In this document: one piece after another, positions 1 to 64,000 of the stretch
Layout of the letters: every line of letters begins with the position of its first letter
Position numbering within the stretch: the first letter of the stretch is position 1
Origin: Bacteroidia bacterium
GTDB taxonomy: Bacteria; Bacteroidota; Bacteroidia; B-17B0; Aurantibacillaceae
DNA: 64,000 nt
Direction of reading: 5' to 3'
Assembly (NCBI GenBank): GCA_026414605.1
Contig: JAOAIP010000021.1
Coordinates: 1-64,000 of the forward strand
Notes under the pieces: generated by a model
What the model was told of the DNA's origin: nothing
Seen by the model: the letters and a program-made list of their open reading frames with translations, nothing else
Database searches by the model: none
Made by a program: the position numbers and the translations under genes

Positions 1-1
1 T

Positions 2-139
2 TTAAATTATTTTAACACTGCGTATAACATACTTCATTTAGATATGGGTTATGACGGATTAGGCGATTTCAAAACAGTCCAACGAGGATTAGAATGTGCC
101 GATATAATTATCAATTGGGTGGAGAAAAAACTAAAATAA
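2..139 (+). CDS. DUF5618-like protein, C-terminal fragment (cut by window edge)
   Basis: An open frame enters from the left edge and ends at TAA 137-139, giving 45 residues. It is a paralogue of the next gene: the pairs AYNILHLDMGYDG / [13 protein letters not shown] and INWVEKKLK / INWIEKKLK align without gaps. The family resembles the small, all-alpha Bacteroidota proteins annotated as DUF5618; that name is from memory and unverified. Only six bases separate its stop from the next start, so the two look like a tandem duplication in one transcript. The start and N-terminus lie outside the window. Confidence 0.7.
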   Translation, partial: LNYFNTAYNILHLDMGYDGLGDFKTVQRGLECADIIINWVEKKLK

Positions 140-144
140 GAAAT

Positions 145-555
145 ATGCGTAAAAGCAAGGAAGAACATATTGCAGATGCTAAAAGACACATAGAAAATGC
201 TCGCGAAATACTGCGTGAAAAAGGCAAAAAAGAAGATGGATTTTATACCGATGCAAAATATGTCGCCATAGCAGGGCATACTGCTTATAGAGGTATTTTA
301 ATAGCCCTTAATGAATTGATGAAACAACACGGCATTAAAAAATCTACGAGAAAGCACGTAGATGATTACCAAGATTTTTTGGCTAAACTTGATAGAAAGA
401 TATTAAATCATTTCAATATAGCATACGAGATATTGCATTTAGTAATGGGGTATGATGGATTTGGAGAATATGATGTTGTAAAAAAAGGTTTAAATTCAGC
501 AGAAGAAATTATCAATTGGATAGAGAAAAAACTAAAAAATGAATCAAAAAATTAA
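145..555 (+). CDS. DUF5618-like small helical protein
   Basis: A protein of 136 residues, charged and probably all alpha-helical, with no signal peptide or membrane segment. The start at 145 (MRKSKEEH) is preferred to an upstream in-frame ATG at 94, because that one lies inside the preceding paralogue and adds a tail unlike the family. The recognisable core is [20 protein letters not shown], followed by [16 protein letters not shown]. Function is unknown; size and helical pattern recall HEPN-like families, which is only a guess. It ends 5 bases before nuoB and so probably travels in the complex I transcript. Confidence 0.7.
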
Positions 556-560
556 ATTCT

Positions 561-1133
561 ATGAGTAAATATCCTGTAAAAAAGCCAAGTAAAATTGAAA
601 TTGTAAAAGCACCTGATGGATTAGAAGGTCCGGGATTTTTTGCTACTTCATTAGAAAAGGTTGTAGGATTAGCAAGGAAAAATTCACTTTGGCCATTGCC
701 TTTTGCTACTTCGTGTTGCGGTATTGAATTTATGGCTACGATGGCTTCTACTTATGATTTAGCAAGATTTGGTTCAGAACGACTTTCATTCTCGCCCCGA
801 CAAGCCGACTTGCTAATGGTGATGGGAACAATTGCCAAAAAAATGGGACCTACACTTCGTCAGGTATATGAGCAAATGGCGGAGCCGAAGTGGGTACTTT
901 CAGTAGGAGCGTGTGCCAGCAGTGGTGGTATTTTTGATACTTATAGTGTATTACAAGGCATTGATAGAATAATCCCTGTGGATGTCTATGTACCGGGCTG
1001 TCCACCAAGACCTGAACAAATCATTGAAGGTATTTTGAAAATTCAACAATTGGCAGAAAATGAATCTTTGAGAAGAAGAGATTCTGTGCAATACAAGAAA
1101 ATGCTTGAGAGTTATGGCATAGAAGTTCAATAG
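561..1133 (+). CDS. nuoB: NADH-quinone oxidoreductase subunit B
   Basis: Peripheral-arm subunit of respiratory complex I that carries the terminal [4Fe-4S] cluster N2, which hands electrons to quinone. The 190-residue product has all four expected ligands: adjacent Cys52-Cys53 in ATSCCGIEF, Cys118 in VGACASSGG and Cys147 in PGCPPRPE. Length is normal for the family. In most Bacteroidota nuoC follows directly; here a 719 bp gap filled by repeat DNA intervenes, so co-transcription with nuoC must read through that insert. Identification is secure. Confidence 0.97.
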
Positions 1134-1194
1134 ATGAACTCTTTATAAAAGTGGAAAGTGAAAAGTGGAAAGTGGAAAGTGAAATTTGAAGAAT

Positions 1195-1320
1195 ATGAAA
1201 ATACAGAGATTTGAAGGTATCATTGCTTGGCAAAGAGTAAAGGATTTAGGTGTCAGTATTTATACTGATTTTCTGTAAATAAAGATTTTTGATTTAAAGA
1301 TCAAATTCAACGATCGGAAA
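1195..1320 (+). pseudogene. Truncated, frameshifted four-helix-bundle (23S rRNA IVS-type) gene remnant
   Basis: The frame opens MKIQRFEGIIAWQRVKDLGV and stops at TAA 1276-1278. The opening matches the N-terminus of the four-helix-bundle / 23S rRNA intervening-sequence protein family (PF05635 type), normally about 115-125 residues. Compared with the copy near 14.2 kb it has lost one base near 1269, which causes the stop; in another frame the family motif FKDQIQRS is still readable up to about 1316. Coding similarity ends there and heptamers begin, so the rest of the gene is missing, not merely mutated. Confidence 0.7.
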
Positions 1321-1365
1321 AACTTTCTACTTTCAACTTTTGACTTTTAACTGAAGTTTGCGTGA

Positions 1366-1481
1366 TTTACTCACCCCCTTTTATTCCCCCTCTCTAACTC
1401 TGTTAGAGAGGGGGACAATTGAATAAAACAACTTTCGCATCGCCCCTCTCTTTTTCAAAAAGAGAGGGGATGGGGGTGAGT
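1366..1481. mobile_element. Nested palindromic insertion with 7 bp direct repeats
   Basis: This 116 bp insert is bounded by TGCGTGA at 1359-1365 and again at 1482-1488. It has inverted ends ACTCACCCCC (1369-1378) and GGGGGTGAGT (1472-1481) and two internal hairpins: CCTCTCTAAC/GTTAGAGAGG and CCCCTCTCTTTTT/AAAAAGAGAGGGG. The inverted composite copy at 14131-14137 has a single TCACGCA at the equivalent place with no insert, so it is the empty site. It is too short to code for a transposase and would have moved in trans. Confidence 0.75.
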
Positions 1482-1852
1482 TGCGTGAGGGATGCGGAGG
1501 GCGGCGGTGAGCGAAGCGAACCGCCGGCACTGCCTCGCCTTCGTTAGTCATCGTCATTACGAGGGCGTAGCCCGAAGTAATCTCTAATTAGGACGAATGT
1601 CAATTCCTTTTGAGATTGCTTCACTTCGTTCGCAATGACATTAAGGCGAGGATTGCCGAAGCGATAGCGAAGCCCGTAGCAGCCCGACCCGAGCGAAGTG
1701 GCACAGCCACGAGCGAGGGGCACGCCCAAATAAATAAGAAAAGAATTTTAAATATTTGTGTAAGTAAAGATACAGCAGAAAGGCAGAGGAAAAGTGGCTC
1801 TAAGTTTGTGGCTTGAAAATATAAAAAAATATAAACATTAAAAATTACCTTT

Positions 1853-2386
1853 ATGCGTAGAAAAGTTCAGATACCTGTTGATGAGAAACAAAAACAATTA
1901 TTAGAAGAAATTCAACAGGATATTCAACAACAATTTCCTAATGCTTTGATTTCTGCGGAATTGCCGTATAATTTTCCAACACTTACTATTCATCATCATT
2001 TTATTAAAGATGTTTTGAAATACTTGAAAGAAAGCCCAAAGTGGAATTTCTTTTTCTTAACGGACTTGACAGGTATTCAAACGCCTGATGAACAGCATTT
2101 GGGCGTGATTTATCATTTGCATAATATGATAACCAATCATAGAGTAAGAGTAAAAACATTTTTTGGGATAGATAAACCTGAAATACCTACGGTAACAGAT
2201 CTTTGGAAAACTGCTAATTGGATGGAAAGAGAAACATACGATTTTTTTGGTATTATATTCAAAGGACATCCTGATTTGAGAAGGATATTAAATCCTGATG
2301 AAATGGATATTTTTCCTTTGAGAAAAGAATTTCCTGTAGAAGATCAAACTCGTGAAGATAAAGATGATACTATGTTTGGTAGATGA
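1853..2386 (+). CDS. nuoC: NADH-quinone oxidoreductase subunit C
   Basis: Complex I peripheral-arm subunit (30 kDa subunit family), 177 residues. The family signature is ERETYDFFGIIFKGHPDLRR near residues 125-145, followed by the typical PLRKEFPVED segment. NuoC and NuoD are separate genes here, not fused as in Escherichia coli. Upstream is the composite repeat. Its TGA stop overlaps the ATG of the MNT gene (ATGATGA), so translation of the toxin-antitoxin pair may be coupled to nuoC. Confidence 0.95.
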   Translation: MRRKVQIPVDEKQKQLLEEIQQDIQQQFPNALISAELPYNFPTLTIHHHFIKDVLKYLKESPKWNFFFLTDLTGIQTPDEQHLGVIYHLHNMITNHRVRVKTFFGIDKPEIPTVTDLWKTANWMERETYDFFGIIFKGHPDLRRILNPDEMDIFPLRKEFPVEDQTREDKDDTMFGR

Positions 2387-2727
2387 TGACAAACGATTCA
2401 ATATACTTTGATAATGCTTTATTAGAATTGCAGAACATATTCAAAAAATTTTTTGATAAATCATCAAAAGAGGTAGTAGTGTATTTATTTGGATCAAGAG
2501 TGCGTAATGATTTTTTGAGGACATCGGATATAGATATAGCAATTAAGAATATCAGTAAGTTAGAGAAAGCATTATTGGAAGAAGCCATTGATGAATCTAA
2601 TATCATTTACAAAGTAGATGTGTCTTTATGGGAAGAATTACCCAAAGAATTAAAAGAAGAAATTTTGAAAGAAGGTAAAATTATTTATAGAAATGATAGA
2701 ACTGAAGAAGTCCACAGAATTATTTGA
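2383..2727 (+). CDS. MNT-type nucleotidyltransferase, antitoxin of a HEPN-MNT pair
   Basis: A 114-residue minimal nucleotidyltransferase. The motif GSRVRNDF followed by SDIDIAI supplies the GS and paired Asp of the polymerase-beta fold, with a third acidic strand VDVSLWEEL about 40 residues later. In HEPN-MNT modules this protein modifies or masks the HEPN partner to neutralise it; that role is inferred from family and pairing. Start may be the ATG at 2383 or 2386. It overlaps both nuoC and the HEPN gene, which is typical of a tightly coupled module. Confidence 0.85.
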   Translation: MMTNDSIYFDNALLELQNIFKKFFDKSSKEVVVYLFGSRVRNDFLRTSDIDIAIKNISKLEKALLEEAIDESNIIYKVDVSLWEELPKELKEEILKEGKIIYRNDRTEEVHRII

Positions 2728-3097
2728 AAAGTCCTTGCAAACATTGACAGATATTTTGCAACAAAGAAAGAAATCTGTGGATAAAGATATTTTAAGAGAT
2801 GCTACAATTCAACGATTTGAATACAATGCGGATGTATTTTGGAAATTACTAAAAGTATTTTTATTTCATCAACACGGAATGGCTTGTCAATCGCCTAAAT
2901 CGTGTATTCGTGAAGCATTTAATAATGGACTTGTCAACGAACAGGAATGTGCGCTATTGCTTGAAATGATGGATGATAGAAATTTGACATCGCATACTTA
3001 CCATTTTGATTTATTTGAAAAGATATTCATCAAAATTATTGATTACGAAAAAATAATGAGGGAAGTATTGAACAGAATAAAAAACTCAATCAATTAA
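2693..3097 (+). CDS. HEPN-domain protein (HI0074-like), toxin of a HEPN-MNT pair
   Basis: A 134-residue helical protein of the nucleotidyltransferase substrate-binding / HI0074 family. The expected RX4H-type active motif is present as RNLTSHTYH at about residues 97-105, so the RNase-like site looks intact. The ATG at 2693 lies within the MNT gene (35 bp overlap). Known relatives act as RNases or are AMPylated by their MNT partner. Its setting between nuoC and nuoD is unusual. The next gene, nuoD, starts 33 bp later. Confidence 0.85.
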   Translation: MIELKKSTELFEKSLQTLTDILQQRKKSVDKDILRDATIQRFEYNADVFWKLLKVFLFHQHGMACQSPKSCIREAFNNGLVNEQECALLLEMMDDRNLTSHTYHFDLFEKIFIKIIDYEKIMREVLNRIKNSIN

Positions 3098-3130
3098 GAG
3101 ATATTTCAACAAAAATAAAAAGCAAAAATT

Positions 3131-4390
3131 ATGGCAACTAAAATTAAAACTAAAGAAAAAAACAATGTTGTTTCTCAAAAAGAGATTTTGCAACAGGAGA
3201 TATTAAAAGATGAAAAAGTATACACTACATTAAATTTAGGGCCTACGCATCCTGCGACACACGGGATATTTCAGAATATCTTGACAATGGATGGAGAATT
3301 TATAGTAAAAAGTGATCCCACCATTGGATACATTCATAGAGCATTTGAAAAATTAGCCGAAAAATTGGCTTATTATCAAATTCGTGTATTGACCGACAGA
3401 TTGAACTACTGCTCATCGCCTATCAATAATATGGGATGGGATATGACTGTGGAAAAATTGCTCAATGTTGAAGTTCCCAAGCGTGTACAGTATATGCGTG
3501 TGATTATAATGGAATTAGCAAGAATAGCCGATCATTTGATATGTAATTCGGTGATAGGTGTAGATACAGGGGCAATGACAGGATTTTTGTATGTTTTTCA
3601 ATGGCGTGAAAAGATCTACGATATTTATGAAAGTATCTGTGGGGCAAGATTGACCACCAATATAGGGCGTGTTGGCGGATTTGAAAGAGATTGGAGTCCT
3701 AAAACGTGGGAGTTGATTCGTCAATTTGTAAAAGAATTTCCTGCAGCATTTCAAGAGTTTTGTGATTTATTAGAACGGAATAAGATATTTATGGACAGAA
3801 CTATTAATGTAGGTCCAATAAGTGCAGAAGATGCTTTAAGTTATGGATTTACAGGTCCTAATTTGAGAGCGGCGGGTGTAGATTATGATGTTCGTGTAGC
3901 ACAGCCCTATTGTTCTTATGATGAATTTGAATTTGACATTCCTGTAGGAACGAATGGTGATACGTATGATCGCTTTATGGTAAGGCAAGAAGAAGTATGG
4001 CAAAGTGTGAGAATCATTGAACAAGCATTGAAGAAAATAGATGCATTGGAGGATAAAACAAGTTATTGTGCAGATATTCCCAATTATTATTTACCGCCCA
4101 AAGAACAGGTTTATAATGATATGGAAAGTTTGATTTATCAATTCAAAATAATTATGGGAGAAGTGGATATTCCTGAAGGAGAAGTGTATCATTGTGTAGA
4201 AGGGGCTAATGGGGAATTAGGATTTTATGTAGTAAGTGATGGAGGAAGAAGTCCATATAGATTGCATTTTAGAAGACCTTGTTTTATTTATTATCAGGCC
4301 TACCCAGAAATGATCAAGGGGTCTTTATTATCTGATGCTATCATTACAATGAGTAGTATGAATGTAATTGCGGGTGAATTAGATGCATAG
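3131..4390 (+). CDS. nuoD: NADH-quinone oxidoreductase subunit D
   Basis: The 49 kDa-type subunit of complex I, which together with NuoB forms the quinone site. The 419-residue product has NLGPTHPATHG near residues 35-45 (quinone-headgroup loop), GRVGGFERDW mid-protein and a family-typical end (GELDA). The Lys/Glu-rich first 25 residues are a normal variable extension. It should be followed by nuoE, but the next gene is a polysaccharide glycosyltransferase on the opposite strand, so the complex I operon is broken here. Confidence 0.97.
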   Translation: MATKIKTKEKNNVVSQKEILQQEILKDEKVYTTLNLGPTHPATHGIFQNILTMDGEFIVKSDPTIGYIHRAFEKLAEKLAYYQIRVLTDRLNYCSSPINNMGWDMTVEKLLNVEVPKRVQYMRVIIMELARIADHLICNSVIGVDTGAMTGFLYVFQWREKIYDIYESICGARLTTNIGRVGGFERDWSPKTWELIRQFVKEFPAAFQEFCDLLERNKIFMDRTINVGPISAEDALSYGFTGPNLRAAGVDYDVRVAQPYCSYDEFEFDIPVGTNGDTYDRFMVRQEEVWQSVRIIEQALKKIDALEDKTSYCADIPNYYLPPKEQVYNDMESLIYQFKIIMGEVDIPEGEVYHCVEGANGELGFYVVSDGGRSPYRLHFRRPCFIYYQAYPEMIKGSLLSDAIITMSSMNVIAGELDA

Positions 4391-4459
4391 AAGTGTGATC
4401 GAATAAATGTGGGAATATTTTATTACGTTGTACCTATTTTGATAGGTAAATTTAATCGT

Positions 4460-4606
4460 AAATATCACGAAGAAATAATTAGTTAAAAGTAGAAAGCGAA
4501 ATGTAGAAAGTTTTTGCTACTAAAATTTTTATTCACCTAATCACAAAAATATGCCTATCTACTTTTATACTTTCAACTTTCTACTAATAAGTTCTTTGTG
4601 GTAAAT
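4460..4606. repeat. MITE-like element with imperfect terminal inverted repeats
   Basis: The left end ATCACGAAGAAATAATTAGT (about 4464-4483) is an imperfect inverted copy of the right end ACTAATAAGTTCTTTGTGGT (4583-4602). Just inside are heptamers (AAAAGTAGAAAG at left, CTTTCAACTTTCT at right). The right terminus recurs at 31.9, 58.9 and 59.7 kb. There is no coding capacity. It lies exactly where the complex I operon stops and the polysaccharide locus begins. Confidence 0.7.
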
Positions 4607-4629
4607 TAATTTGGTCAGTAAAATTATTT

Positions 4630-5721
4630 TTATTTATAAGAGGATAGAACTTGCTTGTAAGTGTTAATCATTTCTTGAACATTTTCTTTAAAATCATAAT
4701 ATTTTAGCACGTGTAATCGCCCTTCTCTTCCCATTAGATGGGCCTTCTCTTTATTGAGAATAAGATCAATGATAGCGTTGGCTGCTGCTTCGGGATTGTT
4801 TTTTTCAACTATTATACCTGTTTTATGATTTACGACAACTTCTTTTAATCCACCAGCATCACTCACTACGACGGGTTTTTCACAAGCCATTGCTTCTACT
4901 ACTGCTACGCCAAAACTTTCGCTGTCTTCAACAGAAAGTGCAACAAAGAGGTCAATTTCTGATAACATTTGAGGCACTTCGGAGTTTTTAATTTTTCCAT
5001 AAAAAATAACTTTATCTGCGATATTTAATTCTTGGGATAATTGTTCTAATTCTTTTCTTTGACTTCCATCGCCAACTATTAGTAATTTTAAATTAAAATT
5101 TGGTAATTTTTTTAAAACTAATTGAAATGCTTTAATGAGTATATGAATACCATATTTAGGTTCTAATGTTTTAATTGTTCCGATAATGATTTCATCGGAT
5201 GAGAATATCTTTTTAGTGTATAAAGGGTGAAAGATATTTGTATCAACACCGAATGGAATAACTTTAATGGATTTATCGGTGTATATTTGGGTTTCTTGAG
5301 CCATTATCACACTTGTGGAGGTAATTAAATCAGCGTTTTTTAAATTATATTTTAAAATAAGTTTATTGATCAAGTTTAATTTTGGAAATTCAAAGACATC
5401 GCTTCCCCAGACAGAAATTATAAAAGGACGAAAGTGTAATAATGCTCCTAACAATCCATAACTACTGGCATAGTGGGCGTGAACAATATCAGGTTTTATT
5501 TGCGAAGTGATTTTTTTCAAAAGTGGAAGTGCTAATGGATAAAGAATTTTTTTATGAATATCCTTGTTTGGTGAAAAAACTTTTATATTCGTGTTATTGA
5601 ATAAATCATTTTTGGGGGCTTGTAATGAAAATATACTTACTTTTACGGCATTATTTGAAAGATAAATAGCCCATTTTTGGGTATGAATTGAATTAGCATC
5701 TGCAAGCAATAAAATATGCAT
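4630..5721 (-). CDS. Glycosyltransferase family 4 (GT-B)
   Basis: A 363-residue retaining glycosyltransferase, probably adding a sugar to a cell-surface polysaccharide from a nucleotide-sugar donor. The N-terminal domain begins MHILLLADANSIHTQKWAIY and contains DIVHAHYASSYG; the C-terminal donor domain has GTIKTLEPKYG, LLIVGDGSQ and the EX7E motif ESFGVAVVE. No membrane segment is evident. It is divergent from the polymerase gene next door and has its own -7 box at 5749-5756. The sugar and linkage cannot be read from the sequence. Confidence 0.9.
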   Translation of the reverse strand: MHILLLADANSIHTQKWAIYLSNNAVKVSIFSLQAPKNDLFNNTNIKVFSPNKDIHKKILYPLALPLLKKITSQIKPDIVHAHYASSYGLLGALLHFRPFIISVWGSDVFEFPKLNLINKLILKYNLKNADLITSTSVIMAQETQIYTDKSIKVIPFGVDTNIFHPLYTKKIFSSDEIIIGTIKTLEPKYGIHILIKAFQLVLKKLPNFNLKLLIVGDGSQRKELEQLSQELNIADKVIFYGKIKNSEVPQMLSEIDLFVALSVEDSESFGVAVVEAMACEKPVVVSDAGGLKEVVVNHKTGIIVEKNNPEAAANAIIDLILNKEKAHLMGREGRLHVLKYYDFKENVQEMINTYKQVLSSYK

Positions 5722-5729
5722 AAATAGAT

Positions 5730-6989
5730 ATGATTATTATAGAAAGTGCAAAAGTAATGATAAATTCAAGTTGGATTAAAAATAGATGGTTGATTTTACT
5801 TATGGTTTTATGGAGTTTATTCCCAATATTACGAGTTTTAATTTTAGGTGTAGATAGTTCTAAAAATGTATTAGAATTAATGTTTTCAAACATACCTGAA
5901 TTATTTTTTATTTTTATAGTTTACCTTTACAAAGATGATATTATAAGAAATATTACAAGTAACAAAAAAAATAAATTAGGATTTATAATTTACATAATCA
6001 TAGTTTTATCAGGTATTGTCGTTGGTTATATAAAAAATGGGGGGCAGATATTGCCAATCATTTATGGTTATAAACTTACCTATTTACCGCTTTTAGTTTT
6101 ATTTTTTCCATTAAATAACTCAGAAATTATTAAAGACAATATGGATAAAATTTTTAGTTATTTTGTTTATTATACCATTTTGAGTTTGGTATTTCATTTT
6201 TTATTTAATGATTTTGAGAAGAAAGTGATAATAGAATCAGGGCATTTAGTACCAGAGTATTTCATAATGCGTACAGGCGGCTTTTTGCTAACTCCTGTTC
6301 CTTTTTCGATTATAGTAAGTTTTAGTATAATTTATTTTTTTGTAAAGTTAATAAGTGAAAAACAACAAGTGTTACATTGGTTATATTTAATAATATTATT
6401 TTTAGGATTAAATTATAGTGTGAGCAGAATAGGATTATTAGGGGTACAAATCATTATCATTTATCTGTCATTAAGGACGAAAAATATCTTTAAAGGAATT
6501 TTAGTACTAATGCTATTTTATCTTGTAAGTATCATTGTATTTAATGAACATAAAAAATTTTTTTCTTGGTTATTTTTTTCTACCCAACAAACTGTTTCTC
6601 TTAACAAAAATGTCAAAAGAAGTAATTTATGGATAAGCACATTTAATGAATTAAAAGAAAATTATCTTTTGGGTTATGGTATAGGTTCTGCTGGTGCAGG
6701 TGCTATAAAATTCTTTAAAGATAATCACCAAAAAGCATCTATCAACTCTACAGATTGTTGGTATTTAAAAATATTCAATGAATTAGGCATAATCAATGCT
6801 CTTTTGCTTTTTGTATTTATATTCTTAATGATTTTTAAAGATCTTTTTAAGGAGGATTTTGTATTTTCATCATCCATTTTTTTACTTGTTTTTATTTCAG
6901 CGATGTTTAATAATATACTTGATTTTTTTCCATTAAATGTATTGATATATTTCATATTAAAAAATCCTATCAATTATAAAATGTTGTAA
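5730..6989 (+). CDS. O-antigen polymerase/ligase-like membrane protein (first of two)
   Basis: Very hydrophobic, 419 residues, with about ten predicted membrane segments. The O-antigen ligase/polymerase (PF04932) type loop appears near residues 300-350: NELKENYLLGYGIGSAGAG, followed by DNHQKASINS. It would polymerise or ligate lipid-linked oligosaccharide at the periplasmic face; Wzy versus WaaL cannot be decided. The longest start is given; the ATG at 5757 (MINSSWIKN) is a good alternative and leaves room for the divergent promoter. GT2 follows after one base. Confidence 0.75.
   Translation: MIIIESAKVMINSSWIKNRWLILLMVLWSLFPILRVLILGVDSSKNVLELMFSNIPELFFIFIVYLYKDDIIRNITSNKKNKLGFIIYIIIVLSGIVVGYIKNGGQILPIIYGYKLTYLPLLVLFFPLNNSEIIKDNMDKIFSYFVYYTILSLVFHFLFNDFEKKVIIESGHLVPEYFIMRTGGFLLTPVPFSIIVSFSIIYFFVKLISEKQQVLHWLYLIILFLGLNYSVSRIGLLGVQIIIIYLSLRTKNIFKGILVLMLFYLVSIIVFNEHKKFFSWLFFSTQQTVSLNKNVKRSNLWISTFNELKENYLLGYGIGSAGAGAIKFFKDNHQKASINSTDCWYLKIFNELGIINALLLFVFIFLMIFKDLFKEDFVFSSSIFLLVFISAMFNNILDFFPLNVLIYFILKNPINYKML
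5749..5756 (-). promoter_or_regulatory. -7 promoter box for the GT4 gene
   Basis: TACTTTTG on the minus strand fits the Bacteroidota -7 consensus TAnnTTTG and lies 28 bases upstream of the GT4 start. It overlaps the first codons of the longest version of the divergent polymerase gene. No convincing -33 TTTG was seen. Confidence 0.5.
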
Positions 6990-6990
6990 A

Positions 6991-7944
6991 ATGTCAAATA
7001 ATTTTAGTGTGTCGGCAATTGTTGTTAACTATAATAGTGGGCAGTGGTTGGAAAAATGTATATCAGCACTTTTAAATTCAACTTATCCAGTAAAAGAAAT
7101 TATTGTAGTGGATAACAATAGCACAGATGATAGTTGGAAGTTTATTTTATCTTTAAAGAATATACACAAAAATATCTTTTTACATAATATGAATAAAAAT
7201 TTAGGATACTCAGAGGGCAATAATTATGGTGTATCAAAAAGTTCATCAGACCTTGTCTTTATATTGAATCCAGACGCAATTATTGAACCAAATACCATCA
7301 AGACACTTGTTACAAATTTAACAACATTAAAAAATATGCGTGCATCTATCATAGCACCACAACTTTATAATTTAAATGGAACTCATCAAATTTCATATTG
7401 GAATTTTCCTAATTTATTAGATATTATTATTGAAGTTTGCTTTTTAAATTACTTATTGAAAATATTTAAGGTCAAATCTATAATTAAAAAAAATAAAAGT
7501 ATAATTGAATGTGATGCTGTATCTGGGGCATCAATGATGATGTTTAAAGAAAGATTTTTAAAATTGAAAGGATTTGATAAAACTCTTTTTTGGATGGACG
7601 ATATTGATTTGTGTTATAGAAATAAAAAAGACAATGGTAAAAATATTGTTGTTTTAAATGCAAAAGTTTTTCATTATATAGGCGGTAGTTCATCGTCAAA
7701 TTATGATAAAGTCATAGCCAATCAAATTGTTAGTAAATTAAAGTTTTTCAAAAAACACAAATCTCCTATTTATGTTTTAATAGTTGCTATCTTCTTAATT
7801 ATTCAATGTATTAGTAGATTAATTATTTTTGCTCTTTTGAGTATTTTTAATCAAAAGTTTTTACTAAAATTTAAAGGATATTATTTAGCAATAAAAGGTT
7901 GTTATAAATTTTTAATAAAAAATGATGATAAAATTTTTACATAA
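6991..7944 (+). CDS. Glycosyltransferase family 2, rhamnosyltransferase-like
   Basis: A 317-residue GT-A enzyme. N-terminal SAIVVNYNSGQWLEKCI and VVDNNSTDDS bind the nucleotide, NPDA (about residue 93) is the DxD-like metal site, and WMDDIDLCYR is the usual acidic catalytic motif. The C-terminal 60 residues contain hydrophobic helices that should dock it to the inner membrane. It resembles WbbL-type rhamnosyltransferases, but the sugar is not proven. It overlaps the next gene by 23 bases, so the block is translated as one unit. Confidence 0.88.
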   Translation: MSNNFSVSAIVVNYNSGQWLEKCISALLNSTYPVKEIIVVDNNSTDDSWKFILSLKNIHKNIFLHNMNKNLGYSEGNNYGVSKSSSDLVFILNPDAIIEPNTIKTLVTNLTTLKNMRASIIAPQLYNLNGTHQISYWNFPNLLDIIIEVCFLNYLLKIFKVKSIIKKNKSIIECDAVSGASMMMFKERFLKLKGFDKTLFWMDDIDLCYRNKKDNGKNIVVLNAKVFHYIGGSSSSNYDKVIANQIVSKLKFFKKHKSPIYVLIVAIFLIIQCISRLIIFALLSIFNQKFLLKFKGYYLAIKGCYKFLIKNDDKIFT

Positions 7945-9115
7945 AAATAAACATAATTTAGAAAAGTGGATAGTAGGTTTATTATTTTTTGTAATGATTT
8001 TTTATCCTGCTTTTTCATCTTATGTAATTATATTATTTATTCTTACATTGATAGTTAATCACAAATTATCTCTTCGATACCAATCCACCATTGGTAATTA
8101 TCTTTTAGTTATTTTTTATTTCTTAAATTTAATTAGTTTTTTTTGGAGTGAAAATAAAAGTTCGGCAATCTTTGATTTAGAAATAAAATTTTCTCTATTA
8201 CTTTTTCCAGTTATTTTTTCTTATTTAATATACTCAAAATACTCAATATTATCTTTAATGCTTACTTCCTTCAAGATAAGTATTTTAATCGGTACGCTTC
8301 TTTTATTAAGAAGCATATTCAATTATATTTTATTCAATCAATTTTTGACATACAATGACTATACAGTTAATATGCATCCAACTTACTTTTCAATGTATTT
8401 TGTTTTATTTATATCATTTTTATTATTTTCAAAAATTCGTATAAAGCCATTTTTGCATGCATTTTATTTCTTTGTATTAACTTTGAATGTCCTTTTATCA
8501 TCTTCAAAAGCAGGAATAATTTCATTACTCTTTATTATATTAATCTATTTTGTAAAAAAATATAAACTAAAATCTATTCTTTATAGTTTGCTATTATTAT
8601 TCGGACTTTACATACTTTTGTACAAAACGAATTATTTATTATTCATATCTGATAGAATTCGTACTTCACAAGAAATTGTTCTTAATTTCTTGCATCATAA
8701 AAAACTACGATTAGAAAGCAACAGTATTCGCTTATATGCATGGAAAGCATCTATCAATATAATTAAAGAAAATTATCTATTAGGTGTAGGAATAGGTGAT
8801 GTGCATACTTGTTTAAATAATTATTTTATTAACCAACGTTTAGATGAACTATCCCAAAAAAATATTAATGCACATAATACGTTCCTACAAATTTGGCTTG
8901 GAATAGGTGTATTGGGTTTAATAATTTTTATGTGGTATCTCATTCATTTAATTTTTGAAGCATACAAGCATAAAATCTATTCTATTGTTGTATTTTTAAT
9001 TTCTATCTCTTTATTTATATTTACAACCGAATCAGTATTAGAAACACAAGCAGGCACTATTTTTTTAGGACTTGTATTTTCGTTAATCAATAAATATCTA
9101 TACTATGATTTATGA
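7922..9115 (+). CDS. O-antigen ligase/polymerase family membrane protein (second of two)
   Basis: A 397-residue protein with roughly ten to twelve membrane segments and the Wzy_C/WaaL loop: KASINIIKENYLLGVGIG, then INAHNTFLQIWLGIGVLGL, where the His-Asn pair is characteristic of the family. This is a clearer match than the first copy. One of the two may be the Wzy polymerase and the other the ligase, or they may act on different glycans; that is inference. It overlaps both the GT2 gene and the GT17 gene. Confidence 0.82.
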   Translation: MMIKFLHKNKHNLEKWIVGLLFFVMIFYPAFSSYVIILFILTLIVNHKLSLRYQSTIGNYLLVIFYFLNLISFFWSENKSSAIFDLEIKFSLLLFPVIFSYLIYSKYSILSLMLTSFKISILIGTLLLLRSIFNYILFNQFLTYNDYTVNMHPTYFSMYFVLFISFLLFSKIRIKPFLHAFYFFVLTLNVLLSSSKAGIISLLFIILIYFVKKYKLKSILYSLLLLFGLYILLYKTNYLLFISDRIRTSQEIVLNFLHHKKLRLESNSIRLYAWKASINIIKENYLLGVGIGDVHTCLNNYFINQRLDELSQKNINAHNTFLQIWLGIGVLGLIIFMWYLIHLIFEAYKHKIYSIVVFLISISLFIFTTESVLETQAGTIFLGLVFSLINKYLYYDL

Positions 9116-9977
9116 TTGTTTTACATTTTTCAATGAATTAGAAATTCTTGAAATTAGATTAAATATTTTAAACAACTATGTAGATAAATTTGTACTAGTA
9201 GAAGCTACTAAAAATCATCAAGGTAAACCAAAACCACTTTATTTTGAAGAAAATAAAAGTAAATTTTTACCTTTTGAAAATAAAATCATCCATATTATTG
9301 TAGATGATATGCCTATTTTTAATGGGAATAACTCTTGGGAACTCGAACATCATCAAAGGAATAATATAGTTAAGGGTTTAATAAATTGTAATCCAAACGA
9401 TATTATAATTATTTCGGATGTAGATGAAATTCCTGAACTTAAAAATATATCATTTAATGATAGCTTGACGAATCAAATTTACATTTTTCGCCAAAAAATG
9501 TTTTATTATTTCTTAAATTGTATAAACGTTTCCAACAATGAAAATTATAAATGGCACGGAACTGTAATGACTAAATTTTCAAAATTAATAAAGCCCCAAG
9601 AATTAAGGAACTTATCCATTAAAATGCAAGCACTTTATAGTCATAAATGGTATCATAAATGGTATGCTAAAAGTATAAAATTATCTCAAAAAATATTTAA
9701 TCAAACATCCATCAAATTTGTTGAAGATGGGGGCTGGCATTTTAGTTATCTTGGCGGTATTGATAAAATTATACAAAAATTAGAAGCATTTGCTCACACA
9801 GAATATAACAAAGAAGAATTTAAAGACCCTGATAAACTAAGTCAAATTATTAATTCAGGAAAAGATATCTTTAATAGAAATTTTAATTATAAATTTATTC
9901 CAATTGATGATACTTTCCCAGAATATATACAAAAAAATTTTAATAAATATCCAAATTTAATAAAATTAAATATTTAA
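9105..9977 (+). CDS. Glycosyltransferase family 17-like protein
   Basis: A 290-residue protein with the family 17 pattern: it opens MIYDCFTFFNELEILEIRL, has FVLVEATKNHQGKPKPL, then IIIISDVDEIP as the acidic metal site, and GGWHFSYLGG near residue 205. The family is named for eukaryotic beta-1,4-N-acetylglucosaminyltransferase III, but bacterial members sit in surface-glycan loci, as here. It is cytosolic with no membrane segment. The start overlaps the end of the polymerase gene by 11 bases. The sugar transferred is unknown. Confidence 0.85.
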   Translation: MIYDCFTFFNELEILEIRLNILNNYVDKFVLVEATKNHQGKPKPLYFEENKSKFLPFENKIIHIIVDDMPIFNGNNSWELEHHQRNNIVKGLINCNPNDIIIISDVDEIPELKNISFNDSLTNQIYIFRQKMFYYFLNCINVSNNENYKWHGTVMTKFSKLIKPQELRNLSIKMQALYSHKWYHKWYAKSIKLSQKIFNQTSIKFVEDGGWHFSYLGGIDKIIQKLEAFAHTEYNKEEFKDPDKLSQIINSGKDIFNRNFNYKFIPIDDTFPEYIQKNFNKYPNLIKLNI

Positions 9978-9996
9978 AAGGCATCTTTCAAACAAA

Positions 9997-11256
9997 TTAC
10001 TTTCCCTTGATAACTTTAAAAGATAAATAGATTATTAATACAGTAAAGATAGATTGTACTATACTTATTGACCATAACATTAAATAAGCATTTAAATTTT
10101 TCCATTGATAAAAGTATACTATTATTAGCATAGAAATTATATTACAAAGTCCTATTATAAATGCCTTTTTTTGTTGATTAAACAAATACAATACTTGCAT
10201 CAAAGGAGCTCTAATAAAATCAACTATTATCCAAGGAAGAATCGTAATACATATCCTTCCTGCTTCACGCCAACTTTCCCCAAATATAAAGGAAAACAAG
10301 TCAGGTGCATAAAATAATAAAATAAGAGAAAAAGGCAAACTTACACCTAATAACATTAAAAATGTTTTCTTATACAAACTTTCTATATTCACATTATTTC
10401 TTTTTCTATTTGCTATCTCTGTGAAAAAAACCTGAGACATAGGCATACTGAAAAAACGAAATGGAACTTGTAACACTCTAAATGATAATGAATACTGACC
10501 TAATAGATACAAATTATCAGATAAAGCAAATGGAATGATTGAAATCTGTAATACTTCTAACATACTTTGCCACATATAAAATTGCTGTAACTTAAATGCT
10601 TTTACTAACTTACTAAAACTAAATTCTTTCCAATATTCTTTTATATTTAAGTTAATATCCTTTTTATGAACTGCTAAGTATAAAATTAGATTACTAATAA
10701 ATAAATGTATCAAATTTGAAAAAAGTAATCCAAGATGCTTTAAATGATAGAACATCAAATAAAAACTATTTAATGAGATGGCCTCAAAAACCTTAAAGTT
10801 CTTTTGAAATTTAAATACTCTTTCTCTAACTAAATACATCCAAAGTATTTGATAACTAGTTTGAAGAAACAATATTACAATAACACCTATATTCCACCAT
10901 ATATCAAAAACATTTTTATCTAAAATGTTTAGTGCTCTTAAAAAATAAAAAATAATTGCAAAAAATAGCGTCAATATAGTATTAGATTGATATGCTAATT
11001 TGATTATTTCATTTAGTTCATCTTTATCATTACACTTAACAACTTCAATATCTAACTTTAATGCAGTAAATATCAAAAAAACAGAAATGATATTCATATA
11101 CAACGAAAATATCCCCCAACTTTCTGGTGCATATAATCTCGTTAATACAATATTAAATCCAAAATTGATGGCTTGGGCAATAACAGTCCCTGAAATTAAT
11201 TGCAAATTATTTTTTACAAAATCAGAAGAGTATATTTTTTTTATTTTATCAATCAT
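9997..11256 (-). CDS. Polysaccharide flippase, Wzx-like
   Basis: About 419 residues with twelve or more hydrophobic segments; member of the oligosaccharide flippase (MOP) superfamily that turns lipid-linked repeat units across the inner membrane. The segment DFVKNNLQLISGTVIAQAIN near the N-terminus is typical. The ATG at 11256 is chosen over one at 11280 because it forms an ATGA overlap with the stop of the LptF/G gene. It is the last gene of the minus-strand operon and ends convergently, 20 bases from the GT17 gene. Confidence 0.87.
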   Translation of the reverse strand: MIDKIKKIYSSDFVKNNLQLISGTVIAQAINFGFNIVLTRLYAPESWGIFSLYMNIISVFLIFTALKLDIEVVKCNDKDELNEIIKLAYQSNTILTLFFAIIFYFLRALNILDKNVFDIWWNIGVIVILFLQTSYQILWMYLVRERVFKFQKNFKVFEAISLNSFYLMFYHLKHLGLLFSNLIHLFISNLILYLAVHKKDINLNIKEYWKEFSFSKLVKAFKLQQFYMWQSMLEVLQISIIPFALSDNLYLLGQYSLSFRVLQVPFRFFSMPMSQVFFTEIANRKRNNVNIESLYKKTFLMLLGVSLPFSLILLFYAPDLFSFIFGESWREAGRICITILPWIIVDFIRAPLMQVLYLFNQQKKAFIIGLCNIISMLIIVYFYQWKNLNAYLMLWSISIVQSIFTVLIIYLSFKVIKGK

Positions 11257-12353
11257 TTCTGTGCCTTTAAATAAAACCAATACGCTACTATACTAAATAC
11301 TATGTTTGGTATCCACACGGCTAACATCGGGGGTGCAAATCCTGTAGTAGCCATTGTTGTAAATACATACATCAACATAATATATACAGAACTCAAAAAC
11401 AATCCTAATGCTATTGTCCATCCTACCCCACCTCTTACTTTTTTAGAAGACACGCTTACTCCCATTATTGTCAAAACAAATGTAGCAAATGGAAAAGCCG
11501 TTCGCCGATGATGCTCCACTTCAAAATACTCTACCTTATTACTTCCTCTCTGTCTTTCTCTTTGAATATATTCTTTTAATTCCCAATAATTCATTATTTC
11601 CAATTTACTTTCATACCGCCACAAATCATCAGGTGTAAAGTCAATTTTAATTTTTTTACTTGGATAAACACTTACTATTTCTTTGTAAAAAATGCTATCC
11701 CCTTTTAATTGTTCTATCAACTTTCTTTCAAAAACATTATTTAAAAGCCACGATTTATCAGTACTATCCCATTGCATTGTTTCTGCACTCAAATAATACA
11801 CTTGTTTATTATCTTTTATTTTTTCAAGAGATATTTTGTATCCCAATTTGGCTTTATTATCAAAACTATACAAATATAACACCTCATCTGCACCTATTAT
11901 TCTATGTATATTTTTATCTTCAGTAGTATAATTATTATTAAACCATTTGTCTTCAAAAGCAATCTTTCGCTTATTGGCTGTTGGAATAATAATGTGATTT
12001 AATAACAACGAACTCACTGCAATAATAGACGCTGCAAAAACATACGGACGAAGTATTCGGTTATAATTAATACCACTGCTAAGCATGGCTATAAATTCAT
12101 TTCTCTGTGCCATTCGTGAAGTAAAGAAGATAACCGAGATAAACGTAAACAAGGGGCTGAACATATTCCCATACACAGGAATAAACATCAAATAATAATC
12201 GAATATAATTTCCTTTAATGGCGTTTTATCTTCTAAAAAACTTGGTAACTTATCCTTTAAATCAAATACAATAAATATCAATAAAATCAAACTAATAGAA
12301 TAAATAAAAGTACCTAAAAATTTTTTCAATATATACTTATCTAAAATACGCAC
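11253..12353 (-). CDS. LptF/LptG family permease (YjgP/YjgQ)
   Basis: A 366-residue membrane component of the lipopolysaccharide export ABC transporter (Lpt). N-terminal membrane helices with MRILDKYILKKFLGTFIYS, a central periplasmic beta-jellyroll (about residues 125-260) and C-terminal helices follow the family layout, including the conserved HHRRTAFPFATFVLTIMGV segment. The family works as a pair with LptB ATPase; no partner is in the window. Placement between a nucleotide-sugar dehydrogenase and a flippase links LPS export with O-antigen synthesis, but LptF versus LptG is not decidable. Confidence 0.88.
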   Translation of the reverse strand: MRILDKYILKKFLGTFIYSISLILLIFIVFDLKDKLPSFLEDKTPLKEIIFDYYLMFIPVYGNMFSPLFTFISVIFFTSRMAQRNEFIAMLSSGINYNRILRPYVFAASIIAVSSLLLNHIIIPTANKRKIAFEDKWFNNNYTTEDKNIHRIIGADEVLYLYSFDNKAKLGYKISLEKIKDNKQVYYLSAETMQWDSTDKSWLLNNVFERKLIEQLKGDSIFYKEIVSVYPSKKIKIDFTPDDLWRYESKLEIMNYWELKEYIQRERQRGSNKVEYFEVEHHRRTAFPFATFVLTIMGVSVSSKKVRGGVGWTIALGLFLSSVYIMLMYVFTTMATTGFAPPMLAVWIPNIVFSIVAYWFYLKAQK

Positions 12354-12399
12354 ATTATTACATTAGTTTAATCATTCTGCTAAAATAATGACAAATATC

Positions 12400-13698
12400 T
12401 TACAAACTCCAATACTTTAATTTTTTTATTTTATCTTTATAGATTCCTTTTACATCTACTAATAATCCTTTGGGCTTTAAGAGTTTTTCAAAATCCTTTT
12501 CTGTCAATGAAAGATACTCTTTATGATTCACAGCCACAATCACCGCATCATACCCTTTGGGCTTGGGCTTTTTAATCAAACTTAATCCATATTCATGCTT
12601 TACTTCTTCATTATCGGCGTGTGGATCTACAATATCTACTTTTACAGAATAAGACATCAATTCCTTTACAATATCTGCTACTTTGCTATTTCGTATATCT
12701 GACACATTTTCTTTAAATGTAAATCCCATTATCAAAACCCTTGAATTTCTTGGATTTTTGCCTTCTGCAATAATTTTCTTAACAGTATTTTTTGCAACAT
12801 AAAATCCCATACTATCATTCACATACCTTCCACTGTTTATAATTCTTGCATGATATCCTAATGCTTCGGCTTTATAGGTCAAATAATAAGGATCTACACC
12901 AATGCAATGTCCACCCACTAATCCTGGATAAAATTTCAAAAAATTCCATTTTGTTCCAGCGGCTTCCAAAACATCATACGTATTAATTCCCATTCTTGAA
13001 AAAATAATAGAAAGTTCATTCATCAATGCGATATTCACATCTCTCTGCGTATTTTCAATGATTTTAGCCGCTTCGGCTACTTTTATGCTTTTTGCTTTGA
13101 ACACACCTGGCTCTACAATAATTTCATATACCTTCGCAATTTCTTCCAAACTTTCATTATCACATCCTGATACTACTTTAATAATTTTTGTAATCGTGTG
13201 TTCCTTATCCCCCGGATTTATTCGTTCAGGCGAATAACCTACTTTAAAATCTTTACAAAACTTTAATCCCGATTCTTTTTCTAACACAGGTACACAATCT
13301 TCTTCGGTACAACCTGGATATACCGTAGATTCAAATACTACATAATCCCCTTTTTTCAATGCTTTACCTACTGTATGACAAGCAGAAAGCAATGGCTTTA
13401 AGTCCGGCAAATTATGTTCATCAATAGGCGTAGGTACTGCTACTATAAAAAAATTCGCCTTTTTCAAATCCTCTGGATCGGCTGTAAATTCAATATCAGA
13501 ATTATCAAATTCCTCAGGGGGCAATTCATTGCTGGGATCAATTTTTTTTCGCATCAATTTTATTCTTTCCTCATTAATGTCAAAACCTATCACTTTTACT
13601 TTCTTTGCAAATGCTAATGCTATTGGCAATCCTACATATCCTAATCCAATAACCGCAATACTTTTTTTCTTGTTTTTAATGTCTTTTGAAATACTCAT
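12400..13698 (-). CDS. Nucleotide-sugar dehydrogenase, TviB/WbpA type
   Basis: A 432-residue UDP-sugar 6-dehydrogenase that oxidises a UDP-N-acetylhexosamine to the uronic acid. It has an N-terminal Rossmann motif GLGYVGLPIALAFA, VAVPTPID, FESTVYPG, the catalytic Cys in GGHCIGVDPYYLTY, and the C-terminal half with VLIMGFTFKENVSDIRNS. The VYPGCTEE and SPERINPGD segments fit the UDP-GlcNAc dehydrogenases TviB/WbpA more closely than WecC. With the wbpB-like and wbpD-like genes upstream it suggests a UDP-diacetamido-uronate pathway. The composite repeat separates it from them. Confidence 0.88.
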   Translation of the reverse strand: MSISKDIKNKKKSIAVIGLGYVGLPIALAFAKKVKVIGFDINEERIKLMRKKIDPSNELPPEEFDNSDIEFTADPEDLKKANFFIVAVPTPIDEHNLPDLKPLLSACHTVGKALKKGDYVVFESTVYPGCTEEDCVPVLEKESGLKFCKDFKVGYSPERINPGDKEHTITKIIKVVSGCDNESLEEIAKVYEIIVEPGVFKAKSIKVAEAAKIIENTQRDVNIALMNELSIIFSRMGINTYDVLEAAGTKWNFLKFYPGLVGGHCIGVDPYYLTYKAEALGYHARIINSGRYVNDSMGFYVAKNTVKKIIAEGKNPRNSRVLIMGFTFKENVSDIRNSKVADIVKELMSYSVKVDIVDPHADNEEVKHEYGLSLIKKPKPKGYDAVIVAVNHKEYLSLTEKDFEKLLKPKGLLVDVKGIYKDKIKKLKYWSL

Positions 13699-13736
13699 AA
13701 GTTTTAATTTAATATATAGTTTTATATTTTTATTAT

Positions 13737-14385
<649 letters not shown>

Positions 14386-14390
<5 letters not shown>

Positions 14391-15456
14391 TTCCATCACT
14401 CATTCCTACGGCTACACCATTTTTCTTCAAAAGATATTTAGGGCGTGAAGCATAGATTCGTTCTATGATATTCACTACTTTTAATCCCTCCAAAGCATTG
14501 GTTGTAGCAGTGTGTTTGCCCTTCAAGGTTTCCACCACATTTTCAATAACATAATGATGATTGTTGGCAGAACCTTTGTATGATCCATAGTCATTAGCAG
14601 GATTAGTGGGCGGCAATTCAGGCATAACATAATCTTTGATGTGACAATACTCCACCTTATCCATATATTGCCCTCCTACCTTTACCGAACCCTTACTACC
14701 AATCACTGTAATAGAAGATTCCAAATTTTTATCCCATACAGCAGTAGAATAATTTATACATCCTATTCCTTGATTGACAAATTCAAACTGCACTAATCCA
14801 CTGTCTTCAAAGTCCGTCAAATGCTGATGATTAAAATCCGCAAAAGTACCTTTGATATTTGTAATATCTCCAAAAATCCAATACAGCAAATCTATCCAAT
14901 GCGAAAATTGCGTAAACAAAGTACCTCCATCTAATTCTTGTGTTCCTTTCCAATTCTTTCCTGTATAATATCTTTCATCTCTGTTCCAATAACAATTTAG
15001 TTGTACAATATAAATATCCCCAATAATTTTTTTATCTACAATTTCTTTCAGCCATTGAGAAGGCGGTGAGTATCTATTTTGCATCACACAAAACACTTGC
15101 TTATGGTACTTTAATGCAGTATAAATGATTTTTTCTGCGTCTTGTGTTGTAAGAGCCAAAGGTTTTTCTACCACCACATGCTTTTGATGAGATAAACAAT
15201 CAATGGCTTGTTGAGCGTGCAATCCATTAGGAGTACAGATATTCACCACTTCTATTTCAGGATGTTGCTTTAGCATTTCCAAATAATCCTGATAAAATGG
15301 TTCTTTTAAATCCTTTAATCCTAAAACACTTTTATCTTGAACATCACACACCGCCACTAATTCACAATGCGGATTTCTTCTTATCATTTCTGCATGTCTC
15401 TTGCCTATATGACCTTGACCTATGACTGCAAATTTTATTTTATTATTCATAAACAA
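14386..15456 (-). CDS. Gfo/Idh/MocA oxidoreductase, WbpB-like
   Basis: A 356-residue NAD(P)-dependent sugar dehydrogenase. The Rossmann motif is VIGQGHIGKRHAEMI, the catalytic EKP motif is VVEKPLALT near residue 96, and the C-terminal domain has the usual beta-sheet with GGTLFTQFSHWIDLLYW. With a wbpD-like acetyltransferase 21 bases upstream and a WbpA-type dehydrogenase downstream, 3-oxidation of a UDP-GlcNAc-uronate is the likely reaction. Start is the ATG at 15456 or the one at 15450 (MNNKIKF). Its last codons GGA-AAG-TAG merge with the heptamer array, which supplies the stop. Confidence 0.85.
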
Positions 15457-15477
15457 ATCTTTTATTATTTGAAATCA

Positions 15478-16065
15478 TTATTCTATTCTGCTGACTTTGC
15501 CGTCTTTTAATTGATACTTTTGTCCACTTTCAGGACAAATGGCTATTCCTTTTTCATCAAATTGCAAACGATGCCCATATTCACTTACCCAACCAATTTG
15601 TCGTGCAGGATTACCCACCACAAGGGCATAATCGGGAACATCTTTGGTAACCACTGCTCCTGCTCCAATCAATGCATATTTACCTATAGTGTGCCCACAA
15701 ACAATAGTTGCATTGGCACCAATAGAAGCCCCTTTCTTGACCAATGTTTCTTTGTATTGGTCTCTTCTTGGAACTGCACTGCGAGGATTTATCACATTTG
15801 TAAATACCATTGATGGGCCTAAAAATACATCGTCTTCGCAAATAACTCCTGTATAAATAGACACATTGTTTTGAACTTTTACATTATTCCCTAAAACAAC
15901 TTTTGGGGATACTACTACATTTTGACCAAGATTACAATTTTCACCAATAATACAATCGGGCATTATATGCGAAAAATGCCATATTTTAGTTCCTTTACCT
16001 ATTTTACAACCCTCGTCTATAACGGCTGTTGGATGTGCAAAATATCCTTTTTCAGTATTTGACAT
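15478..16065 (-). CDS. N-acetyltransferase with left-handed beta-helix, WbpD-like
   Basis: About 195 residues of hexapeptide repeats ([30 protein letters not shown]) forming a left-handed beta-helix, with the family-typical [14 protein letters not shown] near the end. By family it acetylates the 3-amino group of a UDP-2-acetamido-3-amino uronate using acetyl-CoA. The start at 16065 (MSNTEKGYF) is chosen over an upstream ATG at 16119 because a -7 box at 16083-16090 lies between them. First gene of the minus-strand operon. The WbpE-type aminotransferase needed before it is not in the window. Confidence 0.88.
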
Positions 16066-16082
16066 AAATAAAAAATGAGTGG

Positions 16083-16090
16083 CAAAGATA
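16083..16090 (-). promoter_or_regulatory. -7 promoter box for the wbpD-like operon
   Basis: TATCTTTG followed by CC on the minus strand matches TAnnTTTG and is 18 bases before the ATG at 16065. It probably drives wbpD-, wbpB- and tviB-like genes, LptF/G and flippase. No clear -33 box. Confidence 0.6.
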
Positions 16091-16215
16091 GTTTTTTTAT
16101 TAAAATAATTTGAAAACATTTTTTGGCAAATTCTTTTTTTGAGGGGCTAAGCAAAATTTAATTGTGTTAATGAATTTTTTGAAAATGACAAACAACACTG
16201 TTTGATACCAACTAT

Positions 16216-16284
16216 AATAGGAACAATGAATATCGTAGCAATGGACTTTAATAAAAAGAGTTCCACAGGAACGATCCATTTTGA
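16216..16284 (-). repeat. REP-like element, type B, copy 1
   Basis: Contains the hairpin GTTCCACAGGAAC (16260-16272) and the foot GTAG (16235-16238) followed by CAATGGACTTTAAT, a half-degraded second hairpin. It is an inverted copy of 37925-38010. The surrounding gap 16066-16453 (388 bp) otherwise shows only the wbpD promoter and an unexplained stretch near 16300-16420 with no open frame I trust. Confidence 0.65.
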
Positions 16285-16453
16285 TAATTTAATTTGTGCT
16301 TTCTAATTTTCAACTTAAACGGGCTTCACACTGTGCTATTGAGTTTTGCCCTTCGGATCAACTCATACGGGACTTATCACCAATTTACATTCCTTATTCT
16401 GTATGACGCAAAATTGTATGTATTAAATTTTGTATTATTGGTTCAAAAAATTT

Positions 16454-17824
16454 ATGACTCAAAAGCCAATAGTGATTGTAGGTGCAGGATTAGTAGGTTC
16501 ACTTTTAGCCATTTTATTAGGCAAAAGAGGATATACTGTAAAAGTATTTGAACGTCGTCCAGATATGCGAAAAACCAGACAATACGCAGGTAAGTCCATC
16601 AACTTGGCTTTAAGCGATAGAGGAATACGAGGACTAAGATTAGCGGGTGTTTTAAGCGATGTTATGAAAATAGCCATTCCTGTATATGGTAGAAGTATTC
16701 ATCAAATAGATGGAAATGTTGTATTTCAACCTTATAGTGCAGATGGAAAATGTAATTATTCTGTATCTCGTGCAGAGATTAATTTTACTTTAATGGATTT
16801 AGCAGAACAATTACCTACCGTTTCTTTTCATTTTAATGAAAAATGTGTAGATGTTGATTTTACTAATACTACTGTAAGTTTTGAGAATACTGAAACTAAA
16901 AAAATCACGTCTGAATCTGCTGAAGTAGTGTTTGGTGCAGATGGTGCATTTTCTGCGGTTCGCTTAAATATGATGTTAAAAAACGATCGGTATCAATACC
17001 AACAATTTTATATTGAAACAGGATACAAAGAATTAATCATACCACCCGATACGAACGGAAATTTTCGTTTAAATAATTATGAATCGCTACATATATGGCC
17101 ACGCAAAGAATTTATGCTGATGGCTTTACCAAATCCAACTGGTGATTTTACCTGCACTTTATTTATGCCATTTGAAGGAAAAAATTCATTTGAACAATTA
17201 AAAACAAAAGAACAAGTTAAACAATTTTTTGAAACTTATTTTGCAGATGCTGTTCCTTTGATGCCCACTTATTTAGATGACTTCTTTAAGAATCCAACTT
17301 CTTCATTAGTTACCGTTCGTTGTTATCCTTGGGTGATTGGAAAAGTGGCGTTAATTGGCGATGCTGCACATGCTATTACACCTTTTTATGGTCAAGGAAT
17401 GAATGCGGGCTTTGAAGATACTGTAATTTTAATGGAACTATTAGAAAAATACAATGGAGATTGGTCAAATACCTTGCAAGAATATCAAGTATTACGCAAA
17501 AAAGATGGAGATGCTATTGCACAATTGGCATTGGATAATTTTGTAGAAATGCGTGATAAAACGGCTAATCCTCAATTTATTTTACAAAAAAAGATTGAAC
17601 AATGGTTCTACAAATTACATCCTGATAAATGGATACCCTTATACGATATGGTTACCTATCGCCCCGATATTCGCTATAGCGAAGCATTACAAAGAGGATA
17701 TTACCAAGATCAAATTATGCAAGAAGTATTACACCTTCCAGATATTGAAAAAAATTGGGCAATTCCAATGGTAGAAGAATTTATTTTAAAGAGATTAGAA
17801 ATCAAACCTTTTCAATACAACTAA
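16454..17824 (+). CDS. kmo: Kynurenine 3-monooxygenase
   Basis: A FAD-dependent aromatic hydroxylase of 456 residues that converts kynurenine to 3-hydroxykynurenine with NADPH and O2. The motifs are IVGAGLVGSLLAILLGKRGY (FAD Rossmann), RQYAGKSINLALSDRG (KMO-specific), and GDAAHAITPFYGQGMNAGFED (second FAD motif). The start at 16454 (MTQKPIVIVG) is preferred to ATG 16430, which adds eight unrelated residues. No other kynurenine-pathway gene is in the window; in Bacteroidota the pathway commonly feeds NAD synthesis, which is inferred here. Confidence 0.93.
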   Translation: MTQKPIVIVGAGLVGSLLAILLGKRGYTVKVFERRPDMRKTRQYAGKSINLALSDRGIRGLRLAGVLSDVMKIAIPVYGRSIHQIDGNVVFQPYSADGKCNYSVSRAEINFTLMDLAEQLPTVSFHFNEKCVDVDFTNTTVSFENTETKKITSESAEVVFGADGAFSAVRLNMMLKNDRYQYQQFYIETGYKELIIPPDTNGNFRLNNYESLHIWPRKEFMLMALPNPTGDFTCTLFMPFEGKNSFEQLKTKEQVKQFFETYFADAVPLMPTYLDDFFKNPTSSLVTVRCYPWVIGKVALIGDAAHAITPFYGQGMNAGFEDTVILMELLEKYNGDWSNTLQEYQVLRKKDGDAIAQLALDNFVEMRDKTANPQFILQKKIEQWFYKLHPDKWIPLYDMVTYRPDIRYSEALQRGYYQDQIMQEVLHLPDIEKNWAIPMVEEFILKRLEIKPFQYN

Positions 17825-17899
17825 ATGAAATTTAATATAAACTTACTATTTTAATAGTAGATCAAGCAAACAATAACTTTAAACACATAAAATTACAAA

Positions 17900-18601
17900 A
17901 TGAAATATCGTTTATTCCCGAGAAATGAGAGAGGGCATGCCAATTATGGATGGCTGGATACTTATTATACCTTTTCTTTTGGAGAATGGTACAATCCTGA
18001 AAAAATACATTTTGGATCACTTCGTGTTCTTAATGATGATACTATTCTTCCACATTCAGGATTTGATTTTCATCCGCATAAAGACATGGAGATTATTACT
18101 GTTTTATTAAATGGAACATTAGAACATATGGATTCAATGGAAAATACAGGTGTTTTATATACAAATGAAGTTCAAGTAATGAGTGCAGGAACAGGCATAT
18201 TTCATTCAGAAAAGAACAATAGTGATGAAATTACACAATTGCTTCAAATATGGATTTTCCCTGATAAAAAAGGACACACACCACAATATCAGCAAAAAAA
18301 ATTTCATTTTGAAAAAAATAAATTGCGATTATTAGTTTCACCAAACGGACAAGGCAATTCATTACCCATTCATCAAAATGCATTTATATCAAGGATTAAA
18401 ACAGATAAAAACAAACAACTTCAATTAGAAGTTAATAATAAGGGGAATGGCATTTTTTTAATGGTCATTGATGGAAAAATTACTACTTTTAATATTGAAT
18501 TAAATAAAAGAGATGCAATAGGATATTGGGATATACAAAATTTACAAATTAATAGCATAGAAGATTCTGATATTTTAATTATTGAAGTTCCAATGAATTA
18601 A
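17900..18601 (+). CDS. Pirin family protein
   Basis: A 233-residue bicupin. The N-terminal cupin has the metal-binding pattern HPHKDMEIITVLL near residues 57-70 with a further GIFHSEKN motif around residue 100, matching pirins of the YhhW/quercetinase type. Metal binding is well supported by these His and Glu residues; a physiological substrate is not. A short perfect palindrome, TACTATT-TT-AATAGTA at 17844-17859, lies between kmo and this gene and could be a weak terminator or an operator. Confidence 0.88.
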   Translation: MKYRLFPRNERGHANYGWLDTYYTFSFGEWYNPEKIHFGSLRVLNDDTILPHSGFDFHPHKDMEIITVLLNGTLEHMDSMENTGVLYTNEVQVMSAGTGIFHSEKNNSDEITQLLQIWIFPDKKGHTPQYQQKKFHFEKNKLRLLVSPNGQGNSLPIHQNAFISRIKTDKNKQLQLEVNNKGNGIFLMVIDGKITTFNIELNKRDAIGYWDIQNLQINSIEDSDILIIEVPMN

Positions 18602-18619
18602 TCTTTAAATCAATTTTTT

Positions 18620-19564
18620 ATGAATAAAGATAGTAAAATATATGTAGCAGGACATAGAGGAATGGTGGGATCTGCTATTTTAAGAAAATTACAAAAAGAA
18701 GGATACTCTAATATCATTACTAAAACATCCCAAGAATTAGATTTAAGAATTCAAAAAGATGTAGATGATTTTTTTAAACTTGAAAAACCAGAATATGTTT
18801 TTTTAGCAGCAGCAAAAGTAGGTGGGATATTGGCCAACAATACTTATAGAGCAGAATTTATTTATGATAATTTAATGATTCAATCAAATGTCATACACTC
18901 TGCATATAAATATGGCGTTAAAAAATTATTGTTTTTAGGTTCCTCCTGTATTTATCCCAAATATGCTCCACAACCAATGAAAGAAGAATATCTATTATCC
19001 GGATATTTAGAACCTACCAATGAACCTTATGCTATTGCAAAAATTACTGGCATTAAAACGTGTGAAGCATATCGCCATCAATATGGCTGTAATTTTATTT
19101 CAGCAATGCCTACCAACTTGTACGGACCAAACGATAATTATGATTTAAATAACTCGCACGTATTACCCGCATTAATTCGGAAGTTTCACGAAGCAAAAAT
19201 CTACAGTAAAAAAGAAGTAATAGTATGGGGAACAGGAAATCCACGTAGAGAATTTATGCATGTAGATGATTTAGCAGATGCTTGTTTGTTTTTAATGTTG
19301 AATTACAACGATAGCCAATTTGTAAATGTTGGAACAGGAAAAGATATAAGCATCCGAGAATTAGCAGAATTAATTAAAACCATTGTTGGATACGAAGGAA
19401 ACATAATATTTGATACTACTAAACCCGATGGAACGCCAAGAAAACTTTTGGATTTAAATTATATGCACTCTTTGGGATGGCATCACAAAATAGAATTAGA
19501 AGAAGGTATTAAAATGACCTATCAAGATTTTTTAGAAAACCAACTCTCCAAAATAAATACTTAA
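18620..19564 (+). CDS. fcl: GDP-L-fucose synthase
   Basis: A short-chain dehydrogenase of 314 residues that converts GDP-4-keto-6-deoxymannose to GDP-L-fucose (epimerisation and NADPH reduction). N-terminal [10 protein letters not shown] binds the cofactor; GSSCIYPK carries the catalytic Ser/Cys, and NEPYAIAK the Tyr-X3-Lys pair. It implies fucose in the surface glycan, but the GDP-mannose dehydratase (gmd) partner is not in the window. Its TAA overlaps by 4 bases, tail to tail, with the stop of the lipoprotein gene on the other strand. Confidence 0.95.
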
Positions 19565-20481
19565 AAGTCACTTCTATCTGATGTCTTAAAAAACTCATTC
19601 AAAAACGCAGTAATACCTATACCTAAAACTAATAATAGTACTCCAACCAATATAGCAAGTGCTGACATACCAGTAACTCCAAGTATTTGTGGTGTAAATA
19701 TCAACATTACCCCCAGTACAATACACATCAATGCAAGCAAAATAAAACATATCAATATAAAATACATAATAATTCCCATTTCAATATATCCTCTATATTG
19801 ATTAGAATTGTTTCTAATTTCTCTTCTTGCCTTTCGGGCAGAATACAAAGCATAAGGCCAAGTGAAAATTGCTAATGAAGAGAAAAATCCAACAACAAAC
19901 AATACCCACGTCCACCAATATGAACCAGGGTAGGCCTTTCTTTTATCCTTTGTAGAACTTTGTGCTTTTTCCTCATTTGATTTAGAAATTATGGAATCAT
20001 CAATGATATGTTCTGTAATGCCATTACTATACACAATTGCATAAACCTTTGATTTACTAATTGTATACAAAGGTCCGTCATAATTATCACATCTCTTGTA
20101 TTTTATTTCTTTATCAGAAATTTCAATAATTTTCACTACAAATTCATCTCCCGATTTTAATATCAATTTATCTCCACAAGTATCTTTTTTGTTGTAGGAC
20201 TTAAAAGATGTTTTATTAAATGTTTTCCTATTATCATTTGTTGATATGATTTCTTTTGGGGCTAAATAATTAGAAATATTAAAAACTTGATTGGGCTTCA
20301 AAGAATTTTCAGAATATAAAACCTCTTGTTTTTCAGTTTGTTGAATTGATTTAGAAACAAAATTTTTTGAAAACGTCCAATCTACATAATAGCCCTTGCG
20401 ATATAAACGTTTTTGAAAAGAACAACTATCAAAAATAAAAATGATAAGTATTAAAATTAAAGATACAAAAAAACGATACAT
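19561..20481 (-). CDS. Lipoprotein with beta domain and membrane segments, paralogue 1
   Basis: A 306-residue protein of unknown function. It starts with a lipoprotein-type signal (hydrophobic stretch then IFDSC) followed by [16 protein letters not shown] small domain near residues 100-150, [18 protein letters not shown] then [13 protein letters not shown], is common in Bacteroidota (LKNGDEIxxKVxEVxxxEIKYKK pattern). The C-terminal third has hydrophobic segments. The neighbouring gene 9 bases upstream encodes a clear paralogue; the two form a small operon. No function can be given. Confidence 0.8.
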
Positions 20482-20490
20482 AAAAAATTT

Positions 20491-21390
20491 TTACTCTTTA
20501 AAATCTTTAGGTTTAGATGTAGCAAAGAATATTATTAAAGTAAGTATTGAAATAAAAAACAAAATACTATAAAATATAGCATCGGAATATAATAAAACAA
20601 ATCCCCCTGATTGATATACTAAAAGCCCTAATATAGCAGAAAAAATAAACATTACTATTATTCCGCCAATCATAAGACAACCTGCACTGCCATTACCTGT
20701 ATACTTATCAGGATATTTTTGAATTAATCTACGAGCATTTCTTGCTAAAAAAGGAATGGTTGGCAATAGAAAAATTCCAATGTAAATAATTGTAAGTCCC
20801 GAAAACACAAGTGCTAATATCAAACTAACAGGATATGATTTGGTTTTATTAGATGTTTTAGATACATTATCATCAGAAGATTGTTCAGTATAAATGTATT
20901 CTTTATATCCATTTCTATAAATGATCACATAAATTTTTTCTTTACTCACTGAATAGATAGGTCCATCAAGGTTATCACATCGTTTGTATTTAATTTCTTT
21001 TTCTGTTATTTCAATAATTTTTACAAGATATTCATCCCCTGATTTTAATATCAATTTATCTCCACAAGTATCTTGAAGTAAAGAAGATTTGTTTTTAATA
21101 AAGTGCTGTGTACTTTGCTGTGATGCTACCACTGTAGAATACTCCTCTTGAACTTGAAAATGATTAGGAATAAAATTAGACGGGAAAGATGGTAGAGTAT
21201 TTTCAATAGAAATAATAGAAATAAAGGAATTCTCTTTTTGTGCTGATGAAAAATTTTTTTGAGAAGAGGAATGTTTTTGACTTAACCAATCTACATAATA
21301 ACCCTTTCTATACAAACGCTTTTGATAAGAACAATCAGAATTTACAAATAAAGTAAGTAAAAGCAGTAAATAATGATAAAAATTTTTCAT
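20491..21390 (-). CDS. Lipoprotein with beta domain and membrane segments, paralogue 2
   Basis: About 299 residues, same architecture as the downstream gene: lipoprotein-type signal ending NSDC, then [17 protein letters not shown]; central [18 protein letters not shown] and KYKRCDNLDGPIY; C-terminal membrane helices. The start at 21390 (MKNFYHYLL) is chosen over ATG 21414 because the -7 box lies at 21412-21419. The membrane halves have diverged more than the lipobox and the central domain. Function unknown. Confidence 0.8.
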   Translation of the reverse strand: MKNFYHYLLLLLTLFVNSDCSYQKRLYRKGYYVDWLSQKHSSSQKNFSSAQKENSFISIISIENTLPSFPSNFIPNHFQVQEEYSTVVASQQSTQHFIKNKSSLLQDTCGDKLILKSGDEYLVKIIEITEKEIKYKRCDNLDGPIYSVSKEKIYVIIYRNGYKEYIYTEQSSDDNVSKTSNKTKSYPVSLILALVFSGLTIIYIGIFLLPTIPFLARNARRLIQKYPDKYTGNGSAGCLMIGGIIVMFIFSAILGLLVYQSGGFVLLYSDAIFYSILFFISILTLIIFFATSKPKDFKE

Positions 21391-21411
21391 AAAAAATAAT
21401 TTATCAAGATA

Positions 21412-21419
21412 CAAAGGTA
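21412..21419 (-). promoter_or_regulatory. -7 promoter box for the paired lipoprotein operon
   Basis: TACCTTTG on the minus strand, 21 bases before the ATG at 21390, fits TAnnTTTG. Confidence 0.55.
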
Positions 21420-21462
21420 AAGAGATTTTTTTATACTAAAAAATAGGTACAAATAAAATAAG

Positions 21463-21631
21463 AAATCACTATTGCCTAAAATGTTTTTTGATATCATAAG
21501 AAAAATATCAATAATAGCAATGAAATGCGGAAATAAAAAGAGTGCCTTTTCAAACCATCAAAATTTAAAAATTTAATTCCTTGATAATCAATTATTTTTT
21601 TATTAACAGTTATTTTGGATAATAGTGATTT
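21463..21631. repeat. Inverted repeat pair in the intergenic region
   Basis: A 20-base arm at 21463-21482 (AAATCACTATTGCCTAAAAT) is repeated inverted at 21612-21631 with three mismatches, 129 bases apart. The interval has no open frame and is very A+T-rich. It may be the ends of a small element or a chance pairing in low-complexity DNA. Confidence 0.35.
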
Positions 21632-21645
21632 TATACAAAAAATAA

Positions 21646-21679
21646 TTTGTAAAATTAAAAAATAAATTAGTTATATTTG
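21646..21679 (+). promoter_or_regulatory. Promoter of the small Cys-rich lipoprotein
   Basis: -33 box TTTG at 21646-21649 and -7 box TATATTTG at 21672-21679, spaced by 22 bases; one of the clearest Bacteroidota promoters in the window. The ATG follows 25 bases after the -7 box. Confidence 0.7.
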
Positions 21680-21704
21680 CACCAAAATCATAAAACACAT
21701 TCCT

Positions 21705-21944
21705 ATGAAAAAAGTAGCATCCATCATTTCAGGTGTAGTTTTATTAGCTACAATAAGCACTTCTTGCAAAAAAAATTACACTTGCGAATGTACTATTAGC
21801 TGCGGAGCAGCAGGTTCTGAAACAAGGTCATTTACTAGAAATGACACAAAGGGGAAAGCTAAATCATGGTGTGATGGTGTTACGGCAGCTTATCAGAAAG
21901 AACTAGAAGGAAGTGGTTGTAGTGCATCTTGTACATTAAAGTAA
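21705..21944 (+). CDS. Small Cys-rich lipoprotein
   Basis: A 79-residue protein with signal peptide MKKVASIISGVVLLATISTS and lipid-attachment Cys21. The mature part of 58 residues has six further cysteines (27, 29, 33, 56, 72, 76), which could form three disulfides. It is monocistronic, with a strong promoter before it and a strong hairpin terminator after it, which suggests a well-expressed product. Similar short lipoproteins with CKKNYTCEC-like starts occur in Bacteroidota. No function is assigned. Confidence 0.85.
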   Translation: MKKVASIISGVVLLATISTSCKKNYTCECTISCGAAGSETRSFTRNDTKGKAKSWCDGVTAAYQKELEGSGCSASCTLK

Positions 21945-21964
21945 AATGAGTAACATTTGAATTC

Positions 21965-21995
21965 AAAAGCGCTCTCTAATAATGAGAGCGTTTTT
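21965..21995 (+). terminator. Rho-independent terminator
   Basis: Stem CGCTCTC / GAGAGCG with a 7-base loop, extended by A and T runs and followed by TTTTTATTTTTTT. It ends the small lipoprotein gene. Confidence 0.85.
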
Positions 21996-22039
21996 ATTTT
22001 TTTAAAGGATGTAATATGTTCTTTTAAGAAAATTAAAAA

Positions 22040-22960
22040 ATGAAATCTTTATTATTTTTACTCAACGCAATTATAGGTCTTATTTTTATTTACTCTGCTT
22101 ATACCAAACTCTTTCCAATTGAGCCCTTTGAAATGACTTTTATTGAACTTCATTTAGCCAATTGGACAACTGCCCCATTTATCGCAAGATTCTTTATCAG
22201 TTTAGAATTTTTTATAGGATTAATGTTAATAAGCAATTTCAATGTCAAACATTATTCAAAATTGGCGATTTTAATTCTATTGCTTTTTTCGTTATACTTA
22301 ATAGCCATTATTATTATAAAAGGGAATGATGGAAATTGTGGCTGCTTTGGGAATCATCTTTTTATGACACCACTTCAAGCCTTTCTTAAAAACTTCCTTT
22401 TAATAGGATGTTTAATTTTCATTTACAAATATCATTCGGGCTTACAATGGTCAAAATCCAGATATTTAGTGATACCAATCGCTCTACTTTCACTTGCTTT
22501 ACCTCATATCTTAAATTATGTAGAACTCTCATATTCAGAACATTACTTAATAAAAAAAGAAGATACATTTCCATTAGAATTGGACACATTAATTAAAAAC
22601 GCCAAAATTCATCCTGTACCTGAAAGTTTAAAGCAAGGCAAACATATCATTGCTTTTATGAGTTTAACTTGCCCACATTGTAAAATTGCTGCTCAAAAAA
22701 TGCGACTAATGAAAGAACAAAATCCTTCTTTGCCTTTTTATTTCGTCTTAAATGGCGAAGAAAAAGATACTACTGATTTTTTCAAAACTACTAATGCTTA
22801 CAATATCCCTTTTACTATGCTATTTGGTAAACCATTTATTTATTTAGCAGGAACAAGTTTGCCCTCTATTTATTTAGTAAAAAATGATACAGTAGAACAA
22901 AGAATAAATTATTTGGCTTTGGATAAAGAAGAAATTGAAAAATGGTTGAATGCTAAATAA
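22040..22960 (+). CDS. MauE/DoxX-like membrane protein fused to a thioredoxin-like domain
   Basis: A 306-residue two-domain protein. The N-terminal half has four to five membrane helices and resembles MauE/DoxX proteins, with GNCGCFGNHLFMTP around residue 98 (a Cys pair also seen in methylamine-utilisation MauE). The C-terminal half, after a membrane helix near residue 145, has a thioredoxin-like CPHC motif (SLTCPHCKIAA) and LPSIYLVKND. It probably moves reducing equivalents across the membrane to periplasmic targets; that role is inferred. Six bases separate it from the Nudix gene. Confidence 0.8.
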   Translation: MKSLLFLLNAIIGLIFIYSAYTKLFPIEPFEMTFIELHLANWTTAPFIARFFISLEFFIGLMLISNFNVKHYSKLAILILLLFSLYLIAIIIIKGNDGNCGCFGNHLFMTPLQAFLKNFLLIGCLIFIYKYHSGLQWSKSRYLVIPIALLSLALPHILNYVELSYSEHYLIKKEDTFPLELDTLIKNAKIHPVPESLKQGKHIIAFMSLTCPHCKIAAQKMRLMKEQNPSLPFYFVLNGEEKDTTDFFKTTNAYNIPFTMLFGKPFIYLAGTSLPSIYLVKNDTVEQRINYLALDKEEIEKWLNAK

Positions 22961-22965
22961 TCAAA

Positions 22966-23577
22966 ATGTTATTAAGTGAACTCATCCATTATTTATCCTC
23001 CTGTGCATTGCCAGGAATTTCGGCTCATAAAGCAATGAGTTTTACAAATAGAAATTTTGAAAAGCCCTCCAATGCTATTCCCAGTGCGGTGTCTATTTTG
23101 CTTTTTGAAGAAAATCATTCTATTTATTTTCCATTGATAAAAAGAAGCAATAACAGTGTGCATCATAAAAATCAAATTGCATTGCCCGGCGGAAGATTAG
23201 AATCTAATGAAACCATCATTCAATGTGCAATTAGAGAAATGTATGAAGAAATTGGTATTCCTGCACATCAAATTTTTCCCGTTAGAACCTTGACAGAATT
23301 GTACATTCCAGTTAGTAATCATCTTGTTTATCCAATTATTACTTATACTACCACTGTTCCTAATTTTATTTTTTCCAATCAAGAAGTAGATAAAATTATT
23401 ATTTGTGGTATCAATGATTTATTGCATTTTACCAAACAATACTCCAAAGTCAAATTAACTGCAGACATAACTATAAATGCACCTTCTTTTGTATTCAAAG
23501 ATGAAGTTATATGGGGGGCTACTGCCTTAATTTTAAATGAATTTAAAGAAATCTTGATGAAATACTATTCTGCTTGA
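22966..23577 (+). CDS. Nudix hydrolase, CoA pyrophosphatase-like
   Basis: A 203-residue Nudix enzyme. The box GX5EX7REUXEEXGU is complete as GGRLESNE, then CAIREMYEEIGI, at about residues 75-97. A PSAVSILLF strand before it and an N-terminal extension resemble the NudL/YeaB family that cleaves CoA and derivatives to phosphopantetheine and 3',5'-ADP. Substrate is inferred from family only. Its end overlaps a longer but unlikely version of msrB. Confidence 0.88.
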   Translation: MLLSELIHYLSSCALPGISAHKAMSFTNRNFEKPSNAIPSAVSILLFEENHSIYFPLIKRSNNSVHHKNQIALPGGRLESNETIIQCAIREMYEEIGIPAHQIFPVRTLTELYIPVSNHLVYPIITYTTTVPNFIFSNQEVDKIIICGINDLLHFTKQYSKVKLTADITINAPSFVFKDEVIWGATALILNEFKEILMKYYSA

Positions 23578-23623
23578 ATGTATGTTATGCATTAAACAAA
23601 AATCATTATTCAAAAACAATTCG

Positions 23624-23631
23624 TATCTTTG
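23624..23631 (+). promoter_or_regulatory. -7 promoter box for msrB
   Basis: TATCTTTG followed by CAAC fits TAnnTTTG. The ATG at 23640 is only 8 bases downstream, so the transcript would have almost no leader if this is the promoter. Confidence 0.45.
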
Positions 23632-23639
23632 CAACATCT

Positions 23640-24131
23640 ATGTATAAATTTATCCTTCTATTTTTAATTTTATCAGTGTTTTCTTTTTGTCAAAATAATG
23701 CACCCCAAAAATTTAATACCATGGAAAATCAAAAAACAAACAAAACAGAAGAAGAATGGAAAAAAATTTTAACTCCTCAACAATACTATGTATTGAGACA
23801 AAAAGGCACCGAACCCCCATTTTCAGGAAAATACTATATGCATTTTGAAAAAGGCATTTACAAATGTGCAGCGTGTGGCTATGAACTTTTTTCGTCTGAT
23901 ATGAAATTTGAATCACATTGTGGATGGCCAAGTTTTGATGATGAACTGGGCAATAATGATAGAATTATTAAGCACCCTGATTACAGTCATGGAATGATTA
24001 GAACCGAAATTCTATGTGCTCGCTGTGGTTCTCATTTAGGACATCTATTTGATGATGGACCTACTAAAACAGGAAAAAGATATTGTGTCAATTCTTTAAG
24101 TATAGAATTTGAACCTAAAAACGACAAATAG
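23640..24131 (+). CDS. msrB: Peptide-methionine (R)-S-oxide reductase, exported
   Basis: Repairs methionine-R-sulfoxide in proteins. The 163-residue product has a hydrophobic leader ending FSFC, suggesting a lipoprotein or periplasmic form, then a linker and the MsrB fold from EEWKKILTPQQY. Zinc ligands are the pairs CAAC and CARC; the catalytic Cys is in RYCVNSLSIEF. The start at 23640 is chosen because it gives the leader and follows a -7 box; an ATG at 23721 would give a cytosolic form. It pairs logically with the membrane redox protein two genes upstream. Confidence 0.9.
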   Translation: MYKFILLFLILSVFSFCQNNAPQKFNTMENQKTNKTEEEWKKILTPQQYYVLRQKGTEPPFSGKYYMHFEKGIYKCAACGYELFSSDMKFESHCGWPSFDDELGNNDRIIKHPDYSHGMIRTEILCARCGSHLGHLFDDGPTKTGKRYCVNSLSIEFEPKNDK

Positions 24132-24327
24132 TTGTTACTTTACACAGTGGAAATATCTATGATATTTGATATTTAAGTGTTTTTGTAGTAAAAAAATTAT
24201 CTCCTTAATTGCATTATTTGCAAAATTGCAACTTCAATTATCCACAATAAAATGTTTGTATTTTTTGTACAAAAGCAATTATTTTATGCATTTAATATAG
24301 TATTATTGCAGCAAGTAATTTGGCAAT

Positions 24328-25692
24328 ATGCTTTTAAAGACATTTGTAAACTTTTTTTTAATAAGTATTTCATTTTTCTATTCAATTTGGTCTTTGTGGA
24401 TGGATAACGGTGTTACAGTATCAATAAATGTTCCAGAAAATATAAAACCAGGACAAACTGTAACAGCCGAAGTAATTATTAATAAAGGGACAGTCGGTGG
24501 TTTTGCAAAACTACAAATGGATGTAGGACAAGGATTAACAATAGCCGAAGAAGATAGTAAGGGAGCAACATTTAGTTTTTCTGGAAATACTGCAAAATGG
24601 ATTTGGACAGCATTACCTATGGAAAGTGAATTTAAAGTCAAATTCAAACTTACTGCCAACGCATCAGCATCCGGAAATAGCAGTGTTTCTGCAAAATTTA
24701 GTTATATCGTCAATAATGCTAAACAAGTGGCAGAAGCCCCTACCAAGCAAATAACCATTGGAGAAAAAAGTTCAGAACCTATCACACAAGCCAATCCCGA
24801 ACCACCAAAAACAGAAACCACATCTCCTACCCCACCTACAATGGATAACACTGCAAATACTAATACCAATTCTATTATTAGTGTAAATACTACTACCAAT
24901 GTAGCCGTAGAAACTACTACCAGTGTTACTTCCAACGAAAGTCCATCCATAACAAGTACATCTACAGGTACTGCCAATATCCAAATGAATAGAACAATTG
25001 AAAATATAGCCCCCAATACTTGGTTAATTAAAATTAGCATTCAAAAAGATAACGTCAGCGGATTTGCAAGGTATTCTGATGTTTTACCATCAGGACTAAA
25101 AGCACAAGTAGAAGAAAAAGATGGTAGTTCTTTTTTTGTAGATGGTTCAAGTATAAAATTTGTTTGGTCAAAATTACCCGAGAAATCTAATTTAAATATT
25201 TCGTATAAACTTTCGGGAAACCTTACTACTGCGGTTACATTAAATGGTGAATTTTCTTATACCGAAAATAACCAAGTAGTGAGTAAAAAATTAAACAATG
25301 AAATCATTCAGCCCTCATCAAATATCGCGGCTAACAATACTAATAATCCTACCTTATCAGAAAACAATATCCAAAATGTAGCAGAAAGCAGTACAAAAGC
25401 CAAAGAAACAGCAGTATTTTTTTCTGTGCAATTAGGTGCATTTTTAAAATCACCTGTTACTGCTTCCTATTTTGCTAATAAATATAATATTAAAAATATC
25501 AAACAAGAACAACACGAGTCCTATAAAAAGTTTTATTCAGGCAATTTTTCAGAATATAAATCTGCTCGTGATTATAGAGAAGAAGTAAAAACGAAAGGTA
25601 TTCAAGATGCGTTTGTCATTGCCCATAAAAACTATACTCGCATTACAGTTCAAGAAGCATTAATGATTACCAACCAAAAATGGTATCCTTAA
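24328..25692 (+). CDS. Secreted protein with two tandem beta-sandwich domains and a SPOR-like C-terminus
   Basis: A 454-residue protein with an N-terminal hydrophobic segment. Two related beta-sandwich domains (about residues 30-145 and 215-335) share the pattern GFAxxxxxxxxGL, then SSFFVDGSSIKFVWSKLP / ATFSFSGNTAKWIWTALP. A Thr/Pro/Asn-rich linker separates them. The last 80 residues (FFSVQLGAFLKSP, then GIQDAFVIAH) look like a SPOR peptidoglycan-binding domain. Cell-envelope localisation is therefore likely; exact role unknown. The start lies after a 196 bp A+T-rich gap with no clear promoter. Confidence 0.75.
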   Translation: MLLKTFVNFFLISISFFYSIWSLWMDNGVTVSINVPENIKPGQTVTAEVIINKGTVGGFAKLQMDVGQGLTIAEEDSKGATFSFSGNTAKWIWTALPMESEFKVKFKLTANASASGNSSVSAKFSYIVNNAKQVAEAPTKQITIGEKSSEPITQANPEPPKTETTSPTPPTMDNTANTNTNSIISVNTTTNVAVETTTSVTSNESPSITSTSTGTANIQMNRTIENIAPNTWLIKISIQKDNVSGFARYSDVLPSGLKAQVEEKDGSSFFVDGSSIKFVWSKLPEKSNLNISYKLSGNLTTAVTLNGEFSYTENNQVVSKKLNNEIIQPSSNIAANNTNNPTLSENNIQNVAESSTKAKETAVFFSVQLGAFLKSPVTASYFANKYNIKNIKQEQHESYKKFYSGNFSEYKSARDYREEVKTKGIQDAFVIAHKNYTRITVQEALMITNQKWYP

Positions 25693-25737
25693 TAGAACCA
25701 TTTTTTGTATAAAATCACCTTCAAAAGTAATAACATA

Positions 25738-25769
25738 AAAAAACCGCACTGTATAAAGTGCGGTTTTTT
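25738..25769. terminator. Bidirectional Rho-independent terminator
   Basis: Arms AAAAAACCGCACT and AGTGCGGTTTTTT with a 6-base loop between the convergent SPOR-protein and T9SS-cargo genes. A and T runs on both sides suit both strands. Confidence 0.9.
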
Positions 25770-25795
25770 CATTTAATAGTAAAAAATAATTTCAC

Positions 25796-26833
25796 TTACT
25801 CTTTGATAAACTTAGTACTATAAGTTTGATTATTCGTTTCATCTGTTATTTGAATAATATAAATGCCCTTTGACCATTGATCAATGTTGATATTATACGT
25901 TTCAGTATTCAATTTATCTTTGAATATAGATTGTCCATTAATAGAAAAAATCTGTAGTTTGTAATTAGGATTATTTTGATTGGTTTGAATACTAATTTGA
26001 TGCTGAGAAGGATTTGGGAATACAAATAAATATGGTGTATTATTAGATAATTCAGGGACATTTATTGTAAGTGAAGCATCATAAGTCATATCAAATCCTG
26101 TTTGATTTAACCCCAATAATGGTATATTTATTTTTGAATATGAATAATTTAATAATGGAAACTTACTACCAGTTTTGAAAAATTGATAATCAACACTATT
26201 AATAGTTCCTGTTAGCATTGACAAAGTACCAGTTCCCGTCACTAACATTTTGGTATTACTTTTTACTCTCAATACAGAAAAATTTGTAGGAGTAGGATTG
26301 ATAGGTAATATCAAAGTACCTTGCCCATCGGCTACTACATTAATAGTGCCTGTTATGTTAAGTGTTCCCATCGTTGGTGAAATCATTTTTCCTGAAAAAT
26401 TATCTGTATAACTATTTCCAATAGTAAATGGGAAGTGCATCACTTCTACACTATTTGTAAATTGTGTAACTGAACCATCTCTACCAATGTTACCAAGATA
26501 CTCTAATTTTGTGGAAGAAGATTTTAAAAACATAGAACTATCAGATAAACAAACATTTGAACCCATTCCAACAAACAATAAACCTCCTGGTAATGATGAA
26601 GGACTTACCCAATTATCTGTAACTACACGAGTATTAGTCGTGATTGCACTTGTCAAATTCCAAGTAACCCCAGAACCTGTAATAGTATTGGGCAGAGCAT
26701 TCGTTGTATCTGCACCTTTTACTGTATGACTTTCTCCAGGCACAGGTGCATTAGCCGATTGTGTAAGTGTTTGGGCAAAACCAAAAGCACTTATGCATAA
26801 CCATCCTAAGATAAGATAGACATTTCTTTTCAT
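25796..26833 (-). CDS. Secreted protein with type IX secretion sorting domain
   Basis: About 345 residues: signal peptide MKRNVYLILGWLCISAFGFA, a beta-rich body of unknown function, and a C-terminal T9SS type A sorting domain of about 75 residues (FVFPNPSQHQISIQT, then LQIFSINGQSIF and KGIYIIQI). Such proteins are exported through the outer membrane by the Por system, and the domain is removed or anchored. The start at 26833 is chosen over ATG 26851 because the -7 box ends at 26849. The cargo's activity cannot be told. Confidence 0.88.
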   Translation of the reverse strand: MKRNVYLILGWLCISAFGFAQTLTQSANAPVPGESHTVKGADTTNALPNTITGSGVTWNLTSAITTNTRVVTDNWVSPSSLPGGLLFVGMGSNVCLSDSSMFLKSSSTKLEYLGNIGRDGSVTQFTNSVEVMHFPFTIGNSYTDNFSGKMISPTMGTLNITGTINVVADGQGTLILPINPTPTNFSVLRVKSNTKMLVTGTGTLSMLTGTINSVDYQFFKTGSKFPLLNYSYSKINIPLLGLNQTGFDMTYDASLTINVPELSNNTPYLFVFPNPSQHQISIQTNQNNPNYKLQIFSINGQSIFKDKLNTETYNINIDQWSKGIYIIQITDETNNQTYSTKFIKE

Positions 26834-26848
26834 AGTTTTAATTTTTTG

Positions 26849-26856
26849 CAAATATA
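26849..26856 (-). promoter_or_regulatory. -7 promoter box for the T9SS cargo gene
   Basis: TATATTTG followed by CAAAAAA on the minus strand, 16 bases before ATG 26833; fits TAnnTTTG. Confidence 0.65.
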
Positions 26857-26882
26857 ATGATTATATAATTTGCATTAAAATA

Positions 26883-26911
26883 AAAAAGTCCTTCAATATG
26901 AAGGACTTTTT
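26883..26911 (-). terminator. Rho-independent terminator of the yqeY-nif3-zinc ribbon operon
   Basis: Arms AAAAAGTCCTTC and GAAGGACTTTTT with a 5-base loop; T-run on the minus strand. It lies just downstream of the zinc-ribbon gene. Confidence 0.85.
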
Positions 26912-26933
26912 ACAATGTTAGAGTTCTTGAGAT

Positions 26934-27752
26934 TTATTTTTTACGGCTTCTTTTTTTTGTTTTTGTTTCTTCCAACACTTCATCTACAGTTGGTGGAACA
27001 TATTCAGGATCAATACTTGCATCTACCAAAATTCTTCCACAATGTTCGCAAACAATAATTTTGTTATGGGCTTTAATATCCAAAATTCTTTGAGGAGGTA
27101 TCTTGCTAAAACATCCACCACAAGCATCTCTTTCTACGGTAGCCACAGCAATACCATTTTTTACATTATCTCTAATTCTTTTGTAGGCATTAATTAATCT
27201 TGGCTCAATTTCTTCTGTGGCTTTTTGTGAGAGTTTTAAGAGTTCTTTTTCTTCTTCTTCTGTTTCTGATATAATTTCTTCTAATTCTTTTTTCTTTACT
27301 TCTAAATCTTTGAGACGATCTTGGTATTCTTTTTCAGCCACTTCAAGGTATTGTTTTTTAGTTTCAATTTGGGCTTTAGCGTCCTTGATATTTTTTTCTG
27401 CTAATTGAATTTCAAGATTTAAATATTCAATTTCCTTTGCTAATGCTTCGTATTCTCTGTTATTGCGAACTTTACTTTGCTGTTGTTCGTATTTTTTAAT
27501 AGCAGCTTGAAAATCTTTAATAGCATTTTTTCTATCAGAAATTTTTTGTTCTAATGCTTGTATATCCGATTGCAATCTTTGAACGCGTGTTTGCAAACCA
27601 GCCACAGTATCTTCTAAGTCCTTTACTTCAAGAGGTAATTCCCCACGAATAAAGCGTATTTTATCAATCTTAGAGTCAATTTGTTGTAACTTAAACAAGG
27701 ATCTCAATTTTGCTTCTACTGAGGCGTCCAGTTTTTCTTTGAATGTTGCCAT
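26934..27752 (-). CDS. Coiled-coil protein with C4 zinc ribbon
   Basis: A 272-residue protein. Residues about 25-180 form a long charged coiled coil (repeated Glu/Lys/Gln heptads such as QQSKVRNNREYEALAKEI). The C-terminal zinc ribbon is CGGC and CEHC about 24 residues apart. It belongs to the C4-type zinc-ribbon family (CT398-like), seen in most Bacteroidota next to the Nif3-like gene, as here (2 bases apart). Proposed links to secretion or nucleic acids are not proven. A Lys/Arg-rich tail follows (TKKRSRKK). Confidence 0.88.
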   Translation of the reverse strand: MATFKEKLDASVEAKLRSLFKLQQIDSKIDKIRFIRGELPLEVKDLEDTVAGLQTRVQRLQSDIQALEQKISDRKNAIKDFQAAIKKYEQQQSKVRNNREYEALAKEIEYLNLEIQLAEKNIKDAKAQIETKKQYLEVAEKEYQDRLKDLEVKKKELEEIISETEEEEKELLKLSQKATEEIEPRLINAYKRIRDNVKNGIAVATVERDACGGCFSKIPPQRILDIKAHNKIIVCEHCGRILVDASIDPEYVPPTVDEVLEETKTKKRSRKK

Positions 27753-27754
27753 AA

Positions 27755-28852
27755 TTATAGGTATTTAATTGGGTTGGTATTGGTTTTTGATAAAAGGGCG
27801 ACAAAGTTAGGAAATTTATTTTTAATTATCCTATAAAAAATTTGGGGTGTAAATTGTTCGGCTTCAAAATGCCCTATATCTACAATCATTATTTTATTTT
27901 CTGCATCAAAAAATTGGTGGTATTTGAAATCTGATGAAATAAATACATCGGCTTCTTTTTGAATAGCATTGGGTAATAAAAACGAACCACTTCCTCCGCA
28001 CAATGCTACTTTTTTAATGGGCTTATCATAAGGTGTATAGCGAATAACAGTTTCAGGAAATGTATTTTTTACTTTTTGTAAAAAGGATTTAATATCCATT
28101 TCATTTTCTAACTCTCCTATCATTCCACTTCCTACTCGGGGGTGTTTATTTTCTAAAAGATAAATATCATAAGCCACTTCTTCATACGGATGTGCGTTGA
28201 GTAATGCGGCTATCACTTGATTTTCTTTATGTGCTTCAAAAATGGTTTCAATGCGTATTTCGGGCTCTACGCTTAACTTTCCTTTTTCTCCTAAAAAAGG
28301 ATTGGTATTTTCATTACCTCTAAATGTACCTTTTCCTTCTGCATAAAAACTACAACTATCATAATTTCCAATATGTCCGCAGCCCGCATCAAATAATGCT
28401 TTTTGAACTTGTTGTAGATGAGAAGCAGGTACAAATGTTACAATTTTTTTGAGAATTTTAGTTTTAGGTAAAAGTATTTCAAGATTTTTAAGTTTTAAAC
28501 GACGAGCCATCTCATCATTGACCCCTGCTAATACATTATCTGCATTCGTATGAGCAGCGTATAGATAAATGTTATTTTTAATGGCTTTTAGGATGCAACG
28601 TTCTACATAATTTTTGCCTGTAAGACGTTTAATGGGTGTAAATAGAATAGGATGATGTGCTATTATTAGATTACAATTATTTTGAATGGCTTCATCAATG
28701 ACTTGTTCGGTAATATCCAAAGTGAATAATGCCCCAGTACAAATGTCCGACGAATTGCCTACAATGAGCCCTGCGTTATCGTAGGACTCTTGATATGCGG
28801 GCGGGGCAAATTGTTCTATTTCAAAAACAATATCCGAAATACGAATAGACAT
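27755..28852 (-). CDS. Nif3-like dinuclear metal-centre protein
   Basis: A 365-residue member of the Nif3/YbgI family (GTP cyclohydrolase 1 type 2/Nif3 family). Metal ligands are seen in IIAHHPILF (His-His), in YAAHTNADN and near the end in IVDIGHFEAEQF. The extra central domain (about residues 135-235, including HPYEEVAYDIY) is usual in the 365-residue class. The fold forms a hexameric toroid; its cellular role is unsettled. It is the middle gene of a three-gene operon. Confidence 0.92.
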   Translation of the reverse strand: MSIRISDIVFEIEQFAPPAYQESYDNAGLIVGNSSDICTGALFTLDITEQVIDEAIQNNCNLIIAHHPILFTPIKRLTGKNYVERCILKAIKNNIYLYAAHTNADNVLAGVNDEMARRLKLKNLEILLPKTKILKKIVTFVPASHLQQVQKALFDAGCGHIGNYDSCSFYAEGKGTFRGNENTNPFLGEKGKLSVEPEIRIETIFEAHKENQVIAALLNAHPYEEVAYDIYLLENKHPRVGSGMIGELENEMDIKSFLQKVKNTFPETVIRYTPYDKPIKKVALCGGSGSFLLPNAIQKEADVFISSDFKYHQFFDAENKIMIVDIGHFEAEQFTPQIFYRIIKNKFPNFVALLSKTNTNPIKYL

Positions 28853-28862
28853 AGTTTTTGAT

Positions 28863-29303
28863 TTAAACCAATAGTGCTTTAACCATTGCAGAAATTCTTG
28901 AATTATCTGCTTTGCCAGCTAATGCTTTGGTGGCTTTGCCCATTACTTTTCCTATATCTGCCGATGAAGTAGCCCCTACTTCTTGAATTATTTTTTGTAA
29001 CTCTGCTTTGAGTTCTTCGTCGCTTAATTGTTTAGGTAAAAATTCTTCCATCACCGATGCTTGATAGAGTTCTACTTCTGCCAAGTCAGGACGGTTTTGT
29101 TGAGTATAAATGGCTGCTGCATCCTTTCTTTTTTTGACTTCTTTTTGAAGGGTTTTTATAACATTTTCTTCTGTAAAACCTTCGGGTGATGTTTTTACAT
29201 GAATAATAACATTTTTAATTGCCCTCAATGCTTCTAAACGTTTGCTGTCTTTGTTCAGCATTGCTTTTTTAATCTCTGACATTATCAGTTCTTCAAATTG
29301 CAT
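28863..29303 (-). CDS. yqeY: YqeY/GatB C-terminal-like protein
   Basis: About 146 residues, the stand-alone GatB/YqeY domain related to the tRNA-binding tail of Glu/Asp amidotransferase subunit B. Typical segments: IKKAMLNKDSKRLEALRAIK at the start, EEFLPKQLSDEEL in the middle and IGKVMGKATKAL near the end. Start taken at 29303 (MQFEELIMSE), since the upstream ATG at 29384 adds an unrelated leader. First gene of the operon with nif3-like and zinc-ribbon genes. Function in the cell is not well defined. Confidence 0.88.
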   Translation of the reverse strand: MQFEELIMSEIKKAMLNKDSKRLEALRAIKNVIIHVKTSPEGFTEENVIKTLQKEVKKRKDAAAIYTQQNRPDLAEVELYQASVMEEFLPKQLSDEELKAELQKIIQEVGATSSADIGKVMGKATKALAGKADNSRISAMVKALLV

Positions 29304-29497
29304 AATTTTAGGGTTTTGGAGGTTATTATTATTGTATGTAACATAAATTGAACTAAAACCATCAATAATTTTTAATAAATACATCTACATTCAAACGCCG
29401 AAACTACAATTTCTTACTAAAACAAAAATAACTTAAATTTTTATTGTAAAATAATAAGTATAATCCAATAATTATCAAACAAACTTTCAAATAGATT

Positions 29498-30604
29498 TTA
29501 CAATCTTGCATTGAGTTTTGCAATAGCATTGATTCTATCTTCGGCCAACTTATTAGCAGCAAGATAGGTAGGTATTTTTTCTTTTTCTGCTATTTCAAAA
29601 ATTTTGGTTGTAGTGTCATAAATTCTTTCAGCATGAGCCAATGCTCTTTCACGATTATATCCTTCTAATTCATAATATACATTGATAATTCCTCCTGCAT
29701 TGACTACAAAATCAGGGGCATACAAAATACCTTTTTCTTCTACCATTTTGCCGTGAATTTCTTCGTCGGCTAATTGATTATTGGCAGACCCACAAATAAT
29801 TTTGACTTTTAATTGTTCTAATGTTTGAGAATTAACAGTAGCACCAAGAGCACAAGGAGCATAAATATCAGCATCCACTGAATATAATTCTTGGGCTGAA
29901 AGAACTTTAACTTTATATTGATTGGCTACTGCTTTGATTTTTTCTTCATCAATATCAAATACTAATAACTCTGCTTTTTCTTTATCAAGATACTCAATAA
30001 GATGTCTTCCTACATTTCCTAATCCTTGAACAATGACTTTTTTTCCTGTTAAAGATTCATTTCCAAATACTTTTTTAGCCGATGCTTTCATTCCCATCCA
30101 TACGCCCATAGCCGTTACTGGCGAAGGATCGCCACTACCTCCCATTGATTCTGGTAATCCTGTTACATAATCTGTTTCCATATGGATAATTTCCATATCT
30201 CGGCTATTCATTGATACATCTTCGGCGGTGATGTATTTTCCTCCCAAGTTATCAATAAATTTTCCAAAACTGCGAAGGAGGGCTTCTGTTTTAATTTTTT
30301 TGGGGTCTCCTATGATGACGGCTTTTCCACCACCAAGATTAATTCCTGCTACTGCAGACTTGTAAGTCATTCCTCTTGACAATCTTAATACATCTACCAA
30401 AGCATCTTGCTCTGATGCATAGTTCCACATACGAGTACCGCCCAATGCAGGACCTAAAACGGTATTATGAATACCAATAATGGCTTTGAGTCCTACATTA
30501 TTATCATTACAAAAAACTAATTGTTCATGATTGAACAAAGACATTTGATTTAAAACATTTGTACCCGTTTGAGGGGCTTTTTCATTTACAAGAGTATTAG
30601 ACAT
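29498..30604 (-). CDS. Leucine/branched-chain amino acid dehydrogenase
   Basis: A 368-residue Glu/Leu/Phe/Val dehydrogenase: NAD-dependent, reversible oxidative deamination of leucine and related amino acids to oxo acids. The N-terminal domain carries the active-site Lys motif GGGKAVIIGDP; the C-terminal Rossmann domain has VQGLGNVGRHLIEYL. Length and motifs fit leucine dehydrogenase better than glutamate dehydrogenase, though exact specificity is inferred. It appears monocistronic, 114 bp from the yqeY longest start and 66 bp from the next lipoprotein gene. Confidence 0.9.
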   Translation of the reverse strand: MSNTLVNEKAPQTGTNVLNQMSLFNHEQLVFCNDNNVGLKAIIGIHNTVLGPALGGTRMWNYASEQDALVDVLRLSRGMTYKSAVAGINLGGGKAVIIGDPKKIKTEALLRSFGKFIDNLGGKYITAEDVSMNSRDMEIIHMETDYVTGLPESMGGSGDPSPVTAMGVWMGMKASAKKVFGNESLTGKKVIVQGLGNVGRHLIEYLDKEKAELLVFDIDEEKIKAVANQYKVKVLSAQELYSVDADIYAPCALGATVNSQTLEQLKVKIICGSANNQLADEEIHGKMVEEKGILYAPDFVVNAGGIINVYYELEGYNRERALAHAERIYDTTTKIFEIAEKEKIPTYLAANKLAEDRINAIAKLNARL

Positions 30605-30670
30605 AAAAAAATTTTTAGTTAGGTATAAAACTTTAATTAGTTTAATTTATTCAATTAGTTATTCATTGCT

Positions 30671-31567
30671 TTATAAAACATCTGTTTGATAGGTAATGCC
30701 ATCAATCGTTACTTTGATGTTGTAATCACAAGTATTAGTGCCAAGATCTACAACTTGTGTATTTTTGCCACTGGGTTTTACATTCAAAAGCCCCTTTGTA
30801 AAAGGATGTTTACCAGGTTTTAAAAAACCTTCTGGAGCACAATCTTTAAAATTGCGATATAAATAATCTGTAGATGGTTGATTAAATGTGATTTCAAATG
30901 ACCCTTTGTTATTAGAAGCAGTACTGTTTCCAATTAAAGAAATAATAGCATTTTGCCAATTTATTGGAAGATTACCAGTATTGTTATACACAGTAGGATC
31001 TGCAGTGTTTAATAGTTTAATAGTGTGTGTGCCTGATAATTGAACAGAACGACTTCCATCATTCATTGTAAAGTTAGAATAAGTAGCCGTCCAAGAAAGA
31101 TTGGTGGAATTAGGATTAAAGCCATTGGGAGTGGTATTGGCTATTTGAATAGAAGATGCGGATACAGTAGTGCTATTGATAGAATAATTGTATAATTCCA
31201 CAGAGCACTTAAATCCAGGTTGGCGAATATATTTTGCATTAAGTGTAGAAGCACTGTATTTAATTACAATAACGCCATTCCTAATGTATCCATCGGTGCC
31301 AGTAGCATTGGTGAGGATTAAAGAATCAATTTTTGCAACTGTATCTTTTTTGATAGTTACTCCTGTACTTCCAAAAAATGGTGTGAAAGTATAAGTATCT
31401 CGCGTAAGAGCCGCCATTAAAAAAACATCATTAGATACTTCATAAGATTTTACAGCATCTTTGGCAGTTGTTACATCATTGTCAGGGGTAGCAGGTTCAG
31501 GGGACTTTTTATTACAAGCCGCAAGTATTAAACTACTAATCCCTAAAATAAAAAATGTTTTTTTCAT
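30671..31567 (-). CDS. Hypothetical lipoprotein
   Basis: A 298-residue protein with a signal peptide and lipobox ending LILAAC, followed by NKKSPEPATPDND, typical of Bacteroidota surface lipoproteins. The mature part is Thr/Ser/Asn-rich and predicted to be beta-sheet. Only two cysteines appear late in the protein besides the lipid one and those near residues 158 and 240. I do not recognise a family. It lies in the same direction as leucine dehydrogenase but probably has its own promoter. Confidence 0.8.
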   Translation of the reverse strand: MKKTFFILGISSLILAACNKKSPEPATPDNDVTTAKDAVKSYEVSNDVFLMAALTRDTYTFTPFFGSTGVTIKKDTVAKIDSLILTNATGTDGYIRNGVIVIKYSASTLNAKYIRQPGFKCSVELYNYSINSTTVSASSIQIANTTPNGFNPNSTNLSWTATYSNFTMNDGSRSVQLSGTHTIKLLNTADPTVYNNTGNLPINWQNAIISLIGNSTASNNKGSFEITFNQPSTDYLYRNFKDCAPEGFLKPGKHPFTKGLLNVKPSGKNTQVVDLGTNTCDYNIKVTIDGITYQTDVL

Positions 31568-31728
31568 AGATTTAAATTTTGGGCTTAATAATAAGAAATT
31601 TATTACAAATAAAAGAAATGGTTAATTTATTCTTATGAAAATCATCACAAATAAACTTTTTCGGCAAAATTTTTTTGAGGTGCTTAATAGGATTTTAATT
31701 AGTATAAATTGATTTTTTAGTTTTTTTG

Positions 31729-31810
31729 AATTTCAGACGGCCTGAAGTCCATCCTTACAATACAAAGAGAGTCGTGCCTACAGCACTCTTTCTTTATCAT
31801 AAATACTAAC
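31729..31810 (-). repeat. REP-like element, type A, copy 1
   Basis: Inverted copy of 37794-37871. Shared core on the minus strand: GTGC(T)GTAGGCACGA, then TTTGTATTGTAAGGATGGAC and CTTCAGGCCGTCTGAAAT. It contains a short GTGC/GCAC hairpin. It lies in the 476 bp gap 31568-32043 with a heptamer element at 31881-32010; the rest of the gap shows nothing. Confidence 0.65.
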
Positions 31811-31880
31811 ACCTCAAAAACAGAATTTGCTAAAGCAACGAAACGAATATAATTGAAAAAGTTACGAATTAGATTACTAT

Positions 31881-32010
31881 TTTACCACAAAGAACACATT
31901 AGTGAAAAGTAGAAAGTTACAAGTTTGAAAGCAGAAAGAATTTTTTCAATTTAATGATGTAGCGTTCAAATACTTTTCACTTTGAACTTTCAACTAATTA
32001 TTGTGGTTAA
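31881..32010. repeat. Heptamer-flanked MITE-like element
   Basis: Begins TTTACCACAAAGAACACATTAGT, then AAAAGTAGAAAGTT heptamers, a core TTCAATTTAATGATGTAGCG, reverse heptamers (ACTTTTCACTTTGAACTTTC) and an imperfect inverted end ACTAATTATTGTGGTTAA. It matches the element at 58844-58971 in the opposite orientation from end to end, core included. Confidence 0.75.
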
Positions 32011-32043
32011 GTTTAAAGTGATGAATAGTAATACAAAAAATAA

Positions 32044-32232
32044 CTATTTTTCAAAACTATTGAGTAACAAAGCCCCAACAATCATTCCATAAAGGGTACT
32101 AATATAAGGATTGGATGTAATGGGGCAAGTACCTGAAGCACATCCTATAAATTTGTAATATGCAAAACCTCCTATTCCTCCAAGCAAAACACCCAACAGA
32201 GTGAGTTTGTATTTTAATAATAAAGCCCACAT
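32044..32232 (-). CDS. Small membrane protein, DUF6132-like
   Basis: A 62-residue protein with two membrane helices separated by a short loop with two cysteines (GCASGTCPITSNPYIS), matching the small family annotated DUF6132 (recalled, unverified). It lies 25 bases after the DUF2892-like gene; both are downstream of, and read in the same direction as, a Crp/Fnr regulator. Similar trios in Bacteroidota suggest a redox or sulfur-related context, which is inference. Confidence 0.75.
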   Translation of the reverse strand: MWALLLKYKLTLLGVLLGGIGGFAYYKFIGCASGTCPITSNPYISTLYGMIVGALLLNSFEK

Positions 32233-32257
32233 AATTTTTATAAAAAATAAAATCCGT

Positions 32258-32476
32258 TTATTTGTTTTCTTTTTCTTCCTTTGACTTTGTATTGATATTA
32301 AATGGCAAATAAAGCGGGCAAAAGCCGATAGTACCTGTTAAGATTAAAACTAAACCAAATACAGACAATACAACTCCTACTGTCCCTTCTGTAAGATGCA
32401 TAAAATAAGCCGCTATCAGTGCAAGCCCTAAAATTAATCTTACAATAGTATCTAATTTTCCAACATTCTTTTTCAT
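32258..32476 (-). CDS. Small membrane protein, DUF2892 (YgaP transmembrane-like)
   Basis: A 72-residue protein: MKKNVGKLDTIVRLILGLAL and GTIGFCPLYLPFNI are the hallmarks of the DUF2892 family, which has two membrane helices and a conserved GFCPLY. In other bacteria this domain is fused to rhodaneses (YgaP). It has a -7 box at 32493-32500 and probably forms a two-gene unit with the DUF6132-like gene. Function unknown. Confidence 0.85.
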   Translation of the reverse strand: MKKNVGKLDTIVRLILGLALIAAYFMHLTEGTVGVVLSVFGLVLILTGTIGFCPLYLPFNINTKSKEEKENK

Positions 32477-32492
32477 AAATTATAATTTTTTG

Positions 32493-32500
32493 CAAAGGTA
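32493..32500 (-). promoter_or_regulatory. -7 promoter box for the DUF2892/DUF6132 pair
   Basis: TACCTTTG followed by CAAAAAA on the minus strand, 16 bases before ATG 32476. The divergent-free 63 bp gap to the Crp/Fnr gene also contains AATCACATTAC-like sequence that a Crp/Fnr protein could bind; this is a guess. Confidence 0.6.
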
Positions 32501-32539
32501 GGTATTTTTTAGTGATTCAAAATTGTGATTTAAATCACA

Positions 32540-33199
32540 TTACTTATTAAAATTTACTAATTTTATTTTTCCTCTTTCGGTAATAATTAAGTTTTCTTTT
32601 TCTAATTCTTTTAATAGGCGGGTAATTACCTCTCTACTGCTACTTAATTCTCGGGCTAACTCTTCGTGGGTAGTGTCTATTATATTACTTTCTCTCAAAT
32701 GTGCCTTTGCTATGAGTAATTGGTATAATCTTTTATCTAATGGCTGAAATGCAAGAGCAGATACTGTTCGCACAATCTTTTTAAATATATGTAAATAATT
32801 TTGCAATAATAATTCAAACAAATCAGGATATTTTTGTAAAAGTTGAGTAAAATGTGAAAGTGGTAAAAATAAAATTTCACAATCTGTTTCTGCTTCTACA
32901 CGAATATCAATTTTATCATTAAACATACCACTTGCTATACTACTGGAACAAGTTTCACCTTCTTTCATATAATACAACAAAACTTCTCTTTTCCCTTCAT
33001 CTTCTTGGTTAACTACAAATACTCTTACAATTCCTTTTAAGATAATTGGCAATGACTTTAAATAGGTATTTTCTTTTAAGATAACATCATTTTTTTTAAA
33101 GTAGGCAATTTTTCCCGATTTAAGCATTTCGTCTAAGTCATCATTTGTAACTTGTGATAAAAATGCAGATTTTATAAGGGGATTTTTAATCTCTTCCAT
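32540..33199 (-). CDS. Crp/Fnr family transcriptional regulator
   Basis: About 219 residues: N-terminal cyclic-nucleotide-type beta barrel (ILKENTYLKSLPIILKGIVR, GETCSSSIASGMF) and a C-terminal winged helix with ELARELSSSREVITRLLKEL as recognition helix region. There is no Fnr-type N-terminal Cys cluster, so a [4Fe-4S] sensor is unlikely; the effector is unknown. The start at 33199 (MEEIKNPL) follows a -7 box at 33215-33222, whereas the longest ATG at 33289 overlaps dnaE. It probably regulates the adjacent small membrane proteins. Confidence 0.88.
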   Translation of the reverse strand: MEEIKNPLIKSAFLSQVTNDDLDEMLKSGKIAYFKKNDVILKENTYLKSLPIILKGIVRVFVVNQEDEGKREVLLYYMKEGETCSSSIASGMFNDKIDIRVEAETDCEILFLPLSHFTQLLQKYPDLFELLLQNYLHIFKKIVRTVSALAFQPLDKRLYQLLIAKAHLRESNIIDTTHEELARELSSSREVITRLLKELEKENLIITERGKIKLVNFNK

Positions 33200-33214
33200 A
33201 AGTAAAATTTTATG

Positions 33215-33222
33215 CAAAAATA
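33215..33222 (-). promoter_or_regulatory. -7 promoter box for the Crp/Fnr gene
   Basis: TATTTTTG followed by CAT on the minus strand, 15 bases before ATG 33199; fits TAnnTTTG and supports the shorter start. Confidence 0.55.
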
Positions 33223-33278
33223 CTAAATTTGAATTTATACTAATTCGTAAATAAATATCTAATTTCTTATTAAATCTT

Positions 33279-36200
33279 TCATTCTTCAATAACTAATTTG
33301 TAATCTAATTGATATTTTTCAAGTAATTGGATATTAGATTCATCAAAATTAATTTTTAATGAATTTGTAGTACTTACATAATTTTTTCTTTCATCATCTG
33401 TAATCACTATAGAAACGGGAACAGATATACCTCCATTGGTCGTAAACATTTTTTCAAAATCATTAATGAGATTTAAGTTAATTTTCTTGACATCAACGAG
33501 TATTTTTAATTGGGCTTTTTCTTTTAATAAATTATCTAAGTCAATACAATCTGTAACACGATATTCCCATCTTTCTTCTTCGGGATTAGGCGAAAAACTT
33601 CTATTTTCAACTTTTCCTTTAATCATATAACATTTAAGTTGGTGAATATTGTATTTCAATTTTGACTTTTCGGCTAACTCGTCTGATAAAAATAAATTGA
33701 TAGTTCCCGTAGTATCTTCAAAAGTGAGATTGTAATAACGTTTGCCCATTTTGGTCATTCTTTCTTCTACTTTGGCTGCCCAACCTACCAAATACACTTG
33801 TTTGTTTTTTATGTCTGATACATTTTCGGTAAGATCGTCTGTAAGTTTTTTAATACTTGAGATATTTTTTAGTGACTTAATTATTAATGGATAATCGTCA
33901 AGGGGGGTAGAAGAAATAAATAATCCAATGACTTCTTTTTCTTTCAAAAGTTTGGTTTTTATATCCCATTCGGGCACTGGCAAAATCTCAGGATATTGAT
34001 TGATGACTTCGGATGCATTGGCCAAAGAATCAAAAAGAGAATTTCCTAAACTTTGTTTTTTTTGTTGATTTTCTGCGAATTTAGCGAGTTTTTCAGTCAA
34101 TGTAAGTCCATCGGATGCAGGAATAAAAAATTGAGAACGATGAATTTTCAAAGAGTCAAAAGTTCCTGCCATCGCAAGGTTTTCAATATTTTTCTTATTC
34201 AATTCTTTGGTAGAAAGTCGTTCGGCTAATTCAAAAATATTTGTGATGTGTCCTTTTTCTTGGCGGCTTTTAATCAATTCTTCGGCAAATCCAGCACCTA
34301 CATTTTTAATGTAAGATAATCCAAAACGGATGCTTCCATCTTTCATTGCTTTGAATTTTTCTACACTTTCATTGATGTCGGGTGGAAGTATAGGAATGTT
34401 CATTCTTCTGCATTCTGTCAATACTTTTGCTATTTCATCAATATTCTTTTTGGTATTAAGTGCGGCACACATAAACTCGGATGGAAAGTGGGCTTTGAGG
34501 TAAGCCGTTTGATACGCTAAAATAGCATAACATACCGAATGCGATTTATTGAATGCATAACTGGCAAAGTCCTTCCAATCTTCCCATATTTTTTTGACAA
34601 CTTGTAAATCCAAATTATTTTTCTTGCATCCTTCTAAAAATTTTTCTTCCATTTTTTCCAACACATCCAGTTTTTTCTTTCCCATTGCTTTTCGCAATTC
34701 ATCTGCTTGTCCTTTTGTAAAGTTGGCTAACTTTTGACTTAACAACATTACCTGCTCTTGATAAACAGTAATCCCATAGGTTTCTTTGAGAATTTCTTCC
34801 ATTTGAGGGAAAGGGTATTGAATGGGCTCTAATCCGTGTTTTCTACGAATATAATTATCAATGTATTTCATTGGTCCTGGGCGATAAAGTGCATTCATTG
34901 CCACTAAATCATTGATGGTATCGGGCTTGAGTTGTTGAAGGTATTTTTTCATTCCTGGACTTTCAAACTGAAATATCTCATCTGTGTGTCCATTTTTAAA
35001 TATCTCAAAAGTTTTTTCATCATCCATCGGGATGGAATCAATATCTACATCTATGCCTTTGTTTTCTTTGACAAATTGAAGTGTTTGAGTAATAATAGAT
35101 AAGGTCGTAAGCCCCAGAAAGTCCATTTTTAAGAGTCCTGCTTTTTCAGCCACACTAATATCAAATTGAGTGATTACTTGACCACTCTTTGAATCTTTGG
35201 CTAAGGGAGCAATTTCTGATAATTGTTGAGGAGCAATAATAAGCCCACAAGCGTGTTTTGCTGTATGTCTGTAACACCCTTCAATGTTGGCAGATTGTTG
35301 GAGCACTTCAAGTGCTCTTGGATGGGATTGAATAAACTCATCATACGCTTTTTGAAATTGGGCTTTAAAACTTTCTACGGTTTGATTTTCAGATAGATAT
35401 TTTTCATATTTGATTTTATCGGGATGCAAAACTTCATAAATAGATAATTTCAAACTATCTAAGGATGAATATGCTTTGGCTATTTTATCAATATCTTTTG
35501 GGTCTAAACCCAGCGTGCGAGCAGTATCACGGATAGCCGATTTTCCCCCTAGTGATGCAAATGTAATAATGTTGGCTACTCTGTCTTTTCCATATTTTTG
35601 AACAATGTATTCTATCACTTCATCTCTTCGGTCATCTGCAATGTCAATATCAATATCGGGCATAGATACCCGCTCAGGATTTAAAAATCTTTCAAAAAGC
35701 AAACCGTATCGGATAGGATCAACATTGGTAATATCCAAACAATATGCAATGATAGACCCGGCAGCACTTCCACGTCCTGGACCTATTCGTATTCCTTTCT
35801 TTCTTGATTCTCTTAAAATATCACTTACAATCAAAAAATAACCAGGAAATCCCATTTGAGCGATGGTGTTTAGTTCAAAATCAATTCTGTTTTTGACTTC
35901 GTCTGTAATTGTTTGGTATTTTCTTTCTGCCCCTTGATAAGCAAGGTGTCTTAAATACGCATTTTCTAATTCTAATTCACTCAAACTCGGATGTTGCTCA
36001 ACAAACTCTTTGGGTATTTCAAATTTTGGCAACACGATATTTTTTTCTACTGAATAGGTCTCAACTTGTTCTGCTAATTCAATAGCATTCTCAATGGCTG
36101 CAGGATAGAAACTAAAGAGTTGTTGAATTTTTTGAGGTGATGGAAAATAAAATTCGTGATTGGGCAAACCTTCTCTTTTTCCACTTCCTTTGCCTACAGG

Positions 36201-37679
36201 CATATCTATGGTATCTCCATTACGAATACAAAGTAATGTTTCAAAAGCACTGGCTTCATCGGGATTTAAATAAAAATTATTGTGAGCCGCAATGGCTTTT
36301 ATAGAATATCGTTCTGCCATTCGTATTAAAAAGTCATTGATGAGTTTTTCTTCTTCCAAGCCGTGATTATTCAATTCTAAATAAAAGTTTTCCTGAAAAT
36401 TTTCTTTATACCACAAAACCACCTTTTCGGCTTTTTGTTCTCCTTCTCTTAATAATACCCGAGGTATCTCTCCGTCTAAACCACCACTTAAAATAATAAG
36501 TCCTTCTTTGTGTTGAACTAAAAGATTTTTATCAATACGAGGCACATAATAAAACCCTTCTAAAAATGAAATTGAAGAAAGTTTACAAAGATTAGAGTAC
36601 CCCTTTTCATTTTTTGCTAATACGGGTATTTGATAATTAGAATAGCGAGAACTATTTTTTTGTTTGATATCTTCACATAAATAAAACTCACAACCTATGA
36701 TGGGCTTGATGAGTGGTGATTTTTTATTTTCGTCTGTTTCCTTTTCATTTTGGGCTTTAATTTTTTTATTCACATCATTAATGATATTATAAAAATCTAC
36801 AACACCACTCATATACCCCAAATCTGTAATAGCCAAAGCAGATGCCTTATACTCTGCGGCTTTTTGAACAAGGGCTTTGACCTGTGTCGTACTATTCCCA
36901 ATAGAATAGGTAGTATGATTGTGTAAATAGGCAAAATGAAAAGAAATTTCATCAGAAACTATATTACTTGTAGAAGATGTGGATACTGACTTTTTCTTTT
37001 TATGATATTCTTTTTCAACATCAAAAAGTTCAGACAAATTGGGCGCTTCGTATTCAATGGCATTAATATCAATAGATATTGATGGTGGTAATTGAATAAT
37101 TTCTCTTTTTAGTAATTCAAAAAAAGATTTGGCATTGGCCTGAACATCAAAAGCCGCATTGTGAGCAAGATCAAATTTTACACCAAATAATTTTTCATAA
37201 AGTTCTTCTAATTTAGGCGTTTTTAATCCACCACCTTTACCGCCTTTTAATCCGCAAAAATTGATGACTTCTTTGGAAGTACAAGTGTCAATAAGTTCTT
37301 TGCATTCAATTAAATTTTTATCTAAACCTGCACGAATAAATTCTGCTGTAATAACAGGAATATCGTAAGAAATGATATTATGTCCTGCAATAACTTGTGC
37401 TTGTTGTAAAGCATTTACAAAATCAAGAAGGGCTTGCGACAAATCAATTCCTTCTTTTAAGGCACGTTCTGTTGTTATTTTATGCACTTTTGCCGCATCA
37501 TAAGGAATTTCAAATCCATTAGGTTTAATGATTTGGCTGTATTGTTGAAGGAGTTTTCCTTTTGCATCGTGCAATTGAAAAGCAAGTTGTACAACACGAG
37601 GATAATTATCCAAATTAGAAAAATCTTGTGTGCCTTCTTTTATAAAGCCCGTTGTTTCTACATCAAATATTAAGAACAT
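33279..37679 (-). CDS. dnaE: DNA polymerase III alpha subunit with fused N-terminal DEDDh exonuclease
   Basis: The replicative polymerase, 1466 residues. Residues 1-190 form a DnaQ-like exonuclease with all DEDDh residues visible: Asp6 and Glu8 (FDVETTG), Asp106 (HNIISYD), His173 and Asp178 (AHNAAFD). The PHP domain starts near 250 with HNH but then reads TDLG where active PHP has TDHG, and AHNNFY where TNDVHY is usual, so its metal site looks dead. Palm motifs PDIDIDIADDRRDE and KMDFLGL are intact; an OB-fold follows near 1300. Proofreading is probably supplied by the fused exonuclease in place of PHP. Confidence 0.93.
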   Translation of the reverse strand: MFLIFDVETTGFIKEGTQDFSNLDNYPRVVQLAFQLHDAKGKLLQQYSQIIKPNGFEIPYDAAKVHKITTERALKEGIDLSQALLDFVNALQQAQVIAGHNIISYDIPVITAEFIRAGLDKNLIECKELIDTCTSKEVINFCGLKGGKGGGLKTPKLEELYEKLFGVKFDLAHNAAFDVQANAKSFFELLKREIIQLPPSISIDINAIEYEAPNLSELFDVEKEYHKKKKSVSTSSTSNIVSDEISFHFAYLHNHTTYSIGNSTTQVKALVQKAAEYKASALAITDLGYMSGVVDFYNIINDVNKKIKAQNEKETDENKKSPLIKPIIGCEFYLCEDIKQKNSSRYSNYQIPVLAKNEKGYSNLCKLSSISFLEGFYYVPRIDKNLLVQHKEGLIILSGGLDGEIPRVLLREGEQKAEKVVLWYKENFQENFYLELNNHGLEEEKLINDFLIRMAERYSIKAIAAHNNFYLNPDEASAFETLLCIRNGDTIDMPVGKGSGKREGLPNHEFYFPSPQKIQQLFSFYPAAIENAIELAEQVETYSVEKNIVLPKFEIPKEFVEQHPSLSELELENAYLRHLAYQGAERKYQTITDEVKNRIDFELNTIAQMGFPGYFLIVSDILRESRKKGIRIGPGRGSAAGSIIAYCLDITNVDPIRYGLLFERFLNPERVSMPDIDIDIADDRRDEVIEYIVQKYGKDRVANIITFASLGGKSAIRDTARTLGLDPKDIDKIAKAYSSLDSLKLSIYEVLHPDKIKYEKYLSENQTVESFKAQFQKAYDEFIQSHPRALEVLQQSANIEGCYRHTAKHACGLIIAPQQLSEIAPLAKDSKSGQVITQFDISVAEKAGLLKMDFLGLTTLSIITQTLQFVKENKGIDVDIDSIPMDDEKTFEIFKNGHTDEIFQFESPGMKKYLQQLKPDTINDLVAMNALYRPGPMKYIDNYIRRKHGLEPIQYPFPQMEEILKETYGITVYQEQVMLLSQKLANFTKGQADELRKAMGKKKLDVLEKMEEKFLEGCKKNNLDLQVVKKIWEDWKDFASYAFNKSHSVCYAILAYQTAYLKAHFPSEFMCAALNTKKNIDEIAKVLTECRRMNIPILPPDINESVEKFKAMKDGSIRFGLSYIKNVGAGFAEELIKSRQEKGHITNIFELAERLSTKELNKKNIENLAMAGTFDSLKIHRSQFFIPASDGLTLTEKLAKFAENQQKKQSLGNSLFDSLANASEVINQYPEILPVPEWDIKTKLLKEKEVIGLFISSTPLDDYPLIIKSLKNISSIKKLTDDLTENVSDIKNKQVYLVGWAAKVEERMTKMGKRYYNLTFEDTTGTINLFLSDELAEKSKLKYNIHQLKCYMIKGKVENRSFSPNPEEERWEYRVTDCIDLDNLLKEKAQLKILVDVKKINLNLINDFEKMFTTNGGISVPVSIVITDDERKNYVSTTNSLKINFDESNIQLLEKYQLDYKLVIEE

Positions 37680-37698
37680 AATTTAAAAATTTAGGTAA

Positions 37699-37706
37699 CA
37701 AAGATA
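37699..37706 (-). promoter_or_regulatory. -7 promoter box for dnaE
   Basis: TATCTTTG followed by TTACC on the minus strand, 20 bases before the dnaE ATG at 37679; fits TAnnTTTG. Confidence 0.55.
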
Positions 37707-37793
37707 AGGAAAAAGAACGGACAAGACAGTGTTTTGTTGAAATTTTTGGATAAGTATTTTATTAACTAAAAAAATGGCAACTTTCTTTGTGGT

Positions 37794-37871
37794 GTTAGTG
37801 TCTATAAAAAAGTGCCGTAGGCACGATTCCCTTTTTGTATTGTAAGGCTGAACTTCAGTCCGTCCGAAATA
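37794..37871 (+). repeat. REP-like element, type A, copy 2
   Basis: Contains the perfect hairpin GTGCC-GTA-GGCAC (37812-37824) and, further on, GCTGAA-C-TTCAGT. Aligns with the inverted copy at 31729-31810 over about 78 bases. It occupies the 575 bp gap 37680-38254 together with the type B element; 38015-38254 shows no feature. Confidence 0.65.
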
Positions 37872-37924
37872 TAAATCCGCGTCCAACAAAGATCCATCGG
37901 ATCGGATCATATTTAATCATCAAA

Positions 37925-38010
37925 AATGGGTCGTTCCTACGGAACTCATTTTGATTCTATCTTTTGATCAATGGACTAAAGTCCATTGCTACAATATATT
38001 TTTTTCCTAT
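37925..38010 (+). repeat. REP-like element, type B, copy 2, with CTAC/GTAG foot
   Basis: Two hairpins: GTTCC-TAC-GGAAC (37933-37945) and CAATGGACT-AA-AGTCCATTG (37969-37988). The second is followed directly by CTAC (37989-37992), so on the minus strand it reads GTAG plus a palindrome, the layout of REP elements mobilised by REP-associated tyrosine transposases. Partner copy at 16216-16284 keeps the GTTCC/GGAAC arms with a different loop. Confidence 0.65.
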
Positions 38011-38254
38011 GGAACTGATATCTATGCGGTTAAAAAAATAATTGATTATCGCTTTAAAGAATCTAAAATCAATTTGTACTCAAAAATTTAAATCCTACCT
38101 ATCACTTAAAAAAATAATTACCATTTTTTATAAGAAGAAATGTTTTTACAATTGTTGATTAAAAAATACACCTATACACATCCAAATGTTCAAAAAAATT
38201 TAGGGAATAAACTCTTAAACCTACTTAAAATACCTTGGAAAATATTTAAAAACT

Positions 38255-39466
38255 CTATTGTTGTAATCCTAAAATTGTTTTTAATTTTGCAATTTGAGAA
38301 TTCCACCAAAGTTGATTACTTTCTAATTCTTCGGGCGAAGAAAAATCTGTTACATAGAGCACCACATCATTTGTCAAAGGATTTTTGTAGATGTTAAACT
38401 CAAAATAACTACCGTCGTTTTTATCCACCCATTGAAAACGTACCAAAGTATTTCTTTCTTGCTTAACCAAACGGGCTTGTTGGGGCACACCATTCCATAC
38501 AAATGTATAAATGCCATTTCTTATATGAACATCATCACAAAACCATTCTGTAAGTTCTTTGGGGTCCGTTAAAAACTTGTACAATAATTCAGGAGATGTT
38601 TTGCAAGAATATTCTAATGTGTACTTACCTGGTGGCTCGGGTAATTCTTCGGTGGTACGAGAAAATACAGAGGTAATATCATCGCTTAAACTTTCACTAA
38701 AACCTGTTTTTTCAGATGTTTTTACTGAATGAGGAATGTATTGTTCTTCTTTTGTTTCTTCCAGTACTTTTTCAATCGTTATTTCTTCTTTGGGTTTTGA
38801 AGATAATGAAATATTGCTTTTTGATGATGTTGAAGATGCTTTAGGTTTATCTTCAGAGGAAATTTTTGTGATATTAGCAGATGTTGAGGATGTGGTAGAA
38901 GTACTTGATGTTTTGGCGGCATCTGCTTTTGTAAATTTTGGAGTGCTGATTGTTTTAGTTGAAACTTTTTTTTGTGGAGAAGATTTTTTTGCTTTAGGTT
39001 GAGTAGTTGCTTTTGTTGATTTTGTTACTGCTTTTTTAGGTTCTTGTTTTTTGGGTGTCTTAATGGATTTTTTAGCAGTTGATTTACTGGTGGAAGCAGT
39101 TTTTGCTGATTTTTTAAGTTTAGATGAAGTTGAGATATTCTGTTTTTTAGTAGAAAGGGATTTTTGTTTTTGGGTTACTACTTTTTTAGGAGATTTCTTT
39201 TTTGAAGTAGAAAGAGATTTTTTAGTGGCGGCTTTTTTAGTAGGAGCGGGTTTAGAGATTTTTTTAGTACTTTTCTTCTTTAAAGATTTTTTAAGCGAAG
39301 AATTTTTTTTAAGTTTCTTTTGTTCCTTGACCTTCTTATTGGATGCTGATTTTTTTGAAGCGACTTCTTTCTTTTTAAGGGATTTAAGAGATTTTGTTCC
39401 CTTTTTTTCTACTTTTTTCTGCTCCTTTTTAATTTTTTCTTTTTTGGAAATTTTTTTAGCCGCCAT
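38255..39466 (-). CDS. START-like domain protein with long Lys/Ser/Thr-rich N-terminal tail
   Basis: A 403-residue protein in two very different parts. Residues 1 to about 270 are low-complexity and strongly basic, with many KK, KS and KKS runs (AAKKISKKEKIKKEQKK at the start), like histone H1-type or AlgP-type disordered tails. Residues about 275-403 form a START/SRPBCC-like fold (KYTLEYSCKTSPELLYKFLT, LTEWFCDDVHI, QLWWNSQIAKLK), which in other Bacteroidota stands alone at about 130 residues. The tail could bind DNA or RNA; that is inference. It lies 71 bases downstream of uvrA, same strand. Confidence 0.8.
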   Translation of the reverse strand: MAAKKISKKEKIKKEQKKVEKKGTKSLKSLKKKEVASKKSASNKKVKEQKKLKKNSSLKKSLKKKSTKKISKPAPTKKAATKKSLSTSKKKSPKKVVTQKQKSLSTKKQNISTSSKLKKSAKTASTSKSTAKKSIKTPKKQEPKKAVTKSTKATTQPKAKKSSPQKKVSTKTISTPKFTKADAAKTSSTSTTSSTSANITKISSEDKPKASSTSSKSNISLSSKPKEEITIEKVLEETKEEQYIPHSVKTSEKTGFSESLSDDITSVFSRTTEELPEPPGKYTLEYSCKTSPELLYKFLTDPKELTEWFCDDVHIRNGIYTFVWNGVPQQARLVKQERNTLVRFQWVDKNDGSYFEFNIYKNPLTNDVVLYVTDFSSPEELESNQLWWNSQIAKLKTILGLQQ

Positions 39467-39537
39467 AAAAAATTTTTTGGCAAAATATACCTATAAACAC
39501 TCTATTTTGTATCACAAAAGCATTATTTTAACATATT

Positions 39538-42336
39538 TTAACTTATACTCAATTCTTTCTTAAATAAAAAATTAGCCGTGTAACTTGTAGAGCAGTTTTT
39601 AAAGTTTTGCAATGTGCCTTGATAAACCACCTCTCCCCCATTTTTTCCACCTTCTGGACCTAAATCAATAATCCAATCTGCATTTTTAATTATATCTTGT
39701 TGGTGTTCAATAATAATAATAGTATGTCCTCTATAAATAAGTTGTTGTAATGCTTTCATCAAAACATCAATATCGTAAAAATGAAGTCCTGTAGAGGGTT
39801 CATCTAATATAAATAAAGTGGAAGATAATTTCTCCTGTTGTAAAAATTGTGCAATTTTAAGTCGTTGTAATTCTCCCCCACTCATTTTAGAAGTACTCTG
39901 TCCCATTGGTACATAACCTAAACCAACAGAACGAAGTATATCTAAAGTTTTTAAGATTTTATTTTTTAAATCCACAAATTGAGTTTCTTTTTCAAACAAC
40001 TGATAGGCCTCATCAATACTCATTTCCAAAACATCGCTGATAGTATATCCATTGTAATTAACTTGTAATATTTCTTTAGTAAATCTTTTTCCATTACAAG
40101 CATCACAAGTCATTTCAATATCTGCCATAAATTGCATCGGAATACGAATGATGCCTTCACCTTGACATTTTTCACATCTTCCACCATGGGTATTAAAAGA
40201 AAAGAAAGACGGGTCAAAGCCCAATCCTTGCAAACGTGAATATCTTGAAAATAATACACGGATATCATCATATACACCTGTATAAGTAGCACAATTACTT
40301 CTTGACGAAGTACTCACAGAATCTTGGCTAATATATTGCAATGCCTTAATTTTGTTGTATGCCCCTGATAATTTTTCTGAAGATTTACCCAATACAATTA
40401 CTTTCTCTAATTCGGGGATAAGTTCTTCTTCTACAAGCGTTGATTTGCCTGACCCTGAAACTCCTGTAATACAAGTGATAGCATTAAAAGGAAATTGGAT
40501 TTCTATGTTCTTTAAATTATTGGCAGTAGCATTTTTTAGGTAAATAAATTCAAAATATTCTCTATTGAAAGAAGAATGGATGGTTACTGATTTTTTCCCT
40601 GTAAGATAGTCGGCGGTTAAAGAATTTTGAGCGTTTTTTAATTCTTCTACATTTCCTTGAAATACTACATTTCCACCTTGCTTTCCTGCTTTTGGTCCTA
40701 AATCAATAAGCATATCTGCATTGCGCATCACTTCTTCATCGTGTTCTACTAACATTAGGGTATTTCCTTCATCTCTTAATTTTTTAAGGGCTTTAATCAA
40801 ACGATGAGTATCTCGCGGATGTAAACCTGTTGTAGGTTCATCCAATACATAAATACTTCCAACTAAACTACTACCTAATGCCGTTGTTAGATATACTCTT
40901 TGCGATTCGCCACCACTTAATGTTCGCATCTCTCTATTTAAAGTGAGATAAGGCAAACCTACTTCACACAAAAATTCTAACCTTGCAATAATTTCTTGAA
41001 GCAATTTTTGAACGGCTTCTTTATGAGGAATTTTTTCTACTACTTCTTCTTTGAAATATCTCAAAAGTTCATCTACAGGCATTTCAACAAAATCAGCAAT
41101 GGTATGATTGAGTATTTTAATATAAAGGGCTTCTTTTCTTAAGCGTGAACCTTGACATTCAGAACATAATAGATGGGACTTTAATCGTGCAAAACTTCCT
41201 GATCTGAAATCTTGATAATACTTTGAATCGTCTTCACTCATTAAAATGAAATAGATACCCGGAATACGTGCTTCGCCAAACCAAATTTTTTTGATTTCAT
41301 CTTCAGACAATTTTTCAATTGGAGTATTTAATAAATTTTCATAAATAGAATAAATCATTCCTAATCCTTTAATTCTTTCAATAACGTAATAAGGAATATT
41401 TCTACTCAAAGCCCCCTTCAAAATAGATTTCTTTTTATCTACGATCACCTTATTGATATCAAAATCAAATATCCGTCCTGTACCTTTACATTTTTGACAA
41501 ATTCCATACGGATTATTAAACGCAAAAAGTTGAGGCGAGGGTTCTTCAAATTGAATTCCATCAGATTCTAATACATTGCTAAATTTGTGAAAATCCCATT
41601 CATTATCTTTTTGAGAAATCACATAACACACGCCTTCTCCTTGATTAAAAGCCGTTTCAATACTATCTGTTAATCTTGAAATTGTATCTTCATCAAGTGT
41701 ATTTTCTAAAATAAATCGGTCAATAATTAAATAACAATGTTCAATTTTTTTGGGCAAATTGTCAATAGCGTCTTTGATTTTGAGTATTTCTTCATTGATA
41801 AGCACTCTTGAAAAACCGGATTCTAAAAGAGTTTCAAGCGTTTTTTTTAAGTAACCATTAATATGAATACTATTTGCAATAAATACATTTGATGACGCGG
41901 GTAATGTCTGAACAAATTGAACAACATCTTGTGGATAGTAACGTTTAATTTCTTTTCCTGTAACAGGATGAATAATAAGACCTACACGTGCAAATAAAAC
42001 ACGCAAATAATCGTAAATTTCTGTAACTGTACCAACAGTACTTCTTGGATTATTGGTCGTGGTTTTTTGTTCTAATGCAATACAAGGCGATAGTCCTTTA
42101 ATATAATCGACAGGGGGCTTGGGCAATCGTTCTACAAACTGACGAGCATAAGAAGACAAACTTTCGATGTACCTTCTGTGTCCTTCTGCATAAATAGTAT
42201 CATAAGCCAATGAAGTTTTTCCTGAACCCGATACTCCCGTGATGACTATCAACTTTTTATGTGGAATAACAAGATCAATGCCTTTAAGATTATGAGTTCG
42301 GGCATTTTTTATCACTATAAAATTTTGCTTTGCCAT
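39538..42336 (-). CDS. uvrA: Excinuclease ABC subunit A
   Basis: DNA damage-recognition ATPase of nucleotide excision repair, 932 residues, normal length. It has two ABC modules, with Walker A motifs GVSGSGKTSLAYDT near residue 33 and GVSGSGKSTLVEEE near 625, and signature sequences LSGGESQRVYL and MSGGELQRLKI. Zinc modules CQKCKGTG...CSECQGSR and CEKCQGEG...CDACNGKRF are complete. It acts with UvrB and UvrC, which are not in the window. A -7 box lies at 42363-42370. Confidence 0.97.
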   Translation of the reverse strand: MAKQNFIVIKNARTHNLKGIDLVIPHKKLIVITGVSGSGKTSLAYDTIYAEGHRRYIESLSSYARQFVERLPKPPVDYIKGLSPCIALEQKTTTNNPRSTVGTVTEIYDYLRVLFARVGLIIHPVTGKEIKRYYPQDVVQFVQTLPASSNVFIANSIHINGYLKKTLETLLESGFSRVLINEEILKIKDAIDNLPKKIEHCYLIIDRFILENTLDEDTISRLTDSIETAFNQGEGVCYVISQKDNEWDFHKFSNVLESDGIQFEEPSPQLFAFNNPYGICQKCKGTGRIFDFDINKVIVDKKKSILKGALSRNIPYYVIERIKGLGMIYSIYENLLNTPIEKLSEDEIKKIWFGEARIPGIYFILMSEDDSKYYQDFRSGSFARLKSHLLCSECQGSRLRKEALYIKILNHTIADFVEMPVDELLRYFKEEVVEKIPHKEAVQKLLQEIIARLEFLCEVGLPYLTLNREMRTLSGGESQRVYLTTALGSSLVGSIYVLDEPTTGLHPRDTHRLIKALKKLRDEGNTLMLVEHDEEVMRNADMLIDLGPKAGKQGGNVVFQGNVEELKNAQNSLTADYLTGKKSVTIHSSFNREYFEFIYLKNATANNLKNIEIQFPFNAITCITGVSGSGKSTLVEEELIPELEKVIVLGKSSEKLSGAYNKIKALQYISQDSVSTSSRSNCATYTGVYDDIRVLFSRYSRLQGLGFDPSFFSFNTHGGRCEKCQGEGIIRIPMQFMADIEMTCDACNGKRFTKEILQVNYNGYTISDVLEMSIDEAYQLFEKETQFVDLKNKILKTLDILRSVGLGYVPMGQSTSKMSGGELQRLKIAQFLQQEKLSSTLFILDEPSTGLHFYDIDVLMKALQQLIYRGHTIIIIEHQQDIIKNADWIIDLGPEGGKNGGEVVYQGTLQNFKNCSTSYTANFLFKKELSIS

Positions 42337-42362
42337 CGAATTAAATATTTAATTTAAGGAGA

Positions 42363-42370
42363 CAAAAATA
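42363..42370 (-). promoter_or_regulatory. -7 promoter box for uvrA
   Basis: TATTTTTG on the minus strand, 27 bases before the uvrA ATG at 42336; fits TAnnTTTG. The 95 bp gap also holds the promoter of the divergent sensor gene. Confidence 0.5.
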
Positions 42371-42401
42371 CGATATTAAGTTCAAAGAAATTTATTTTTG
42401 G

Positions 42402-42409
42402 TAATTTTG
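42402..42409 (+). promoter_or_regulatory. -7 promoter box for the propeller/SpoIIE gene
   Basis: TAATTTTG followed by CAG, 23 bases before the ATG at 42432; fits TAnnTTTG. Confidence 0.55.
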
Positions 42410-42431
42410 CAGAAAAATTAGATTTTCAAAA

Positions 42432-45400
42432 ATGAAGAAAATCCTTATAAGATATTTTTGTTGTTATTTATTTCTTTTTCCAGTTATCATTGTTGCACAA
42501 AATGTCAATTTCAGAAAATTTACTACGTCTGATGGATTGATGAGTAATCAAGTAGAAGCATTGTTTTTAGACAGCAAAGGGCAATTATGGATATCCAATG
42601 GCAATGGCATTACTCGTTTTAATGGCAAAGAATTCAAAAATTATTTGAACGACTCAATACTCACCGAAGTGAATAAAGTCAATGCTTTTTCAATTAAAGA
42701 ATTAGAAGATGGAAGTATATTTTATTCAATGAAATATGGTTATGCCAAAACTTCTAAGAAAAAACCTTATTACTTAGATATTTTTTTATCTGACACATTA
42801 GCATTAAAAGAAGAAAATGGCGTAAGTGATAAAAATGGCATTCAGTACTTCAAAAAGGGCTATTTAGATTTTGATTTCAAACAATTAAAAGTTACTAATA
42901 AAGTTTTTGAATCTTATCCCGATAATTTTTCTTTTCCATCTAATTTATTGTGTTCTAATCAAGGCAATGTTTTTTATTCTTTTTACAATAAAGGTAATGA
43001 CACCAGAACTTTGTATCTCTATAAAAATAAATCTTTCACTAAAGTGTATGATGAAGTACCTTTTATAATGGCAGGTATATTAGAATTTGGCAATTATTAT
43101 TACATATTACCAGAAGAATTTAATGACCATCAGCCCATTATTCTTGTGAATAAAAATAATTTTTTTAAAACTTTCATTAAGAAAAACAGAGAAACTCCAT
43201 CATTAGAGTTTATTGGAAATGGCTTTATAGATAATGGAAATATAGTATTACCAACTACGAATGGTGTTTTAGTTATCAGCCCTAAAAACGAACAAATTTT
43301 TATCAAAGAAGAACTTAATAAACTCAATAATGAAAGTGGATTGCCATCATTAAACAAACCATTGTATAAATTTTTTAACTACATAATAAATGGCTACAGA
43401 TGGATTGATTTAAACTCAAAAAAGATATTTATTACTGAACCTTTACTTGACTTACTCAAAAGAGAAGTGCCTATCAAAGAAGCCATTCCTGATTTAGAAG
43501 GCAACTTGTGGTATGCTACTTATGATGGGTTGTTGCAAATTAATTTACTACCTTATAATTATTTATATGACATTACAGAGGATAGAATTGCAGAAATAAA
43601 TGACTCTATTCAAAACAATCGTTTCAAATGCATGTCTAATGACTTAAAAAATATAGAATTTTGCTTGACCAACGATTCTGAAAATGTGCAAATTTTAATT
43701 CCTGAAATTAAAGACAAGTTTTACAAGTATGATTTAAATTCCAAAAAAATTTCAGAAATCTACGTTCAAGGATTATTTTCACCTATCTTAAGAGAACGGT
43801 TATATCCATTATTATCTTACAAAAAATTATTGATATGTCAAGAATACACCAGAGGTTTAGTAATTTATCATCTCAGTGCTACTTTAGATACTGCTTATTA
43901 TCATTTATGGAATTATTCTAATAGTTTATTATCTAATTATATTGAAAATATATTTGTAGATAAAAAAGAAAATTTCTGGTTAATAACTTGGGATGGTATT
44001 CAACTCATTCAATACAACGACTTAATCAATGAAAACTATGAGTATTCAATCAAATATTCTCAAAGTTTGAAATTGGATATGATTCCATTTATGAAAGATG
44101 CAGAAATTTATTTTGCTGATGGTAAAAAACTTTTTAGTATAAACACAGATAAAGTTTATCTTAATCAAAAGCCCCCTGAAATTATCATTGATAAAATTAC
44201 TTACAAATTAAAAAACAAACAATTTGAAATTCAATTTAAAAAGGATAGTTTGTATGAGATACCATACAATTTTGAAGAATTAAGTGTAGAATTTTATGCT
44301 GTATGCTTAACCGATGGCAAAAAGGTGCAATATAAATACGTCTTAGATGGCAATAATCATTTTCAAAAAGAAGGTAAAATTGTATTAAATGATTTAAAAT
44401 CTGGTATTCACACATTAGGAATTTATGCATCTAACAATATCAATATCTGGAATAAAGTTCCTATTGTTATTCAATTTGAAATACTTCCGCCATTTTGGGA
44501 AAGATGGTGGTTTAGAATTTTATTTATATCTCTATTTAGTTTAATGATTCTTTTAATTATTAAATACAGAGAAAAAGAATTAAAACAACAAAAGAGAAAA
44601 TTAGAAAATATAGTAAAAGAAAGAACCAAAGAATTAGAAGAGAAAAATATCTTAATACAACAAAAGAACACAGAAATAATAGATAGCATTAACTACGCCA
44701 AACGACTACAAAAATCATCCGTTCCATCTGAAACAGAAGTGAAAAAAATATTTCCTAATTCGTTTGTATTGTATATGCCAAAAGATATTGTAGCAGGTGA
44801 TTTTTATTTTGCTGGAATTATTAGAACAAATGATGGAATTGAATTAAAAGGAATTGCTGTAGGAGATTGCACTGGTCATGGTGTGCCAGGTGCTTTTATG
44901 AGTATTCTTACTTTGGCGTATGTAAAACAATCATTAGTAGAAAAAGATATAAATTCACCAGCAGAAGCATTAGAATTTATTTCAACAAAAATTCAAAAAG
45001 TGTTAGAATACAAGAATAAAGAAGACGAAGTAAAAGATAGTGCTGATATGGTGTTTGCTGTCTTTGACAAAGAAATGACTAAACTTTGGTGTGCTTGTGC
45101 AAACAATCCTATCTATATTGTCCGAAATAAAGAACTTATAGAAATTCCTGCTCAAAAAAGAACAGTTGGTTACTGCGATAATAATGATCCCTTTGTCAAT
45201 CACACATTAGAATTACAAAAAGACGATACTATTTACTTTTTTACAGATGGCTATGCAGACCAATTTGGCGGAAAAAAATATTTTCCTAATTCAACAAAAG
45301 ATAAAAAGTTTACTAAAAAAAGATTGAAAGATACACTCATAGCAATAGCCCACTTGGATGTTGAACAACAAAAAGAAGAACTGATTAAAATACATTTAGA

Positions 45401-45461
45401 TTGGAAAGGAAACAGCGAACAAACTGATGATATTTGTATCATTGGAATAAAAATAATTTGA
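42432..45461 (+). CDS. Two-component-type propeller sensor with SpoIIE phosphatase output
   Basis: A 1009-residue transmembrane signalling protein. Order: signal peptide; periplasmic beta-propeller repeats (SKGQLWISNGNGITRFNGK near residue 50, GNLWYATYDGLLQ, ENFWLITWDGIQLI); a Y_Y_Y domain near 600-685; one membrane helix near 692-712 (FRILFISLFSLMILLII); a coiled coil ending DSINYAKRLQKS; and a PP2C/SpoIIE phosphatase to the end (DIVAGDFY, GDCTGHGVPGAFMS, FFTDGYADQFGG). Metal-binding Asp residues are all present. By analogy it dephosphorylates an anti-sigma-factor antagonist; the ligand and target are unknown. Confidence 0.88.
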   Translation: MKKILIRYFCCYLFLFPVIIVAQNVNFRKFTTSDGLMSNQVEALFLDSKGQLWISNGNGITRFNGKEFKNYLNDSILTEVNKVNAFSIKELEDGSIFYSMKYGYAKTSKKKPYYLDIFLSDTLALKEENGVSDKNGIQYFKKGYLDFDFKQLKVTNKVFESYPDNFSFPSNLLCSNQGNVFYSFYNKGNDTRTLYLYKNKSFTKVYDEVPFIMAGILEFGNYYYILPEEFNDHQPIILVNKNNFFKTFIKKNRETPSLEFIGNGFIDNGNIVLPTTNGVLVISPKNEQIFIKEELNKLNNESGLPSLNKPLYKFFNYIINGYRWIDLNSKKIFITEPLLDLLKREVPIKEAIPDLEGNLWYATYDGLLQINLLPYNYLYDITEDRIAEINDSIQNNRFKCMSNDLKNIEFCLTNDSENVQILIPEIKDKFYKYDLNSKKISEIYVQGLFSPILRERLYPLLSYKKLLICQEYTRGLVIYHLSATLDTAYYHLWNYSNSLLSNYIENIFVDKKENFWLITWDGIQLIQYNDLINENYEYSIKYSQSLKLDMIPFMKDAEIYFADGKKLFSINTDKVYLNQKPPEIIIDKITYKLKNKQFEIQFKKDSLYEIPYNFEELSVEFYAVCLTDGKKVQYKYVLDGNNHFQKEGKIVLNDLKSGIHTLGIYASNNINIWNKVPIVIQFEILPPFWERWWFRILFISLFSLMILLIIKYREKELKQQKRKLENIVKERTKELEEKNILIQQKNTEIIDSINYAKRLQKSSVPSETEVKKIFPNSFVLYMPKDIVAGDFYFAGIIRTNDGIELKGIAVGDCTGHGVPGAFMSILTLAYVKQSLVEKDINSPAEALEFISTKIQKVLEYKNKEDEVKDSADMVFAVFDKEMTKLWCACANNPIYIVRNKELIEIPAQKRTVGYCDNNDPFVNHTLELQKDDTIYFFTDGYADQFGGKKYFPNSTKDKKFTKKRLKDTLIAIAHLDVEQQKEELIKIHLDWKGNSEQTDDICIIGIKII

Positions 45462-45638
45462 TGATTTGTAAATTAAATTATGTAACAATTTATTATTAAA
45501 AAAAACATCAACGCCTTAAATCAGAATAATTAAGCAATATAAAATTAAAATCATAATCACAATCAATAGCACAAGAATAAATACTTATAAGAAATTGAAG
45601 TTTATAAAAAGTACATTCACTAACAGAAACTTTTCGTG

Positions 45639-45646
45639 TATCTTTG
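45639..45646 (+). promoter_or_regulatory. -7 promoter box for the HemL-like aminotransferase
   Basis: TATCTTTG followed by CCA, 24 bases before ATG 45671; fits TAnnTTTG and argues against the in-frame ATG at 45644, which lies inside the box. Confidence 0.6.
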
Positions 45647-45670
45647 CCAAAATCTATTAAAGATTGTTTT

Positions 45671-47008
45671 ATGGAAAAAACAACAACATTTATTACGAAT
45701 TTTTCAAAGTCAGATGAGTATAGAAAAAAAATTCATCAACTCATTCCTGGCGGTGCTCATACTTACTCAAAAGGCGATGATCAATTTCCAGCACTATCAC
45801 CCGCTGCTATTACTCACGGGAAAGGTTCTCACGTGTGGGATGTTGATGGTAATGAATACATAGAATGTTTAGGAGGTCTTGCTTCTATTAGTTTAGGACA
45901 TGCGTATGATCCAGTAGTCAATCGTGTTATACAAGAATTATGGAAAGGCAATAACTTCTCTCGTCCTTCTGTAATTGAAATGGAAATGGCAGAAAAGTTT
46001 TTAGCAAACATTCCTGGGCATGATATGATAAAGTTTGCTAAGAATGGATCTACAGTTACGACGGCCGCCGTGAAGTTAGCCCGTGCTTACACTGGAAAAA
46101 AATTAGTTGCCCGTGCTGCCGAACATCCTTTCTTTTCTTATGATGATTGGTTTATCGGAAGTACCGATGTAAAATCAGGAATACCCGAAGAAATACAATC
46201 TCTCACTGTTACTTTTAAAGCCGATGATTTGAATTCCTTAAAAGAAGTGTTTGAAAAATATCCTGGACAAATTGCCTGTGTAATTGCAGAACCCGAAAAA
46301 TTTAATCCCGTTACCAAAGAATATCTTCAAAAAGCCATTGATTTTGTTCATAGTCAAGGATCTCTATGGATAATGGATGAAATGATTACGGGCTATCGTT
46401 CGCACTTTCCTGGTTCAATGGTAAAGTTTGGCGTAGTACCAGATATGGCTACATGGGGAAAAGGCATTGCTAATGGATTTTCATTTTGTTGTTTAACAGG
46501 CAAAAGGGAAATTATGGAATTGGGCGGTATTAAAGCCAAAGGAAAAGAAAAATTATTTTTGATAAGTACAACACACGGTGGTGAAACTTGTAGTATTGCC
46601 GCAGCATTAGCAACTATGGAAGAGTTTCAAAAACACGATGTAATAGGTCACAATCATCGTTTAGGCGAAAAATATATGCAAGAAACTAAAAATATCATTC
46701 ATAAACATCATTTACAAAATCATATCAAAGTATTACAATTTCCTTGGCATGTATCATTAGCATACTTTGACCAACAAGGTAATAATTCTTGGGAATTAAG
46801 AACTTTATTTCATCAAGAAATGATAAAACGTGCTGTTCTATTTCAAGGTATATTTTGTCCTCATTTTTCTCATTCAGATCAGGATTTAGAACATATTTTG
46901 AATGCTTTTGATGAATCCTGTGTAGTATTCAAAAAAGCATTAGAAGATGGCGTTGAAAAATATCTGGTAGGCGAACCTATAAAACCTGTATTTAGAAAAT
47001 ACATTTAA
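45671..47008 (+). CDS. Class III aminotransferase, glutamate-1-semialdehyde aminomutase-like
   Basis: A PLP enzyme of 445 residues related to HemL. Motifs: PGGAHTYSKGDDQFPAL near the start (true HemL usually has PGGVNSPVRAF), IMDEMITGYR for PLP pyridine binding, and the Schiff-base Lys in MATWGKGIANGF. The divergent N-terminal motif and lack of haem neighbours make a paralogue in sugar or secondary metabolism as likely as haem synthesis. It appears monocistronic, with mreB starting 120 bases later behind its own promoter. Confidence 0.8.
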   Translation: MEKTTTFITNFSKSDEYRKKIHQLIPGGAHTYSKGDDQFPALSPAAITHGKGSHVWDVDGNEYIECLGGLASISLGHAYDPVVNRVIQELWKGNNFSRPSVIEMEMAEKFLANIPGHDMIKFAKNGSTVTTAAVKLARAYTGKKLVARAAEHPFFSYDDWFIGSTDVKSGIPEEIQSLTVTFKADDLNSLKEVFEKYPGQIACVIAEPEKFNPVTKEYLQKAIDFVHSQGSLWIMDEMITGYRSHFPGSMVKFGVVPDMATWGKGIANGFSFCCLTGKREIMELGGIKAKGKEKLFLISTTHGGETCSIAAALATMEEFQKHDVIGHNHRLGEKYMQETKNIIHKHHLQNHIKVLQFPWHVSLAYFDQQGNNSWELRTLFHQEMIKRAVLFQGIFCPHFSHSDQDLEHILNAFDESCVVFKKALEDGVEKYLVGEPIKPVFRKYI

Positions 47009-47103
47009 TCAGTCAAAAAGCCACCTCTTTGTTTTTCAAAAACTAACAATGATTTGTGCATAAATTTTTGTAATTTTTAAACCTAATCCCCTCTTTTTAT
47101 CCG

Positions 47104-47111
47104 TAATTTTG
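47104..47111 (+). promoter_or_regulatory. -7 promoter box for the mre operon
   Basis: TAATTTTG followed by TGC, 17 bases before the mreB ATG at 47129; fits TAnnTTTG. Confidence 0.6.
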
Positions 47112-47128
47112 TGCGAAATAAATAAACT

Positions 47129-48148
47129 ATGTTTAAAAGTTTTCTCACACAAGAAATAGCCATTGATTTGGGTACTGCTAATACGATTATTTATTACAAT
47201 GATCAAATAGTAGTAGATGAGCCAAGTATTGTAGCCATTGATAAAACAACAAATAAAGTAATTGCTGTAGGAAAGGCAGCACAAATGATGCACGGCAAAG
47301 AACACAAACATATAGAAACTATTCGCCCTTTAAAAGATGGGGTTATTGCTGATTTTCAAGCAGCAGAAGAAATGATCAAAGGAATGATTAAGATGATTAA
47401 CCCTAATAGAGGATTATTTGCTCCTTCTTTGAAAATGATGATATGTATACCTTCGGGCATTACAGAAGTAGAAAAAAGAGCCGTAAGAGACAGTGCAGAA
47501 CATTCAGGAGCAAAAGAAGTGTATATGATTCACGAACCAATGGCTGCCGCATTAGGTATGGGCATTGATGTTGAAGCCCCAGAAGGAAATATGATTATAG
47601 ACATTGGAGGTGGAACTACAGAAATTGCTGTTATTTCCTTAGGAGGAATTGTTTGTGATAAATCCATTCGTATAGCCGGTGATGAGTTTAATGCAGATAT
47701 TGAAGAATTTGTACGCCGCCAACACAACTTGCAAATAGGTCCTCGTACTGCAGAACAACTTAAAATAGATGTTGGATCCGCTACTGTTGAATTAGATAAT
47801 CCTCCACCAGATTGTGCGGTAAGAGGAAGAGATACATTGAGCGGATTGCCCAAGGAAGTATATGTGAGTTATAGTGAAATTGCTCATTGTCTTGAAAAAT
47901 CCATCTCCAAAATAGAAGAAGCCATTATTACTGCTCTTGAAATGACCCCTCCCGAATTAGCCGCAGATATTTATGATAAAGGTATTTATATGGCAGGTGG
48001 TGGTTCTTTATTAAGAGGATTAGACAAAAGAATTTCTTTGAAAACAAAACTTACCGTTCATGTTTGCGAAGACCCTCTCAGAGCAGTAGCCAGAGGCACT
48101 AACATTGCTCTTAAAAATCATCGTAAGTATAAGTTCATTATGCAATAA
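47129..48148 (+). CDS. mreB: Rod shape-determining protein MreB
   Basis: Bacterial actin homologue, 339 residues, that forms membrane-associated filaments and organises lateral wall synthesis. The phosphate-1 motif is IDLGTANTIIY, phosphate-2 is IDIGGGTTEIAVISLGGIV, and the adenosine motif is GIYMAGGGSLLRGLD. It heads a five-gene elongasome operon (mreB, mreC, mreD, mrdA, rodA), with mreC starting 14 bases after it. Identification is secure. Confidence 0.97.
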   Translation: MFKSFLTQEIAIDLGTANTIIYYNDQIVVDEPSIVAIDKTTNKVIAVGKAAQMMHGKEHKHIETIRPLKDGVIADFQAAEEMIKGMIKMINPNRGLFAPSLKMMICIPSGITEVEKRAVRDSAEHSGAKEVYMIHEPMAAALGMGIDVEAPEGNMIIDIGGGTTEIAVISLGGIVCDKSIRIAGDEFNADIEEFVRRQHNLQIGPRTAEQLKIDVGSATVELDNPPPDCAVRGRDTLSGLPKEVYVSYSEIAHCLEKSISKIEEAIITALEMTPPELAADIYDKGIYMAGGGSLLRGLDKRISLKTKLTVHVCEDPLRAVARGTNIALKNHRKYKFIMQ

Positions 48149-48162
48149 TGATATAACTCCTT

Positions 48163-48987
48163 GTGAAATCTCTATTTACATTTATATATCGTCGCACGTA
48201 TGGACTTTTATTTGTGTTTTTAGAAGTAATATCTTTTTATTTTATTTATCAAGGCACTAACTATTCTTCTTCTGTCTTATTAAATTATTCTAATGAAATA
48301 GCAGGAAAATGGTATGAACAAAAGTCCAAGATTTATCAATACTTTTATTTGAAAAGTGAAAATGAAAAATTAGCCCAACTTAATGCATCATTACTCAACA
48401 AAAGTTATTTTGCTTACAAAATAATTTCTAACAAAGAATATATTCATAAAGACACCAGTATTCATCAAGAATACCTCTTTATCAATGCCCATGTTATCAA
48501 CAGTACATTTAATAATCAAAAAAACTACATTACCCTTGATATTGGCAAAAATAAAGGGTTACAAAGAGATATGGCGGTCATTACTAATAATGGTATTGTG
48601 GGCGTTGTCAAAGATGTGTCAGAACATTATTCAACCGTAATTACTTTATTGCACAAAGATTTTTTAGTAAATTGTATGATCAAAGATGGGTCTTGCGGTC
48701 CATTATCTTGGGATGGTAGAAGCAGAGAATATATGCAAATGAATGATGTGCCTTTGCACGCCAAAATAAAAACAGGCGATACGGTTTATACATCGCATTT
48801 TTCGCACATCTTTCCAATGCTAATACCTGTTGGAAAAGTAGAAAGTTTTGAGAGAAAACAAAAAAATCCTTTTTATACTGTGCAAGTAAAGATATTTACA
48901 GATTTTTCTTCTATACATCACGTGTATGTTATAAAACACATATACAAAGCAGAATTAGATTCTTTGCAAAAAATCTCCTATCAATAA
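48163..48987 (+). CDS. mreC: Rod shape-determining protein MreC
   Basis: A 274-residue inner-membrane protein with one N-terminal helix (LLFVFLEVISFYFIYQ), a coiled coil near residues 50-85 and a periplasmic double beta-barrel (ITLDIGKNKGLQRDMAVITN, then GIVGVVKDVSEHYSTVITL). It connects MreB to the wall-synthesis enzymes PBP2 and RodA. The start is GTG at 48163, 14 bases after mreB; no ATG start is available nearby. It precedes mreD by 6 bases. Confidence 0.94.
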   Translation: MKSLFTFIYRRTYGLLFVFLEVISFYFIYQGTNYSSSVLLNYSNEIAGKWYEQKSKIYQYFYLKSENEKLAQLNASLLNKSYFAYKIISNKEYIHKDTSIHQEYLFINAHVINSTFNNQKNYITLDIGKNKGLQRDMAVITNNGIVGVVKDVSEHYSTVITLLHKDFLVNCMIKDGSCGPLSWDGRSREYMQMNDVPLHAKIKTGDTVYTSHFSHIFPMLIPVGKVESFERKQKNPFYTVQVKIFTDFSSIHHVYVIKHIYKAELDSLQKISYQ

Positions 48988-48993
48988 ATTCTT

Positions 48994-49512
48994 ATGAATT
49001 TTTCAACGCTGCTAAAATACCTATTTCAATGGCTTTTTTTATTTATATTACAGATATTTATTTTACAAAAAATTTATCTAACAGAATACTGTGTGCCTTT
49101 TGTTTATAGTATGTTTCTTCTTACTTTACCTGTAAATACAAATAGATATTTAGTTTTACTACTTGGCTTCTTTACTGGAATGATTTACGATTGGTTTTAT
49201 CACACAGGAGGCATACACACAGCCAGTTTTACAGCAATTGCTTATCTTCGTTATTATTGGTTAAAATTAGTAGAACCTCCCGATGAATATGAAGAAAATC
49301 AAATTCCTGTTTTAGCAGAAATGAATTCATCTTGGTTTTTGAAATACACATTTCCTATGGTAGTAATGCATCATTTTTTACTGTTTTTAATTGAAGCATT
49401 TGAATGGCGTTATTTGATAGATATTTTTATTCGTACGATATTAAGTTCAATTGCGGCAGAAGTAATTATTTATTTTATACATCAATTATTTTTTCGTCCT
49501 AAACAAACATGA
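48994..49512 (+). CDS. mreD: Rod shape-determining protein MreD
   Basis: A small integral membrane protein of 172 residues with about five helices. The family is weakly conserved; identity rests on hydrophobicity, size, the typical PFVYSMFLLTLP and GFFTGMIYDWFYHTGGIHT segments, and position between mreC and mrdA. Its TGA overlaps the mrdA ATG (ATGA at 49509-49512), so translation of the two is coupled. Confidence 0.9.
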   Translation: MNFSTLLKYLFQWLFLFILQIFILQKIYLTEYCVPFVYSMFLLTLPVNTNRYLVLLLGFFTGMIYDWFYHTGGIHTASFTAIAYLRYYWLKLVEPPDEYEENQIPVLAEMNSSWFLKYTFPMVVMHHFLLFLIEAFEWRYLIDIFIRTILSSIAAEVIIYFIHQLFFRPKQT

Positions 49513-51428
49513 ACCGTTATCAGAAAATACAACTTTCAGAAAGAAAATACTACATCATTGGATTTATTGTATTAGTTGTTTTGTTATACATCATTAGATT
49601 GTTTTATCTTCAAATCATTACAGACGAATATAAAGTATATGCTCAAATCAATGCATTTGAATTTTTAACCGAATATCCACCAAGAGGTTATATTTATGAT
49701 AGAAATGGAAAACTATTAGTGATGAATGAGCCATCATACGATTTGATGGTAGTTCCAAAAGAAGCCAAAGGATGCGATACAATGGCCTTGTGTGATATTT
49801 TACAAATTACAAAAGAAGAGTTTATCAAACGAATGACAAAACTTTCTTTGCCGCCCAACTCTCCCAGAAAACAAGGTATTTTTGAAAAACAATTATCTGT
49901 CAAGACCTATGCTGCCCTTCAAGAAAAAATGTATCGCCTCAAAGGATTTTATGTACAAGTTCGTTCTATTCGTAAATACCCCAAACCCATTGCTGCACAC
50001 GCATTAGGGTATGTTGGTGAAGTGAGTAAAGAAAAAGCCGAAAAAGACCCTTATTACAAAGAAGGTGATTATATTGGTATTAGCGGAATAGAATATAGTT
50101 ACGAAAAATATCTTAGAGGAAAAAAAGGAACACGAATCATTATTAAAGATGTGCATAATAGAGAAGTAGGAAGATTTATGGATGGGAAATACGATACCTT
50201 AGCCATTCCTGGGAAACCTTTATACTCCTCTATTGATGCTGAATTGCAAGAATATGGCGAATATCTTATGCAAAACAAAAAAGGAAGTATTGTAGCGATT
50301 GAGCCATCAACAGGCGAGATATTATGCTTGGTATCCAGCCCCACTTACGACCCCAATATGTTAGTTGGTGGAAAAGAACGAAATAAAAATTTTGCACGAT
50401 TGTACGCAGATACAATAAACGTGCCTTTGTTTAATAGAGCCACACAAGCTATGTATCCACCTGGTTCTACATTTAAATTAATTGATGCACTCATCGGTCA
50501 AAAAGACGGCGTGCTTTTTCCAAATACTCGTTATCCTTGTGCAAGAGGTTATCCACCTATGGGAGGAAAACCCAAATGCCATCCACATCCTTCCCCACCC
50601 GATTTAGAAATGTCCATTCAATACTCTTGTAATTCCTATTATTCTTATGTTTTTAAAAGTATTGTAGAAAATTACAAATTATGGGGAAATTTTGAAAATG
50701 CCTATCAACATTGGCGAGAAGCCGTAATGAGTTTTGGTATTGGAAAAAAATTAAACTACGATATTCCTTTTGAAAAGCCAGGAAATGTACCTACAATTCA
50801 ATATTACAACAAAGTATTTGGTAAAAATAGATGGTTTGCAAGCACCGTCATTTCACTTGGAATAGGTCAAGCCGAACTCACAGCAGTGCCTATTCAATTA
50901 GCCAATGTTATGTGTATTATAGCCAATAGAGGATTTTATTATACTCCACATATCATCAAGGGAATTGGACACGAAAAATACTTGGATAGTACTTTTAAGG
51001 TAAAACATTATACGTATGTAACTGAAAGGGAATATTACGAAAGAGTAGTAAATGCTATGGAAAAAGTAGTAGAAGCAGGAACGGCCACCTTAGCCAAAAT
51101 CAAAGATATCAAAATATGTGGAAAAACAGGAACCGCACAAAATCCGCACGGAAAAGACCATGCTTTGTTTTTTGCTTTTGCACCCAAAGACGACCCCAAA
51201 ATTGCTATCTCTGTAATTGTTGAAAACTCTGGATATGGTGGCGTATGGGCAGCGCCCATCGCTTCTTTGATGATAGAAAAATACCTTAAAAGAAAAATAA
51301 CTCGTCCTGATTTAGAAAAACGAATGGTAGAAGCCAATTTAATAAAAGCCAATATCGATTACATTAAGAGTGGTATGCCTGATAAAAAGAAAAACATTAC
51401 TTATAAGAAAAGGAAAAGAAAACAATAA
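49509..51428 (+). CDS. mrdA: Penicillin-binding protein 2 (peptidoglycan D,D-transpeptidase)
   Basis: A 639-residue class B PBP that crosslinks peptidoglycan during elongation. One N-terminal membrane helix (YYIIGFIVLVVLLYIIRLFY), a pedestal domain with EYPPRGYIYDRNG, then the transpeptidase domain: SXXK as STFK in MYPPGSTFKLIDAL, SXN as SCN in QYSCNSYYSY and KTG in CGKTGTAQNPHG. The C-terminal ~50 residues are Lys-rich (KKKNITYKKRKRKQ). rodA follows after 4 bases. Confidence 0.96.
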   Translation: MNRYQKIQLSERKYYIIGFIVLVVLLYIIRLFYLQIITDEYKVYAQINAFEFLTEYPPRGYIYDRNGKLLVMNEPSYDLMVVPKEAKGCDTMALCDILQITKEEFIKRMTKLSLPPNSPRKQGIFEKQLSVKTYAALQEKMYRLKGFYVQVRSIRKYPKPIAAHALGYVGEVSKEKAEKDPYYKEGDYIGISGIEYSYEKYLRGKKGTRIIIKDVHNREVGRFMDGKYDTLAIPGKPLYSSIDAELQEYGEYLMQNKKGSIVAIEPSTGEILCLVSSPTYDPNMLVGGKERNKNFARLYADTINVPLFNRATQAMYPPGSTFKLIDALIGQKDGVLFPNTRYPCARGYPPMGGKPKCHPHPSPPDLEMSIQYSCNSYYSYVFKSIVENYKLWGNFENAYQHWREAVMSFGIGKKLNYDIPFEKPGNVPTIQYYNKVFGKNRWFASTVISLGIGQAELTAVPIQLANVMCIIANRGFYYTPHIIKGIGHEKYLDSTFKVKHYTYVTEREYYERVVNAMEKVVEAGTATLAKIKDIKICGKTGTAQNPHGKDHALFFAFAPKDDPKIAISVIVENSGYGGVWAAPIASLMIEKYLKRKITRPDLEKRMVEANLIKANIDYIKSGMPDKKKNITYKKRKRKQ

Positions 51429-51432
51429 TAAA

Positions 51433-52740
51433 ATGAGAACAAGCGAAGAAAGTCCATTTGCTAACATCGACTGGATAACAGTAGGAATATATGTTGTGTT
51501 GGTCATTATGGGATGGCTCAATATCTATGCGGCTGTCTATGATGAACAACACCAAAGTATTTTTGATATTTCTCAAAAGTATGGCAAACAAATGATTTGG
51601 ATACTTACTGCCTTTATTTTAGCATTCATTATATTAGTTATTGAAGCAGATTTTTACACCGTATTTGCGTATGCTTTTTACATTTTCTTTTTGGTTTTAA
51701 ATTTAGCAGTGCCATTTTTAGGCAAAGAAATTAAAGGAAGTAAATCGTGGTTTCGCATTGGTGATGTAGGTATTCAGCCCGCTGAGTTTATGAAATTTGC
51801 TACCAATTTAGCACTGGCAAAATTTTTATCCAATCAAAATTTATCCGTCATCTCTACTAAAAGATATAAAACACTTAGTGATTATATTGAAATGTATAAA
51901 AACACAATTGTTACATTTATTATTATCGGAGTACCAATGATCATTATTCTTGTTTTACAAAATGAAACGGGCTTGGCACTCACCTTTACTGCATTTATCA
52001 TTACTCTGTATAGAGAAGGATTATCTGTAAATTATATTATATTAGGTTTTATGGCAGTTTTGCTTTTTATTTTATCGTTACTTATTCCTCAATATTACTT
52101 CTACATAGCATTTGGTATTTTCTTCGCATTATGGTTTTATTTTGGAAAACATTCCTTCAAAATTTTTTTTACCAAACTTGCTTATGTTGCAGCCGCTTCT
52201 GTATTTGTTTTTTCAAGTAATTATTTGTATTCCAAATTACAACCTCATCAAAGAGGAAGAATAGATGTATTATTAGGCAGAGGTGAAATTAACTTAAAAA
52301 AAGAAGGATATAACGTTCATCAATCTAAAATAGCCATTGGTTCAGGCGGATTATTTGGTAAAGGTTATCTCAAAGGAACGCAAACAAAATATAATTTTGT
52401 ACCCGAACAAGACACCGATTTTATTTTTTGTACAGTAGGCGAAGAATGGGGATTTGTAGGTAGTACATTAGTATTAGTGCTTTTTGCGTTTTTAATTATT
52501 CGCATTATCCTATTAGCCGAAAGACAACGTTCTGAGTTTTCAAGAATATACGGATATGGCGTAGCATCCATATTATTTTTTCACTTAGTCATCAATATAG
52601 GAATGACCATTGGAGTGTTACCTGTTATAGGTATTCCTTTGCCATTTTTTAGTTATGGCGGATCTTCTCTATGGGAGTTTACCATTTTGCTATTTATTTT
52701 CCTAAAATTAGATGCGCATCGTTTGTATATTTTAAGATAG
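51433..52740 (+). CDS. rodA: Rod shape-determining protein RodA (SEDS glycosyltransferase)
   Basis: A membrane peptidoglycan polymerase of 435 residues working with PBP2. About ten helices; family motifs include GSKSWFRIGDVGIQPAEFMK, the catalytic-loop Asp in FVPEQDTDFIFCTVGEEWGF and IPLPFFSYGGSSLW. The start at 51433 (MRTSEESPF) is used; an ATG at 51370 would overlap mrdA by 59 bases and add a non-family extension. Last gene of the mre operon. Confidence 0.96.
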   Translation: MRTSEESPFANIDWITVGIYVVLVIMGWLNIYAAVYDEQHQSIFDISQKYGKQMIWILTAFILAFIILVIEADFYTVFAYAFYIFFLVLNLAVPFLGKEIKGSKSWFRIGDVGIQPAEFMKFATNLALAKFLSNQNLSVISTKRYKTLSDYIEMYKNTIVTFIIIGVPMIIILVLQNETGLALTFTAFIITLYREGLSVNYIILGFMAVLLFILSLLIPQYYFYIAFGIFFALWFYFGKHSFKIFFTKLAYVAAASVFVFSSNYLYSKLQPHQRGRIDVLLGRGEINLKKEGYNVHQSKIAIGSGGLFGKGYLKGTQTKYNFVPEQDTDFIFCTVGEEWGFVGSTLVLVLFAFLIIRIILLAERQRSEFSRIYGYGVASILFFHLVINIGMTIGVLPVIGIPLPFFSYGGSSLWEFTILLFIFLKLDAHRLYILR

Positions 52741-52741
52741 A

Positions 52742-52774
52742 TTTGGGCTATTCAATTCTTTTTTATTACTTTTG
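52742..52774 (+). promoter_or_regulatory. Promoter of the YfiR-TPR-SpoIIE operon
   Basis: -33 box TTTG at 52742-52745 and -7 box TACTTTTG at 52767-52774, 21 bases apart, starting one base after the rodA stop. The first gene's TTG start is 27 bases downstream. Confidence 0.65.
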
Positions 52775-52800
52775 CTTGCGTTAAAATAATCTTTTAAAGA

Positions 52801-53331
52801 TTGAAATACTTCATTAAACATATTGTATTTACGCTTTTGTGTGTATTGTTGTTTAGTTCGTTTAAACAAAACTATGATATTAATGCCAAAATCAAAGCTG
52901 TTTATATTTATAATCTAACTCGTTATTTTGAGTGGCCAGAATCAGCAAAGTCCGGCAATTTCATTATTCAAATAGTAGGGAATGCCAATTCTCTCATTAA
53001 AGAATTAAACGATAATGTTGTTTCTAAAAAAACTATCGGAGGACAAAAAATTGAACTTATCAATAGTGATAAAATTGATAAGAATAAAATACCACATATA
53101 ATATACATTACACCTGAAAATTCATCTAAAATCAAAACCTTGGCTTCTCAATTAAAAAATAAAGGAACACTTTTGATTACAGAACAAGAAGGAGCTGCCA
53201 AAACTTTTGCTGTCATAAATTTTGTCGTGATAGACAATAAGCAAAAATTTGAGTATAATAAACAGAATGCAGTCAAATATGGATTAAAAGCCAGCGAGGA
53301 CCTCAAACAATTGGCCTCCGCTGTCTATTAA
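52801..53331 (+). CDS. YfiR-like (DUF4154) periplasmic protein
   Basis: A 176-residue protein with a signal peptide (KYFIKHIVFTLLCVLLFSS) and the DUF4154 pattern: IKAVYIYNLTRYFEWPES, then FIIQIVGNANSLIKEL, KTIGGQKIEL, HIIYITPENSSKI and TLLITEQEGAA. YfiR in Pseudomonas is a periplasmic repressor of the diguanylate cyclase YfiN. Here no cyclase is present; a SpoIIE-phosphatase membrane protein lies two genes downstream and may be the controlled partner (inference). The start codon is TTG, placed well after the promoter. Confidence 0.85.
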   Translation: MKYFIKHIVFTLLCVLLFSSFKQNYDINAKIKAVYIYNLTRYFEWPESAKSGNFIIQIVGNANSLIKELNDNVVSKKTIGGQKIELINSDKIDKNKIPHIIYITPENSSKIKTLASQLKNKGTLLITEQEGAAKTFAVINFVVIDNKQKFEYNKQNAVKYGLKASEDLKQLASAVY

Positions 53332-53340
53332 ATAAATACA

Positions 53341-54267
53341 ATGAAGAAGTATCTCAACATACGAGTATGGTTCATCCTATGGATAGGATGGCTACCTCAT
53401 TTCATACCTGCGCAGGTAGATAAGTATATGGAAGCAATGGAGTGCTACCAAAAAAAGGACTTTGCTTGTGCTAAAAACAAAATTGACGAAGTAGTCATCC
53501 ATCCAGATACCAAAGATGAACCTGCTGCTTGGACATTAAAAGCATACGTGTATTTTCAATTATTCAAAAATCAAGAAGTAAATAACAGATATTCAAAATA
53601 TAGGCAAGAATCTATAAAGTCATTAGAAAAATCAGAATCTTTATCTCCCGATCCAGATGTCAAAGAACAAAATAAAAAATTATTAAAAATTATTGCAGAA
53701 ACATTTTACAATCAAATAAAAGTGTTTCTCTACGATTCATTAAATTATAATGCTTGTTTAGAACTATATAATAATTACAAAAATATCTACAAAACTTACG
53801 ATCCAAATATTGATTTTAAAAATAAAGACATAGAGTTTTATTTATCCGTCGGAGGACAATTTGTATCTACAATGAAACAATTACTTGATTCAGGTAAAGA
53901 TATTGACGAATCAACATTCAACAAATACACTGAAGTTGCAAAAGTTTCCTTCAATAAAGTATTAGAATTAGATCCTAATAATGTTTCTGCATTTGAAGGA
54001 TTAGCCTTTACTTATTACAATCAAGGGGCTCATATCATCAAAACAATGTCTTTTGATATTCCTATTGAACAAATTGAACAAATGCAAGACAAATCTGTTC
54101 AATACTTAAAACAAGCCCTTCCTTATATGCAAAAAGCGTATGAATTAAAACCTAATGATCCTAAGGTTGTAGAAGGTTTAGCAGGTATTTATTATGCTTT
54201 ACACGATAATGAAAAGCATGCAGAATACATGAAAAAATTAGAAAAACTTAAAAAAGGAGAAAAATAA
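53341..54267 (+). CDS. Exported TPR protein
   Basis: A 308-residue protein with an N-terminal hydrophobic signal (IRVWFILWIGWLPHFIPAQ) and tetratricopeptide-like helices: AMECYQKKDFACAKNKIDE near residue 32, FNKVLELDPNNVSAFEGLAF near 215 and MQKAYELKPNDPKVVEGLAG near 270. It is probably periplasmic or outer-membrane associated and mediates protein contacts. It lies 9 bases after the YfiR-like gene and 9 before the SpoIIE gene, so the three very likely work together. Confidence 0.8.
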   Translation: MKKYLNIRVWFILWIGWLPHFIPAQVDKYMEAMECYQKKDFACAKNKIDEVVIHPDTKDEPAAWTLKAYVYFQLFKNQEVNNRYSKYRQESIKSLEKSESLSPDPDVKEQNKKLLKIIAETFYNQIKVFLYDSLNYNACLELYNNYKNIYKTYDPNIDFKNKDIEFYLSVGGQFVSTMKQLLDSGKDIDESTFNKYTEVAKVSFNKVLELDPNNVSAFEGLAFTYYNQGAHIIKTMSFDIPIEQIEQMQDKSVQYLKQALPYMQKAYELKPNDPKVVEGLAGIYYALHDNEKHAEYMKKLEKLKKGEK

Positions 54268-54276
54268 TTCATTCCA

Positions 54277-56034
54277 ATGAAAATTCGCTTAAACATCACT
54301 ACTCGTATTGCAGGGGGCTTTGGTTCTTTAATCTTGCTTACTATTGTTGCTTTCTTTTATACTTTTATTGTTTTAAAAGATACTCGTAAAAAAACAGACA
54401 TCGTAGTTGAAGAAGTAATCCCAAGTTTAACAGAATTAAAAGATTTTAATCTATTGTTACAAAAATCCAGAACACTTATTTCAAAATGGTATTACAGCCG
54501 TACGGTTACTGACCAATACAATGACAGAGTTGAATTACAAAAACTAATTACAAGCAATTATTCAGAGAAAAAAAACAAATTATTATCACTCGCCAAAAAT
54601 TGGAAACCAGAAGAAAAAGAAAAAATCGAAACGATATTAAGAAGAACAGAAACTACATTTGCTTTGTATCAATCAGAAATAATGGAAAAATTAAAAACCC
54701 TTGATGATTATAAAGATTCAGAAAAATATTTTTTAGCAGGACAAGCATTAGAAGATGCAGAAAATGCACTTAATAATATCGCCAGAAATTTGAACCAACT
54801 TATAGAAACTAAAACACAAGAAGCAGACAATGTAAAACAAGCCATGTTCAAATCTATTAACTTCCTTGAAAATGTTGTAAAAATACTTGGTCTTATATTA
54901 CTGATTGGAGGTATTGTCATTGCTTTCTTCACCATCCGTTCTATTATTGTACCTATTATGCAATTAAAAAACATGCTCTTAAAAATGGGCAAAGGTATTA
55001 TTCCCAAAGAACGATTTCCTGATAGAACAGACGAAATTGGAGAAATGGGAAGAGCATTAAATATCCTTATTAACTCATTTGAACGCACTACTGAATTTGC
55101 CAAACAAACAGGGGCAGGAAACTTTGATGCTGTTTTTCAACCACTCAGCGAATACGATACATTAGGTCACGCCCTCATACGAATGAGAGATGAATTAGCA
55201 GAAAATGAAAGAGTGCTTGAAAGAAAAGTCATTGAAAGAACAGAAGAAGTTGTTCGTCAAAAAAAGGAAATTGAGTACCTTTTTACACAAGTAACAGATA
55301 GTATCAAATATGCTAAACGTATTCAAGAAGCTATTTTACCACCCATTAAATATTTTCAAACTCTCTTACCTCATTCTTTTATTTTATACAAACCAAAAGA
55401 TATTGTGAGTGGTGATTTTTATTGGATTGAGAAAAAAAATAATATCATTTATGTAGCCGCCGTAGATTGTACAGGACACGGCGTACCCGGTGCATTTATG
55501 AGTATCATCGGTTCCAATCTATTAAAAGATATCATCAACAATACCCCTCTCACACATCCTGCTGAAATACTTGATGAATTAAATATAGAAATTGCACAAA
55601 CTTTACATAGCGAACAAACTGATACCAAAGATGGTATGGATTTATCTATCATTGCCATACATACTGATACACTATTGATGGAATACGCCACAGCAATGAA
55701 CCCTATTTGTCTCATTAAAAATCACGAACTAAAGATATTAGAAGGCGATAGATTCCCAATTGGAAAATACACGGATGTTATAAATAAATTTACCAACCAT
55801 TCTATTCAACTTGATAAAGGCGATTTAATTTATTTATTTTCTGATGGTTATGCAGACCAATTTGGCGGACCAAAAGGTAAAAAACTTTATAAAAAGAACT
55901 TTTACAAAATTTTAGAAGAAGCCGCCAAATGGCCTATTGAACATCAAAAATTTATCCTTGAAAAAAAATTCAATGAATGGAAGGGCAACCTTGAGCAGGT
56001 TGATGATATATTGGTTATTGGAATTAAAGTTTAA
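54277..56034 (+). CDS. Membrane sensor with HAMP and SpoIIE phosphatase domain
   Basis: A 585-residue protein. Membrane helix at about 10-32, a periplasmic helical sensor (about 33-195, four-helix-bundle chemoreceptor style), second helix near 200-225 (ILGLILLIGGIVIAFFTI), a HAMP-like linker to about 280, a coiled coil ending DSIKYAKRIQEAILPP, then the SpoIIE/PP2C domain with DIVSGDFYW, DCTGHGVPGAFMS and FSDGYADQFGG. Metal Asp residues are present. It is the output member of the YfiR-TPR-SpoIIE operon; the phosphorylated target is outside the window or unlinked. Confidence 0.87.
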   Translation: MKIRLNITTRIAGGFGSLILLTIVAFFYTFIVLKDTRKKTDIVVEEVIPSLTELKDFNLLLQKSRTLISKWYYSRTVTDQYNDRVELQKLITSNYSEKKNKLLSLAKNWKPEEKEKIETILRRTETTFALYQSEIMEKLKTLDDYKDSEKYFLAGQALEDAENALNNIARNLNQLIETKTQEADNVKQAMFKSINFLENVVKILGLILLIGGIVIAFFTIRSIIVPIMQLKNMLLKMGKGIIPKERFPDRTDEIGEMGRALNILINSFERTTEFAKQTGAGNFDAVFQPLSEYDTLGHALIRMRDELAENERVLERKVIERTEEVVRQKKEIEYLFTQVTDSIKYAKRIQEAILPPIKYFQTLLPHSFILYKPKDIVSGDFYWIEKKNNIIYVAAVDCTGHGVPGAFMSIIGSNLLKDIINNTPLTHPAEILDELNIEIAQTLHSEQTDTKDGMDLSIIAIHTDTLLMEYATAMNPICLIKNHELKILEGDRFPIGKYTDVINKFTNHSIQLDKGDLIYLFSDGYADQFGGPKGKKLYKKNFYKILEEAAKWPIEHQKFILEKKFNEWKGNLEQVDDILVIGIKV

Positions 56035-56099
56035 TTTTCTTAAAAACTAAAATGTAAATTTTATTCTTACAAACAAGTATAGTTTAATAATCTAGCATT

Positions 56100-57458
56100 A
56101 TGAAAATCCACATTATCGCTATTGGCGGAAGTATTATGCACAACTTGGCTATTGACTTAAAAAACAATGGACACCTCGTTTCTGGTAGTGATGATGATAT
56201 TCACGAACCTTCTTTATCCCGCTTAAAACAACATCATTTATTACCTGAAAAATTGGGCTGGTTCCCTGAAAAAATCACAAAGGACTTAGATCTCGTCATC
56301 TTAGGAATGCACGCCCGACAAGACAACCCTGAGTTATTAAAAGCCCAAGAATTAGGTCTTAAAATTTATTCTTATCCCGAATTTATCTACCAAAATAGCA
56401 TTTCCAAAAAAAGAATTGTTATTGGTGGAAGTCACGGTAAAACGACCATTACATCAATGATTTTACATGTGTTGAAAAAAAACAACATCTCTATTGACTA
56501 TCTTGTTGGATCACAAATTCAAGGTTTTGACACAATGGTCAAAATCACCAATACTAATCCCATCTTAGTGGCAGAAGGGGATGAATACCTTGCATCTCCC
56601 ATTGATCAGCGACCTAAGTTTTTAATCTACCAACCACATATTGCTGTCATTAGCGGAATTGCTTGGGATCACATCAATGTTTTTCCCACTTATGATGATT
56701 ACAAAAATGCTTTTGTAAAATTCATTCAATCTATAGAATCAAAAGGCACACTCATTTTTAACGAACTGGATACAGAAATAAAAAGCATCATTTCACAAGC
56801 CGATAGAAAAGATATAGAATACATTCCCTATTCCTATCCAAATTATAGCATCCAAAACAATCAAGTATTTATTCATTTTGAAAACCATCATTATCCTGTC
56901 AAAGTTTTTGGTAAACACAATCTACAAAATTTACAAGCCGCTCTTTTAGTGTGCAAAAAACTCAACATCAACGAACATACTTTTTTGAATAGCATATCTG
57001 ACTTTACTGGTGCTGCCAAACGTTTAGAAAAATGGATAGATGAAAATCATCTTTTAGTATTTCGCGACTTTGCCCACGCACCATCTAAAGTCAAAGCCAC
57101 TATTGATGCCGTCAAAGAACTTTATCCCAATAAAGATTTAATCGCCGCCTTTGAATTACACACCTATAGTAGTTTAAACGAAAAATTTTTAATCGAATAC
57201 AAAGACACTCTTGAAAAAGCAAAGCATAAAATTGTTTATTTTGATGCACACACATTAGAAATCAAAAAAATGCCACCACTCCATCCCGATACTATCATTA
57301 AGGGATTTAATGACCCTTCTATCAAAGTAGCCGATAACAAAAAGGATTTATTAAAAATTTTGAGTGAAATTGGCATTAAAGACAAAGTATTACTCCTAAT
57401 GAGTTCTGGCACTTTCTCAAATCTTACAAAAGAAGAAATAATCAGTTTAAACACATAA
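56100..57458 (+). CDS. mpl: UDP-N-acetylmuramate:L-alanyl-gamma-D-glutamyl-meso-diaminopimelate ligase
   Basis: A Mur-ligase of 452 residues that reattaches recycled murein tripeptide to UDP-MurNAc using ATP. It has the N-terminal Rossmann domain (IAIGGSIMHNLAIDLKNNGH), the ATP loop GGSHGKTTITSM near residue 110, VAEGDEYLASPIDQRPKF and ISGIAWDHINVFPTYDDY. The last two set Mpl apart from MurC. It follows the SpoIIE operon by 65 bases and adds murein recycling to the wall-synthesis genes upstream. Confidence 0.93.
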   Translation: MKIHIIAIGGSIMHNLAIDLKNNGHLVSGSDDDIHEPSLSRLKQHHLLPEKLGWFPEKITKDLDLVILGMHARQDNPELLKAQELGLKIYSYPEFIYQNSISKKRIVIGGSHGKTTITSMILHVLKKNNISIDYLVGSQIQGFDTMVKITNTNPILVAEGDEYLASPIDQRPKFLIYQPHIAVISGIAWDHINVFPTYDDYKNAFVKFIQSIESKGTLIFNELDTEIKSIISQADRKDIEYIPYSYPNYSIQNNQVFIHFENHHYPVKVFGKHNLQNLQAALLVCKKLNINEHTFLNSISDFTGAAKRLEKWIDENHLLVFRDFAHAPSKVKATIDAVKELYPNKDLIAAFELHTYSSLNEKFLIEYKDTLEKAKHKIVYFDAHTLEIKKMPPLHPDTIIKGFNDPSIKVADNKKDLLKILSEIGIKDKVLLLMSSGTFSNLTKEEIISLNT

Positions 57459-57480
57459 AGATATTTATCACAACAAAAAT

Positions 57481-57846
57481 TTATTTTCTAAAAAAAAAAA
57501 CAGCCGCAATCAAAAAAGCAAAACCAATAATGTGATTTAATCGCAATTGATCCGTTTTGAAAAAGATAAGTGTAAAAATAACAAATACAAGAATAGAAAT
57601 CATTTCTTGAATGATTTTTAATTGCCACATATCAAAAGGTCCGCCATTAATTTTACTTCCTATTTTGTTAGCCGGTATCATCAACATATATTCAAATAAA
57701 GCAATGCCCCAACTTATCAGAATAGTAGGAAAAAGCCCAAGATTCTTAAAAAACGGCAAATCCTTAAACCTCAAATGACCATACCAAGCAATGGTCATAA
57801 ACGAATTAGACAAAATAAGTAATAATATCGTATACAATCCTCTCAT
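57481..57846 (-). CDS. DMT family membrane protein (DUF486)
   Basis: A 121-residue protein with four predicted helices. It matches the DUF486 group: SNSFMTIAWYGHLRF near residue 14, WGIALFEYMLMIPANKIG mid-protein and QLKIIQEMISILVFVIFTL later. Related to small drug/metabolite transporter halves; substrate unknown. It begins 14 bases after marC ends on the same strand, so the TPR, marC and DMT genes form a minus-strand operon. Confidence 0.88.
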   Translation of the reverse strand: MRGLYTILLLILSNSFMTIAWYGHLRFKDLPFFKNLGLFPTILISWGIALFEYMLMIPANKIGSKINGGPFDMWQLKIIQEMISILVFVIFTLIFFKTDQLRLNHIIGFAFLIAAVFFFRK

Positions 57847-57860
57847 ACTGTTTTTAATCT

Positions 57861-58439
57861 TTACAGTCCTGTATATTTTCTAAATAGTTTGATAGCCAAA
57901 GCCAACAATATAATCCCAAAAACTTTTTTCATAATGGCTATTCCACTTATACCCAAAAGTTTTTCAATACGATACAAATTTCGTAAAACAATATAGACAA
58001 TAATCACATTAATTACAATAGCAATAAGTATAGATAAAATACTATATTCAGCACGAATAGAAAGCAATGTCGTTAATGTCCCCGTTCCTGCAATCAATGG
58101 AAATGCCACAGGTATAACCGTTGCCGATTGTGGCACTTCATCCCTTGAAATTCTTATTCCCAAAATCATTTCAAACGCCACAATAAAAATCAACACAGAA
58201 CCCGCAATAGCAAAATCTGAAATTTGAATACCAATCAAATCTAAAATAGATGTTCCTAAAAACAAAAACACAACCATTATCCCCATAGATACAAGCGATG
58301 CTTTTAATGCGTTAATTTCACCCACTCTTTGCCTCAAAGAAATAATAACAGGTATAGAACCTATTATATCAATCACAGCAAATAAAACGGTTGTTACCTT
58401 AAAAATTTCAACCCAATCAAAATACCATTGATTATTCAT
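57861..58439 (-). CDS. MarC family integral membrane protein
   Basis: A 192-residue protein with six helices and the MarC/SNARE-associated family pattern: FAVIDIIGSIPVIISL at the N-terminus, FEMILGIRISRDE and VIPVAFPLIAGTGTLTTLL in the middle. Once linked to multiple antibiotic resistance, but the actual role is unclear. Its ATG overlaps the stop of the TPR gene (ATGA), which indicates translational coupling. Confidence 0.92.
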   Translation of the reverse strand: MNNQWYFDWVEIFKVTTVLFAVIDIIGSIPVIISLRQRVGEINALKASLVSMGIMVVFLFLGTSILDLIGIQISDFAIAGSVLIFIVAFEMILGIRISRDEVPQSATVIPVAFPLIAGTGTLTTLLSIRAEYSILSILIAIVINVIIVYIVLRNLYRIEKLLGISGIAIMKKVFGIILLALAIKLFRKYTGL

Positions 58440-58759
58440 AATAAATCATTTTCAATATTCGTAATAAGTGCATTAAATTCTGCTATATCTTTATTGGACT
58501 TTTTCTGCCGTGCTAACTCTAATCCCTTCTTTAAATAATCCAAAGCCATTTCCTTTTTATCCATTTGATAATAAAGCATACCCAACTGATAATATGCCGC
58601 CAAATAATTAGCATCTATCTTTAAAGCATTTTCAAAACATTCCTGAGCCAATTGATACTTCTGTTCTGCCAAATACTCTAATCCCAGAGCATAATGCAAA
58701 AATACATCATTTGGCGATTCTTTTAATAATTCTAATAATTGATCCTTTCTCGCTTGCAT
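58436..58759 (-). CDS. Small TPR protein
   Basis: About 107 residues with three tetratricopeptide repeats (VFLHYALGLEYLAEQKYQLA, FENALKIDANYLAAYYQLG, YQMDKKEMALDYLKKGLELA). The start at 58759 (MQARKDQLLELL) is preferred; an ATG at 58780 adds seven residues. No signal peptide, so it is cytosolic. It heads the TPR-marC-DMT operon. Function is unknown beyond protein-protein contact. Confidence 0.82.
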   Translation of the reverse strand: MQARKDQLLELLKESPNDVFLHYALGLEYLAEQKYQLAQECFENALKIDANYLAAYYQLGMLYYQMDKKEMALDYLKKGLELARQKKSNKDIAEFNALITNIENDLL

Positions 58760-58843
58760 TCCTCTTAAAAGAGACCGCAAAATAACACAATGATTTTGGC
58801 TTTTGAAAATTAAAAAATTGTGTATTTATCCAAATTCCTCAAA

Positions 58844-58971
58844 CTTAATAATTAGTTCAAAGTAAAAAGTAAAAAGTATTAAAACGCTACATCATTAAAT
58901 TGAAAAATATTTCCTTTTACTTTCAAACTTGTAACTTTTCACTTTTTACTAATGTGTTCTTTGTGGTAAAA
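58844..58971. repeat. Heptamer-flanked MITE-like element (inverted relative to 31.9 kb copy)
   Basis: Runs from AATAATTAGTTCAAAG through AAAAAGT heptamers, a core CGCTACATCATTAAATTGAA, reverse heptamers and the terminus ACTAATGTGTTCTTTGTGGTAAA (58948-58970). The reverse complement aligns with 31881-32010 along its whole length. Confidence 0.75.
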
Positions 58972-58995
58972 TATAATGAAAACAACAAGAATAAG

Positions 58996-59262
58996 TTAAG
59001 GAAAATACTTATAAATTTCTTTTCTATGTAAAAAACGAATAAATGTTACTTGATTTTCAATAATTGTTATCCCCATTCTGTAATTACCAAGTCGTATGCA
59101 ATAATAATGGCTACCCAATTTCATCTTTTTCAAATTCCTGATTTCACGCAGATGATTACATTTTTAGATGTCTTCAATAACTTGTGCAATTTTTTCTAAA
59201 AGTTCTTTATCATTGATTTCATCCGTATCTTTTTCAAACCGACGATCAATTTTTACAATCAT
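58996..59262 (-). pseudogene. RelE/ParE-type toxin with in-frame stop
   Basis: The frame starts at ATG 59262 (MIVKIDRRFEKDTDEI) and meets TAA at 59164-59166 (codon 33). Reading through gives a complete RelE-like toxin of 88 codons: LREIRNLKKMKLGSHYYCIRLGNYRMGI, split here as LREIRNLKKMK and SHYYCIRLGNYRMG, then FIRFLHRKEIYKYFP, ending at TAA 58996-58998. A single C-to-T change (CAA to TAA) would explain it. The ATG overlaps the antitoxin stop (ATGA). The toxin is presumed inactive. Confidence 0.8.
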
Positions 59263-59459
59263 TTTTTACGAAGTTTCTTAAGGTAATTTTCAACATTAAT
59301 AAACTCATCTGTTTTACCTTGTACCATTGCCTTGAACAAACCAAAATCCATTTTATCTTCATCAGAAATTACTCTTGCTTTCAATCGCAATCGCTTTACT
59401 AATGCTAAAAAAAGTTCTTTATCCTTCTCTGATTTGATATCTATAACTATTGTTTCCAT
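59259..59459 (-). CDS. Antitoxin of a RelE-type pair
   Basis: A 66-residue acidic-basic protein (METIVIDIKSEKDKELFLAL at the start, FINVENYLKKLRKK at the end) with the size and pattern of small Bacteroidota antitoxins that precede RelE/YafQ toxins. It overlaps the toxin reading frame by 4 bases. Its partner is broken by a stop codon, so the gene may persist as an orphan antitoxin. No DNA-binding motif is obvious. Confidence 0.72.
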   Translation of the reverse strand: METIVIDIKSEKDKELFLALVKRLRLKARVISDEDKMDFGLFKAMVQGKTDEFINVENYLKKLRKK

Positions 59460-59647
59460 AATTCTGTTTTTTATCTTAAAAAAATATTTTTTCCTAAATT
59501 AAAATACCCAACTTCTAATTAAGTAAATAATTACTGCTGATATTATGCTGCAAATATAAAGTAAAAAAAACATCTAATCAATTGAAAAATAAACTAATAT
59601 GCTTTCAACTTATTATAAAGAATGCAATCACTTTACCCCAAAAACAT

Positions 59648-59730
59648 TCCTTATACTTTTTTACTTTATACTTTTTTACTTTCAAACTTTTCACTTTCCA
59701 CTTTTTACTAATGTGTTCTTTGTAATAAAA
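59648..59730. repeat. Partial heptamer element
   Basis: Reverse heptamers (TACTTTTTTACTTTATAC, then CTTTTCACTTTCCACTTTTT) lead to the terminus ACTAATGTGTTCTTTGTAATAAA, nearly the same end as at 58971. No matching left end is seen, so one half is missing. The rest of the 488 bp gap (59460-59947) holds only the glutamine synthetase promoter and A+T-rich sequence. Confidence 0.6.
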
Positions 59731-59896
59731 AATGACAATAATAGAAATTACAAATCTATAACACATTCTGTGATAAAATCTTTTTTCCTTCATAAAAAAT
59801 ATTTTCCAATAAAAAAATAAAATTCTACTAAAAAACCAAACATTTTTAAAAACACCCCCATCAAAATACACTATTAAAATAAAAAAATATTATTTT

Positions 59897-59930
59897 TTTG
59901 AAAATACCCCCAAAATTTTACCTATATTTG
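59897..59930 (+). promoter_or_regulatory. Promoter of the GSIII gene
   Basis: -33 box TTTG at 59897-59900 and -7 box TATATTTG at 59923-59930, spaced 22 bases, 17 bases before the ATG. Same layout as the promoter at 21646-21679. Confidence 0.7.
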
Positions 59931-59947
59931 CCCGAAAATTTAAAACT

Positions 59948-62158
59948 ATGAATAAAAGAGTTATTGCTTTTCAGCAGGTATTAAACCGCCAACCTATCCA
60001 ACCACCTCAACCCAATAAGCCCATCAGCGAATACTTCGCAGAAAACGTATTTACACTTGACAAAATGCGTAAATACTTATCCGAAGAAACATTTGAAAAA
60101 CTCAAAGAAGCCATTGACAAAGGCACTACCATTGATAGAAAAATTGCTTCCGAAGTAGCCGAAGCCATGAAGGCATGGGCAATGACCAAAGGTGTTACCC
60201 ACTACACACACTGGTTCCAACCACTCAACGGCGAAACTGCCGAAAAGCACGATGCCTTTATGGAATGGGCAGGCGAAGGCAGAGTGATTGAAAAATTCAG
60301 TGGAAATCAATTAGCCCAACAAGAACCCGATGCATCTTCCTTTCCAAGTGGCGGATTACGCAATACCTTTGAAGCAAGGGGCTACACTGCTTGGGATCCT
60401 ACTTCACCAGCTTTTATCATTGATAACACCCTATGTATCCCTTCTATATTCGTTTCTTATACAGGCGAAACTCTTGACTACAAAACGCCCCTCCTCCGTT
60501 CACTCAATATACTTGATAAAGCCGCTACAGAAGTATGTCAATACTTTGATAAAAATGTAACAAAAGTCGTTGCTACCCTGGGCTGGGAACAAGAATACTT
60601 TCTCATTGATGCCGCCTATTACAATGCCCGCTACGACATTCAACAATCCGGTAGAACCCTCTTTGGACACGCTCCTGCCAAAGGACAACAATTAGAAGAC
60701 CATTACTGGGGATCTATTCCCGAAAGAGTGGCTGCTTTTATGAAGGACTTTGAATACGAATGCCATCTTTTAGGAATTCCCGTAAAAACAAGACACAACG
60801 AAGTAGCCCCCGCCCAATTTGAATGTGCTCCTATCTTTGAAGAAGTAAGCGTTGCTGTAGACCATAATGTTCAACTAATGGATATAATGGAAAAAGTGGC
60901 TATTCGTCATGGGTTCCGTGTGCTCTTTCACGAAAAGCCCTTTGCAGGCGTGAATGGTAGCGGAAAGCATAACAACTGGAGTATGGCTACCAATACAGGA
61001 AAAAATTTATTAAGCCCCGGTAAAACCCCTAAAAACAACCTTCAGTTCTTGACCTTTTTTGTGAATGTGATTAAAGCCGTACACGATTATGCCGACTTAT
61101 TAAGATCCAGCATCGCCAGTGCATCAAATGACCACCGCCTCGGTGCTAACGAAGCCCCACCTGCTATTATGTCTGTTTTTGTTGGAAAATACCTTTCTAA
61201 TGTTCTGGATGAATTAGAAAAAAATGTTCCTTCAGGAAAAATGAGTCCCGAAGAAAAAACGGCTCTCAAACTTGGTATTGGCAAAATCCCCGAAATTTTA
61301 TTGGACAATACTGATAGAAATCGTACTTCTCCATTTGCTTTTACAGGAAATAAATTTGAATTTAGAGCAGTAGGTTCTTCCGCCAATTGTGGAAACGCAA
61401 TGATGGTATTAAATCTTATTGTGGCTAAAACACTCATTGAATTCAAAAAAGAAGTAGATGCCCTTATAGAAAAAGGACAAGATAAAGATGAAGCCATTTT
61501 CCAAGTGATTAAAAAATACATTACTGCTTCCAAAAAAATTCGCTTTGAAGGAAATGGATATAGCGATGAGTGGAAAAAAGAAGCCAAAAAGAGAGGATTA
61601 AACAACTTCACATCTACCCCTGAAGCATTACAAGTGTATCATGATAAAAAAATCAAACAACTCTTTACAGAACTTAATGTATTAACTGAAAGAGAAATAG
61701 AATCTCGCCTTGAAATTCAACTTGAAACATACATTAAAAAAGTTCAAATAGAATCAAGAGTAATGGCTGAAATGGTGCATAATACCATTATCCCCGCCGC
61801 ATTAAATTATCAACAAAAATTAGTAGAAATTGTAAAAGGCATCAAAGAAATGTCTTCCGTTACTTCTATAACTACTGCTAATAATGATGAAACCGATAGT
61901 TTGATAGCCCCTCATCTTGAAATTATCAAAGAAATTTCAGAAAGAGTAAATACATTGAGAAAAGCCGCCATTGATATGACCGAAGAGAGAAAGAAAGCCA
62001 ATGCTATTGAAGATGTTGAAAAGAGATCATTTGCCTATTGTGAAAAAGTAAAACCCTATTTTGATACCATCCGTTATCATGCCGATAAATTAGAATTATT
62101 GGTAGCCGACGAGTATTGGCCATTACCAAAGTATTCCGAAATGTTGAACTTACGCTAA
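59948..62158 (+). CDS. glnN: Type III glutamine synthetase
   Basis: ATP-dependent synthesis of glutamine from glutamate and ammonia. The 736-residue length is that of GSIII dodecamers, not GSI (about 470). GSIII-typical segments: FSGNQLAQQEPDASSFPSGG, ATLGWEQEYFLID, VKTRHNEVAPAQFECAPIF, GVNGSGKHNNWSMATNTG (catalytic) and NRTSPFAFTGNKFEFRAVGS. A final helical region (about 600-735) is usual. It is monocistronic with its own promoter and terminator. This form is common in Bacteroidota. Confidence 0.96.
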   Translation: MNKRVIAFQQVLNRQPIQPPQPNKPISEYFAENVFTLDKMRKYLSEETFEKLKEAIDKGTTIDRKIASEVAEAMKAWAMTKGVTHYTHWFQPLNGETAEKHDAFMEWAGEGRVIEKFSGNQLAQQEPDASSFPSGGLRNTFEARGYTAWDPTSPAFIIDNTLCIPSIFVSYTGETLDYKTPLLRSLNILDKAATEVCQYFDKNVTKVVATLGWEQEYFLIDAAYYNARYDIQQSGRTLFGHAPAKGQQLEDHYWGSIPERVAAFMKDFEYECHLLGIPVKTRHNEVAPAQFECAPIFEEVSVAVDHNVQLMDIMEKVAIRHGFRVLFHEKPFAGVNGSGKHNNWSMATNTGKNLLSPGKTPKNNLQFLTFFVNVIKAVHDYADLLRSSIASASNDHRLGANEAPPAIMSVFVGKYLSNVLDELEKNVPSGKMSPEEKTALKLGIGKIPEILLDNTDRNRTSPFAFTGNKFEFRAVGSSANCGNAMMVLNLIVAKTLIEFKKEVDALIEKGQDKDEAIFQVIKKYITASKKIRFEGNGYSDEWKKEAKKRGLNNFTSTPEALQVYHDKKIKQLFTELNVLTEREIESRLEIQLETYIKKVQIESRVMAEMVHNTIIPAALNYQQKLVEIVKGIKEMSSVTSITTANNDETDSLIAPHLEIIKEISERVNTLRKAAIDMTEERKKANAIEDVEKRSFAYCEKVKPYFDTIRYHADKLELLVADEYWPLPKYSEMLNLR

Positions 62159-62181
62159 TAGTATATCTCCTTCATAAAAAT

Positions 62182-62210
62182 AAAAAAGGGCAATTTATTT
62201 GCCCTTTTTT
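62182..62210. terminator. Bidirectional Rho-independent terminator
   Basis: Arms AAAAAAGGGCAA and TTGCCCTTTTTT with a 5-base loop, between the convergent glutamine synthetase and OmpA-family genes. Confidence 0.9.
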
Positions 62211-62245
62211 ATTTACCTTTCAATATCTCTTTCTTCTAAACCTTT

Positions 62246-64000
62246 TCACTTCCCAATAATTTTAAACTCTGTTCTTCTGTTTTTGGCTTTATTTTCAGGC
62301 GAATCATTAGGCACTTTGGGCTTGGTATCGGCATAACCTTTATAGGTCAAACGATTAGGATTAATTTTTCCTTGCTGTATCAAATAATCATATACGGCTT
62401 TTGCTCTATTAGTAGAAAGAGTTTGATTAAACTTTTTATCACCGCTATTATCAGTGTGTCCACTTATTTCAATTTTTATATCAGGATTTTGCTTTAAAAA
62501 TTCTACCAACTTATCTAATTCGGCTTTACTTTCAGGTTTTAAATCCCATTTATTCACATCAAAAAATACATTCTTTAATTCTGTAACAGACCCTGTATCT
62601 ATAGGCACTAATGGGATATTTAGTAGAAAGGGCTTGTCAAATGAAGTGGCTACATCTTTTAATGAGAAATTATCACTATAAAACAAATACCCTTTTTGAT
62701 GCACATTTATCATATAATTTTTTCCTGCACTAAGAGTAAGTAAAAAACTTCCCTTACTATCAGAAATAGATTGTGCTACTTTTGATTGAGTAGTTAAATC
62801 GTACAATTCAAATTGGGCAATAAGTGGTTGTTTGGTCTTGGCATCAAACACTATTCCTTTTACATAAGTAATTGGTTCTGGTCGTACATTTTCAGGAAGT
62901 TCAAATTGATAAATATCTAATCCTCCAAAGCCATCTTTGCGATTACTTGCGAAATACGCCAATTTACCCGAAGGATCTACTAACAAACTATTTTCATTAT
63001 TGTGTGTGTTAATAGGATAGCCCAAATTGATAGCAGGTCCCCAAGATCCATCTGGTTGTCTCTTGCTCATATAAATATCTAATCCACCCATACCTATGTG
63101 TCCATTGCTGGAAAAATAAAGCGTTTGATTATCAGGATGAATATACACTGATTCTTCATCCATATCCGTATTGATATTAGGACCTAATTTAATTGGTTCT
63201 CCAAATTTCCCGTTTTCATCCAACACAGCCATATAAATATCTTGTTGTTTGATTTCTCCACGACTCACAATCCCTCTTACAAAATACAATGTTTTACCAT
63301 CAGAAGAAAAAGATGGTTGTGTTTCCCAATGTTGAGTATTAACAGGTGGACCTACATTTACGGGCTTTGTCCATTTACCATTGATATTTTCAGAATAAAA
63401 AATATCACAACTGCCAAATCCCTTTCTATCTGGACTTCCATAATTACCTTCAATATTAATACAAGAAGCAAAGAACATCATTTTACCATCTGCAGAAATA
63501 CTTGGTGCACCTTCATTTCCATAAGAATTAATTTCGGGGATGGGCACAGCGGCTTGCCACTTACCATTTACTTTTCGGGATACATAAAAATCTTCTTGAT
63601 CGCCCACTTTTCTTGTAAAAATAAATGTTTCACCATCTGCAGTAATAGAAGGAAAGTATTCGTCATTAGCCGTATTAATAGCACTTCCGATATTTACTGG
63701 CTTGAAGGGCTGTGGATTTTGAACGGCTTTCATTCCAAATTCTGCATTCTTAATTTCTCTTTCTGCATATTCTTTTTTATCAGGATGAATATATTTGTAG
63801 GATAAAAATTTTTGATAACTATTGTATGCCAAAGTATAGTCCCCTGTTAGCATTCCTAAATTGGCTAACATAAAATGATTTTCAGGATACATATCAGGAT
63901 TGATACTAATGGCTTTTTTCAGATGTTGAATGGCTTCATCATATCTTTTTTGAGTGGCTAATAATTGAGCATAAGCAGAATGGGCTTCAATAAAATTATC
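62246..64000 (-). CDS. OmpA-family protein with TPR and PD40 propeller repeats (5' end outside window)
   Basis: The frame is still open at the window edge; upstream of the ATG at 63892 another 36 codons are TPR-like (RYDEAIQHLKKAISINPDMY), so the true start is outside. At least 584 residues: TPR, then WD40-like PD40 repeats (NDEYFPSITADGETFIFTRK, EGAPSISADGKMMFFAS, QPSFSSDGKTLYFVRG), a carboxypeptidase-regulatory-like beta domain (YVKGIVFDAKTKQPL), and a C-terminal OmpA domain with IEISGHTDNSGDKKFNQTLS and NRAKAVYDYL that binds peptidoglycan. Probably an outer-membrane or periplasmic anchor; relatives include PorE-like T9SS components. Confidence 0.88.
   Translation of the reverse strand, partial: DNFIEAHSAYAQLLATQKRYDEAIQHLKKAISINPDMYPENHFMLANLGMLTGDYTLAYNSYQKFLSYKYIHPDKKEYAEREIKNAEFGMKAVQNPQPFKPVNIGSAINTANDEYFPSITADGETFIFTRKVGDQEDFYVSRKVNGKWQAAVPIPEINSYGNEGAPSISADGKMMFFASCINIEGNYGSPDRKGFGSCDIFYSENINGKWTKPVNVGPPVNTQHWETQPSFSSDGKTLYFVRGIVSRGEIKQQDIYMAVLDENGKFGEPIKLGPNINTDMDEESVYIHPDNQTLYFSSNGHIGMGGLDIYMSKRQPDGSWGPAINLGYPINTHNNENSLLVDPSGKLAYFASNRKDGFGGLDIYQFELPENVRPEPITYVKGIVFDAKTKQPLIAQFELYDLTTQSKVAQSISDSKGSFLLTLSAGKNYMINVHQKGYLFYSDNFSLKDVATSFDKPFLLNIPLVPIDTGSVTELKNVFFDVNKWDLKPESKAELDKLVEFLKQNPDIKIEISGHTDNSGDKKFNQTLSTNRAKAVYDYLIQQGKINPNRLTYKGYADTKPKVPNDSPENKAKNRRTEFKIIGK

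Follow-up and report, generated by a model that had tools for sequence, protein, structure and literature searches.

A 64,000-nucleotide stretch of contig JAOAIP010000021.1, from a bacterium of the Aurantibacillaceae (assembly GCA_026414605.1), probably contains two internally deleted copies of a small selfish DNA unit. The intact form consists of a gene for a four-helix-bundle protein (IVP/Avd fold) between two arrays of seven-base repeats, and occupies the gap in an operon from one gene's stop codon to the start codon of the following gene; we give this reading a probability of about 0.6. The unit is best read as an undescribed, DNA-level, operon-dwelling element whose arms are matched heptamer arrays. 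The whole stretch is called the window below.

Two truncated units in the window

Units 1 and 2 (Table 1) each carry the start (~43 codons) of a four-helix-bundle (IVP/TIGR02436) gene with an inverted heptamer array on either side; the two units are inverted copies of each other, 93–100% complementary. The window has 27 occurrences of RAAAGTNRAAAGT, which represents two adjacent RAAAGTN-type heptamers; shuffles give an expectation of 0.20. Unit 1 lies between two co-directional genes, one nuoB-like and one nuoC-like, and beyond its right array the right-flank DNA that it has in common with other units (GAAGTTTGCGTGA...) passes into a mosaic repeat of larger size. A first-pass annotation, made from the sequence alone, had described inward heptamers, a four-helix-bundle gene start and reverse-complement heptamers at 1147–1356, and a second fragment of the same plan at 14131–14390; both descriptions hold, with the limits given in Table 1. 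Its statement that the two genes are cut at the same codon is true at the DNA level, where both pieces end directly after the QIQ(R/Q)S codons and the other truncated copies of the genome have the same junction; it fails for the reading frame of copy 1, in which a frameshift and a stop precede the cut.

Table 1. Heptamer-array units of the window and the genes next to unit 1
Feature	Position	Strand	Remark
Unit 1, whole	1147-1352	+	
Unit 1 left heptamer array	1147-1181	+	(A/G)AAAGTG x5
Unit 1 truncated four-helix-bundle gene	1195-1316	+	ATG at 1195; cut after FKDQIQRS; internal frameshift and stop; family from PF05635 on full-length copy
Unit 1 right array	1321-1352	+	Left heptamers in reverse complement
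GAAGTTTGCGTGA	1353-1365	+	Right flank common to most units of the genome
Unit 2, whole	14144-14393	-	
Unit 2 left heptamer array	14317-14393	-	~11 repeats
Unit 2 truncated four-helix-bundle gene	14181-14303	-	Frame open to FKDQIQQS
Unit 2 right array	14144-14175	-	
Gene-less array-core-array unit	4480-4586		
Gene-less array-core-array unit	31902-31997		
Gene-less array-core-array unit	58854-58952		Core related to that of 31902-31997
Partial unit	59651-59711		Right array alone
nuoB-like gene	561-1133	+	Upstream of unit 1; translation read by eye
nuoC-like gene	1853-2386	+	Downstream of unit 1; translation read by eye

Full-length relatives and their arms

The family (PF05635) is present in 68 of 80 related genomes. 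Its full-length members have about 113–145 residues, a wider range than the 115–125 of the first-pass annotation. A broad alignment of 22 sequences contains no stretch sufficiently conserved for scanning a collection, and a 7-sequence alignment was used instead.

Sequence identity at lags of 7, 14 and 21 bases is elevated in both flanks of the full-length genes and is flat 500 bases away. At 80 loci, lag-7 identity in the two flanks is 0.379 and 0.358, as opposed to 0.287 and 0.289 for 581 large control ORFs of the same loci; 232 small control ORFs give 0.281 and 0.285, and neither control set has the peaks at lags 7, 14 and 21. The top-scoring control (L144, from 4468) is a 796-codon ORF between strongly inverted arrays of a longer repeat, ATACATTATACAACA.

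In the 30 best copies, the flanks are mostly imperfect period-7 arrays on both sides, inverted relative to each other, with a heptamer that is the same within one element and differs between elements; the inverted score is 26.9 for an element's own pair of flanks and 15.8 for mixed pairs. A strict 99th-percentile cut on the match score catches only 49% of the elements because the arrays are imperfect and gapped; a single-flank cut catches 7%. Group means and per-element array and similarity tests on 142 elements were used in place of such cuts. A significant period-7 array is present upstream of 97 of these elements, downstream of 104, on both sides of 77 and on at least one side of 124 (5% expected per side). 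Most full-length homologues do have arrays, and the array-gene-array plan that the first-pass annotation had proposed for the intact element is seen in the genome itself and in many others. Array segments are also not scattered without relation to the family, the outcome that the annotation had set against its own reading: 61% of them fall within 8.7% of the sequence, clustered at helix-bundle genes, although gene-less arrays are common and in the window's own genome outnumber the gene-bearing units. Inspection by eye of 63 array segments away from the gene revealed no other recurrent cargo family.

The two arms of one element match as inverted copies. Among the 77 two-armed elements, heptamer similarity is 0.75 for an element's own arms inverted, 0.34 for its own arms in direct orientation and 0.415 between elements, and the inverted match exceeds the direct one in 72 of the 77, so that the ends are complementary like those of ribosomal intervening sequences. 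The heptamer drifts between elements, and the two arms of an element stay together. Across elements it has the grammar NNNTNAG (2.79 bits; the null maximum is 2.18). Heptamer similarity tracks protein identity only above 60% identity, which is no evidence of specific recognition, and co-evolution of protein and heptamer was dropped as a sign of it.

Distribution

The array-gene-array plan is widespread. Five bacterial phyla or more have it, and it is seen again in Desulfobacterota, Campylobacterota, Omnitrophota and Cyanobacteria. Genomes of Ignavibacteriae, Fodinibius, KSB1, Omnitrophota, Syntrophobacterales and Sulfurovum also exhibit the flank signal (lag 7, 0.401 and 0.350), with the KSB1, Omnitrophota and Sulfurovum assignments less safe because several of the genomes are metagenome bins. 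An independent sample, drawn from the phylum to which the Syntrophobacterales genome belongs, has the gene in 36 of 59 genomes, and 29 loci give lag-7 values of 0.378 and 0.354. Plasmid four-helix-bundle genes of Nostoc, Calothrix and Anabaena lie between inverted arrays of near-perfect heptamers, such as GGGAGTA, GGGAACA and TAGGGTG. On plasmids of two cyanobacterial genera, a unit is situated between cas6 and cas4 (L281 and L282); the heptamers of the two differ, and the cas loci look like type I-D. Phage records contain no protein match for the gene at the cut-off used.

Placement in operons and at stop codons

In 76 of 76 cases the gene points the same way as its upstream neighbour, in 71 of 72 as its downstream neighbour, and in 69 of 70 as both; among adjacent control pairs, 74% are co-directional. 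In total, 151 elements occupy 78 distinct junctions, named here from our own reading of the neighbouring proteins. Recurrent among them are fadB|fadA (29), fadA|acyl-CoA dehydrogenase (13), sdhA|sdhB (6) and hisB|hisH (4), together with junctions in suf, pdh and atp operons, and the fadB|fadA hot spot has at least three origins on the protein tree. Two units (L044 and L273) directly adjoin tRNA genes rather than protein genes.

Two features tie the array to the upstream stop codon. First, G peaks at positions +2, +9, +16 and +23 from the stop (0.47 each), with a phase fraction of 0.44 against a null maximum of 0.374 and no phase in the controls. Second, the upstream stop is TAG at 43 of 78 junctions (55%) and in 134 of 570 controls (23.5%; p=4e-8). 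The phase lock and the TAG excess together indicate that the array begins inside the stop codon.

The strict co-direction with operons would also suit a unit that acts as RNA, an mRNA version of the 23S rRNA intervening sequence in which paired arms form a hairpin in the operon mRNA, RNase III cleaves this hairpin, the excised piece is bound by the protein, and any spread proceeds via RNA. The protein family is that of the rRNA intervening sequences, whose terminal inverted repeats are cut by RNase III (PMC4990558), and an element's own arms form strong RNA duplexes (median -52 kcal/mol versus -36 kcal/mol for mixed pairs). However, mismatches between arms show no bias toward G-U pairs (172 G-U compatible, 190 A-C; p=0.37), two of eight cyanobacterial copies are antisense to both neighbours, and the gene-less units of the window's own genome are in mixed orientation; an RNA-level unit is thus unlikely. 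Covariation of the arms as RNA finds no support in the mismatches either. The arms appear to be matched as DNA, not visibly by RNA pairing, and this match, along with gene-less derivatives that share the arms only, speaks for a unit of DNA with the arms as the handled ends.

Filled and empty sites

Comparison between close relatives, along the lines that the first-pass annotation had suggested for strains, reveals that filled and empty versions of the same junction both exist. Within one family, the sdhA|sdhB spacer is 2–46 bases in empty genomes and ~410–610 bases with a unit; in one family, likewise, fadB|fadA is 9–33 bases empty and ~450–700 filled. Gene-less array-array remnants of 77–184 bases are present at both junctions. 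Even next to FadA proteins that are 97% identical, the junction is filled (495) in one genome and empty (21) in the other. Four junctions are filled in genome G010 and empty in G016, two genomes that are 92–97% identical; whichever way the change ran, the 10–16 base spacer is exchanged in its entirety, no target-site duplication is found in these four pairs of full-length units (unlike MITEs), and the stop is altered at three of the four (TAA to TAG, TAA to TGA, and GEVV* to GEVES*). Loss rather than gain fits some of the empty sites equally well. Within a genome, full-length copies are mostly diverged, with a best identity of 74% between different sites; no recent full-length copies were found within a genome, and active full-length transposition is therefore not directly seen.

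Sites that are empty in close relatives also bear on whether the arrays might be ordinary microsatellites, grown by polymerase slippage from stop codons and tolerated by a vertically inherited, host-useful operon gene. Growth from the stop codon would suit the phase lock, junction labels cluster on the protein tree (36 changes versus a shuffled mean of 63), and heptamers are over-represented among bacterial simple repeats according to work cited in PMC4692102. Empty sites, the lack of arrays at control genes of any size, and arms that match in inverted orientation within one element and differ between elements nevertheless make this explanation very doubtful.

Copies in the whole genome

The window's own genome (2.48 Mb in 76 contigs) contains 10 truncated copies, the two in the window included, which are 85–95% identical and all have the same cut junction. 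They support the proposal, already made in the first-pass annotation, that the two units in the window arose by internal deletion, and show that such derivatives have multiplied. One full-length gene is present (C48:9017-9325; PF05635, E 1.5e-34, the IVP/S23p family), with the same AAAGT arms upstream; an array pair with a different core comes after its stop. At ~20 more sites the AAAGT arms are kept around a core that lacks the gene, and these cores appear, when read by eye, to have diverged from a single one; overall, gene-less array-core-array units number in the dozens. Because the arms are common to units while the cores vary, it is the arms that define what the units share. An array-core-array pattern scan yields 140 matches over all registers, with at least 20 distinct places among the matches listed; a reversed control pattern yields none in this genome, and the array-core-array pattern has no match in three genomes of the same genus or in two of the same family.

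The truncated and gene-less units have terminal inverted repeats, many copies and no transposase of their own, as MITEs do. The only full-length unit with matching arms encodes a four-helix-bundle protein and not a transposase.

In this genome, the right flank of the units is also part of a larger repeat, with which they may travel. That the truncated copies are passengers of this mosaic repeat, GAAGTTTGCGTGAGGGATGCGGAGGGCGG..., moved by unrelated machinery, is improbable: the right flank GAAGTTTGCGTGAGGGATGCGGAGGGCGG... is common to most units, the left flank CTCACCCCCTTTTATT often is too, and the window repeats I2 and I3 lengthen the pair by ~160 bases, but the units at 31902–31997 and 58854–58952 have other flanks and yet the same arms, and unit 1 is without the left flank CTCACCCCCTTTTATT.

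Proposed mechanism

Under the preferred reading of a DNA unit, whose anatomy, matched inverted arms, intra-operon placement and gene-less derivatives are observed directly, the arms would be the ends handled during copying, and the oligomeric helix-bundle protein that the unit encodes would probably bind them. A new copy would join at a stop codon, the T-(N)-A-G of which fits one repeat. The arms may stay alike by one being copied from the other at the DNA level, through a hairpin or foldback, and gene-less units with the same arms, here the copies in the window as well as units whose cores are non-coding, would ride in trans. It is plausible that the unit is selfish and that the helix-bundle protein drives its spread by binding the arms and promoting copying; the constant association of gene and arms points to such a role, as does the relationship to Avd, a factor that diversity-generating retroelements cannot do without in retrohoming (PMC10053308). 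Against this reading, the unit holds no enzyme of known catalytic function.

More broadly, and at slightly under even odds, there may be a transposase-free class of selfish elements over many phyla, each made of heptamer arrays and an oligomeric helix-bundle protein that recognises them, targeted to stop codons inside operons and with arms rewritten from each other, of which the cyanobacterial and Xanthomonas heptamers and the rRNA intervening sequences would be relics or relatives.

Relation to known systems

The closest counterparts are the 23S rRNA intervening sequences of Coxiella and Leptospira that carry an S23p/IVP ORF, which resemble the present units in protein family, in complementary ends around the ORF and in suspected mobility (mobility has been proposed; PMC4990558). 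They differ in their site. None of four conserved 23S motifs is present in any locus checked, and the units lie between protein-coding operon genes, with tandem heptamer ends peculiar to each element. Avd is a distant relative of the same fold class (PMC10053308). Unlike it, none of three scanned proteins passes the Avd model NF033474 (NCBIfam): L060 reaches 43.5 bits against a cut-off of 80, the other two have no match, and the family is called as TIGR02436, with scores above its cut-off.

The arrays themselves have published parallels. Xanthomonas and Nostoc carry arrays of the heptamers GGGAATC and GGGGA(C/T)T, which in Xanthomonas form 70–75 inverted pairs, located between aligned ORFs and near or overlapping stop codons (Rehm 2015, PMC4692102). 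The present arrays, compared with Xanthomonas by its published description, exhibit the same features: tandem heptamers, often in inverted pairs, between aligned ORFs and near stops. That paper gives no gene link, no mobile element and no function (PMC4692102), whereas here a partner gene is named. A further heptamer case is known from Beggiatoaceae, with direct repeats of TAACTGA (PMC4679880). MITEs and REP/RAYT systems are alike in being small, non-autonomous inverted-repeat units multiplied in a genome with one gene-bearing unit; the present units differ in having no transposase, no target-site duplication seen, and variable heptamer arrays as ends. The inverted arrays around the plasmid genes of Nostoc, Calothrix and Anabaena are linked by context to the short tandemly repeated heptamers (STRR) of cyanobacteria. 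In the open-licence literature, no paper was found that joins the helix-bundle gene with heptamer arrays.

The unit may explain seven-base repeats noticed long ago in other bacteria, and would tie together three unexplained matters: the role of a protein family that is very common, the heptamer arrays, and the mobility of rRNA intervening sequences. What it offers for study is an identified protein, a DNA or RNA sequence peculiar to each element as the candidate ligand, sites that are naturally filled or empty, and non-autonomous derivatives. Insertion exactly at the stop codons of housekeeping operons would be a targeting rule that, to our knowledge, is not known in other elements.

Other features of the window

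No Rfam family matches anywhere in the 64 kb. A large mosaic repeat, GGGATGCGGAGGGCGGCG ... GCAATCTC ... TTCGCAATGACG, is found at 1481–1696 and 13848–14138; its inverted copies adjoin both units, and it also adjoins many units elsewhere in the genome. Small HEPN-like and nucleotidyltransferase (MNT)/HEPN-partner-like genes lie amid the nuo genes at 94–555 and 2383–3097, and bases 2–142 and 403–543 are 70% alike. Finally, the sequences at 31725–31769 and 37831–37875, 6 kb apart, form a 45-base inverted repeat that is 84% complementary.

Follow-up and report, generated by a model that had tools for sequence, protein, structure and literature searches.

What kind of repeat is the short element found at positions 31861..32031 (+) of the 64,000-nucleotide stretch of Bacteroidia DNA analysed here (the window), and which machinery has moved it? 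The first-pass annotation placed this element at 31881-32010, and read it, together with three relatives, as a family of MITEs that have a terminus in common and were moved in trans by the machinery of the four-helix-bundle gene fragments found in the same window. Those limits proved to be too short, as the conserved unit extends outwards to the terminal inverted repeats GTTACTACTCAG and CTGAGTAGTAAC. The aligned copies have a single architecture, GTTACTACTCAG-GTTATATTTT-ACCACAAAGAACAC-ATTAGT-[NNAAAGT]n-core-[ACTTTNN]n-ACTAAT-TATTGTGGTTAAGTTTGAAGTG-CTGAGTAGTAAC, with a length of ~165-215 bp. The terminal repeats are imperfect and enclose inner arrays that are also inverted, the information content falls to the background level immediately beyond the 12-bp ends on both sides, and the length of the arrays varies by multiples of 7. 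Some copies have a different core, or a right arm that is partly replaced by a GC-rich repeat.

The complete copy in the window begins with an outer inverted end (31861..31872, +; a diverged copy of GTTACTACTCAG), which is followed by the terminus ACCACAAAGAACACATTAGT (31884..31903, +), whose final AGT is the truncated first unit of the left AAAGT heptamer array (31901..31939, +). The non-coding core (31940..31974, +) is common to most of the copies and has no match in other loci, and the element is closed by the inverted right array (31972..31994, -) and the right end AATTATTGTGGTTAAGTTTAAAGTGATGAATAGTAA, which includes the second outer inverted end (31995..32031, +). Rfam returned no match within the window. 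With up to three mismatches allowed, the window has four matches to ACCACAAAGAACACATTAGT (4583, 31884, 58948, and 59707), where shuffling predicts 0.01, which confirms that the common terminus is real. The end-to-end alignment of the copies at 31881 and 58844, in opposite orientation, was also recovered (88%; C69:58847-58973, minus strand, E 4.8e-40), the second copy (58836..58989, -) being without its right outer end. The two other relatives proposed, at 4460 and 59648, are borne out by the terminus matches at 4583 and 59707, but the former is a diverged copy with a different core (4452..4622, -), while the latter is one-ended, being formed by the terminus and an array (59648..59750, -).

The search of the 2.48 Mb genome with the window copy (BLAST, E<1e-12) recovered ~40 places with a miniature, which provides the additional copies that the first-pass annotation had predicted, and the terminus, with up to three mismatches, was found 39 times in the genome, compared with once for its reversed control. 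All 36 copies checked are intergenic, with no overlap with any ORF that reaches 90 aa. Compared over 400 bp, the left flanks show no relationship between copies, with the exception of a single pair (L030 and L035), which has 244 bp of left flank in common at 87%, and the right flanks of the complete copies have no similarity to each other. Where the copies lie between co-directional genes, 16 are antisense and three are sense (36 copies). Target-site duplications, which had also been proposed as a check, were sought in the 17 both-ended copies by a permutation test over 891 choices of length and offset, and none was found (best z 2.5).

The miniature is present in this genome only, among the 60 genomes compared (its own and those of its relatives), and the weak matches obtained in the relatives were rejected as unrelated AT-rich sequence. 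The exact 20-mer terminus has no match in the viral contigs or in the genome contigs, a collection with one genome per species from 84,980 species, from which the window's own genome may have been left out. In two genus mates, the gene adjoining the window copy has no neighbouring element, but the broken synteny there means that this cannot count as a clean empty site. Overall, the evidence supports the miniatures as a dispersed, non-coding family of inverted repeats, with the size, copy number, and inverted ends of MITEs.

The genome contains one intact S23 gene (C48:9002-9343; PF05635, E 6e-35), for which the nearest solved structures are 2gsc and 2rld, as well as nine 5' fragments of S23, two of them in the window, and all ten of these loci lie between AAAGT arrays. 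The first-pass annotation was thus correct in observing that the same heptamer arrays border the four-helix-bundle fragments of the window, which are found at 1148..1353 (+), with a broken frame and the common deletion junction, and at 14142..14395 (-). The nine fragments share the deletion junction between CGATCGG and AARAAACTTTC, with single-base changes in some of them and a short local duplication in three, and their left flanks are unrelated. A single defective copy of S23 was therefore multiplied, and these fragments show that a deletion derivative has spread here to nine places without a complete gene of its own. The right sides of the nine fragments have a GC-rich repeat in common, which has travelled along with them. 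In the window, GC-rich composite repeats (GCGTGAGGGATGCGGAGGGCGGC...GGGCACGCCC), which recur in the genome, adjoin the fragments at 1355-1816 and 13740-14140. The region at 561-4390 contains genes named by their sequence as nuoB-, nuoC-, and nuoD-like, which are separated by insertions, one being the S23-fragment composite (~1139-1816), and the other, a nucleotidyltransferase/NTase_sub_bind pair (2383-3097). The miniatures contain no PF05635 coding, being non-coding, and their core, when considered as a piece of the known S23 loci, found no match.

The relationship between the AAAGT word and the S23 gene was assessed in 78 loci whose S23 is 59-76% identical to the intact one, drawn from the 84,980-species collection and including records of KSB1, Neomarinimicrobiota, Patescibacteria, Omnitrophota, and Ignavibacteria. 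Repeats of AAAGT with a spacing of 7 or 9 bases are found upstream, on the S23 strand, in 58 of the 78 usable loci (reverse, 5), inverted downstream in 58 (reverse, 11), and on both sides in 51 (reverse control, 3), and the two-sided count in the more distant S23 loci is 1 of 27. Chains directly next to the gene, on the expected strand, were recorded upstream in 54/78 cases (5 on the other strand) and downstream in 60/79 (10), the signal being concentrated in the ~100 bp next to the gene, with almost none over the rest of the 1.4 kb. At least one array is present at 17 of the 18 non-Bacteroidota loci. The distant S23s have period-7 words of their own, which are also inverted on the two sides, with a word similarity of 0.214 within loci versus 0.010 between them. 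This similarity climbs with the identity of the S23 proteins, from 0.007 (<30%) to 0.66 (>80%), and word and protein are correlated (Mantel r=0.63; permutation maximum 0.25).

There are 288 pattern matches for AAAGT arrays in this genome, 0-1 in three genus mates, and no more than 42 in 56 other relatives, while an S23 more than 57% identical to the query is found in this genome alone, among this and 59 related genomes, which is a single-genome comparison. By these sequence comparisons, AAAGT is the array word particular to the S23 lineage that the genome's single intact gene belongs to. A search of the literature, with incomplete coverage, found no report of heptamer words being tied to S23 lineages. 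Inverted arrays of a lineage word as the termini of S23 elements are a feature established in the present analysis, and the miniatures have the same AAAGT word, in the same orientation, with the first unit cut to AGT. This truncation of the outermost unit is seen in 68 of 112 S23 flanks, and in 28/35 left and 17/17 right arrays of the miniatures. The S23-element nature of the ends of the inner part of the miniature is well supported. No target-site duplication was seen at AGT...ACT in 22 S23 elements of the AAAGT lineage.

The mobility of S23 units is apparent on the plasmids of the Nostocales, where S23 genes are bordered on both sides by heptamer arrays, inverted relative to each other, of words such as TCAGAAG, GGGAACA, and GGGAGTA. 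Plasmid C of Trichormus variabilis is occupied at a site that is empty in the plasmids of Nostoc linckia and Fremyella, with flanks 98-99% identical (98.8% in Nostoc linckia), and the empty sequence AAAAAGTAATTAAC corresponds to the occupied AAAAA-GTAAT-[unit]-GTAAT-TAAC, that is, a 5-bp duplication. In Nostoc sp. ATCC 53789, plasmids pNsp_a and pNsp_c have reciprocal occupied and empty sites, one with a duplication of TTCTA, and the other with TTA and a little over 30 additional bases on its right side. The insertions are placed downstream of a stop codon and ahead of the start that follows. A further cyanobacterial candidate, site B, was rejected as not being a clean empty site. The alignments of occupied and empty sites show the S23-unit class to be mobile, but they refer to the class rather than to the AAAGT miniatures, because other lineages and other words are involved. 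On one Nostoc plasmid (L326, 495-800), the site that is occupied by an S23 unit in related plasmids has heptamer arrays surrounding a non-coding core instead, and this gene-less unit is a natural parallel to the miniatures. Another Nostoc plasmid (L329, 490-690) has a truncated S23 unit where its relatives hold an intact one. In three loci, the S23 unit comes directly after a gene that is named as an iron-sulfur assembly accessory gene in L318 and, judging by its end, is the same in L284 and L285, which suggests a long-lived site. The phage records contained no S23 match.

Given this, the account that we favour, by a little more than an even chance, is that the miniatures belong to the S23 (IVP) class as non-autonomous members, set in an additional outer layer and most likely multiplied in trans. 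An S23 element, in this account, is a small unit (~400-580 bp in the AAAGT lineage) with one four-helix-bundle gene between inverted arrays of a short, lineage-specific word, repeated 7 or 9 bases apart, and inserts into intergenic gaps, often directly after a stop codon. The S23 protein may bind the word, either in DNA or in the form of an RNA hairpin, and, together with host factors, would drive the movement, with the miniatures making use of the same protein. In this species, which has an S23 gene of the AAAGT lineage, array-ended units without a gene (the miniatures) or with a 5' remnant alone have increased in number, probably through factors supplied in trans. The outer GTTACT/ACCACAAAG layer may be an older repeat into which an AAAGT unit fell, and which has travelled along since then. 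We know of no enzymatic activity of S23.

The movement in trans by the four-helix-bundle machinery, as originally proposed, is thus favoured by circumstantial evidence, namely the lineage-specific word, the mobility of S23 units elsewhere, and the spread of the deletion derivative, but the outer layer is not S23-like, and neither target-site duplications nor a larger coding element were found. The terminus named by the first-pass annotation (ACCACAAAG...) is common to the miniatures, but is not a feature of the S23 elements. The conserved moving unit terminates at GTTACT...GTAAC, and not at the AAAGT arrays, and the GTTACT/ACCACAAAG layer does not accompany S23 genes elsewhere. The CACAAAG repeats of this layer, considered as a possible companion of S23, have no association with S23 genes elsewhere. 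The miniatures also have no duplication at their ends, whereas the cleanest cyanobacterial cases show one of 5 bp. The simplest reading is that the S23 machinery moved the unit, but this falls short of proof, because what has spread includes an outer layer that was observed on no S23 element.

This outer layer may otherwise be the mark of a classical MITE, in which the GTTACTACTCAG ends would be recognised by some DNA transposase, perhaps since lost, and the AAAGT arrays would be passengers by nesting, an alternative that we consider unlikely, although less so than those below. The sharp outer boundaries and the 12-bp inverted ends are as expected for such an element, and some elements with these outer ends carry other cores, but the larger element with the same ends and a coding core that the first-pass annotation had proposed to look for was not found in the 96%-complete assembly, where the matches to the outer left end (22), the outer right end (20), and the inner left end (39), with the unpaired ones being read, included no coding core. 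The lack of a target-site duplication is also unfavourable, as is the absence from the genome of Y1_Tnp (PF01797, 0 matches) and PDDEXK_3/GxxExxY, which rules out both as the movers; the profile search covered these two families.

Passive spread through gene conversion, ectopic recombination, and slippage among the hundreds of AAAGT arrays, with no dedicated machinery, would account for the mosaic, modular copies joined at the arrays, the steps of 7 in the number of units, and the pair with 244 bp of flank in common. This is improbable, given that the other flanks are unrelated and the boundaries are sharp, and it would leave the tie between the word and the S23 protein unexplained. It is even less probable that the miniatures are hairpins of RNA or DNA kept by the host for processing, attenuation, or termination, rather than selfish elements. 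Both strands do fold better than shuffled sequences (z -3.3 and -3.4), the two arms of a copy pair with each other a little better than arms that have been exchanged (p 0.0145), and the 16 to 3 bias in orientation is compatible with such a role, but inverted arrays alone predict folding, and the miniatures are patchy in their presence, being absent from the genus mates.

S23 proteins are present in 52 of the 60 genomes sampled and, to our knowledge, have no assigned function. It is conceivable, and is put forward here with slightly more reserve than confidence, that S23 marks out a class of mobile DNA with a very wide distribution, in which the sole gene encodes a four-helix bundle of ~110 residues that reads a lineage-specific word of 7-9 bases arrayed at the two ends of the element, in which case the heptamer arrays of Bacteroidota and cyanobacteria, with or without the gene, would be the footprints of the class, and the miniatures a gene-less form of it. 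The link between S23 and its word carries more weight than the miniature repeat family itself. A protein-specific word code and natural empty sites make the function of S23 accessible to binding and mobility tests, and such a code could explain heptamer-array repeats that have been described piecemeal across several phyla.

The heptanucleotide STRRs of cyanobacteria such as Nostoc and Calothrix are abundant intergenic heptamer arrays, which the cyanobacterial S23 words (L311-L317) presumably resemble, a link that is only suggested by the Nostocales plasmid loci. The TAACTGA arrays of the Beggiatoaceae are likewise abundant, intergenic, and heptameric, and were described with no mention of a link to S23 (PMC4679880). 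The REP/REPIN sequences, which have RAYT transposases, are also short, intergenic palindromic repeats moved in trans (PMC3116915, PMC3733652), whereas the repeats described here have arrays instead of short palindromes, and no Y1 transposase was detected in this genome. BrickBuilt of Porphyromonas gingivalis, with ~20 copies, is an intergenic MITE of the Bacteroidota that also has tandem repeats inside inverted ends, although these are 23-nt direct repeats and IS5-like GAGACC ends, rather than the inverted 7-mer arrays and GTTACTACTCAG ends of the miniatures (PMC4596501). In Coxiella burnetii, the S23/IVP element is an intervening sequence of the 23S rRNA, in contrast with the intergenic position, the lack of a gene, and the outer layer of the miniatures, and its S23 protein has been described as probably not expressed (PMC4990558). 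This element, which has been described as selfish, nevertheless has an S23 four-helix-bundle gene, hairpin-forming ends, and heptameric GACAGAT repeats before the S23 ORF, which are a precedent in the literature for the word arrays, and in these features it resembles the S23 elements of the present genome (PMC4990558).
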